This document shows, one piece after another, positions 1 through 37,155 of a DNA stretch of 37,155 nucleotides. How positions within the stretch are numbered: the stretch's first letter is position 1; each line of letters begins with the position of its first letter. Below the pieces are notes generated by a model that saw only the letters and a list, made by a program, of their open reading frames with translations, was not told where the DNA came from and ran no database searches. The DNA is from an uncultured archaeon A07HR67 (lineage in GTDB: Archaea; Halobacteriota; Halobacteria; Halobacteriales; Haloferacaceae), in NCBI GenBank assembly GCA_000496175.1, contig KI543168.1, positions 293,433 to 330,587 on the forward strand. Reading direction: 5' to 3'. The position numbers and the translations under genes were made by a program.

Positions 1-59
1 GCGGGTACATAAGCGGTCGGCACCGGGGCAGGTATCGCGGCCGAGCGCGACGGCGGGCG

Positions 60-413
60 TCAGCCGCCGTCCGGCGTGTCGGCCACCAACTCCGCGGCGA
101 CGACGTCCGGACCCATGAGTGCCGGGTCGACCGCGATGTCGGCGAGTCCGGCGATAAACTCGGGCAGCGACCGCGTCGCGTACGTCACGACCGTCACCGA
201 CGGGTTCAGCTCCTTGGCGACCGCGATGCCGGTCGCCTCCTCGACATCGGTCAACACGAGGTGATCGGCGGCGTCTATTCCCGCGGCGTTCAACGCGTCA
301 GCCGAGACGGCGCCCTCGATCCGGGACACCGTGGCGCCGAGCGTCGATAGCTCCTCGCCGATCCCGTGGTCGTCGGGACCGGAAACGATCGCCGTCTGTG
401 TGTTCTCCGCCAT
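60..413 (-). CDS. DUF7126-type small Rossmann-like protein
   Basis: A 117-residue acidic protein with alternating hydrophobic strands and helices (AIVSGPDD near the N-terminus, DHLVLTDVEEATGIAVAKEL in the middle) that looks like a small nucleotide-binding Rossmann or TrkA-N-like fold. It is the third gene of the pyrG-guaA operon. I chose the ATG at 413 because it overlaps the guaA stop by one base (TGATG), a typical coupled junction; a GTG one codon upstream is also open. From memory, haloarchaeal relatives sit beside guaA or pyrG and are sometimes labelled CTP synthetase, although they lack all catalytic parts of that enzyme. The function is unknown; a regulatory or nucleotide-sensing role is an inference from context only. 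Confidence 0.8.
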   Translation of the reverse strand: MAENTQTAIVSGPDDHGIGEELSTLGATVSRIEGAVSADALNAAGIDAADHLVLTDVEEATGIAVAKELNPSVTVVTYATRSLPEFIAGLADIAVDPALMGPDVVAAELVADTPDGG

Positions 414-1330
414 CACTCGTACTCGATCGTCGCGGGGGGTTTGTGGGTGACGTCGTAGACGACGCGCGCGACGCGCTCGTTCTCGCCGGTGATCCGGCTT
501 TGTATCCGCTGGAGCGTTCCCCAGTCGATCTCCTGGGCGCGGGCGGTCATTCCGTCACGGCTCTCGACCGACCGGACCGCGACGACCCAGCCGTGGACGC
601 GGTTGTCGCCTTTCACCCCGGTCGCCTTGCCTATCACGGCCCCGAACGCCTGCCACGGATCGTAGTCGTCGAGCTCGTCTTCGACGACGTGACACGCCTC
701 GCGGGCGATCTCGGCCTTCTCGGGTGTCACCTCGCCGACGACGCGGACGGCCAGCCCCGGTCCGGGAAACGGCATGCGTTCTGCGATCAGCGCCTCCAAG
801 TCGAGCGCGCGGGCGACCTCGCGGACTTCGTCTTTGTAGAGATCACGCACCGGCTCGACGATCCCCTCGAAGTCGACGACCTCGGGGAGGCCGCCGACGT
901 TGTGGTGAGATTTGATGTTCCCCTCCGACTCGATCCGGTCGGGATAGATCGTCCCTTGGACGAGGTAATCGGCGTCGACCTCGCGGGCGACTGTCTCGAA
1001 CTCGTCGATGAATCCCTCGCCGATGACGTGGCGTTTCGCCTCGGGGTCTGTCACGCCCGCCAGTCGGTCGAAGAACCGGTCTTGTGCCTCGACGACGCGG
1101 AGCGAGTCCATGAACGAGAAGGTGTCTCGCACCTGTGCCGTCTCGCCTTTGCGCATCAGCCCGGTGTCGACGTACACCGGGGTGAGCTGGTCGCCGACCG
1201 CCTCGTACGCGAGCGTCGCGGCGACCGACGAATCGACGCCGCCCGAGAGGGCGATCACCGCGTTTGCGTCTCCGACCGCCTCGCGGATCTCCGCTACCGC
1301 CTCCTCGATGAACTCGTCCGTCTCGACCAT
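413..1330 (-). CDS. guaA: GMP synthase (glutamine-hydrolysing) subunit B, ATP-pyrophosphatase
   Basis: Converts XMP to GMP with ATP, using ammonia passed from a separate glutaminase subunit. The 305-residue protein has the N-type ATP-pyrophosphatase P-loop SGGVDSS at residues 29-35 and ends with the GMP-synthase dimerisation domain ([16 protein letters not shown] in the middle, KPPATIEYE at the C-terminus). No class I glutaminase domain is present, which fits the split archaeal enzyme; the partner GuaA subunit A is not in this window. The ATG follows the pyrG stop codon with no gap, and the stop overlaps the next gene, so all three genes are probably co-transcribed and translationally coupled. 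Length is normal for the family. Confidence 0.95.
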
Positions 1331-2986
1331 CTATAACCTCACGTCCGCGTTCCGCTGGGTTGTGTCCGTCGATTCGAGCGCCGTCTCGACGAGCGAAACG
1401 AACGGTGGGCTCGCACGGTCGGGCCGCGACCGGAACTCGGGGTGTGCCTGCGTCCCCAAAAAGAAGGGGTGGCCGTCGCGTTCGAGAATCTCCATGCGGT
1501 TGTCGGCGTACCCGGAGAAGACGAGCCCGTCGCGTTCTAACTCGTCGATGTACTCGGGATTGACCTCGTAGCGGTGGCGGTGGCGTTCCGTACAGGCGTC
1601 TGCGTCGTACACCGCCGCCGCCAGCGTCCCCGGGTCGATGTCAGTTCGGTGAGCGCCGAGCCGCATCGTCCCGCCCATCTCCTCCGTCTCGTACTGGTCG
1701 GGAAGCAGGTCGATGACGGGATGTGGAGTGTCGGGGTCGAGCTCGGCGGAGTGGGCGTCGGCCAGCCCAAGCACGTTGCGCGCGTGTTCGACGACGGCCA
1801 GCTGAAACCCCAGACAAAGCCCGAGGAACGGAACGCCGGTCTCGCGGGCGTAGCGGATCGCCTCGATCTTCCCCTCGGTGCCGCGGGAGCCGAACCCGCC
1901 CGGAACGACGACCGCGTCCGCGTCGGTCAGCCGTTCCGTGTGCTGGTCGTCGGTCTCGTCGGCGTCGACCCACAACACGTTCACCTCGGTCTCGGTGTGG
2001 ATGCCGGCGTGTTTCAACGCCTCGTGGATCGACATGTACGCGTCTTCGAGGGCGTACTTGCCCACGAGCGCCACGTCGACCGTCGCGTCGCGGTCGCGGG
2101 TGACGAGGTCGCGCCACTCCGTCGAGCGCTCGGACTGGGGGAGCGACTCGTCGGCGAGGTCGAGCCGCCGCATCAGGTACTCGTCTAACCCCTCGTCTTC
2201 GACCATCAACGGGACGTGATAGATGTCTTCGACGTCCGGATTCGAGAAGACGGCCTCCGTCGGGACGTCACAGAACAACGCGATCTTTTCTTTCGTCGCC
2301 GGGTCGAGCCGGTCCGTACACCGGCCGACTAACACGTCCGGCTGGAGACCGATCGAGCGCAGCTCTTTCACCGAGTGTTGGGTCGGCTTGGTCTTTTGTT
2401 CGCCGTTCTTCGAGTAGGGAACGAGCGTGACGTGCGCGAAGAGAATGTCTGTAGGATCTTCTTCGTGTGCGAACTGCCGGAGCGCCTCCAGAAACGGCAT
2501 TGACTCGATGTCACCGACGGTGCCGCCGATCTCGACGAGACACACGTCGCTTCCCTCGGCCGCCTCTCGAATGCGGCGTTTGATGTCGTCGGTGACGTGC
2601 GGGATTATCTGGACCGTCTTACCGAGGTAGTCGCCGGCGCGCTCGCGCTCGATGACGTGCTGGTAGCTCTTTCCCGTGGTGACGTTGTGGTCGAAGGTCA
2701 TATCGGTCCCGAGGAACCGCTCGTAGTTGCCCAGGTCCAAGTCGACCTCTCCGCCGTCTTTCAGGACGTACACTTCGCCGTGCTCGTACGGATTCATCGT
2801 CCCGGCGTCGACGTTGAGATACGGGTCGACTTTCACCGCGGTCACGTCGAACCCCGCGTTCGCGAGGAGCCGGCCGGTGCTGGCGGCGGTGATTCCCTTT
2901 CCGAGCCCGGACATCACGCCCCCGGTGACGAACACGAACTTCCGGCCCAGCGAGGGATCGTACCCCGTATCGGGATCCGTTGGCAT
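1331..2986 (-). CDS. pyrG: CTP synthase
   Basis: Amidates UTP to CTP with ATP and glutamine, the last step of pyrimidine nucleotide synthesis. The 551-residue protein has the N-terminal synthetase domain with [15 protein letters not shown] at residues 22-36 and [14 protein letters not shown] near 53-66. The C-terminal class I glutaminase domain has nucleophile Cys391 in GLCLGFQ and the His515/Glu517 pair in AHPEF. Length and motif order are normal, so it should be active. It leads the pyrG-guaA-DUF7126 operon, so two glutamine-dependent nucleotide aminations are co-expressed. A weak TATA-like GGTTTTGCC lies about 27 bases before the ATG. Confidence 0.97.
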
Positions 2987-3163
2987 ATCGACCGTCCGTG
3001 AGGGGTCGGCAAAACCGTTTCGGAGGGGTTCCGACGGCGCCGCAGCTGGTGTGATCGTTCGTGGACTGATCGGGCCCTACAGCCGGCAATCGCCGACAAA
3101 CGGTGGATCACAGCAACTAGCCGGGCAAGGAGGGCGGGCCGGGACGAACCACAATCGAGGAGG

Positions 3164-3364
3164 CTAAGACGCGGGCAGCGGGTCCGGCCGGTGGCGGTTC
3201 TCGACGGTCGTACCACAAACCGGACAGGTGTGGGTGGTCCGGCTCGCGTGGTCCTCGCGGATCCAGTCGCCGTGGAAGCCGCTCTCGTGGCCGCAATCGG
3301 GACAGAACAACACCGATTTCGGGCGGGAGGTCGCGTCGGAAGTGGAGGCGTCGTGAGTGGACAC
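3164..3364 (-). CDS. Zinc-ribbon microprotein
   Basis: A 66-residue protein with two CxxC knuckles, FCPDCGHE and TCPVCGTT, separated by about 24 residues, i.e. one four-cysteine zinc ribbon. It has a disordered Ser/Thr/Asp-rich N-terminus and a short basic tail. I used the GTG at 3364, giving (M)STHDAST; a TTG four codons upstream is also open. Haloarchaea encode many such small zinc proteins (possibly the DUF8106 family, from memory). There is no clear operon partner; the gene lies between pyrG and tRNA-Leu, all on the minus strand. The function is unknown, and nucleic-acid or protein binding is only a guess from the fold. Confidence 0.75.
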   Translation of the reverse strand: MSTHDASTSDATSRPKSVLFCPDCGHESGFHGDWIREDHASRTTHTCPVCGTTVENRHRPDPLPAS

Positions 3365-3670
3365 GATCGGTATCAATTGTAGGCGTTCGGCGGGAATAAC
3401 GCTGTTGGCGGGGGTCGATCAGGCAGAATCGGCCGGGTCGCTCGCGAGGACGCGGGGACAGCCCGAGTCTGTCGGGTTCCAGCGGTCGGACTCACGGCTC
3501 GGAGGAGTGGGAAGTGAGGTTTTGCGAGGGAAGAACGCTCCGAGAGCGCCTTCCGCATCGCGGGGGAGACCCCGGCGATGCGAGGGGAGGGATTTGAACC
3601 ACGGTCGCGCCGGAGGCGCTTCCTGATTCAAATCATCCCCTGGTGCATTCGCGCGTTGTGGACGCGCTCA
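3365..3670. other. Stretch without a gene between zinc-ribbon gene and tRNA-Leu
   Basis: About 300 bases with no convincing coding sequence. The only open frames are short, Arg/Pro-rich and lack any recognisable domain. The part next to the zinc-ribbon gene should hold its promoter. The part from 3578 holds a copy of the tRNA-Leu 3' end, a hairpin-like GCGCC-GGA-GGCGC at 3608-3620, and GATTCAAATC at 3625-3634, which is nearly the inverse of the T-arm sequence in the duplicated tRNA end. The second half therefore looks like a tRNA-associated scar. Confidence 0.6.
3578..3600 (-). repeat. Duplicated 3' end of tRNA-Leu (att-like site)
   Basis: These 23 bases are identical to 3670-3692, which cover the T-arm, 3' acceptor strand and discriminator of the intact tRNA-Leu(CAA). 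With a one-base gap the match continues for another four bases or so. The remainder of a tRNA is absent here. A partial copy of exactly this segment is what tyrosine integrases leave when an element integrates at a tRNA gene. Only 92 bp separate the two copies and no integrase lies between them, so if this is an att site the element is gone. Confidence 0.6.
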
Positions 3671-3692
3671 TGCGAGGGGAGGGATTTGAACC
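3670..3692 (-). repeat. 3' end of tRNA-Leu, second copy of the direct repeat
   Basis: This copy belongs to the intact tRNA-Leu(CAA) gene and is identical over 23 bases to 3578-3600. Confidence 0.7.
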
Positions 3693-3754
3693 CACGGACC
3701 TCTACAGGAGCGGATCTTGAGTCCGCCGCCGTTTCCGGGCTTGGCTACCCTCGC
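3671..3754 (-). tRNA. tRNA-Leu (anticodon CAA)
   Basis: Read on the minus strand, the acceptor strands GCGAGGG and CCCTCGC pair fully, followed by discriminator A. The D-arm is GCC...GGC. The anticodon stem GCGGA/TCCGC encloses the loop CTCAAGA, giving anticodon CAA (complement of 3717-3719). A long variable arm, as expected for a class II tRNA, precedes the T-loop TTCAAAT. The T-stem GTGGG/CCCTC appears to carry one U-U mismatch. No intron is visible and CCA is not encoded. Total length is 84 bases. Confidence 0.93.
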
Positions 3755-3854
3755 ACGCGTTTCGATCCAGACTCCCGGGAAGATTCAATCCACCGGTTTT
3801 CGATCGCGTCCGTCGGGCGAAACGGTTAGCACGGTTCGACCACGAACGGGTGGC

Positions 3855-4349
3855 ATGGACGACCACACCCGCGATCCGACCGTCGCGCCGCCGATTTCGG
3901 GGGCGCCCTCCGGCTGGCGGCCGGACCGAATCGAGTCGAACGGCTGGGAGCACGGAACGCTCAGGCGGGCGGTGGTTCACGGCGTCCGGTTGTACAACGC
4001 CGGCGCGTTCCACGACGCACACGATTGTTTCGAAGACGAGTGGTACAACTACGGCAGCGGCACCACCGAGAGCGCGTTTCTCCACGGAATGGTCCAGGTC
4101 GCGGCGGGCGCGTACAAACACGTCGACTTCGAGAACGACGCCGGCATGCGGTCGTTGTTCGAGACCGCCCTCCAGTACCTCCACGGCGTCCCCGACGACT
4201 ACTACGGGGTCGACGTCGCCGACGTGCGAACCGCGCTGCGGAACGCGCTCGCAGAGCCGGGCAGCCTCGACGGCTGGCAGATCGAACTCGACGGCGACCG
4301 GCCGGAAGCGGGCCCCGAGAGCCACGCGTACGCCGAGACGCTCGAATGA
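3855..4349 (+). CDS. DUF309 domain-containing protein
   Basis: A 164-residue soluble protein. Residues about 40-110 match the DUF309 helical family: [20 protein letters not shown] corresponds to the family's AHE/W motif, followed by [15 protein letters not shown]. Family members are mostly small all-helical proteins of unknown function. I chose the ATG at 3855 because upstream sequence in this frame overlaps tRNA-Leu and has no typical coding character. The stop overlaps the start of the next gene as ATGA, so it is probably co-translated with the DUF192 lipoprotein. No role can be assigned from the sequence. Confidence 0.85.
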
Positions 4350-5050
4350 GCGCCGGCGACCACCGGCGGCACGAGAGAACCGACGGCGGCCGAGGTCGGT
4401 CCCGGCGGCGGTGGCTTCGCGACGCCTGCGGGCTCGCCGTCGGCGGTCTCGTCGGGACCGGAGGCTGTCTCGGCCGGGACGACAACGGATCGACGGCCGG
4501 CGACAGCGGGGCGGACGGCTCCAGTGACGGGCCGGACAGCTCCAGCAACGAGGCGGACAACTCCAGTGACGAGGCAGACGACTCCGGCGGCGACGAGACC
4601 GCCACCGCAACCGACGAGACCACCACCGACGACGAGGCGGACGCGATCCACGCGGGCTACGAGACCCGCGAGGTCCGCGTCGAGACCGCAGACGGCGACC
4701 GACTCGGGTCGGTGACGGCCGCGGTCGCAGACACGCCGGACCTGCGGTACACCGGCCTGAGCGACACCGAGTCGCTGCCCGATGACCGCGGGATGTTGTT
4801 CGTCCACGAGTCGGTCCGAGACCGCACCTACGTGATGCGGCAGATGGCGTTCGGCATCGACATCGTCTACGCGGACGCCGACGGAGTGATCACCGACATC
4901 CACCACGCCCCCGCGCCAGAGCCCGACGAGGACGGAGCGAGCCAGGGGTATCCCGGCCGGGGCAAGTACGTCTTGGAGGTCGTCTACCGGTGGACCGCCG
5001 AGCGCGGCGTGAGCGCCGGCGACGTGCTTCGGTTCGAGCCGGTCGCGTGA
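4346..5050 (+). CDS. DUF192 lipoprotein (Tat-type signal)
   Basis: A 234-residue secreted protein. The N-terminus has an Arg-rich stretch at 18-22 (RSRRR), a hydrophobic segment and a lipobox ending in GTGGC with Cys41, which fits a haloarchaeal Tat-exported lipoprotein. Residues about 45-108 are a very acidic Ser/Asp/Glu linker containing four heptad units. From about 115 to the end is a DUF192 domain ([19 protein letters not shown], then [14 protein letters not shown] and HHAPAPEP). The family has a small beta-barrel fold and no agreed function. The ATG overlaps the DUF309 stop (ATGA). It should sit on the outer face of the membrane with the domain held off by the acidic stalk. Confidence 0.87.
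4514..4597 (+). repeat. Four tandem 21-bp units coding an acidic heptad linker
   Basis: Four in-frame 21-bp units start at 4514, 4535, 4556 and 4577, each beginning GAC and coding D-x-S-S/G followed by three residues, mostly acidic. They form the centre of the linker of the DUF192 lipoprotein. Units 2 and 3 are most alike ([14 protein letters not shown]) and the outer two have drifted. Such repeats can gain or lose units by slippage and so change linker length. Confidence 0.7.
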
Positions 5051-5139
5051 GCGACCCGGCCGACAGGTCGACGCCAGAAGCCCGCGTGCGGCACACCCGG
5101 ATCCGAACGCCACTTATCCGGCCGGCCGTTTTGCGTGGT

Positions 5140-5943
5140 ATGGAGGTACACGAGCTCGGCGACGGCCCGCCGGAGGTCGCGGTCGTCGGAGCGATCCACG
5201 GCGACGAGCCCTGCGGTGCGCGTGCGATCGAGCGTCTCGTCGCCGAGGATCCCGACGTCGAGCGTCCGGTCACGTTTATCGTCGCGAACGAGGAGGCGCT
5301 CGCCGACGGCAGCCGGTATCTCGAAGCCGACCTCAACCGGTCGTTTCCCGGCGACCTCGACGCCAACACCCACGAGGAACGGCTCGCACACCGGCTCCGC
5401 TCGAAGCTCGGCGGCTGTACCACGCTCGCGATCCACTCGACGCAGTCGTACGCCGAGCCGTTCGCCGTCATCGACTCGGTCGACGAGGTCGCCCGCGCCG
5501 TCACGCCACACCTTCCGGTCGACGCCGTCATCCAGACCGACACGTTCACCGAGGGGCGGCTGATCGAACACCCCCACACCCTCGAGGTCGAGGCCGGCCT
5601 CCAGGGCTCACCGGAGGCCGTCGACAACGCCTACTGGGTCACGCGGGCGTTCCTCGCGGCGACCGGCGTGATCGCCGCGCCCGGCTCCGACACCGTCGTC
5701 GACGCTGGGGGGCGCGAGGCAGTGCCGGTGTTTCGGCTCCGCGATCGGATCCCGAAGCCGCCCGCCGAGGAGTACGAGGTGTTCGCCCGCAACTTCGAAC
5801 GGGTCGAGAACGGCGAACGGTTCGCGGCCGCCGACGGCGAGCCGTTGTGTGCGGACGAACCGTTTTATCCGGTGTTGTTGTCGGCGTACGGCTACCGCGA
5901 CCAGTTCGGATACGCCGCCGAGCGGGTCGGCACGATACAGTAA
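5140..5943 (+). CDS. Succinylglutamate desuccinylase/aspartoacylase family metallohydrolase
   Basis: A 267-residue zinc-dependent amidohydrolase of the M14-like AstE/AspA family. The N-terminus has VGAIHGDEPCG, whose His and Glu are the usual zinc ligands, then DLNRSFPG near residue 67 with the substrate-binding Arg, and an internal IHST that supplies the third ligand His. HTLEVEAGLQGS carries the likely catalytic Glu. The C-terminal half is a family-typical beta domain. Its substrate is unknown: deacylation of an N-acyl amino acid is the family reaction, but no arginine-succinyl pathway genes are nearby. A TATA-like ACTTATCC at 5112-5119 places a leaderless start at the ATG. Confidence 0.88.
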   Translation: MEVHELGDGPPEVAVVGAIHGDEPCGARAIERLVAEDPDVERPVTFIVANEEALADGSRYLEADLNRSFPGDLDANTHEERLAHRLRSKLGGCTTLAIHSTQSYAEPFAVIDSVDEVARAVTPHLPVDAVIQTDTFTEGRLIEHPHTLEVEAGLQGSPEAVDNAYWVTRAFLAATGVIAAPGSDTVVDAGGREAVPVFRLRDRIPKPPAEEYEVFARNFERVENGERFAAADGEPLCADEPFYPVLLSAYGYRDQFGYAAERVGTIQ

Positions 5944-6008
5944 CCGATCGCCGAGAACGGTCCGGCCTCGTCCGACGCAAGGTCGCGAGCCGGAGGGCGT
6001 GTCGACGC

Positions 6009-6413
6009 TCACTCCACGAGTTCGATCGTGTCGTCGCCGTTCGGCACCGCACAGAGAAACGCCCCGGTGTCGTCGCTGTCGTTTCGGTACCAGTGTTCTG
6101 CGCCCGCCGGGATCAAAAGCGTGTCCCCGGGTGTCACGGTATGTTCGTCGTCACCGATTCCCACGACGTATTCGCCCGCGAGCACGTACTGTTCGTGCTC
6201 GACCGCGTTGGTGTGACGGGGCACTTCGCTGCCCGGAGCGAGTTCGAACCGCCGGAGCGCGAAGTGTGGCGCGCCGTCCGACTCGTCGAGAAGCACCCCT
6301 TTTCGCAGCCCCTCGGCGGCGTCGACCGCCTCGTAGCGCACGTCGCTCGCGTGTTTGACGATCGGAGTCGGGTCCGACTCGGTCGCGTCGCTCGTCTCGC
6401 TTGCCTCGCTCAT
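6009..6413 (-). CDS. Cupin domain protein
   Basis: A 134-residue protein whose residues about 50-120 form one conserved cupin barrel: GSEVPRHTNAVEHEQYVLAG carries the first motif with metal-ligand His/His/Glu positions, and PGDTLLIPAGAEHWYRN carries the second with its His. The first 35 residues are acidic and probably disordered. Single-domain cupins like this are small-molecule binders, isomerases or dioxygenases; the sequence does not tell which. It is transcribed divergently from the S2P-CBS protease, with its own TATA-like box at 6435-6445 for a leaderless ATG. Confidence 0.87.
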   Translation of the reverse strand: MSEASETSDATESDPTPIVKHASDVRYEAVDAAEGLRKGVLLDESDGAPHFALRRFELAPGSEVPRHTNAVEHEQYVLAGEYVVGIGDDEHTVTPGDTLLIPAGAEHWYRNDSDDTGAFLCAVPNGDDTIELVE

Positions 6414-6434
6414 GACCGCCGATTAGCCCGAGCC

Positions 6435-6498
6435 GCAATAAAAGGCTCCCACGGAGCCGGCGGTCGCCGCGGTAGACGGCGACCACCCGATATTTAAC
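6435..6498. promoter_or_regulatory. Back-to-back promoters for cupin and S2P-CBS genes
   Basis: Two AT-rich boxes stand out in GC-rich sequence: GCAATAAAAGG at 6435-6445, read on the minus strand as the box for the cupin ATG at 6413, and GATATTTAAC at 6489-6498 for the protease ATG at 6523. Each is centred about 27 bases from its start codon, so both transcripts should be leaderless. Confidence 0.65.
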
Positions 6499-6522
6499 CC
6501 AGTAGCCGTCCAAAATGTGGGT

Positions 6523-7698
6523 ATGCGTGGACTCAAGATCGGGACCGTCGTCGGCATCCCGGTCAGGCTCAACTGGACGTTCCTCCTCGTGTTGCCGCTT
6601 TTCGCCTACCTCATTGGCACCGAGGTGACGACGATCGCCGGCGTGATGAACGAGACGATGGGAGCCGGCATCGACCCGGCGGCGATCGGCGGGGGCGCCG
6701 TCCCGTGGCTGCTGGGGTTCGCGGCCGTGATCGGGTTGTTCGCCGGCGTGTTGCTCCACGAGTTCGGCCACTCGCTCGTCGCGATGCGCTACGGCTACCA
6801 GATCGAGTCGATCACGTTGTGGCTGCTCGGCGGGCTCGCGAACTTCGCCGAGTTTCCCGAAAACTGGAAACACGAGTTCTGGATCGCGGTCGCCGGGCCG
6901 ATCGTCAGCCTGGGCGTCGGCGCGGTGTGTTACGGCGTGTTCTGGCTCACACCCGCCGGGTCGAACGCCGTGTTGTTCGTCTTCGGCTACCTCGCGTTGT
7001 TGAACGTCGTCCTCGCCGTGTTCAATATGCTTCCCGCCTTCCCGATGGACGGCGGACGCGTCCTGCGGGCGTTGTTGGCGCGGAGCCAGCCGCACGCGCA
7101 GGCGACCCAGCGGGCCGCCACGGTCGGAAAGGTGTTCGCGTTTCTGATGGGCGTCGTCGGCGTGGTGACGTTCCAGCTGTTGTTGATCGTGCTCGCCTTC
7201 TTCGTCTACATCGCCGCCTCCGGCGAGGCCCAGCAGACGACGTTGAAGGCGGTGTTCGAGGACGTCACCGTGGCGGACGTGATGACGCGGCGCGAGGAGC
7301 TCCACACGGTGACGGAGGACACGTCGATCGCCGAGCTGATGAGCCGGATGTTCGAGGAACGACACACCGGCTACCCGGTGATGGACGGCGGCGTCCTCGT
7401 GGGGATGGTCACCCTCGAAGACGCTCGCGAGGTCCGAGAGGTCGAACGCGACGCCTACCGCGTCGAGGACGTGATGGCGACGGACGTGGCGTCTGTCGGT
7501 GCCGACACGGACGCGATGACCGCACTTCAGGCGATGCAAGAACACGGCGTCGGACGACTGCCCGTCCTCGACGCGGACGGAGAACTGGTCGGGCTCATCT
7601 CGCGGTCGGACCTGATGACCGCGTTCAACATCATCCAGACCGGCGGCACCCCGAACGTCATCACCGGGCGCCGCGCCGAGCGGGACGGACTCTTTTGA
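6523..7698 (+). CDS. Site-2-protease-family membrane metalloprotease with two CBS domains
   Basis: A 391-residue M50 intramembrane protease. Residues 1-235 hold about five or six membrane helices, the zinc motif HEFGH at 79-83 with catalytic Glu80, and NMLPAFPMDGGRV around 168-180 with the third zinc ligand Asp176. Residues about 248-385 are two CBS domains (VADVMTRREE and VEDVMATDVA mark their starts, LVGLISRSDL the end of the second). CBS pairs usually bind adenine nucleotides and gate the fused domain, so protease activity may respond to energy or nucleotide state. The substrate is unknown. I chose the ATG at 6523 over a GTG two codons upstream because of the TATA box spacing. Confidence 0.93.
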   Translation: MRGLKIGTVVGIPVRLNWTFLLVLPLFAYLIGTEVTTIAGVMNETMGAGIDPAAIGGGAVPWLLGFAAVIGLFAGVLLHEFGHSLVAMRYGYQIESITLWLLGGLANFAEFPENWKHEFWIAVAGPIVSLGVGAVCYGVFWLTPAGSNAVLFVFGYLALLNVVLAVFNMLPAFPMDGGRVLRALLARSQPHAQATQRAATVGKVFAFLMGVVGVVTFQLLLIVLAFFVYIAASGEAQQTTLKAVFEDVTVADVMTRREELHTVTEDTSIAELMSRMFEERHTGYPVMDGGVLVGMVTLEDAREVREVERDAYRVEDVMATDVASVGADTDAMTALQAMQEHGVGRLPVLDADGELVGLISRSDLMTAFNIIQTGGTPNVITGRRAERDGLF

Positions 7699-7732
7699 GC
7701 CGGCGACGGGTGGACGGGCCGGGCCCGCAGCG

Positions 7733-9275
7733 TCAGTCGTCGGCGGAGCCGACCTTCGTCGAGGCGGTCTCCTCGCCGGTGAGCGCCGAGAGCCGGTCGA
7801 GCGCGTCGACCATCGCGACGACGCTGGCGCGCGTGATGTCGGCGTCGGACGCGGAGACGGAGACGGAGCGGTCGCCGCGCGAGAGGTCGACCGCCACGGT
7901 GACGACGGCGTCCGTTCCGCCGGTGATCGCGTCGACGTGGTACGAATCCAGCTCGAAGGAAACTGCGTCGACGTCGTCGCTGCCGGCGAGGGCCGAGCGA
8001 ACGGCTTCGAGGCCGGCGTCGACCGGCCCGGCGCCGGTTCCGGAGGCGACCCGCTCGTCGTCGCCGACGCGGAGCCGCACGGAGGCGGTCGGCAGGTTGC
8101 CACCCGACGTCGCCGAGAGGTCGACGAGCTCGACGTGACGGTCGCGCTCGCGACCCTGGACGTCCTCGGTGATCGCGAGAAGGTCGGCATCGGTGACGCG
8201 TTTTCCCCGGTCGCCGAGCTCTTTCACCCGAGAAACAACCTCGCGGAGTTCGTCGTCGGTCGACGTCGAGGCCGTGTTCGGCGAGCGCGGCCGCGACGCC
8301 CGCGCGGCCGGCGTGTTTGCCCAACACGAGCCGGCGCTCGCGGCCGACCGTCTCCGGCGGATACGGCTCGTACATCGTCCCGTCTTTCAACGTGCCGTCG
8401 GTGTGGATCCCCGACTCGTGAGCGAAGGCGTTCTCGCCACACACCGCCTTGTTCGGCGGGATCGCGACCCCGGTCACCTCCGAGACGCGCCGGCACAGCC
8501 GGTAGAGCCGCTCGATGTCGACCGTCGCCACGTCGTAACACCGGTCCAACGCGATCGCGACCTCCTCTAAGGCGACGTTGCCGGCGCGCTCGCCGACGCC
8601 GGTGACCGTGCCGTGGACCGTGTCCGCGCCCGCGTTCAATCCGGCGTGGACGTTCGCCAGTCCGAAGCCGAGGTCGTCGTGGGTGTGTAAACTCGTCGGC
8701 CCGAGTTCGGCGAGCCGAGAAACGACCTCGGCGGTGTGTTCGGGACCGGCCGCGCCGACGGTGTCACAGTAGCAGACCCGGTCGGCGCCCGCGTCGAGCC
8801 CGGCCCCCATGAGCCGTTCGAGGTAGTCGAGGTCGGCTCGGGAGCCGTCCTCGCCGAGCACCTCGACCCACAGCCCGTGGTCGGTGGCGTACTCGACGAG
8901 TTCGACGGTGGTGTCGACGACCGCCTCGCGGCTCGAGTTCACCTTCGTCTCGACGTGTTTGTCCGAGGCGGGCACCACGAGGTTGACGCCGTCAACGTCA
9001 CAATCGAGCGCGCGGTCGATGTCGGACCGAACGCCGCGCGCAAAACTGGTGACCGTGGCATCGAGCCCCTCGGCAGCGACGCGGCGGATTCCCTCGCGTT
9101 CGCCCTCGGAGGTACACGCCGAGCCGGCCTCGATCACGTGAACGCCCGCGGCGTCGAGCTCGCGGGCGACGTCGACCTTGTTCGTCGGGGTGAGCGAGAC
9201 GCCCGGCATCTGTTCGCCGTCGCGCAGCGTCGTGTCCAGCAGCTGTACCTCCTCGAGATGGGTGAAGTGGTTCAA
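7733..9275 (-). pseudogene. leuA: 2-isopropylmalate / (R)-citramalate synthase family gene, frameshifted
   Basis: The N-terminal part, 9275 to about 8262, codes the HMGL-like TIM barrel: LLDTTLRDGEQMPGVSLT, SLHTHDDLGFGLANVHAG with the metal His pair, and NAFAHESGIHTDG. Near 8258-8262 the frame breaks: reading on gives Arg-rich nonsense, whereas shifting by one base restores DDELREVVSRVKELG and the allosteric/dimerisation domain to 7733 (GTGAGPVDAGLEAVR, VVAMVDALDRL). One extra C in the run GTCGACCGACGAC (minus strand) explains it. The intact enzyme would condense acetyl-CoA with a 2-oxoacid for leucine or isoleucine synthesis; LeuA versus CimA specificity cannot be decided. I prefer the TTG start at 9275, preceded by GGAGATCC; an in-frame GTG at 9404 is an alternative. 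Either a true pseudogene or a sequencing error. Confidence 0.85.
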
Positions 9276-9455
9276 AAGGATCTCCGTTGTCGGTGGGTGT
9301 TGGTCGGGGGACGCCGCGTCCCGGGTGTCGGGGTGATCGTTACGATCGGCGAATTTCACGGCCAGCCGCCGTGAAGCGACTTGCTCTATCCTCCGAACGA
9401 CCACGAGTGTCTCGTGTCATTCGTGTCCGTGGTGATGGGTCACAGGATAATAAAT
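9276..9455 (-). promoter_or_regulatory. Leader region of the LeuA-family gene
   Basis: The minus-strand promoter box is ATTTATTAT (9447-9455). If transcription starts near 9424 the leader is about 150 bases, unusual among the leaderless genes here. It contains the 26-codon upstream ORF, then a perfect hairpin GGGACG-CGG-CGTCCC at 9308-9322, then GGAGATCC six bases before the TTG at 9275, a fair Shine-Dalgarno match. The order (short ORF, hairpin, SD) resembles a translational control leader, but no regulation has been shown. Confidence 0.4.
9340..9420 (-). CDS. Possible leaderless upstream ORF, 26 codons
   Basis: This ATG is the first after the TATA box at 9447-9455 and would lie within about five bases of the predicted transcript start, so it should be translated as a leaderless message. 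It codes MTRDTRGRSEDRASRF and ten more residues, then TAA. It has eight arginines, including AGA and CGA codons, and no leucine, isoleucine or valine except one Ile. It lies out of frame with the LeuA-family gene and ends about 65 bases before that gene's likely TTG start. It may be a leader peptide, or a remnant of an older N-terminus; it has no recognisable domain. Confidence 0.35.
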   Translation of the reverse strand: MTRDTRGRSEDRASRFTAAGREIRRS

Positions 9456-9542
9456 CGGGCGGTTCGCGTCCGGGTTCGGCGAGCGATCGTCGCCAGATCC
9501 GGACCGATAGCGAGGATCTCTCACCGTTCGGCGGCCGACCGG

Positions 9543-10202
9543 TCACCGGAGCAGCGACCGGAGCGACCGGCGCGTTGTCCCACATCGGTCGCGGTACGCA
9601 CACGTCGTACACCGTCCGTCGTCGACGCGTGCCGGCGGACCGTCGATCGCACGCACGGCTCTGAGCGCCCGGCGATACGTCGCCTTCCGGCGAGTCGTGA
9701 GCCGGACGCCGCGGACGACGCCGACGGCCGGATACTCGACGTACGCGCGCGGAACGGACCGCTCGCGCTCCCACGCTAACGCCTTGGCGGCCGCGACCGC
9801 TCGAACCGACTGGGGCTCCCAGACGCCGTGTTCCGGCGGCTCGCCCGGCGAGCAAATCACGGGGATCGGCGGGCCGTCGTCGACGCCCGCGAGCAGTTTG
9901 TGTGCGATCCCGTGGCAGTCGCGGCCGGACAGAAAGACCCGCGTCTCGGCGGGAGCAACGAGCCGCTCGTAGGCGTCGTGCTCGCGGAGCCGCGCGAGGT
10001 TGTGGCGGTACGTGGCCGGCTCGCGCCGAAGCGGAAGCCGCTCGAGCGTCGCGTCGGACGCCTCGGCCAGTTCGGGATACCGGTACGCGAGGTCGATCCG
10101 GTCGCGAACCGTCGCCGGGAGGCGCCGGTCGTCCTCGCGCCGGCGGTAGTAGAGCTGTCGCGGGCAGTACGCCGCGGTCGCGAGGTCGCTGAAGGCGATC
10201 AC
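9543..10202 (-). CDS. Orphan Cas4-like / RecB-type protein
   Basis: A 219-residue protein with the Cas4-like N-terminal signature YCPRQLYYRR (Cys13) and a C-terminal iron-sulfur-type cluster CTTCAYRDRC (Cys198, Cys201, Cys207), the four-cysteine layout of Cas4/DUF83 nucleases. Cas4 proteins are PD-(D/E)XK 5'-3' exonucleases that trim CRISPR prespacers. Here the middle nuclease motifs are hard to see: no clear G-x-x-D, and only VEYPAV as a possible E-x-K relic, so nuclease activity is doubtful. No cas1, cas2 or repeat array is in the window. It is downstream of, and in the same direction as, the Cmi4-like gene. Most likely a chromosomal Cas4-like protein with a DNA repair or unknown role. Confidence 0.72.
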   Translation of the reverse strand: MIAFSDLATAAYCPRQLYYRRREDDRRLPATVRDRIDLAYRYPELAEASDATLERLPLRREPATYRHNLARLREHDAYERLVAPAETRVFLSGRDCHGIAHKLLAGVDDGPPIPVICSPGEPPEHGVWEPQSVRAVAAAKALAWERERSVPRAYVEYPAVGVVRGVRLTTRRKATYRRALRAVRAIDGPPARVDDGRCTTCAYRDRCGTTRRSLRSLLR

Positions 10203-10263
10203 GACGGGTGACTGCTGCGGCTTCGGTCATAAGGGGTCGGCCGGGGTCACCTCGGGCGGGCCG

Positions 10264-10896
10264 TCACAACGACACGTCGGTCTCGATGTCTTCGGTCGCC
10301 TCGCGCAGCCCGTCGTCGCGGGCCGTCGCCGCGTGGTCGTCTTCGATGTCGGCGTCGGTCAGGAGGTCGCGAAATCCGTCGCGGAAGCGGTCGTTTGCGC
10401 GCGTCGACGCGAGGTCGGCGCGGGCGACCGGAACGGCCGCGCGGACGGCGTCGACGTCGGCGTCGAGCGCCGTCGCACACGCCGCGACGGAGCGGTCGGC
10501 CGCGAGCAGCCGTTTCAGCGCCGCGTACTCGAACGGCGTCTCGCGGTCAGCCTCGGCGACGAGGTGGAGGTCGAAGCGCGCGTCGCGAACCGTCTCGGCG
10601 TCGACGCCGAGGTCGGCGGCGATCGTCGCGTCGTCCTCGTCGGCGAAGAAGCCGCGGACGACGCGCTCGTGGGCGGCCGTCGGGTCGTCGGGATCGACGG
10701 CCGCTGCCTCTGTGAGCCGGCCGTCGAACGCGTACCGGTCTCGCATCGTCGCGACGAGCTCGCTGACGCGCTCGGCGACCGCGTCCTCGTCGCGGTCGAC
10801 GAGACTCCCGGGAGACTCCGCCTGGCGTTCCGTCACCGTCTCCGAGCCGGTGGCGTCGACGAAGAGGTCCCGAAGCTCCGCGGTTTTCTCGTCCAT
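10264..10896 (-). CDS. Conditioned medium-induced protein 4-like (Cmi4)
   Basis: A 210-residue soluble, acidic, helix-rich protein beginning MDEKTAELRDLFVDATG. From memory it resembles the haloarchaeal proteins annotated conditioned medium-induced protein 4; I cannot confirm this by search. Residues about 75-170 contain repeated short helices that look like helix-turn-helix units (DDATIAADLGVDAETVRDARFDLHL; SVAACATALDADVDAVRAAV), suggesting DNA binding. It is divergent from bioY across about 130 bases, with a T-rich box (CTTTTT) near 10923 for a leaderless ATG. The function is unknown; a transcription-related role is inferred from the HTH-like segments. Confidence 0.65.
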   Translation of the reverse strand: MDEKTAELRDLFVDATGSETVTERQAESPGSLVDRDEDAVAERVSELVATMRDRYAFDGRLTEAAAVDPDDPTAAHERVVRGFFADEDDATIAADLGVDAETVRDARFDLHLVAEADRETPFEYAALKRLLAADRSVAACATALDADVDAVRAAVPVARADLASTRANDRFRDGFRDLLTDADIEDDHAATARDDGLREATEDIETDVSL

Positions 10897-10982
10897 GTGT
10901 TCGTAACGGAGACGTCGCGGCCGAAAAAGCGTATCGCCGGCGAGGAGGGTCGACGCGCGGACGTCGGCGAAGCAGCCGACGC

Positions 10983-11014
10983 TCGTAAACCGATGCGCTA
11001 AAATAGGTTTACGA
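10983..11014 (+). promoter_or_regulatory. BirA-type biotin operator overlapping the bioY promoter
   Basis: TCGTAAACC at 10983-10991 and its exact reverse complement GGTTTACGA at 11006-11014 are separated by 14 bases. The known BirA operator consensus is TTGTAAACC-N14/15-GGTTTACAA, so there is one difference per half-site. The spacer contains CTAAAATA, the TATA-like box about 27 bases before the bioY ATG at 11028. Bound repressor would therefore cover the promoter. Because the genes downstream are a biotin transporter, biotin-dependent repression is strongly indicated. Confidence 0.85.
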
Positions 11015-11027
11015 ATGAGAATCGAAC

Positions 11028-11609
11028 ATGTCGACCCGAACCGAGGACGTCGACCTCGTCGGCGACGAGACGGCGATCAATCTCGCCCGTGCCGCGTTGT
11101 TCGCGGCGCTCGTCGGCGCGTTCGCGTACGTCACGTTTCCGAACCCCGTCTCGCCCGTCTCGGTGACGCTCCAGGTGCTCGGCGTCTTCTTGGCCGGGAT
11201 CTACCTCGGGCCAGTCTGGGGGGCGGCCTCGCTCGTGTTCTACCTAGCCGCCGGTGGCCTCGGCGCACCGGTGTTCGAGGGCGGCTCCGCCGGCGTCGGC
11301 GTGCTCGTGGGGCAGTCGGCCGGCTACCTCTGGTCGTACCCGCTGGCGGCCGGCGCCGTTGGCGCGGTCGTTCACCGCGGCGTTGACCTCCGTGACCCCG
11401 CGTCCGTGAGCCTCGTGACGCTCGCCGCCGCGATGGGTCTCGGAACGGCCGTCATCTACGCGTTCGGGGTCGCCGGGCTCGCAATCGTCCTCTCGTTGGA
11501 TCCCGTCGAGGCCGTGACGGTCGGAGCCGTCGCGTTTCTGCCGGCAGAGGCGGTGAAGCTCGCCGCCGCGGTCGGGATCGTTCGGTCGGACGCGATCGCG
11601 GCCGCCTGA
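11028..11609 (+). CDS. bioY: Biotin transporter BioY (ECF S component)
   Basis: A 193-residue integral membrane protein with about six helices, the substrate-binding S component of an energy-coupling-factor transporter. PNPVSPVSVTLQVLGVFLAGIYLGP near residues 38-62 and FYLAAGGLGAPVFEGG with VGQSAGYLWSYPLAA are the conserved BioY segments. It captures biotin outside and is turned over by the ATPase and T component encoded next (bioM, bioN). Its ATG sits at leaderless distance from a TATA box embedded in a BirA-type operator, so expression should drop when biotin is plentiful. No biotin synthesis genes are in the window. Confidence 0.95.
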   Translation: MSTRTEDVDLVGDETAINLARAALFAALVGAFAYVTFPNPVSPVSVTLQVLGVFLAGIYLGPVWGAASLVFYLAAGGLGAPVFEGGSAGVGVLVGQSAGYLWSYPLAAGAVGAVVHRGVDLRDPASVSLVTLAAAMGLGTAVIYAFGVAGLAIVLSLDPVEAVTVGAVAFLPAEAVKLAAAVGIVRSDAIAAA

Positions 11610-11613
11610 GGCC

Positions 11614-12378
11614 GTGATCGAACTCGAAGCCGTCACGTGTCGGTACGACGGGCGCCGTGGCGGAGACGGCGAGGCCGTCGTCGCCGTCGACGATATCAGT
11701 CTCTCGATTCCGGACGGCGAGTTTCTGGTCGTCGCCGGGGCAAACGGCTCCGGTAAGACTACGCTCGTTCGGACGTTCAACGGGCTCGTGACCCCGGAGG
11801 CTGGCCGCGTCTCGGTGAACGAGACTCCCGTGGAAGCGGACCTCGTCGCCGCTCGTGCCGCGGTCGGCATGGTGTTTCAACAGCCGCGCGACCAGTTCGT
11901 CTCGGCGACCGTCGGCGGCGACGTGGCGTTCGGTCCGGAGAACCTCGGGCTCGCACGCGACGAGGTCGACCGGCGGGTCGCCGACGCGCTCGCGGCGGTG
12001 AAGATGACCGGCCGGGAATCGGACCGGATCGCGGCGTTGTCGGGCGGCGAGCGCGAACGCGTCGCCGTCGCCGGCGCGCTCGCGATGGAGCCGTCGCACC
12101 TCGTGTGCGACGAGCCGTTCACCGGCCTCGACGAACCCGCCCGGCGGGCGGTGCTCAACCGGCTGCGTGCCCTCCACGAGGCGGGAACCGGGGTCGTCGT
12201 CGTCACTCACGACCTCCGCGACGTGATCGGGCTCGCAGACCGGGTCGTCGGCCTCGCCGACGGGCGGATCGTCGTCGACGGCCCTCCCGAGACAGCCGCC
12301 GCGGACCTCGCCGCGCTCGGCGTGCGGGTGCCAGACAGGATCGAGACCCCCGCCGCTTCCGGCCCGGGCGACCCGTGA
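11614..12378 (+). CDS. bioM: ECF transporter ATP-binding protein (BioM-like)
   Basis: A 254-residue ABC ATPase that powers the biotin transporter from the cytoplasmic face. It has Walker A GANGSGKTT (about 42-50), Q-loop VFQQPRDQF, signature ALSGGERERVAVAGAL, Walker B HLVCDEPF and switch His in VVVVTHDL. The order and length are normal for EcfA/BioM. It starts with GTG four bases after the bioY stop, and its stop overlaps the GTG of bioN. A single ATPase gene next to bioY and bioN implies an ATPase homodimer, as in BioMNY systems. Confidence 0.94.
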   Translation: MIELEAVTCRYDGRRGGDGEAVVAVDDISLSIPDGEFLVVAGANGSGKTTLVRTFNGLVTPEAGRVSVNETPVEADLVAARAAVGMVFQQPRDQFVSATVGGDVAFGPENLGLARDEVDRRVADALAAVKMTGRESDRIAALSGGERERVAVAGALAMEPSHLVCDEPFTGLDEPARRAVLNRLRALHEAGTGVVVVTHDLRDVIGLADRVVGLADGRIVVDGPPETAAADLAALGVRVPDRIETPAASGPGDP

Positions 12379-13088
12379 CACTCGCGTACGTCCCGGGCGA
12401 CTCGCTCGCACACCGGCTCGATCCTCGGTCGAAACTGGTCGTCCAGGGCGGCGTCGTGGCGGCCGCCTACGCGTACACGACCCCGACGGGTCTGCTCGCG
12501 CTCACGGCGCTCGCCTGGGGCTGTCTGTGGGCCGCCGGAGGCGACCGCCGTGACCTCTGGGAGTATCGGTTCGCGCTGCCGGTCCTCGTTGTTGCCCCCT
12601 TCGTCGCCGGCGTCGCTCTCGGCGAGCCGTGGTTCCGCGTCGGCCGTGCCGTCGACACGGCGCTCGCCGGGTATCGAGTCGTGGTCGTCCTCGTCGTCGG
12701 CGCGGCATACGTTCGGTCGACGCCCGTCCGGGACTCCCGAGCGGCGATCCATCACACGGTTCCGGGGACGGCCGGCGCGGTTCTCGGCGTCGGCGTCGCG
12801 CTCGTGTTCCGGTTTCTCCCGTTGGTGATCCAGGACCTGCGAAGCGCACGCGCGGCGGTCAAGAGCCGAGGCGGCGGTCGGCTTCCAGTTCACGAGCGGA
12901 TGCGACTGGTGGCGGTCGCGGGCGTGAACCGCGCGCTCGGCCGCGCCGACCGGCTGGGAGCCGCGCTCGCCGCGCGGTGTTTCGCGTGGAACCCGACGCT
13001 CCCGGCGCTGGCGTTCGACGACACGGACTCCCTCGCGCTCGCGCTCGGCGGCGGGCTGTTCGCGGCCGCGCTGGCGACCGTACTGTGA
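12375..13088 (+). CDS. bioN: ECF transporter transmembrane T component (BioN-like)
   Basis: A 237-residue membrane protein of the EcfT/CbiQ family that couples the ATPase to BioY. The N-terminus YVPGDSLAHRLDPRSKL is a typical CbiQ/EcfT opening, followed by about five hydrophobic helices; the cytoplasmic coupling helices are around residues 155-180 (DLRSARAAVKSRGG, similar to the Ala-Arg motifs that contact the ATPase). It starts at a GTG overlapping the bioM stop (GTGA), so translation is coupled. It is the last gene of the bioYMN operon and converges on the small gene at 13129. Confidence 0.9.
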   Translation: MTLAYVPGDSLAHRLDPRSKLVVQGGVVAAAYAYTTPTGLLALTALAWGCLWAAGGDRRDLWEYRFALPVLVVAPFVAGVALGEPWFRVGRAVDTALAGYRVVVVLVVGAAYVRSTPVRDSRAAIHHTVPGTAGAVLGVGVALVFRFLPLVIQDLRSARAAVKSRGGGRLPVHERMRLVAVAGVNRALGRADRLGAALAARCFAWNPTLPALAFDDTDSLALALGGGLFAAALATVL

Positions 13089-13128
13089 GTCCGAAGACGT
13101 CCCAGACGCAGCCGTTGTGGCGGGCGGG

Positions 13129-13428
13129 TCAGGCGCTTCTGGCCGACGGCCCGGCGTCGTCGGTTCGACACAACAGGGCGCGGCCGAGCGCGCGGTCGCG
13201 GATCGGCGCGTCGCCCAGATACTCGACGAGCGCGTCGCGGAGCAGCGCCACCTCCGGCGGGTCGAGCGGGCGTCCCTGCTCGATGTCGCGGAGCGGCCGC
13301 CGGTAGCGAGCGACGTCCTCGCCGGTCTCGGCGGCGCGGTCGCAGGCGTCGAGGAGGGCCGCGTGTGCGACCCACGCCTCCTCGCGGGAGAACGCCACGC
13401 CGCTCGCGTCGGTTCCTGGAGGGGCCAT
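13129..13428 (-). CDS. Small conserved haloarchaeal protein of unknown function
   Basis: A 99-residue acidic helical protein: SREEAWVAHAALLDACDRA, then PPEVALLRDALVEYLGDAP, then RDRALGRALLCR. It looks like a small helical bundle. From memory it may belong to DUF7853, but this is not certain. A strong minus-strand TATA-like box from ATAATAAAA at 13453-13461 lies at leaderless distance from the ATG. It is convergent with bioN and upstream, in the same direction, of the aminotransferase remnant, but about 80 bases away. No catalytic motif is visible. Confidence 0.7.
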   Translation of the reverse strand: MAPPGTDASGVAFSREEAWVAHAALLDACDRAAETGEDVARYRRPLRDIEQGRPLDPPEVALLRDALVEYLGDAPIRDRALGRALLCRTDDAGPSARSA

Positions 13429-13512
13429 TCACCCGAGCACTCCGCGGGGAGCATAATAAAAGTACGCGTGTGTTCCGGTGTGTTCGGGGCGGAGCCGCCG
13501 TACAGACGCGTC

Positions 13513-14854
13513 TCAGCCGTCCATGGCGGCGTCGGAGATTTCGAGCGCTTCGTCGAGCGCCGCGATCGCCTCGTCGACCTCCTCCGTGGTGATCGTCAAC
13601 GGCGGTGTCACGACAATCGTGTTCACCGAGGTGTAGAAGTAGACGCCGTTCTCGAGCGCGTGGGCCCCCACCTCGTCGAGCACGGTTTGTCGGCTCGAAA
13701 CCTTGTCGCTGCGCTCCTCGAACGGCACGCGCTCCGTCTCGCTCCGGGTGAGCTCGAGCCCCTGATGGAGCCCGACGCCGCGGCGCTCGCCGACGCTGGG
13801 GTGTCGCTCGGCCAGCGATTCGAGCTCGCCGCGCAGATACGCGCCCATCTCGCGTGCGTTCGCGACCAACTGTTCTTGTTCGTAGGTTTCGATGGCCGCC
13901 ACTCCGGCCGCGCAGGCGACGGGATGGCCCGAGAAGGTGTGACCCTGGTTCAACAGCTCGTCCTCGAAGTGGTCGGCGACCGCCTCGGTGACGGTCGTCG
14001 CCGCGAGCGGCTGGTACGAGCCCGTGAGCCCCTTCGCCATCGTGATGATGTCCGGCTCGGCGTCGTAGAGGGTCGACGCGAACCACTCGCCCGTCCGGCC
14101 GAACCCGGTCATCACCTCGTCACAGATCAACAGCGCGCCGTGGTCGTGGGCGATCCGTTGGAGCCGGGAGAGGTAGTCGTCGGGCGGCGTCAACACGCCG
14201 TTCGATCCCACGAGCGGCTCGACCAGCACGGCTGCGACCGTTCCCCCCTCCAGTTCTAACATCTCGTCGATGTACGCCAGGCTCTCGTCCGGGTCCAGAC
14301 TCGAGCCGTACGCGTACGGGTCGGGACCCTTTATCATTCCGGGCACCGCCGGCTGGACCTCCGGGACCCTGTGCGACCCGACGGGGGTCGCCCGACGCCG
14401 ACAACGACGCGGCGGTCGCGCCGTGATACGAGCGGTACCGCGAGAGAATCTTGTGTTTGCCGGTGTACGCTCTGGCGATCTTAAACGCCACCTCGTTGGC
14501 CTCGGTGCCGCTCGTCGAGTAGAACGTCTGTTTCAACGAGCCGGGCGTGATCTCGGCGAGTTTCTCTGAGAGTCGGGCGCGTGGCTCCGTCGACCAGCCG
14601 GGGCTGACGTACGGCACCGTCCGGACCTGGTCTGCGACGGCGTCCGACACGCGCTCGGCGTCGTAGCCGAGGCTGGTACAAACGTACTGGCTGCTGAAAT
14701 CCAGAATCGAGTCTCCCGCGGCCGTCACGAGCCGCGGTCCCTCGGTGTCGACGATCTGGGTCGGATCGAAGTCCCGCTGACGGGTCCAAGTACCGAGCGT
14801 GTACTCCTGATCGAGCCGTTCGATCTCCGTCTGATCCGAGTGGTGTTGAGCCAT
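13513..14854 (-). pseudogene. Class III PLP aminotransferase, frameshifted
   Basis: Two frames together give a full class III (omega-amino acid) aminotransferase. The first, 14854 to about 14370, has the start MAQHHSDQTEIERL, the cofactor-site STSGTEANEVAFK and SRYRSYHGAT, and ends in SASGDPRR. The second, about 14370 to 13513, resumes with VPEVQPAVPGMIKGPDPYAYG, contains LICDEVMTGFGRTG and the PLP-lysine segment TMAKGLTGSYQPLAA. A one-base gain or two-base loss near 14363-14372, in CAGGGTCCCGGAGG on the minus strand, separates them. Divergent mmsA suggests the product acted on a beta-amino acid such as beta-alanine or 3-aminoisobutyrate, giving the semialdehyde that MmsA oxidises. Either disrupted or a sequencing error; elsewhere the coding looks intact. 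Confidence 0.87.
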
Positions 14855-14873
14855 ACCACACCCTCAGGCTGGC

Positions 14874-15011
14874 GAAATATGAACGTTTGTGTGGCCGGGC
14901 GTTCGGGCGCCGGTTCGTCCAGTTCGGTCGCCGACGGTCGCAACGATCGGAAGCCGGGTCGGGGTCGTGCGCGCTTGTCGATCGGTTCTCCCCCGGAGTA
15001 TTTATTCGGGG
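14874..15011. promoter_or_regulatory. Divergent promoters of aminotransferase and mmsA
   Basis: GAAATATGA at 14874-14882 (minus strand TCATATTTC) lies about 26 bases from the aminotransferase ATG, and GTATTTATT at 14998-15006 about 28 bases before the mmsA ATG. The latter box is flanked by CCCCG (14991-14995) and CGGGG (15007-15011), an inverted repeat with an 11-base spacer that could be an operator. The shared intergenic region suggests joint control. Confidence 0.6.
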
Positions 15012-15029
15012 TCTGTGTGAACGTCTTGT

Positions 15030-16511
15030 ATGAGCGATGTCGACACCCGCGGTCGAACGCACGTCGTCCGGAACTACGTCGGCGGAGAATGGACGACGCC
15101 GGACGGCGACGAACACCTGATATCGAAGAACCCGGCGACGGACGAACCGATCGCGAGGGTGCCGTTCAGTTCTCCGACGGACGTCGACGCCGCCGTCAGG
15201 CGCGGAGCCGAGGCGTTCGAGTCGTGGTCTTCACGTCCCGTCGAAGAACGCATCCAGCCGTTGTTCCGGCTGAAGACGCTGCTCGAGACGCACCAAGACG
15301 ATCTCGCGGAGACGCTCGTCGAGGACCACGGAAAGACGCTCGCCGAGGCGCGCGGCGAACTCCGTCGGGGGATCGAGAACGTCGAGGTCGCTTGCGGCAT
15401 TCCGTCGATGAGCCAGAGCGGGACCCTTCTGAACGCCGCTCCGGGGATCGACGAGAGCGCGGTCCGCAAGCCGCTTGGGGTGTTTACCGCGATCACGCCG
15501 TTCAATTTCCCCGGCATGATCCCGTTGTGGTTTCTCCCGTACGCCGTCGCGACGGGCAACGCCTTCGTGCTCAAGCCGAGCGAACAGGACCCGCTCGTCC
15601 CCGAGCGGCTCTTCGAGCTGATCGACGAGGCGGGCTTTCCCGACGGCGTGGTCCAGCTGGTGAACGGCGGCCCCGAGACGGTGAACGCGCTGCTCGACCA
15701 CGACGGAGTCGAGGGCGTCTCCTTCGTCGGGAGCACGCCCATCGCGAAACACGTGTACGAGCGCGCCGCGGCCAGCGGAAAACGGGTCCAGGCGCAGGGC
15801 GGCGCAAAAAACCACATCGTCGTGACCGAGACGGCAGACCTGTCGTTTGCCGCCGAAAAAACCGTCTCGTCGGCGTGTGCCTGCGCCGGCGAGCGGTGTC
15901 TCGCCAACGACGTCGCGCTCGTCGAGGCGTCCGTCTACGACGCGTTCGTCGACCGAGTCGTCGAGACGGCCGCCGAACAGACCGTCGGCGACGGGCTCGA
16001 CCCCGAGACCGACGTCGGGGCCCTGATCAGCGCGGACCACGAGGCGGCGGTACGGGAGTACATCCGGACCGGCATCGAGGAGGGCGCAGAGCTGCTTCTC
16101 GACGGACGCGACGTCAGCGTCGACGGCTACGAGAACGGGAACTTCCTCGGGCCGACGGTGTTCGGCGGCGTCACCGCGGAGATGGAGATCGCCCGCGAAG
16201 AGGTGTTCGGGCCGGTGCTCGGGCTGGCACCGGTCGCAGACGTCGAGGCGGCGATCGACCGGCTGAACGAGAGCCGCTTCGGCAACGCCGCGAGCCTCTT
16301 TACCGGACGCGGGGCGGACGCGCGGCGGTTCCGCCACGACGCGGCGATCGGGAACCTCGGCGTGAACGTCGGCACCGCCGCGCCGATGCCGTTTTTCCAC
16401 TTCGGCGGGTGGAAGGAGTCGTTCTTCGGCGACCTTCACGCACAGGGCGAGGACATGATCGACTTCTACACCGACAAGGCGATCTACATCGAACGCTGGC
16501 CGGACCAGTGA
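15030..16511 (+). CDS. mmsA: CoA-acylating methylmalonate-semialdehyde dehydrogenase
   Basis: A 493-residue aldehyde dehydrogenase-superfamily enzyme. It converts methylmalonate or malonate semialdehyde with CoA and NAD to propionyl- or acetyl-CoA plus CO2, in valine, beta-alanine and pyrimidine-base breakdown. Motifs: ITPFNFPGMIPLWFLPYAVA around residues 152-171, SFVGSTPIAKHVYERA in the NAD-binding region, QGGAKNH, and CACAGERCLA with the nucleophile Cys; the MMSDH-type GGAKNH and GERC context separate it from ordinary aldehyde dehydrogenases. Length and C-terminus (GGWKESFFGDLHAQGEDMIDFYT) are complete. It is divergent from the class III aminotransferase that probably supplied its substrate, with a leaderless-type promoter. 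Confidence 0.94.
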   Translation: MSDVDTRGRTHVVRNYVGGEWTTPDGDEHLISKNPATDEPIARVPFSSPTDVDAAVRRGAEAFESWSSRPVEERIQPLFRLKTLLETHQDDLAETLVEDHGKTLAEARGELRRGIENVEVACGIPSMSQSGTLLNAAPGIDESAVRKPLGVFTAITPFNFPGMIPLWFLPYAVATGNAFVLKPSEQDPLVPERLFELIDEAGFPDGVVQLVNGGPETVNALLDHDGVEGVSFVGSTPIAKHVYERAAASGKRVQAQGGAKNHIVVTETADLSFAAEKTVSSACACAGERCLANDVALVEASVYDAFVDRVVETAAEQTVGDGLDPETDVGALISADHEAAVREYIRTGIEEGAELLLDGRDVSVDGYENGNFLGPTVFGGVTAEMEIAREEVFGPVLGLAPVADVEAAIDRLNESRFGNAASLFTGRGADARRFRHDAAIGNLGVNVGTAAPMPFFHFGGWKESFFGDLHAQGEDMIDFYTDKAIYIERWPDQ

Positions 16512-16619
16512 GGCGGCCGCGTCGCCGTCGGCCGGACGCGACGGCCGCCTCTGCGCGAGAGTGGCGGGAATCGAGCCGAAGTTCGATGGTTTAACGCCCG
16601 TCGCAGGGAACCGTTCGAC

Positions 16620-17003
16620 ATGGTGCGGGATCCGTCGCGCGAGGAGACGTCGCCCGACGTCGGCGACGTGTTGGACGCGCTGGCCGACGACGCCGCGCGG
16701 CGGATCGTCACGGCGCTCTCGGAGCCGAAGACGGCGAGCGAGCTCTCAGAGGAGTGTGAGATCCCCCTGTCGACGACGTATCGGAAGCTCGAGAAGCTCA
16801 CCGAGGCGTCGCTGCTGGACGAGTCGACAGACATCCGCCGCGACGGACAACACACGACGCGGTACGCGGTCGCGTTCGAGGAGGTCGCCGTCTCGGTCGA
16901 CGAGGAGAACGAACGCGCGTTCGCCGTCGACTTCGAACGTCCCGAGCAGGCGCGCGACGAGCGCCTGGCAGACCTCTGGTCGGAGCTCCGCGAGGAAACA
17001 TGA
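16620..17003 (+). CDS. Winged-helix transcriptional regulator (ArsR-like)
   Basis: A 127-residue DNA-binding protein. Residues about 16-80 form a winged helix: LDALADDAARRIVTALSE, then TASELSEECEIPLSTTYRKLEKL as helix-turn-helix, and a wing ending with HTTRYAVAFE. There are no metal-binding cysteines apart from one Cys in the HTH, so it is not an obvious metal sensor. GGTTTAACG at 16588-16596 is a TATA-like box at leaderless distance. Its stop overlaps the start of the DUF7521 membrane gene (ATGA), a pairing I recall from many haloarchaea, suggesting that the membrane partner modulates or is regulated by this protein. Confidence 0.87.
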   Translation: MVRDPSREETSPDVGDVLDALADDAARRIVTALSEPKTASELSEECEIPLSTTYRKLEKLTEASLLDESTDIRRDGQHTTRYAVAFEEVAVSVDEENERAFAVDFERPEQARDERLADLWSELREET

Positions 17004-17278
17004 CAACACACATCGATCTGACGATAATCGCAGCGAAGACCGCCATCCTCGTGCTGGGTGGCTCGATCACCTACTACGCGCTCCGCGCGTTCGAGCGCAC
17101 CGGCGACCCGTCGCTTCGCGCGCTCGCTATCGGGTTCGGCGTCGTCACCGTCGGCGCGCTGGTGGGCGGTGTCTCACACCAGCTCGTCGGTGCGAACCTG
17201 GCGGTGGGGATCGCGATCGATAGCCTGCTGACCGCGGCCGGGTTCGCGGTGATCGTCTACTCGTTGTACGTGGAGTAG
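17000..17278 (+). CDS. DUF7521-type small membrane protein
   Basis: A 92-residue protein of three predicted membrane helices: about residues 7-28 (LTIIAAKTAILVLGGSITYYAL), 42-62 (ALAIGFGVVTVGALVGGVSHQ) and 68-90. A short polar loop RAFERTGDPSLR lies between helices one and two. It starts inside the stop codon of the winged-helix regulator gene, so the two are translationally coupled. From memory it fits DUF7521, which has no known function. A membrane sensor or anti-regulator role is an inference from gene pairing. Confidence 0.8.
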   Translation: MTTHIDLTIIAAKTAILVLGGSITYYALRAFERTGDPSLRALAIGFGVVTVGALVGGVSHQLVGANLAVGIAIDSLLTAAGFAVIVYSLYVE

Positions 17279-17353
17279 CCGGCGGGACGCCGTGACGGCG
17301 CCGTCGGTCGACGAACGGTAGCCTTTTGCGGGGCTCACGTCTTAGATTCGACG

Positions 17354-18058
17354 ATGAGCGAGGCCGCACGCGAGGAGCTCTCACGCCGGATCGCCGGCGA
17401 GATCACGCTCAGCGACGACCCGGGAGCGACGCTTCGGAAGTGGCGAACCGACTTCGACGTCTCACAGACGGAGCTGGCCGACCAGCTCGGCGTGTCGTCG
17501 TCGGTCGTCTCAGACTACGAGAGCGGCCGCCGCGAGAGCCCCGGAATCGGCGTCGTCCGGCGGACCGTCGAGGGATTGCTCGACATCGACGAGCAACGAG
17601 GCGGCGGCCGGCTCCGGCAGTACGCGCGGGTGCTCTCGGCCGGGTTCGAAAGCGACATCGTCCACGACCTCCGGGAGTACGACACCGCGGTTCCGGTAGC
17701 GGAGTTCTACGAAGCGATGGGCGCGACGGAGGTGGTCCGTGGCGACAGAGACCGGGTGAACGGCCACACCGTGATCGATTCGATCCAGGCGATAACTCGG
17801 CTCTCCAGCGAGGAGTTCTACCGGCTGTACGGCCAATCGACCAACCGCGCGCTCGTGTTCACCAAGGTCACCCGCGGGGAGTCCCCGCTGGTCGCGATGC
17901 GCGTCGTGAGCCCGACGCCGAACGCAGTCGTGCTCCACGGGATCGACGACGACGACCTCTGGGAACACGCCGCCGACCTCGCGCGCGTCGACGGATTCTC
18001 GCTCGCGACGTCCACCCGGAATCTCGAGGCGTGTCTGTCTGACCTGCGTGCGCTGTGA
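17354..18058 (+). CDS. XRE-family transcriptional regulator with C-terminal ligand-type domain
   Basis: A 234-residue regulator. Residues about 25-80 are a clear lambda-repressor-like HTH: LRKWRTDFDVSQTELADQLG, then VSSSVVSDYESGRRESPGIG. The remaining 150 residues form a conserved archaeal domain (VPVAEFYEAMGATEVVRG, IDSIQAITRLSSEEFYRLYG, RALVFTKVTRGESPLVAMRVV) that resembles the C-terminal half of widely conserved archaeal HTH proteins of unknown ligand. Promoter: CTTTTG near 17326 at leaderless spacing. The desampylase gene starts 34 bases after its stop, so they may form one unit. Targets are unknown. Confidence 0.87.
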   Translation: MSEAAREELSRRIAGEITLSDDPGATLRKWRTDFDVSQTELADQLGVSSSVVSDYESGRRESPGIGVVRRTVEGLLDIDEQRGGGRLRQYARVLSAGFESDIVHDLREYDTAVPVAEFYEAMGATEVVRGDRDRVNGHTVIDSIQAITRLSSEEFYRLYGQSTNRALVFTKVTRGESPLVAMRVVSPTPNAVVLHGIDDDDLWEHAADLARVDGFSLATSTRNLEACLSDLRAL

Positions 18059-18092
18059 GCCGGGACGGGCCAGCTGCCGGCCGAGAGGACTT

Positions 18093-18548
18093 ATGAGCGA
18101 CCCACCCGTGTGTTCCGGCGTGATCGAGTTCACGCGCGCGGCGTACGACGACGTCGTCTTCCACGCATACAGCGGCGACGAAGAGGAGGTCTGTGGCGTG
18201 TTGGCCGGAAGCCACGGAACCGACGGCGAGGCGAGCGTCGTGACGCGGACCCACGAGACCGAGAACGCCGCCGAGACGCCGGCGGTTCGCTACCTGATCG
18301 ACGCCGAAGAACAGTTCGAGGTCATCGAGGCCGTCGAGGACGACGGCCTCGACGTGGTCGGCTTCTACCACTCGCATCCGGCAGGCCCGACGCGACCGAG
18401 CGAAACGGACGCCGCACGGGCGGCGTGGCCCGACCACTCGTACGTCATCTGTGCGCTCGACGGCTACCCGTTCGTCGGGTCGTGGCGGTGGAGAGGCGAC
18501 GAGACGGGGTTCGAACCGGAAACGGTCGCCGTCGAGAACGCTCGATGA
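18093..18548 (+). CDS. JAMM/MPN+ desampylase-like metalloprotease
   Basis: A 151-residue Mov34/MPN+ metalloprotease. The JAMM zinc site is complete: Glu in EEVCGVLAG (about 31-32), then HSHP with His93 and His95, and Ser103/Asp106 in PSETDAARA. In haloarchaea, single-domain JAMM proteins such as HalJAMM1 remove ubiquitin-like SAMP proteins from lysine targets and from C-terminal fusions; that activity is expected here by homology. I chose the ATG at 18093, since the upstream open frame overlaps the previous gene. A TATA box is not obvious, consistent with co-transcription with the XRE regulator gene. No SAMP or E1 gene is in the window. Confidence 0.88.
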   Translation: MSDPPVCSGVIEFTRAAYDDVVFHAYSGDEEEVCGVLAGSHGTDGEASVVTRTHETENAAETPAVRYLIDAEEQFEVIEAVEDDGLDVVGFYHSHPAGPTRPSETDAARAAWPDHSYVICALDGYPFVGSWRWRGDETGFEPETVAVENAR

Positions 18549-18654
18549 GCGAGCCCGGCGGCCACCGAGCGGCTCCGCGGCCGATCGCTCGGCGGGGGTG
18601 GTCATCGCCGGACCAACCGCGGACCTGAAACCGCTGGCGCGCCTTCCGCCGGAC

Positions 18655-19203
18655 ATGACCGATCAGACGTACGCAGAACGGCTCCGAGCCAACCGCGAGG
18701 AGAAGGACGCGTTCTTCGCCGACCACCCACAATCGCCGATCCCGCCGGAGCACCGCGACGGGTTTTCCGGACTCAATTACTTCGATCCCGACCCCGACTA
18801 CCGCGTCGAGGCGACCGTGACCGTCCACGACGACCCCGACCCCGTCGAGATGGAGACGACCGCGAGCAACCCGGTCCGGTACCTGCGGGTCGTGACGTTC
18901 GCGTTCGACCTCGGCGACGAGACGCACACGCTCGCGGGCTACCGCCAGGCCGACGAGGACGGCGAGATTTTCGTTCCGTTTCGCGACAAGACGACCGGCC
19001 AGCAGACGTACTCACAGGGGCGATACATGGAGTTGGAGCCGGACGGCGACCTCGCCGACGGCGACACCGTAACGATCGATTTCAACCTCGCGTACAGCCC
19101 GTTCTGTGCGTACAGCGAGACGTTCGCGTGTCCGCTCCCGCCGGAGGAGAACTGGCTCGAGACGGTCGTGCCCGCCGGCGAGAAGGCGCCCGATCTGGAG
19201 TGA
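18655..19203 (+). CDS. DUF1684 family protein
   Basis: A 182-residue soluble protein. It starts TYAERLRANREEKDAFF, the common opening of DUF1684 proteins, with FSGLNYFDPDPDYRV following; the C-terminal half carries the conserved PFRDKTTGQQTYSQGRYMELE and the FNLAYSPFCAYSETFACPLPP segment. No enzyme activity is established for the family as far as I know; its conserved polar residues hint at a small-molecule binding barrel. The ATG at 18655 begins where family similarity begins. It lies about 100 bases after the desampylase gene in the same direction. Confidence 0.9.
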   Translation: MTDQTYAERLRANREEKDAFFADHPQSPIPPEHRDGFSGLNYFDPDPDYRVEATVTVHDDPDPVEMETTASNPVRYLRVVTFAFDLGDETHTLAGYRQADEDGEIFVPFRDKTTGQQTYSQGRYMELEPDGDLADGDTVTIDFNLAYSPFCAYSETFACPLPPEENWLETVVPAGEKAPDLE

Positions 19204-19329
19204 CGGCGACGGTTGGGCGACGTCTTCGCTCGACGAGCATCTCCGGGCCACCGGCGTCCGAACCCGCGCACCTCCGGTCGTGGCCCGCGTCGACAGGTCC
19301 GTCGCGGACGCGCCGGCCCGCGGCGGCGA

Positions 19330-19557
19330 TCAGTACCGGTCCCGCAGGCGGCTGATCTCGATGTGGACCGTCGGCGGCCCGGTGTGGACGTCGCCGTCGG
19401 GCGAGCCGGCGTACTCGTGTGAGATCTCGGCGACGCGGAAGCGTTCGCCGTCGTACTCGAGTATTTCTCCCTTCCGCGGAAGCGGGGTCGTGGGCGCGAT
19501 CTCGATGCGTCCTCGCAGGTCACCGCCGTGGTGGAGCAGCGCGACGATCTCCGTCAT
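19330..19557 (-). CDS. Small hypothetical protein
   Basis: A 75-residue protein, MTEIVALLHHGGDLRGRIEIAP at the start and ending VHIEISRLRDRY. It looks like a small beta-rich barrel: several alternating-strand stretches (GEILEYDGERFRVAEISHEY). I preferred the ATG at 19557 to an ATG four codons upstream; a TAACTTCG-like box is at leaderless distance. It has codon use like its neighbours and probably is real, but I do not recognise the family. Convergent with the DUF1684 gene across 126 bases in which I see nothing else. Confidence 0.65.
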   Translation of the reverse strand: MTEIVALLHHGGDLRGRIEIAPTTPLPRKGEILEYDGERFRVAEISHEYAGSPDGDVHTGPPTVHIEISRLRDRY

Positions 19558-19654
19558 GTATTCAGGCACATGTGTTCCGCGAAGTTAGGTGTTACAGGCG
19601 TCGCGCGGGTTCTGTGTGGTGTCGCCGCCATCGCGGGCGCGTCCGTCTGCTCCC

Positions 19655-20482
19655 TCAGAGGCCCCGTTCGTACCGCTCGATCGCCCGGTCGGCTCCCGCA
19701 GAAAGGAAGCCGACGTCCGTGCCGGCGATCAGGAAGTCGTAGCCGGCGTCGAGCCAGGTGTCGATCAGGTCGTCGCTCGTCGCCAGCGTGCCAACGGGCA
19801 CGCCCGCGTCGTTCGCGGCGGCGATCGTCTCCTCGATCGCTGCCGTGAACGACGGGTCGTCGTACGCGCCGAACCGTCCGAGCGCCGCCGAGAGGTCGGC
19901 CGGGCCGACGAACAACGCGTCGATTCCCGGCACGGCGGCGATGTCGCCGGCCGACTCGACCGCCCGCTCGGTCTCGATCTGAGCGATGACGGCAATCTCG
20001 TCGCTCTCGTGTCGGAGGTACTCGCCGAGCCGACGGCCGTACGCGGAGGCCCGGCTTCCCGCCACGCCGCGCTGTCCGCGGTAGCCGTCGGCGTCGGCGC
20101 GTTGGTCGTCGGCCGAGTCGACGTCCGTGGCGTCGCCGTCGACTTGCGGCGGGTACCGGCACGCCTCGACGAACTCGCGTGCGTCCGCCGGCGAGTGTAT
20201 CTGCGGGGCCATGATGCCGGCGGGACCCGCATCGAGGATGCGTTTGATCCGGGCTGGGTCGACGTCGGCGGTCCGCACGAGCGTCTCCGTGTCGCCCGGT
20301 GCCGCCTCGACTGCGCGGAGCATATTCTCGACCGACTCGGCCGTGGCCGGCGAGTGTTCGGTGTCGACGGTGAGGAAGTCGAACGCCGCGGTCGCCATGG
20401 CTTCTGCGACGCCCGGCGAGGGCAGCGAACACCAGCCGCCGACCGGGCGGTCCCCCTCTCGAAGCGTCCGTTTCAGATCCAT
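19655..20482 (-). CDS. HpcH/HpaI family aldolase/citrate lyase-like protein
   Basis: A 275-residue TIM-barrel class II aldolase-type protein. Typical motifs: FDFLTVDTEHSPAT (35-47), metal-site IAQIETERAVESAGDIAAVPGIDALFVGP and ADLSAALG. Family members cleave 2-keto-3-deoxy acids such as 4-hydroxy-2-oxoheptanedioate or rhamnonate derivatives to pyruvate and an aldehyde; the substrate here is unknown. An acidic insertion at about residues 113-133 splits the usually continuous YPP-G-RG loop near the active site. GTACAAAAG at 20503-20511 is a minus-strand TATA box for a leaderless ATG. It is a single gene, downstream of nothing obviously related. Confidence 0.88.
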   Translation of the reverse strand: MDLKRTLREGDRPVGGWCSLPSPGVAEAMATAAFDFLTVDTEHSPATAESVENMLRAVEAAPGDTETLVRTADVDPARIKRILDAGPAGIMAPQIHSPADAREFVEACRYPPQVDGDATDVDSADDQRADADGYRGQRGVAGSRASAYGRRLGEYLRHESDEIAVIAQIETERAVESAGDIAAVPGIDALFVGPADLSAALGRFGAYDDPSFTAAIEETIAAANDAGVPVGTLATSDDLIDTWLDAGYDFLIAGTDVGFLSAGADRAIERYERGL

Positions 20483-20551
20483 ACACCGCGTTCGGAGAGG
20501 TCGTACAAAAGAGCCGGTGAGACGGCAGACGAGGGGGGCGACGGCGGCCGG

Positions 20552-20818
20552 CTACAACCGGCCGACGTTCTCTACGGCGACGGATTCGACCGCGTCGACG
20601 CCGGCGAACGCCTCTTCGACGGCCTCGGTACCGCCGGCGTCGTCGGGAACGATGACGGTCGGAAGCAGCGCGACCAGCCCGAACGCGACGTCGTCGCGTT
20701 CGAAGCCGCGGATCCGCGCGCCCTGCGGGAGGGTGGCCTCGAGTTCGTCCTGTAGTTCGTCGAGGTCGACCTCCGGGCTGTTCGGCATGACCTTGATCTT
20801 GGCGGCGACGTCGCCCAT
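20552..20818 (-). CDS. ef1B: Translation elongation factor aEF-1 beta
   Basis: An 88-residue archaeal EF-1beta, the nucleotide-exchange factor for aEF-1alpha. It begins [21 protein letters not shown] and has the conserved [25 protein letters not shown]; the C-terminal [22 protein letters not shown] completes the single alpha/beta domain. Length is standard. It starts two bases after the stop of the zinc microprotein gene, so the two are one operon, an arrangement conserved in haloarchaea as I recall. Confidence 0.95.
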
Positions 20819-20820
20819 CC

Positions 20821-21000
20821 TCAAGGCCCCCGGAAGCCGCACTGGTGACACTCGTAGAGGTTGCTTTGTTTCCGGCACTTCGCACACCGGTGGATCGTCG
20901 CCCCGCAGTCCGGACAGGCGAACCGGGCGGCGTTCATCCCGGACACCTGGATGCCACAGGAGACACACTGCTGTGCGCTGCGGTTGTCGGTATCGCTCAT
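20821..21000 (-). CDS. HVO_2753-like zinc-finger microprotein
   Basis: A 59-residue protein with four CxxC pairs: CVSC, CPDC, CAKC and CHQC, enough for two zinc sites. Size, start ([15 protein letters not shown]) and the ending [11 protein letters not shown] match the haloarchaeal family typified by Haloferax HVO_2753, which has been linked to swarming and biofilm formation. It is co-transcribed with EF-1beta, only two bases apart, implying a translation-related role. The minus-strand promoter box from GGTTTAACC at 21023-21031 is at leaderless distance. Confidence 0.88.
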
Positions 21001-21059
21001 ACCAGTTCTCACCGGCGCGTGAGGTTTAACCGTTGTTCTTTGCCCTCGCACCGACGCGG

Positions 21060-22295
21060 TCACCACAGCATCAGCGGGCCGATGAGCACGCCCATCAGGT
21101 GGACTCGGCGCGCGCCGAGCCGCGGCGGGACGAGCCCGAGCACCGCCGAGACGGCGAAGACGACGACGCCGAACCCGCCCGCGAAGGCGTAAGACACGCC
21201 GGCGAGCAGACACAGGACGCCGAGCGAGAGCCGGGTGTAGTCGGCGGTGCCGACGACCCGGAGGTACGCGTCGCCGACGAGCAGCAACAGCGTGAACCCA
21301 CAGACCGCGGCGGTGGCGACCGCGACGAGGAGGATCGGGAGCGCGAGCGGCACCTCGGCGCGGTCGACCGCGACGGTGACGCCGGTCCGGGGGGTGCCGA
21401 GCGCGACGAGCGCGAACAACGCGAACACGGTGTTCGCGGTGTTGGCTCCGCTGGTCGCGACGATGAAGCCGCGGTCGGCCTCGCGGCGCGGAACCAACGG
21501 CAGGGCGGCGACTGCGGCGATTGCCGCCGAAACGCCCGGAACGTAGCCGACGACGGCCCCCGCGAGCGATCCCGCGGTCGCGCTGACGCCGAGGTCGCGG
21601 CCGCCCATCGTGATCCGCGCGTCCGACTGCGGCGGGACACCCTCGCCGCCGAGCGCGTCGACGAGCACCGGCGCGCCGAACAACCCGGAGAACAACGGCG
21701 CGAGCATTCCCCCGGCGTCGAGTGGAGCAGAGGGGTCCACGTCGAGGGTGGCGATCCCGAGCGCGGCGCTGGCGAGAAAGGCGGCGAACCCGCCGGCCGC
21801 GGACCGTTTCGACGATTCCGTGACGACGAGAAAGACGACGACGCCCGCGAGCAGGAACGGAAGGTGCGCCCTGACGGTCGGGTAGCCGCGCACCATGAGC
21901 CAGGTGATCGGGACGGCGAGCGGCACCGCCAGCGCGACGGCGAGTCCGGACCCGACCGCCGACAGCCGGAGCGCTTCCCGGCCGCGACCGGCGACGACGA
22001 GCCGATGCCCGGGGAGCGCGGCGACGGCGGTCGCGGCGTCGGGCACGCCGAGCGCGAGCGCGGGAACGATGTCGAGAAACGAGTGGACGACCCCCGCGCC
22101 GAGCATGGCGACGCCGACGAGCAACGGGTCGGCGGGAATCGACGGGGCGACCCCGGCGAGCAGCAGCGCGAAGTTGTTCGCGTGGAGCCCGGGGATCAGT
22201 CCGCTCAACGTCCCTAACGCCGCGCCACCGAAGAGAAACAAGAGCGCGGCTCCGGCGAACGTCGGATCGAAGACCGGCCGGACCAGCGCGTCCAT
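21060..22295 (-). CDS. TctA-family (tripartite tricarboxylate transporter-like) permease
   Basis: A 411-residue polytopic membrane protein with about ten or more helices. It has the internally repeated Gly/Pro motif of the TctA family: LGTLSGLIPGLHANNFALLLAG near residues 28-50 and AGAVVGYVPGVSAAIAAVAALP around 245-265. TctA normally works with TctB and an extracellular TctC binding protein; neither is next to this gene, so it may act alone or on a different solute, as archaeal homologues often stand alone. A TATA-like box from GTGATAAAC (22320-22328) precedes the leaderless ATG. Confidence 0.87.
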   Translation of the reverse strand: MDALVRPVFDPTFAGAALLFLFGGAALGTLSGLIPGLHANNFALLLAGVAPSIPADPLLVGVAMLGAGVVHSFLDIVPALALGVPDAATAVAALPGHRLVVAGRGREALRLSAVGSGLAVALAVPLAVPITWLMVRGYPTVRAHLPFLLAGVVVFLVVTESSKRSAAGGFAAFLASAALGIATLDVDPSAPLDAGGMLAPLFSGLFGAPVLVDALGGEGVPPQSDARITMGGRDLGVSATAGSLAGAVVGYVPGVSAAIAAVAALPLVPRREADRGFIVATSGANTANTVFALFALVALGTPRTGVTVAVDRAEVPLALPILLVAVATAAVCGFTLLLLVGDAYLRVVGTADYTRLSLGVLCLLAGVSYAFAGGFGVVVFAVSAVLGLVPPRLGARRVHLMGVLIGPLMLW

Positions 22296-22381
22296 CCCGG
22301 CTGAGTGGCCGCGGCTTCGGTGATAAACGGCCGGACCGGCGGCGCTCGAACAGACCGGGCGAAACGGGCGGAGCGGTGATG

Positions 22382-22386
22382 AAAAA
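22382..22386 (-). terminator. Possible T-tract terminator after rps17e
   Basis: Five consecutive T on the minus strand directly follow the rps17e stop codon, separated by one G. Archaeal RNA polymerase can terminate at such T-runs without a hairpin. It is short, so support is modest. Confidence 0.35.
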
Positions 22387-22387
22387 C

Positions 22388-22582
22388 TCAGGCCGCGGCG
22401 GCCGCCTGCGACTTCTTGGCGGTGATGTAGCCGGCGATTCGGTTGCGGACGCCCTTCGACTCGACGGTAGTGAGCGTGGCGACGCTTTCTTTATTCGTCT
22501 CGAAGTCGGCGTTGAACGAGTCCGGATACTCCTCTAAGAGGACGTTCGCGAGCTGTTTGATGTACTTGGGTTTGATAGCCAT
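22388..22582 (-). CDS. rps17e: 30S ribosomal protein S17e
   Basis: A 64-residue small-subunit ribosomal protein found in archaea and eukaryotes. It begins MAIKPKYIKQLANVLLEEYPD and has the family's DFETNKESVATLTTVESKGVRNRIAGYI core; the tail is Ala-rich. Length is normal for archaea. A strong minus-strand TATA-like box from ACTAAAAGG (22605-22613) is at leaderless distance, so this gene has its own promoter although it follows the cofD/DUF447 operon in the same direction by 64 bases. Confidence 0.97.
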   Translation of the reverse strand: MAIKPKYIKQLANVLLEEYPDSFNADFETNKESVATLTTVESKGVRNRIAGYITAKKSQAAAAA

Positions 22583-22646
22583 ACCGGCGCTACCCGCGGG
22601 CTGGACTAAAAGGGTTCGTTCCAGCGCGAGCGGCTGTGTGGGGGTC

Positions 22647-23297
22647 TCACTCCGCGCCGTTGGCGTCAGCATCGCCGGCATCGACCCGCTCGGACGCGTG
22701 CTCCTCGGCGAGTGCTCGCCACCCGGTCGCCTCGTCGATCCGCGCGAACGCGTCGCGCTCGGCCGGGCCGCCACACCGCTCGACGACATCCGCGAAGTAC
22801 CGCAGCCGTTCGAGTAGCTCGGACGTGTCGTAGGCGGGCACGTCGAGCCGCGAGGCGGCGACGGCGGCGTCGACGACCGCGCCGAACCCACGGTTCACCG
22901 TCGGCACCCGCTCGGCCAGAACCGCGTTCTCGACGGGCTCGAGCTCCCACGTGCGTATCGTCGTGTCGCCGGCCGTCTCGCTCGCGACCGCCTCGACGCG
23001 CACCTCGACCCAGGCGTCGGCGTTGGGCAGAACGGGCGTAGGCGCCTCGCGAACGGCGAGCGCCGCGTCGACGAACTCCCGAGGGTCGACGGTGAACTGG
23101 ACCACCCCGCCGCCGCGCTCGACGAAGTTCCGCCAGGTCCGGGTTCGGCCGTACGTTCGGGCCGTGACGGGGTCGGCGTCGGTCTCGGGCGCGTGAAGCC
23201 CGAGCGCGGCGGCGTTCCACAGGTCGTTCGGCCCGCGCGTCGTGACGACGGACTCCGTGACGCCACGGAGATCGACCGGCCAGCCGTCGGGCCTCAC
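22647..23297 (-). CDS. DUF447 domain-containing protein (putative flavin-binding)
   Basis: A 216-residue protein of the archaeal DUF447 family, a split-barrel fold thought to bind flavin. Visible family segments: WPVDLRGVTESVVTTRGPNDLWNAAALGLH at the N-terminus, RTYGRTRTWRNFVERGGGVVQFTVDP in the first barrel and ENAVLAERVPTVNRGFGAVVDAAVAASRL in the second half. It starts at a GTG overlapping the stop of the CitG-like gene (GTGA). In methanogens and halophiles DUF447 genes are found with CitG-like and C1-cofactor or F420 genes, so a role in cofactor assembly is inferred. Last gene of the cofD operon before rps17e. Confidence 0.85.
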   Translation of the reverse strand: MRPDGWPVDLRGVTESVVTTRGPNDLWNAAALGLHAPETDADPVTARTYGRTRTWRNFVERGGGVVQFTVDPREFVDAALAVREAPTPVLPNADAWVEVRVEAVASETAGDTTIRTWELEPVENAVLAERVPTVNRGFGAVVDAAVAASRLDVPAYDTSELLERLRYFADVVERCGGPAERDAFARIDEATGWRALAEEHASERVDAGDADANGAE

Positions 23298-24262
23298 GGG
23301 ATCGCCTCCGTGGCGACATCGGCTCCCCGCCGGAGCGCGACGTACAACGCCGCACAGGTGAGGTCGGCGGTGGTGCCCGGGTTGATCTCCGCCTCGACGA
23401 ACGACACCGCCAGCGGCTCTGCGGCGTCGAGGTCGATCGCGTGAACCGCGTCGGCGTCGGGAAGCGATCCAGTTTCGATCGCGGCGTCGTCGCCCGCGAG
23501 GAGCGCACGCGCCTCGGCGCTCGCCTCGCGTGCCGTCTCGGGAGCGTGGTCCGTCGCGACGAGCGTGTCCGGGACGGCAGCGAGCAGCCCGAGAAAGGCC
23601 CGGGCGGCTCGGTCGGCCAGCGGTCCCTCGTCGGCGACGATCCACTCGGCGGCGCGGAACGTCCGCGGGAACCCCTCGACCCACTCCTGGGCGTTGCGGT
23701 CGGGAAGCCGGTCGGCGCCGTCGGCGGTCGCCGCCGTGGTCATCACCTCCCGGAGCGTGAGTCCGCGCTCGCGGAGCGTCGGAGCCACCGCCGCGCCGCG
23801 TCGCACGTCGATGTCCGACGCGTCCGGCGGCGGGTCGTCGACGGCGACGTCGACGTGTTCGAACGCCCGGTAGAACGCGACCGCGTCGTCGACGGTGGTC
23901 GCCCGGGTCACCCGGTCGAGCCCGGCCGGCGAGAGGTCGCCGGCCCGGGTCGCCCGGACGAGCGGCACGAGCAGCAACAAACAACCGAACTGGGTGTTCG
24001 TGCCGGCGCGTCCGGCCATCCCGGCGACCGCACGCTCGAAGGCGTGGCCGACGGCCGCGCCGCGGGCGGCCCGTTCGAGCCCCTCGCGGGCGCCGACGGC
24101 GCCGCCGAGAAACGACTCGAACCGGAGGCCTGCGAGGTCGCGGCGGCGGTCGACGTTTCCCGGCTTCGGCGTTCCCGCGACCTCCAACAGGAGCGCGAGC
24201 GTCGCGTCGTCCGCGGGCGAGCGCTCGGCGCTCACGCCGGCACGAGGCGGCGAGGCGGTCAC
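23294..24262 (-). CDS. Triphosphoribosyl-dephospho-CoA synthase-like protein (CitG/MdcB family)
   Basis: A 322-residue helical protein of the CitG family. Key stretches: LLLEVAGTPKPGNVDRRRDLAGLRFESFL (residues 25-55, the family's PKPGNVxR motif), GTNTQFGCLLLLVPL with the conserved GTNT, and DTLVATDHAPETARE. Bacterial CitG makes the citrate lyase prosthetic-group precursor from ATP and dephospho-CoA by displacing adenine. No citrate or malonate lyase is nearby, so the archaeal reaction is probably a different transfer onto or from an ATP-derived ribose. GTG start overlaps the Dus-like stop; the stop overlaps the DUF447 start. Confidence 0.87.
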   Translation of the reverse strand: MTASPPRAGVSAERSPADDATLALLLEVAGTPKPGNVDRRRDLAGLRFESFLGGAVGAREGLERAARGAAVGHAFERAVAGMAGRAGTNTQFGCLLLLVPLVRATRAGDLSPAGLDRVTRATTVDDAVAFYRAFEHVDVAVDDPPPDASDIDVRRGAAVAPTLRERGLTLREVMTTAATADGADRLPDRNAQEWVEGFPRTFRAAEWIVADEGPLADRAARAFLGLLAAVPDTLVATDHAPETAREASAEARALLAGDDAAIETGSLPDADAVHAIDLDAAEPLAVSFVEAEINPGTTADLTCAALYVALRRGADVATEAIP

Positions 24263-25041
24263 GACGACGCCTCCAGTCGACCCGTCAGGCGCCCGTCACG
24301 CCACGCCGCGACCGCCTCGGCGACCCGCGAGCGAGCCTGTGGATCGGTGCTCGGCCGGCCGATGCTCACCGCGTCCGCGCCGCGAGCCGCGTACGCCGCG
24401 ACGGTGTCGTGGCCCCTGACGCCGTTGTTGGCGACGACGGTGAGCCCGGCGGGAGCCGTTCTCGTGAGCTCCGCGACGACGGCTTCCGAGTCCATGGCGT
24501 CGACGTGGAGCCAGTCGGCACCCGCCGCCGCGACCGCGCGGGCGACCGCGGTGAGGTCAACGCCCGGAACCTCCGCGCGCACCTTCACGCTGGTCGTCGC
24601 GCCCGCGTCGGCCGCGGCGGCGACGTACGCCGCCAGCCGGTCGCGGTCGGCCAACAACGTCTCGCCACAGCCGACCGCGCGGAGCTCTGGCTGGCGGCAG
24701 TGGGCGTTGATCTCACAGATCGCGTCGCGTTCGGCACACGCCGCGGCCGCCTTGCAAACCGGCTCGATGGTCGCGCTACGGACGTTGATCCCGGGAACGA
24801 CCGGCGCGTCGGCGGTCGCCCGTAGCTGGCGGCCGAGCCACGCGAGCGGGTCGTCCGGGAGGAACTCGGAGCGCCCGCGCGCGACGAGTTCGCGCGCGGC
24901 GTCCCGGCTCGCCGGGTCGAGCGCGATCCCTCCCATGACCGCGCAGTCGACGTGGTCGGACGCCGCGCGCGCCCAGTCGGCGTCGGCCCGACCGCTGAGG
25001 CTGGCGGCGACGAGGAAGGGGGCGGCCGGCGCCGCGGTCAC
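24259..25041 (-). CDS. tRNA-dihydrouridine synthase-like TIM-barrel flavoprotein
   Basis: A 260-residue protein related to dihydrouridine synthases and dihydroorotate dehydrogenases. [23 protein letters not shown] around residues 135-157 matches the Dus INxGCP-region, with Cys at the catalytic position; [20 protein letters not shown] and [28 protein letters not shown] give the C-terminal FMN-phosphate-binding half. The C-terminal tRNA-recognition helical domain of true Dus enzymes is missing, so the substrate may be small or a cofactor. It starts at a GTG overlapping the cofD stop (GTGA) and is coupled to the CitG-like gene the same way. Confidence 0.8.
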
Positions 25042-26033
25042 GACACCGCCTCCAGGGCCCGTCGACAGGCGCGGGCGACGCGCTCGGCGTCGTCGGGGCC
25101 GTCGATCGTGATGTCGGTTCGTTCGACGTGACGCGAGAGGTCGGTCGGGTCGTCGTCGTCGAGGACGAACGCGTCCGCGAACGGGTAGGCGTCGGCGACG
25201 CCCGTCGTCGAGGGAGCCAGCCCGACCCCGGCCATCAGATCGGCGGCGGGGCCCGAGTAGACGGAGTCGCCGACGAACGGCGAGACCGCGACGACCGGCG
25301 TCTCGGCCAGCATCGCCTCGATCTCGGGGACCGCGAGCATCGGACCGATGCTCGTCACCGGGTTCGACGGGCCGACGACGACCGGCTCGGCGAGCGCGGT
25401 CCGGACCGCGTCCGTCGGCTCGGCCGCGTCCGCTCCGCGGAACTCGACGTCCGTGACGCCCGGCTCGCCGCGGCGGGCGACCCAGTACTCCTGAAAGTGG
25501 ATCGTCTCGCCGTCGGTCGTGTGGATCAGCGTCGCAACCGGGTCGTCGGACATCGGAAGCAGGTCGAACGGTAGGCCGAAAACGTCCGCGAGAACGTCGA
25601 TGACGTCCGTGAGCGTGTGTCCCTCGTCGAGCAGGCCCGTCCGCGTGAGGTGGACCGCGCGGTCGCGGTCGCCGATCTCCATGAACTCGGCGACGCCAGA
25701 GAAGCGCCGCCAGCGGGCGATCCGTCTGCCGGCCGTCTGAGCGTCGTCGTCGAGATACCGGGGGCCCGACGCGAGCCCGGCCGCATCGGCGAGCCGCGCG
25801 AGCTCCGCGTGGGTCTCCGTGGTGTCGTCGGCTATCCCCCACCAGCGGTCACGGTCGAGAACGCCGCCTTCGGCGAACAACACCGTGTCGACGTCCGGAC
25901 AGACCAGATGGCCGCCGAGCTCGACGTCGTCGCCGGTGTTGGCGACGACCGTCACGTCGTCGGCGGCCCACAGGCGGGTGGCGCCGTCGAGCAGTTTCGG
26001 CGTCCCTGTGCCGCCGGCGAGAAACGTCACCAT
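25038..26033 (-). CDS. cofD: 2-phospho-L-lactate transferase CofD (coenzyme F420 biosynthesis)
   Basis: A 331-residue enzyme that joins the activated lactyl/enolpyruvyl phosphate from the CofC product to the deazaflavin Fo, making F420-0. Motifs: [17 protein letters not shown] at the N-terminus, [25 protein letters not shown], and [18 protein letters not shown], all characteristic of CofD. Length is normal. CofC, CofE, CofG and CofH are not in this window. It leads an operon in which the next three genes start at GTG codons overlapping the preceding stop. A minus-strand box from GATTTGTATC (26055-26064) lies about 27 bases before the ATG. Confidence 0.95.
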
Positions 26034-26132
26034 GTGCCCGCAAGGTGGCGGTCGGATTTGTATCCTCGGCTCTGGGCTCGTCGCCGACCGATCACGCTCG
26101 ACGGGGCGGCCAGCGCGACACCGGCGAACTGC

Positions 26133-27047
26133 TCACTCTCTGGTGGCGACGCTCGTTTGCATCCCGTCCGTGTTGAACGCGCTACCGACGCCGTCGTCGC
26201 CACAGACGATGACACCCGCGCCCGACCCGGTGACCGTCTCGAACTCCGATATCGCTCGGTCGGCCGCCGTCTCGGCGTCGTGGCCCGCCTCGAGTAAGTC
26301 GACCGCCCGGCGCGTGAGCGTGACCCGCGTGATGTCCTCGCCGGCGCCCGTGGCGCTCGCGCCGCCCGCGTCCGCACAGAAGAAGCCCGAGCCGACCTGC
26401 GGCACGTCGCCGACGCGGCCGGCCAGCGCGAACGAGCGCCCGCCGGTGGAGGTCGCCGCCGCGAACGTTTCGCCGTCGGACGCGACCGCGCCGACGGTGT
26501 CGTGGTCGGGGGCGGTCCGTTCGGTCCGTTCCGGCGCATCGGAGTCGCCGCCCGCCTGGTCGCCGCCCGCGCCGAATCGGGTCTCCAGCCAGTCGAGGTG
26601 GGCGCTCGGGCCGCCGTCGGGCGGGTCCGCCGCCGCGTACTGCTCGCGTTTCTCCTCGGTGAGGAGGTCGACGCCGGTTTCGACGCCGAAGTCGTCGGCG
26701 AGCGCGACGGCGTGGTCGCCGGAGACGAGCGTGTGCGGCGTCTCTGTCATTACGACGCGAGCGACGCTGACCGCGTGTTCGACGCCCGGCATCGAACACG
26801 CCGCGCCAACCGCGCGGTCGGCGGTCATCACGCCTGCGTCCGTGCGGACGACGCCGTCGGATTGTACCGCGCCGCCGACGCCAGCGTTGAACCGCGGGCT
26901 CGTTTCGAGGACTCGGACCGCCGACTCGACCGCGTCGAGCGGCGTCGTCTCGGCGGCGCCCGTTTCGGCCGCCTCGTCGAGGACCGCCTGGCGAGGCTCG
27001 GGGTCGTCCGGGACGCCGCCGGCGCCGCCGTGGAGTATCACGCGCAT
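26133..27047 (-). CDS. Isoaspartyl peptidase/L-asparaginase (Ntn hydrolase, asparaginase 2 family)
   Basis: A 304-residue precursor of an N-terminal-nucleophile hydrolase. It starts RVILHGGAGG, has the alpha-subunit segment SPRFNAGVGGAVQSDGVVRTDAGVM, and the autocleavage site in DHDTVGAVASDG with Thr184 as the future nucleophile. GDVPQVGSGFFCADAGGASATGAGED is the substrate-binding part of the beta subunit. It removes beta-aspartyl residues or hydrolyses asparagine in the cytoplasm. The acidic, Gly-rich loop before the cleavage site (about 158-182) is typical in position. Divergent from the glycosyltransferase gene, about 60 bases apart. Confidence 0.93.
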   Translation of the reverse strand: MRVILHGGAGGVPDDPEPRQAVLDEAAETGAAETTPLDAVESAVRVLETSPRFNAGVGGAVQSDGVVRTDAGVMTADRAVGAACSMPGVEHAVSVARVVMTETPHTLVSGDHAVALADDFGVETGVDLLTEEKREQYAAADPPDGGPSAHLDWLETRFGAGGDQAGGDSDAPERTERTAPDHDTVGAVASDGETFAAATSTGGRSFALAGRVGDVPQVGSGFFCADAGGASATGAGEDITRVTLTRRAVDLLEAGHDAETAADRAISEFETVTGSGAGVIVCGDDGVGSAFNTDGMQTSVATRE

Positions 27048-27106
27048 GATCGAACCTCAGACGGCAGCGGCATAAGGCCCCGGAAAGCGGCGGTGCGGAC
27101 GGCTGT

Positions 27107-28120
27107 GTGCGCGACTGCGACAGCGACCGTCGGCCGATCGCTGCCGACCGGCTCTCCGTCGACGGCCGGCTTTTGTACGCGGCGGCCGAAGGGATCGTCG
27201 TGACCGACCCGCCGCCGACAACCGTTCTGTTGCCGACCGTCCGGTGGACCGACGCCTGTACGGACGTCGCCGAGGCGGTGCGGCAGACCGACGAACTACT
27301 GGTGATCGCCGACACGGAAGACGACCCCGTCGCCGACCGCCGCGGGACGACACCGGACGGCGTCCGGGTGGTTCTCGCGGGCGAGCCGACGGGCTGTTCC
27401 GGAAAAGCGAACGCGATCATCGCGGGCATGCGAGCGGCCGAGACCGACCGGATCGTGTGGACCGACGACGATTTTCACCACCCGCCGGGGTGGCTCGCTG
27501 CCCTCCACGCCGACTACGAGCGACAGGGACCGACGACGGAGTTGCCGGTCTTTCTCGGCCGCGACCCGCTCGGGATTCTGTTGGAGCCCGCCTACCTCTT
27601 CGGCGGCACGCTGGGGGTGGCCACCGGCGGCGTCGCGTGGGGCGGCGCCGTCGTTTTCGAGCGCGACGACGTCGACGAGACCGCCCTGCTCGCGGACCTC
27701 GGCCGGACGGTCAGCGACGACGGAACGTTGAGCGAACACCTCGACGTGACGCCGGTGAAACGGCTCCGGCTGGTGTCGAGCGGAGGGTCAGTCCGCGACT
27801 CGCTCGAGCGGTTCGTCCGGTTTCTGTGGATAACGCGGTACCACGCACCCCGGGCCGTCGCGGTCAACGTCTGTCTCGCGGTCGCGCTCGCGGCGGCGTG
27901 TCTGGCCGCGCCGGCGGCGGCCGTCGTGGCGGCGACGCTGGTTTCGGCGGCGACGTACGCGTGGGCGGGGCTCCGGCGGCCGTCGTTTCTGCTCGCGGGA
28001 CCGGCCGTCGTCGCCATGCCCGGACTGTTGGCGTACGCGTTCGCGCGCAGGACGTTCGTCTGGGGCGGCCGGCGCTACCGCTGGCTCGACAAACACGACG
28101 TGCGGAAAACCCGGAGATAA
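27107..28120 (+). CDS. Family 2-like membrane glycosyltransferase
   Basis: A 337-residue enzyme resembling ceramide-glucosyltransferase-type GT2 proteins. GEPTGCSGKANAIIAGM (about 91-107) is the nucleotide-sugar-binding segment, WTDDDFHHPPGWLAALHADYE carries the DxD-like metal site, and LFGGTLGVATGGVAWGGAVVF is the acceptor-side region. There are two or three C-terminal membrane helices (about 250-310) and a cluster of basic residues at the end. The ATP-grasp, flippase or other glycan genes one would expect are not near. The start is uncertain: GTG at 27107 is the earliest reasonable codon; CATAAG at about 27071-27076 could be a shared divergent promoter box. Confidence 0.8.
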   Translation: MRDCDSDRRPIAADRLSVDGRLLYAAAEGIVVTDPPPTTVLLPTVRWTDACTDVAEAVRQTDELLVIADTEDDPVADRRGTTPDGVRVVLAGEPTGCSGKANAIIAGMRAAETDRIVWTDDDFHHPPGWLAALHADYERQGPTTELPVFLGRDPLGILLEPAYLFGGTLGVATGGVAWGGAVVFERDDVDETALLADLGRTVSDDGTLSEHLDVTPVKRLRLVSSGGSVRDSLERFVRFLWITRYHAPRAVAVNVCLAVALAAACLAAPAAAVVAATLVSAATYAWAGLRRPSFLLAGPAVVAMPGLLAYAFARRTFVWGGRRYRWLDKHDVRKTRR

Positions 28121-28208
28121 CGCGCGTAACGCCGGCGTGACGCCGTACGGCCCGCGGCGCGTGAAAAACGGCAGGCACTTTACGGCGGTTCGAGAAGCCA
28201 CGACCGTT

Positions 28209-29471
28209 ATGAGCTACGAGAAGGTAGATATTCCCGACGACGGGAAGCAGATTACGCTTGCCGACGAGGAGACGGGCGCGTTGACCGTCCCGGAGAATCC
28301 GATCATTCCTATCATTTACGGCGACGGGATCGGAACCGACGTCGGGCCGGCCGCCCAGCGAGTGCTCGACGCGGCCGCGGAGGCGACGGGCCGGTCGATC
28401 GCGTGGATGCGCGTGTACGCGGGCAGCAGTGCCCGGGAGATGTACGACGAGAACCTCCCCGAGGACACGGTAAACGCGATCCGCGACCACCGCGTCGCGA
28501 TCAAGGGGCCGTTGACGACCCCCGTCGGTGCCGGCTTCCGCTCGCTGAACGTCGCGTTGCGGAAGGTGCTCGACCTGTACGCGAACGTCCGCCCGACCTA
28601 CTACATCGACGGCGTCCCGTCGCCGGTCAAACACCCCGAAGCGATGGACATGATCACGTTTCGAGAGAACACCGAAGACGTCTACGCCGGCATCGAGTGG
28701 GAGGCCGGCACCGACGGCGCCGAGCAGGTGCGCGAGTTCCTCGAAGGCGAGATGGAGATCGCGGACGTGATCCACGACGGCCCGGTCGGCATCGGTGTCA
28801 AGCCCATTTCGGAGTTCGGCTCGAAGCGGCTCATCCGCGAGGCGTACGACTACGCGCTCGCGAACGACCGCGACTCGGTCACGCTCGTCCACAAGGGGAA
28901 CATCATGAAGTTCACCGAGGCGGCGTTCCGTGACTGGGGATACGAGCTGGCGCGCGAGGAGTACGGCGACGAGCTCATCACCGAAGACGAGCTCTGGGAG
29001 GAGCACGACGGCGAACAACCCGACGACGCGGTCGTCGTCAAAGACCGCATCGCCGACAACATGCTCCAACAGCTGCTGACCCGCACCGACGACTACTCCG
29101 TCGTCGCGACGATGAACCTCAACGGCGATTACATGTCCGACGCCGCCGGCGCGCAGATCGGCGGACTCGGGATCGCACCCGGGATCAACCGGGGACACGG
29201 CCGGTGTCTCGCCGAGCCCGTCCACGGCTCCGCGCCCAAGTACGCCGGCGAGGACAAGGTGAACCCCACGGCGATGATCCTCTCGGGCCGCGAGATGCTC
29301 GAGTACATCGGCTGGACCGACGCCGCAGACCTCGTGCGCGACGCCGTCGAGGAGACCATCGCCTCCGGACAAGTCACCTACGACCTCCATCGGCAGATCG
29401 ACGGCGGCGAGAAGCTCGCGACCAGCGAGTTCGCCGACGCCGTCGTCGAGACAATCGAGGCCCGCTCGTAG
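28209..29471 (+). CDS. icd: Isocitrate dehydrogenase (NADP+)
   Basis: A 420-residue TCA-cycle enzyme that oxidises isocitrate to 2-oxoglutarate. It has IIPIIYGDGIGTDVGPAAQ near residues 31-50, the substrate loop RSLNVALRKVLDLYANVRP with the Ser that is phosphorylated in E. coli, FRENTEDVYAGIEW, and NLNGDYMSDAAGAQIGGLGIAPGIN. HGSAPKYAGEDKVNP keeps the Lys-Tyr pair of the NADP-type bacterial enzyme, so NADP specificity is likely. Length is normal. ATG chosen at 28209 by homology; a CTTTACGG box at about 28178 fits leaderless transcription. Isolated gene. Confidence 0.96.
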   Translation: MSYEKVDIPDDGKQITLADEETGALTVPENPIIPIIYGDGIGTDVGPAAQRVLDAAAEATGRSIAWMRVYAGSSAREMYDENLPEDTVNAIRDHRVAIKGPLTTPVGAGFRSLNVALRKVLDLYANVRPTYYIDGVPSPVKHPEAMDMITFRENTEDVYAGIEWEAGTDGAEQVREFLEGEMEIADVIHDGPVGIGVKPISEFGSKRLIREAYDYALANDRDSVTLVHKGNIMKFTEAAFRDWGYELAREEYGDELITEDELWEEHDGEQPDDAVVVKDRIADNMLQQLLTRTDDYSVVATMNLNGDYMSDAAGAQIGGLGIAPGINRGHGRCLAEPVHGSAPKYAGEDKVNPTAMILSGREMLEYIGWTDAADLVRDAVEETIASGQVTYDLHRQIDGGEKLATSEFADAVVETIEARS

Positions 29472-29512
29472 AGGTCGTCGCGACGCTCGGCGGTCGGTTG
29501 CCGCCGTGCGTG

Positions 29513-29821
29513 TCACCACTCCTTACACTCGGCACAGACCAGGTCGCCGTCGTCGCGCCAGCGGCGCGAGACCTGTGCTCCACACCGCTGACAGCCGGCG
29601 CCGGCGGCCGTCCACGCCGCCGTCGACGTGGCAGGGTCGTCGGCCGGGTCGAGCCGGTCGGCGTGGCCGTTCGCGTCGGCGGCCTGGCCGTTCTCGGACT
29701 CGGTATCGACGGCGCGGTCGTTCTCGCCGGCGTCTTCGGACTCCTCGCCGGCGGTCTGGCCGTTCTCAGTCTCCTCGGAGCCCGCTCCGGCAAACTCGTC
29801 GAGCGAGCGGTCCTCGGGCAT
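29513..29821 (-). CDS. DUF7573-type protein: acidic linker with C-terminal zinc ribbon
   Basis: A 102-residue protein. Residues 1-10 (MPEDRSLDEF) are a short conserved head, 11-65 a low-complexity Glu/Asp/Asn/Gly region, and 75-102 a zinc ribbon CQRCGAQVSRRWRDDGDLVCAECKEW with two CxxC pairs. Such architecture suggests a tethered adaptor that binds RNA or protein. It follows lysS with no gap (ATG directly after the TGA), an arrangement I recall from other haloarchaea under DUF7573. The function is unknown; a link with LysRS or the ribosome is inferred from gene order. Confidence 0.82.
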   Translation of the reverse strand: MPEDRSLDEFAGAGSEETENGQTAGEESEDAGENDRAVDTESENGQAADANGHADRLDPADDPATSTAAWTAAGAGCQRCGAQVSRRWRDDGDLVCAECKEW

Positions 29822-31510
29822 TCACGCCTCTCGTCGGAGCCGCGAGACGACGTACTCGCGTTCCAAGTCTCCGAGGAACTCGCCGAGCCGCGGGCCCTGC
29901 GGCTGGTCGAAAAAGAGGCGATACCCGGCCTCGAAGAAGTCGCTGACCTCGACATCGTGGTCCCGGGCGGTGTCGTACATCGCGGCCTGGATCGCCTCGC
30001 CGTCGGTGCCCGCGGCGACGACGTCGGCGAGGTCGTCGAGCGCCGCCGCCACGTCGTCATCGAGGTCGACGTCGGGAAGCGTCGTCTGAAGCCGGTAGTT
30101 GTACTCGTTGTCGGTTCGTTCGGCCCAGGTCCGCGCTCGTTCGACGCGGCCGAGCGCCTCGCGGACCGCCCACTCGGGCGCGTCGTCGCCGATGTGACCC
30201 TCGTCGCGTGCGAGTTGCTCGCGGAGGGCCGGGTCCTCGACCATGCCGAGGACGGCCGCGAAGGTGTACGGGAGACGGATCCGGTCGGCGGGATCCGCGT
30301 CGGCCGGCCGGTCGAGAGACGGACCGACGACGAACGGGTAGGCCCGCTCGGCGAACCGGGTCAGCTCCGCGTTGTCGACCTCGCCGAAGTACGCCCGCTC
30401 GAAGCGGTCGAAGCGGTCGACGAGCTGGTCGATCCGTTGGATGTCCAGGTCGCGGCCTCGTTTCGGATGTAACGCGAAGAAGTATCTGACCACCTCGACC
30501 TCGAGTATCTCGAGGAGTTCGGGCACCGTGACGACGTTGCCCGCCGACGAGGAGAGCGTCTCCCCGCCGAGCGTGAACCACTCGTACACCATCGGAACCG
30601 GCGGCTCGGTGTCGAACACGGTGCGTGCGAGGTCGACGCCGGACGGCCACGAGCCCTCGGCGTGGTCCTTGCCGAACGGCTCGAAGTCGATGTCGAGCAC
30701 GTCCCACTGTGCGGGCCACTCGAGCCGCCATGGCAGCTTCCCCTCGCGGAACGTGGCGGTTCCCTCGTGGCCACACCCCTCGATAACGTCGTCACCGACC
30801 TCGAGATCCGTACAGGCGTACTCGACGGTGCCGGCCGCTGGGTCGACGGCGGTCACCGTCTCCGTGATCGTTCCACACTCCGCACACACCGGGTTGAACG
30901 GGACGTACTCGTCGTCGACCTTGTTCTGGTACGCTCCGAGGGTGTCGCGGACGCCGTCGAGGTCCGAGAGGACGGTGTGAATCGCCTCGTCGAACGCGCC
31001 GTCGGCGTACAACGCCGTGTTCGAGACCATCTCGATCGGGACGTCGAGCCGGTCGGCGTCGGCGCGCAACAGAGCCGCGAAGTGGGCGGCGTACGACTCG
31101 CGCTCGCCGAACGGGTCGGGGATCGCGGTGTACGGCTTGCCGAGGTTGCGTCCGAGCGCGCCCGCGTCGACGTCGCCGAGACCGACGATTTCGCCGTCGG
31201 CGTCCGCCAGTTTCCGGGGGAGTTTGCGGAGCGGATCCTTGTCGTCGGAGGTGAACACCTGCCGAACCTCGTGGCCCCGCTCGCGGAGCACCTCCGCGAC
31301 GAAGTGGCCGCGCATGATCTCGTTGACGTTGCCGAGGTGAGCGACGCCAGACGGGGAGACGCCTCCCTTGATCACGATCGGGTCCGTCGGGTCGCGCGCC
31401 TCGATCTCGTCGGCGACGGCGTCGGCCCAGAAATCGTGGAAGCCGTCGGCCGCGGGGTCGTCCGCGTCTTCCGTGGGTCGGTCGGAGAGGATATGCGGCG
31501 AGTCCGTCAT
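29822..31510 (-). CDS. lysS: Lysyl-tRNA synthetase, class I
   Basis: A 562-residue class I LysRS, the archaeal type. The HIGH-like motif is VAHLGNVNE (HLGN at about 58-61), preceded by KGGVSPSG; the KMSKS counterpart is LSSSAGNVVTVPE (SSSAGN) in the second third. A zinc-knuckle region with CAEC and GCGHEG lies between them. The C-terminal anticodon-binding helical domain is full length (LFFDQPQGPRLGEFLGDLEREYVV). I chose the ATG at 31510, which overlaps the pyrH stop (ATGA). Co-transcribed pyrH-lysS-DUF7573. Confidence 0.96.
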   Translation of the reverse strand: MTDSPHILSDRPTEDADDPAADGFHDFWADAVADEIEARDPTDPIVIKGGVSPSGVAHLGNVNEIMRGHFVAEVLRERGHEVRQVFTSDDKDPLRKLPRKLADADGEIVGLGDVDAGALGRNLGKPYTAIPDPFGERESYAAHFAALLRADADRLDVPIEMVSNTALYADGAFDEAIHTVLSDLDGVRDTLGAYQNKVDDEYVPFNPVCAECGTITETVTAVDPAAGTVEYACTDLEVGDDVIEGCGHEGTATFREGKLPWRLEWPAQWDVLDIDFEPFGKDHAEGSWPSGVDLARTVFDTEPPVPMVYEWFTLGGETLSSSAGNVVTVPELLEILEVEVVRYFFALHPKRGRDLDIQRIDQLVDRFDRFERAYFGEVDNAELTRFAERAYPFVVGPSLDRPADADPADRIRLPYTFAAVLGMVEDPALREQLARDEGHIGDDAPEWAVREALGRVERARTWAERTDNEYNYRLQTTLPDVDLDDDVAAALDDLADVVAAGTDGEAIQAAMYDTARDHDVEVSDFFEAGYRLFFDQPQGPRLGEFLGDLEREYVVSRLRREA

Positions 31511-32226
31511 CGCTCCTCCGTCCACGCCGCCGGGTCGGTTCCCCCCTCCGGAACCACGTTCGTGCCCGTGTGGTCGCCGTGGAGTGCCGCGTCGACGACC
31601 GCGTCGGGGTCGGTTCCGTCGAGGACGACGGCGCGAATCCCGGCGCGGTCGATCAGCTTCGCCGCGAGCAGGTCGACGGGAGCGGACGCGCCCGCATCGC
31701 GGCTCATGGGAAGGACCACGTCGACCAGTTCGGCCGGCGACACCTCCCCGAATCGGGTCGCGTCGCGGTGGCTGTCGGGGTCGGCGTCGTAGACGCCGTC
31801 GGCGCTCGTGGCGAAGACGAGCAGGTCGGCGTCGACGAACTCCGCGAGCGCGACCGCGACCGCGTCGGTCGTCTGTCCGGGGGTCATCCCGCCCATCACG
31901 GGAATCTCGCCGCGGCGGAGCGCCGTCGCCGCCTCGTCGTAGGCCGTCGCCGGCGCCGGAGCGGCCGCGTCGCCGAGCGCGGCGATCAGCAGCCGGGCGT
32001 TGAGACGGGTGGTCCCGATGCCGAGCTCGTCGAGTTCGACCTCGTTGCCGCCGAGCTCGCGGGCGGTCGTGATATACTCGCGGGCGACGCCGCCGCCGCC
32101 GACGACCGCGCCGGTCTCACACCCCTCCGCCGCCAGCCGATCGAGCGCGTCGGCGTAGGCGGCGACTCGATCGGGATCGAGCTCCGGCGCGAGCACGCTC
32201 CCGCCGATAGAAACGACGAGTCTCAT
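31507..32226 (-). CDS. pyrH: Uridylate kinase (UMP kinase)
   Basis: A 239-residue archaeal-type PyrH of the amino-acid-kinase superfamily; phosphorylates UMP to UDP. MRLVVSIGGSVL at the start is the phosphate-binding glycine-rich loop, GAVVGGGGVAREYI and DELGIGTTRLNARLL the UMP-binding segments, and LLVFATSADGVYDADPD the ATP-binding part. The stop overlaps the lysS start. A minus-strand TATA-like box from GGTTTAAGC at 32250-32258 places a leaderless ATG at 32226. It provides UDP for the CTP synthase encoded at the other end of the window, though the two operons are far apart. Confidence 0.95.
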   Translation of the reverse strand: MRLVVSIGGSVLAPELDPDRVAAYADALDRLAAEGCETGAVVGGGGVAREYITTARELGGNEVELDELGIGTTRLNARLLIAALGDAAAPAPATAYDEAATALRRGEIPVMGGMTPGQTTDAVAVALAEFVDADLLVFATSADGVYDADPDSHRDATRFGEVSPAELVDVVLPMSRDAGASAPVDLLAAKLIDRAGIRAVVLDGTDPDAVVDAALHGDHTGTNVVPEGGTDPAAWTEER

Positions 32227-32288
32227 TGCCGTGAGGTAGCCGTGTCGCGGGTTTAAGCGTTATCAAGCCGGGAGCGACCGCAAGCCGA

Positions 32289-32822
32289 TCACGAGAAGGC
32301 GACCGGCACGCCTCCAACGGCCGCGATCGCGGCGTCGAGCCCCAACGCGACCGTCACCAGCGCGCCCGCGTACGCGGTCGATCCCGCCAGCGACGCGGCG
32401 GCGAACCGCGCGGTCGACACCGACGAGTTCGCGGTCGGCACGGCGATCCAGCTGCGGGTTCCCGGAAGCGCGTTCGTCACTGCGACCGCCGGAACGCCCC
32501 ATCGGTCGAGCCAGCGGAGCGGCCCGTCGACCCCGTCGTCGGCCACCGGGACGACGCGAATCCGAGTCGGGTCGACGCCCAACCGGCGGACGGAGACGAA
32601 CAACAGACACTGCCCGGCCGTGGCGCCGACGACCGCCGCGGCCGCCACCGGCAAGAACGCGACAACGTCCGACCCGACCGCGAGAATCGCGGCGACGAAC
32701 ACCGTGCGGGTCGGGATCAGTTTGCCGACCAGCGCGCCCTCCAACACGAAGACGCAGAACAAGACGGCGATCCCGTAGGTCTCGAGGAGGCCGAGCGTCG
32801 TCTCGAACGAGGAGTCAAGCAT
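32289..32822 (-). CDS. DedA/VTT-family small membrane protein
   Basis: A 177-residue membrane protein with about four helices. LFCVFVLEGALVGKLIPTRTVFVAAILAVGSD (20-51) contains the E-G-x-x-x-G-x-x-x-P pattern of DedA/VTT proteins, and the second half has VTNALPGTRSWIAVPTANSS, the family's P-G-x-R segment, followed by a long final helix. DedA relatives are linked to lipid flipping and membrane potential. The protein is shorter than bacterial DedA but has both motifs. The minus-strand box CATATACTG near 32846 is at leaderless distance. No operon partner. Confidence 0.8.
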   Translation of the reverse strand: MLDSSFETTLGLLETYGIAVLFCVFVLEGALVGKLIPTRTVFVAAILAVGSDVVAFLPVAAAAVVGATAGQCLLFVSVRRLGVDPTRIRVVPVADDGVDGPLRWLDRWGVPAVAVTNALPGTRSWIAVPTANSSVSTARFAAASLAGSTAYAGALVTVALGLDAAIAAVGGVPVAFS

Positions 32823-33050
32823 ACCGCAGGTGGGTCGTTACAGTATATGAGGGCTCGCATCGCGGGAGGGTTTTCGTTCGGTGAACGCCCACAGTTCGCA
32901 CGATCGATGTCGGCGTCACGGCACCCGACTTCGTCGCGTCGGCCGTCTCGAGCGGCGCCGAACTCGAGTTTCACCGACTCGTCGAAGCGCACCGACCGAA
33001 ATCCCCACGAGGGGGAGTCAAGCCGGTAGATCGTTGGGCGCGGCGAGAAG

Positions 33051-33121
33051 TGCACCGGCCGAGATTTGAACTCGGGTTGCAACCATGGCAAGGTTGCGTG
33101 ATACCACTACACTACCGGTGC
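33051..33121 (-). tRNA. tRNA-Gly (anticodon GCC)
   Basis: Minus-strand acceptor GCACCGG pairs with CCGGTGC, discriminator A. The D-loop is short (AGTGGTA). The anticodon stem CAACC/GGTTG encloses TTGCCAT, giving GCC (complement of 33087-33089). The T-arm is CCGAG-TTCAAAT-CTCGG, perfectly paired. 71 bases, no intron, no encoded CCA. The 228 bases between this gene and the DedA gene hold nothing else I can support. Confidence 0.96.
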
Positions 33122-33164
33122 GTGCGTCGCACTAAGATGTGAACCGGTGAAATACTTAAACTTG

Positions 33165-33506
33165 TCACTTCGGCGGCTCCGCGAACGAGACCGTCACCGA
33201 CTCCGCCGAGAGGTCGTAGACGTTCATCTCCCGGCCCTTCTGTGAGTATTTCACGCCGACCGGAGCGAGGAGGTCGACGCCTTGGAGACGGCTCAGGTGG
33301 TACGTGACCGCCTGAAGCGAGACGTCGAGCTCGGCGGCGATGTCGGACGGCGTCGAGGGAGACTCGCGGACGACGTCGAGAATTTCTCGGGCCGTCTGGG
33401 AGGACAACACGTCCAGAAGCGGGCCGGCGTCCTCCAGCCGTGCGGTCCGACGGTCCCGGTCGGGCGTCGATTCGACGGGCGTCGGGGAGAGCTGTTCGAG
33501 CGTCAT
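33165..33506 (-). CDS. ArsR/winged-helix transcriptional regulator
   Basis: A 113-residue regulator. Residues about 28-85 are a winged helix: LLDVLSSQTAREILDVVRESPSTPSDIAAELDVSLQAVTYHLSRL is HTH plus recognition helix, and the GVDLLAPVGVKYSQKGREMNVYDL wing follows. No cysteine is present, so it is not a metal or redox sensor of the usual kind. An exact 12-bp palindrome AGTTCGCGAACT lies 20-31 bases upstream of its ATG, a good candidate autoregulatory operator. The gene is divergent from the CARF-like regulator across 160 bases. Confidence 0.87.
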   Translation of the reverse strand: MTLEQLSPTPVESTPDRDRRTARLEDAGPLLDVLSSQTAREILDVVRESPSTPSDIAAELDVSLQAVTYHLSRLQGVDLLAPVGVKYSQKGREMNVYDLSAESVTVSFAEPPK

Positions 33507-33525
33507 CTACCGAAGAGTGCGGTTG

Positions 33526-33537
33526 AGTTCGCGAACT
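33526..33537. promoter_or_regulatory. 12-bp palindrome upstream of ArsR-type gene
   Basis: AGTTCGCGAACT is perfectly self-complementary and lies where the promoter of the ArsR-type gene should be. A related GGTTCGG sequence follows at 33542. Placement suggests binding by that regulator, but this is only a position and symmetry argument. Confidence 0.45.
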
Positions 33538-33666
33538 GAACGGTTCGGTTGGCTGAAACGAGCATCGGGTTTCTGATGGAAGGACACATCGCCGTTTAGG
33601 AGTTATGCCAACACGAACAACACTGTTATCACAATCCTCAATATCCGCACCGTACTACCGCGAGAC

Positions 33667-34425
33667 ATGTCGAGCATGGACGTGCCGAGACGGGTCCACA
33701 TCGTCCCGCTGGGGTACGAGAAGGACCGGATCGTACAGCCGGTCATCGACGCCGATGCCGACGAGGCGTTGTTTTTACACCCGGACCCCGACGCGCCGGA
33801 GATCGACCAGCCGGCGTATCACGACGACGTCCGCGACCGGATTCGGGAGGCGGGGATCCGAACCGAGACCATCGAGTGCGACATCTTCAACCTGTACAGC
33901 TCGCTCGGCACCATCGCCGAGGTGTCGAATCGGTTCCGCGAACACAACGTCTACGTCAATCTCGCGTCGGGGTCGAAGGTGACCGCGATCGGCGGGATGA
34001 TCGCCTGTATGGTGACCGGAGCGGTGCCGTACTACGTCCGCGCGGAGACGTACGCCGGCGGCGAGGAGCGGCCCGTCGCCTCGGGCGCCAAGCCGCCGGA
34101 GACGCTCCCGAAGTACCACATCGAGGAGCCGGAACGCGAACACATCGCAGTCCTCGATCACGTCAAGGCGAACCAGCCGGTCACGAAACGGGAGCTGATC
34201 GAGTACGGCCGGCGCGAGGGGCTCCCGTTCGTCGCCCGCTACGACACGGAGGGCGTACAAAATCCCGAGCGAGGGTATTATCGTCGGTTGAACACGCGGA
34301 TCGTCGAACCGCTTCGGAGCCGAGGCTTCGTCGAGATCGAGAAACACTCAAAATACCAGTACGTCGCGGTCACCGAAAGCGGCGAGAACCACCTCGAAGC
34401 CTTTCGGTACCTGCTTCAGGAGTGA
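33667..34425 (+). CDS. CARF-like domain/winged-helix regulator (DUF6293, HFX_2341-type)
   Basis: A 252-residue protein. Residues about 8-125 form a Rossmann-like CARF-type domain: RRVHIVPLGYEKDRIVQPVI, NLYSSLGTIAEVSNRF, then VNLASGSKVTAIGGMIACMV, where the SGSK loop is the expected ligand contact. From about 155 comes a winged helix (HIAVLDHVKANQPVTKRELIEYG, LNTRIVEPLRSRGFVEIEKHSKYQYVAVTESG). It matches, from memory, haloarchaeal HFX_2341-type regulators carrying DUF6293. CARF domains bind cyclic oligoadenylates or other nucleotides in type III CRISPR systems, but no CRISPR locus is here, so the ligand is unknown. ATG at 33667 or 33676 both possible. Confidence 0.83.
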   Translation: MSSMDVPRRVHIVPLGYEKDRIVQPVIDADADEALFLHPDPDAPEIDQPAYHDDVRDRIREAGIRTETIECDIFNLYSSLGTIAEVSNRFREHNVYVNLASGSKVTAIGGMIACMVTGAVPYYVRAETYAGGEERPVASGAKPPETLPKYHIEEPEREHIAVLDHVKANQPVTKRELIEYGRREGLPFVARYDTEGVQNPERGYYRRLNTRIVEPLRSRGFVEIEKHSKYQYVAVTESGENHLEAFRYLLQE

Positions 34426-34511
34426 CGCCGGCGGTCGGGCGGCGCGTGCGACCAGCAGTCGGTGCCGGCGCCGACACGTGCGACCGACGGTCGACGGCGG
34501 CCGCCCCGTCA

Positions 34512-34520
34512 ACCATATGT
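34512..34520 (+). promoter_or_regulatory. TATA-like box of the molybdopterin oxidoreductase gene
   Basis: ACCATATGT is centred 27-28 bases before the ATG at 34544, which decides the start: an in-frame ATG within the box at 34517 and a GTG at 34478 would lie upstream of the predicted transcript start. Confidence 0.6.
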
Positions 34521-34543
34521 CCGTCTCGCCCCGACGGTGTGCC

Positions 34544-35677
34544 ATGCGAGGTCGTGCCGCGATCGCGGACGCGCTCGGTCGGCTGGAGCCGCCGCCACGG
34601 CTCGTCGACTGGTCGTTGTTCGCCGTCGTCTGTGCGGAGGCGGTCACGGGGCTACTCTCGTTCACGATCGGAACGCCGGCGGGGTGGCCGATCTTCTGGC
34701 TCCATCGGGCGCTCGGATTCGCGATCGTCGTGCTGATCGGGTGGAAGCTGTCCCGGGTGCGGAATCGGCTGCTCCGGCGGCGGCTGTGGCAGCGGTCGAC
34801 CGCGCTCTCCGTGCTCACGCTCGTTGCCACGGTCGGAGCGATCTCGACCGGAGTGGTCTGGGTGTTCGGCCTCGACGTCCGGGTCGCCTACTGGACGGTG
34901 TTGTCGGTCCACGTCGGCTTCGGGCTGGCGCTCGTCCCGCTGGTCGTCGCACACGTCGCGACCCGGTTTCGTCCGCCGCGCCGGGTCGACTTTGAGGGGC
35001 GCCGAACCGCGGCGCAGTACGCGGTGTTGCTGATCGCGGGCGCGGCGGTTTACCGGCTCCAGCAGGGCGTGAACGCCCTCCTCTCGGCGCCGGGCGAGGA
35101 TCGGCGGTTCACGGGCTCACAGCCGCGCGAGGCGGAGGGAAACGACGGCTTTCCGGTCACCTCGTGGGTCGCCGACGACCCGGATCCGATCGACCGGGAG
35201 GCGTACCGCCTGTCGGTGACCGGGCTCGTCGCGGAGCCGCGGACGTTCACGGCCGACGACCTCGTCGCGGACGACGAACTGACCGCGCTGCTCGACTGTA
35301 CGAGCGGCTGGTACACGGTTCAAGAATGGGGCGGGATCCGCGTCGGCGACCTGGTGACGGCGGCCGGCGGTCCGGCGGCCGGGTCCGGCGCCGACGCGGG
35401 AGAGGGCGCGGCTGCCGGCGCCCGCGAGCCGGCGTACGTCCGGTTTGTTTCGGTGACCGGCTACCGCTGGAGTCTCCCGTTGTCGGAGGCTGAGGACGCC
35501 CTACTCGCGACACACGTCGGTGGCGACCCGCTCAGCCACGGCCACGGCGGTCCCGCCCGGCTCGTCGCTCCCGGCCGCCGGGGATTCCAGTGGGTGAAGT
35601 GGGTGACGCGAGTCGAGGTTCGCGCCGAACGCGACCCCGCACAGTGGGTCGTCACGCTGATAAGCGGATTCGATTGA
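34544..35677 (+). CDS. Membrane-anchored molybdopterin-dependent oxidoreductase (sulfite oxidase/MsrP fold)
   Basis: A 377-residue protein in two parts. Residues about 15-180 hold four membrane helices resembling a cytochrome b561-like unit (several His: WLHRALGFAIVV, LSVHVGFGLALVPLVVAHVATRF). Residues about 205-377 are a molybdopterin-binding domain: TALLDCTSGWYTVQEWGGIRVGDL has the Cys that ligates molybdenum in this superfamily, and GYRWSLPLSEAEDALLATHVGG the pterin pocket. Electrons probably pass between quinone, haem and molybdenum, but the substrate is unknown. The IS element begins at or within bases of the stop codon TGA, so the natural C-terminus may have been altered. Confidence 0.85.
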   Translation: MRGRAAIADALGRLEPPPRLVDWSLFAVVCAEAVTGLLSFTIGTPAGWPIFWLHRALGFAIVVLIGWKLSRVRNRLLRRRLWQRSTALSVLTLVATVGAISTGVVWVFGLDVRVAYWTVLSVHVGFGLALVPLVVAHVATRFRPPRRVDFEGRRTAAQYAVLLIAGAAVYRLQQGVNALLSAPGEDRRFTGSQPREAEGNDGFPVTSWVADDPDPIDREAYRLSVTGLVAEPRTFTADDLVADDELTALLDCTSGWYTVQEWGGIRVGDLVTAAGGPAAGSGADAGEGAAAGAREPAYVRFVSVTGYRWSLPLSEAEDALLATHVGGDPLSHGHGGPARLVAPGRRGFQWVKWVTRVEVRAERDPAQWVVTLISGFD

Positions 35678-35830
35678 CATCCTCCCCGCGCTGAAGCGCG
35701 AGGATTCCCACGGTACCGCACCGCTGGGTTGGGATATTGTGGTTTACGACGTTGCCTGTTCTTGAGGCGCGAATGCGCCAGTTTCCTTATCAAACAGGAA
35801 CGTCGATGGCTGTGCCAACCAGCCGTTACT
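35678..35830 (-). ncRNA. Predicted TnpB guide RNA (omega/reRNA) region
   Basis: In studied IS200/IS605 elements TnpB uses an RNA made from the 3' end of tnpB through the right end, with its guide copied from DNA just outside the element. By that rule this minus-strand segment, which includes the tnpB 3' end and the right-end hairpin, would be the scaffold, and the guide would start near 35677 and read into the oxidoreductase gene. This is inferred from family knowledge; the 5' limit is arbitrary. Confidence 0.35.
35681..35703. repeat. IS right-end hairpin (downstream of tnpB)
   Basis: CGCGCT-GA-AGCGCG with flanking CCT/AGG forms a stem-loop a few bases beyond the oxidoreductase stop codon and about 40 bases downstream of the tnpB stop. 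Confidence 0.75.
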
Positions 35831-37024
35831 CCTATTCACCGACAGGTTCGGTGAACTCGGAGATACTTTCTGTCGAATGTTCTCGGCTCCGTTCACGTCC
35901 GCGTTCGCCGTCGTTCCACACTCGTCGCACACGTACAACCCACGCTCGACACGGTTTGCATCGCACTTGCGACCACAGCATGAACACGATTTCGACGTAT
36001 TGCGCTCAGACACCCCCTCGACGGTGATGTCTTCCATCTCGGCCTTGTAGGTGAGTAGCTCCGTGAAGCGGTCGAACGCCCACGAGTGAAGATCGAGGTT
36101 ACCATCCTTGCCCCAGTTCTTCGACTCACCGTCCTCGTCGTCCTTACGGATGCCAGAGAGGTCGCCGATCACTATCGTGCCGACATTTTCCTCAACACAC
36201 CGCTCGACGATGTGTTTCGAGAGCGTGTGGAAGTAGTGCGTGCGCCGACTCGATTTCTTCTGATTCAGCCGTGTAGCCTGCTCAGAGTTTGAATCGTCAC
36301 ACCGCGCAAGCCGCTTGCTGAAGTAGTAGTCGTCCTGCTTCAGACAGTTGAGCGGATACAGCTCGCTGTGACCGTTCTCGTAGGCGAGCGCGGCGAAGTT
36401 GTTGATCCCGAGATCAATGCCAACCGTCTTTTCGCCGGGCGACTCAGATACCTCAATCTCAACCTTACAGACGAAGTGGAGTTCCCACTCGTCGCCTGCC
36501 CACACTGCCTTCACTTGTTGGACGTTCTCCACGGTGGGGAGATCAACGTCGGGTCGAGTCTGGTATGTACACAGGACGAAATCCGACCAGTATTCCTTCA
36601 GGTTCGATCCTTTTGAGAGTCGAACGCGGTTGTACTGGGTGTCGAGTTTGAAGCCAGCGGCTTTGAACGTCACCGTGGAACGCGGATGTTCATCGCCGTG
36701 TTTGCGGTAGTCGGGCGGGTTTGCTCTCGTGTCTCCGTTGCGTCGTTTGCCGTACCAGCCGTTGAACGCTTCAGCGAGTTCTTGAAGGACTCGCTGACTT
36801 GACTGAGAATGTAGGTCATCGTAGCGTTCGTGCTTCTTGAGGTAGGTGGTGAGCTCGTTGTGGTTTGGGATGTGACCGATTTCGTCCCAAATCCGGCTGC
36901 ATGTCCACCGCCCGACGTTCCAAAGTTTCGAGGCTGCGAACCCGAGGGCATCAAGATCGTCAGACACCCGAGACTGATTCCGAATGGAAGCAGTATAGGT
37001 GCGTGTGACGACCCGTTCTGCCAT
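35744..37024 (-). CDS. tnpB: RNA-guided endonuclease TnpB family protein
   Basis: A 426-residue full-length TnpB. The RuvC-like nuclease motifs are VGIDLGINNFA (Asp204), IVIGDLSGIRK (about 284-293) and NADVNGAENI (Asp376), with a zinc finger of Cys347, Cys350, Cys366 and Cys369 between motifs II and III. TnpB cuts DNA using an RNA guide and helps retain the element. In well-studied TnpBs the second motif has a Glu (as in VEN/VED-L); here it reads G-D-L with Asp288 as the nearest acidic residue, a form I recall from other haloarchaeal members. The N-terminal part has the usual KLWNVGRW and YGKRRNGDTRANPP segments. No frameshift is visible, so it is probably functional or recently so. Confidence 0.93.
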   Translation of the reverse strand: MAERVVTRTYTASIRNQSRVSDDLDALGFAASKLWNVGRWTCSRIWDEIGHIPNHNELTTYLKKHERYDDLHSQSSQRVLQELAEAFNGWYGKRRNGDTRANPPDYRKHGDEHPRSTVTFKAAGFKLDTQYNRVRLSKGSNLKEYWSDFVLCTYQTRPDVDLPTVENVQQVKAVWAGDEWELHFVCKVEIEVSESPGEKTVGIDLGINNFAALAYENGHSELYPLNCLKQDDYYFSKRLARCDDSNSEQATRLNQKKSSRRTHYFHTLSKHIVERCVEENVGTIVIGDLSGIRKDDEDGESKNWGKDGNLDLHSWAFDRFTELLTYKAEMEDITVEGVSERNTSKSCSCCGRKCDANRVERGLYVCDECGTTANADVNGAENIRQKVSPSSPNLSVNRSNGWLAQPSTFLFDKETGAFAPQEQATS

Positions 37025-37130
37025 ACGTAACCTATGACAGTAATCCTACTTACCAGTAGCCATCCAGATGGTGTGGAATATCCAGCCATGCCTTCGAGCG
37101 GTGGGCTGTGGAGGAGTTGTCGGATTCATC

Positions 37131-37149
37131 CCCGCGCTAAAGCGCGAGG
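37131..37149. repeat. IS-type hairpin upstream of tnpB
   Basis: CGCGCT-AA-AGCGCG within the same CCCCGCGCT...AGCGCGAGG context as at 35681-35703 and in the same orientation. It may be the left end of this element or the right end of a second copy beyond the window. Confidence 0.65.
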
Positions 37150-37155
37150 CTTTCT

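Follow-up and report, generated by a model that had tools for sequence, protein, structure and literature searches.

A predicted BirA operator encloses the core promoter of the biotin transporter operon bioYMN in haloarchaea

A palindrome directly upstream of bioYMN in the uncultured archaeon A07HR67 is, in all probability, the operator of a group II BirA, which would repress the operon in a biotin-dependent manner by blocking TBP/TFB. The palindrome lies in a stretch of 37,155 nucleotides (the window). The operator sequence, its conservation in other genomes, an HTH-bearing BirA and the association between them are direct observations, and the assignment to BirA is strongly supported, as strongly as comparative genomics allows.

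The two arms of the palindrome, read directly from the sequence, are exact reverse complements of each other, in agreement with the first-pass annotation, which had described perfect inverted half-sites with a 14-base spacer and a TATA-like element inside it (Table 1). The annotation had also called the palindrome a near-consensus BirA operator, and this description stands. When compared with the published consensus TTGTAAACC-[N14/15]-GGTTTACAA (PMC545781), 16 of 18 half-site bases agree and the spacer of 14 fits, with the paired C/G at position 2 accounting for both mismatches. The span originally given, 10983-11028, was right at its start and too long at its end: the whole palindrome occupies positions 10983-11014, and 11028 is the start codon of bioY.

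Table 1. Predicted operator, core promoter and downstream genes in the window (plus strand coordinates)
Feature	Position	Strand	Evidence
Left BirA half-site (predicted), TCGTAAACC	10983..10991	+	sequence; no variation at the G, AA and CC positions among 59 bioY promoters
14-base spacer containing the core promoter, GATGCGCTAAAATA	10992..11005	+	sequence; nearly all bioY sites of haloarchaea share the spacing of 14
TATA-like element, CTAAAATA, -30..-23 from the bioY ATG	10998..11005	+	sequence; TTnAA (10998-11002) kept in aligned relatives
Right BirA half-site (predicted), GGTTTACGA	11006..11014	+	reverse complement of left arm; no variation at five core positions (GTT..AC) among the 59 promoters
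bioY, biotin-specific ECF transporter S component	11028..11609	+	Pfam BioY, E=2.3e-33
bioM-like ECF ATPase	11614..12378	+	Pfam ABC_tran, E=1.2e-27
bioN-like ECF transmembrane (T) component	12378..13088	+	Pfam CbiQ, E=3.6e-12

No biotin synthase gene (bioB) was found in the source genome, which is 82% complete, or in 12 further genomes from its genus; the identical search detected bioB in six other haloarchaea. On the basis of this negative search, the source organism is probably dependent on biotin uptake. The minus strand immediately beyond bioYMN carries a gene for a small DUF7853 protein (13129-13428), a family of unknown function. Two further genes on the minus strand of the window appear to be broken. 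A gene of the LeuA/homocitrate synthase type is apparently split by a frameshift (7527-9404 and 7733-8227), with HMGL-like and partial HCS_D2 matches in one frame and LeuA_dimer in another, and may represent a pseudogene or an assembly error. A class-III aminotransferase gene is split over two overlapping frames (13513-14346 and 14120-14854, covering profile positions 175-403 and 11-144), again by a frameshift or an assembly error.

Conservation of the operator was assessed at 80 named haloarchaeal bioY loci by scoring the best site within 360 bases around the bioY start over 14 core bases. At least 12 of the 14 core bases were present in 68 of the 80 loci, a score reached by none of 400 dinucleotide shuffles and by none of 322 other windows taken from these loci. 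The remaining picture is not uniform, as the sites of some bioY genes are weak (11/14 or lower) or displaced, which counts against the BirA reading. Among the 59 promoter-proximal sites, 58 begin at -45 or -44 relative to the bioY start. Across these 59 sites the arms hardly vary, reaching 2.0 bits at ten core positions, and the spacer keeps TTnAA at -30..-26, whereas the flanks show no conservation, the upstream flank being near random. The TATA-like element within the spacer is thus conserved across the 59 loci, so that the predicted operator overlaps the bioY promoter. Because arms and TTnAA are conserved, the start position is fixed and the flank is near random, the pattern reads as the predicted footprint of a regulator wrapped around the core promoter. 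The distance of the TATA-like element from the ATG would fit a leaderless bioY transcript, since 72% of protein-coding transcripts are leaderless in Haloferax volcanii (PMC4983044). We also note that a contig titled as a Bacteroidetes MAG carries a haloarchaeal-type BioY (60% identity) and a BirA-like site; the contig is probably mis-binned.

The operator sequence was also searched for without reference to bioY. In the 2.89 Mb source genome the palindrome is single-copy even when up to 3 mismatches are allowed, and the exact palindrome matched once in the window and not at all in 100 window shuffles. A class-wide search of 391 haloarchaeal genomes with the exact pattern TNGTAAACC-N13-15-GGTTTACNA returned 49 sites in 47 genomes, and the reversed control pattern returned none in the same genomes. 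The sites were located before bioY (44), before bioB (4) or before neither (1). The first-pass annotation had suggested scanning for the motif in front of bio genes, and the scan came out as it anticipated: the sole match in the source genome precedes bioYMN, and 48 of the 49 class-wide sites precede bioY or bioB. The one exception falls within a reading frame of DtxR/MntR-like type and was discounted as a chance match. All six bioB genomes examined have a 13/14 or 14/14 site, with the right arm overlapping the bioB start. At seven bioB loci, the right arm lying on the start codon encodes the first residues of the protein (GTG GTT TAC GA = MVYE...), and operator and protein N-terminus are therefore constrained together.

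The arrangement suggests how the switch may operate. When biotin is plentiful, BirA would form biotinyl-AMP and then dimerise, and the two N-terminal winged helices of the dimer would seat on both half-sites, across the TATA/BRE region. BirA seated in this way would block TBP/TFB loading, and no leaderless bioYMN transcript would be made. When biotin is scarce, BirA would be unliganded or consumed as ligase and would be off the operator, allowing the biotin importer to be made. We infer BirA binding to the operator, its biotin dependence and the TBP/TFB block, and consider repression through that block a sound reading. It is rather unlikely that BirA binds but acts mainly in another way, by preventing RNA polymerase from being recruited or from escaping once TBP/TFB have loaded, or even by activating. 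The right half-site (-22..-14) is downstream of the TATA-like element, and a bound dimer could therefore also obstruct the polymerase. However, arms on either side of the TATA-like core, in a constant position in 58 of the 59 aligned promoters, are the geometry expected for occlusion, and a right arm on the start codon, as in bioB, is also typical of repression.

The candidate regulator is encoded on a different contig from bioYMN. Two proteins of the biotin/lipoate ligase family are encoded in the source genome, and one of them is a BirA in which Pfam detects HTH_11 at the N-terminus, followed by BPL_LplA_LipB and BPL_C; a BirA with an N-terminal HTH had been anticipated from the operator. 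The protein is 30% identical to E. coli BirA over nearly the whole length. Its recognition-helix region reads SRAAVWKAVEGLR versus SRAAINKHIQTLR in E. coli BirA, and the haloarchaeal form of this region (SRAAVWKHVEALR type) is closely similar to that of the E. coli protein. An AlphaFold model (pLDDT 91.5, pTM 0.87) shows an HTH, a ligase and a C-terminal domain, and it matches the S. aureus and E. coli BirA structures along the whole chain; the higher rmsd over the full-length protein probably reflects domain orientation. By Pfam, alignment with E. coli BirA and predicted structure, the protein thus has the wHTH, catalytic and C-terminal domains of a group II biotin protein ligase. The HTH-bearing form of BirA is known from several bacterial and archaeal lineages (PMC5343134).

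The search for BirA relatives was positive in 368 of 382 haloarchaea. Among the matches listed, alignments start at query residue 1-3 and therefore include the HTH. The presence of BirA alone discriminates little, because it is almost universal in this class. All 14 haloarchaea without detectable BirA also lack BioY and an exact site; Haloferax volcanii, a control in the BioY search, does have BioY. Outside the class, a phylum-wide search with a looser, more degenerate palindrome gave 37 matches versus 7 for the reversed control, and because of this background only matches adjoining bio genes were counted. In 12 of the fetched loci, all from other classes, the looser palindrome lies between a BirA-like gene and bioYMN, so that regulator and operator are tied by position.

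The half-site cores, GTAAACC and GGTTTAC, are identical to those of E. coli bioO, which has the form TTGTAAACC-N16-GGTTTACAA, although its spacer is 16 bases rather than the 14 of the source operator. The outermost bases differ as well, being TCG...CGA in the source operator and TTG...CAA in the consensus and in E. coli (second base C/G for T/A), a point against the assignment to BirA. GTcAACC/GGTTgAC variants, reported for delta-proteobacterial BirA sites (PMC545781), also occur among the haloarchaeal sites. The system resembles the bacterial BirA regulon in its targets (bioY and bioB), in its HTH-ligase regulator and in the placement of the operator around the promoter. It differs from E. 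coli in that the promoter is of the TATA type, TBP/TFB-dependent and probably leaderless, and in that the regulon of the source genus seems to be bioYMN alone. The same operon type is found in Corynebacterium glutamicum, where biotin controls it (PMC3398298), and biotin-dependent expression is likewise expected in the source organism. In C. glutamicum, however, biotin genes are controlled by the TetR-type regulator BioQ, as the title of a paper cited in PMC4877710 indicates, whereas here the evidence points to BirA.

Binding of the palindrome by a different biotin- or growth-responsive regulator is very improbable. Winged-helix regulators are numerous in haloarchaea, and the HTH of BirA itself shows a weak similarity, below the cut-off, to another haloarchaeal HTH family, HVO_A0261_N. 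We nevertheless rejected this explanation on the identity of the half-site cores to bioO and their agreement with the published BirA consensus, the adjacency of birA and operator in the 12 loci, the restriction of targets to bioY and bioB, and the joint absence of site and bioY from genomes without detectable BirA. That the palindrome arose by chance, or is a conserved promoter sequence of a generic kind to which no regulator binds, is next to inconceivable and is refuted by the comparative data, for although the core promoter does sit in the spacer, neither shuffles nor control windows reached the threshold score, the palindrome is unique in the genome, and the arms are conserved while the flanks are not.

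A search of the available literature found no experimental work on BirA regulation in haloarchaea or methanogens. Rodionov and colleagues, in 2002, reportedly described BirA as the first regulator whose binding signal is conserved between the two domains. The title of their paper describes the BirA signal as conserved in Eubacteria and Archaea (Rodionov et al., 2002). Since BirA sites common to bacteria and archaea have already been published, the haloarchaeal operator is no new mechanism.

BirA and its operator nevertheless form a rare repressor-operator pair that is recognisably conserved between bacteria and archaea. It appears likely that, throughout an archaeal class, a biotin repressor of bacterial type acts on an almost bacterial operator set precisely around the TATA box of a promoter for leaderless transcripts, that one repressor-operator pair serves both the sigma70 and the TBP/TFB machineries, and that the pair is old enough to span much of the phylum. 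For haloarchaeal biology, this would be a clean and predictable regulatory switch that is tractable where genetic methods exist (Haloferax and relatives), and a biotin-tunable promoter would be a useful tool for expression in haloarchaea.
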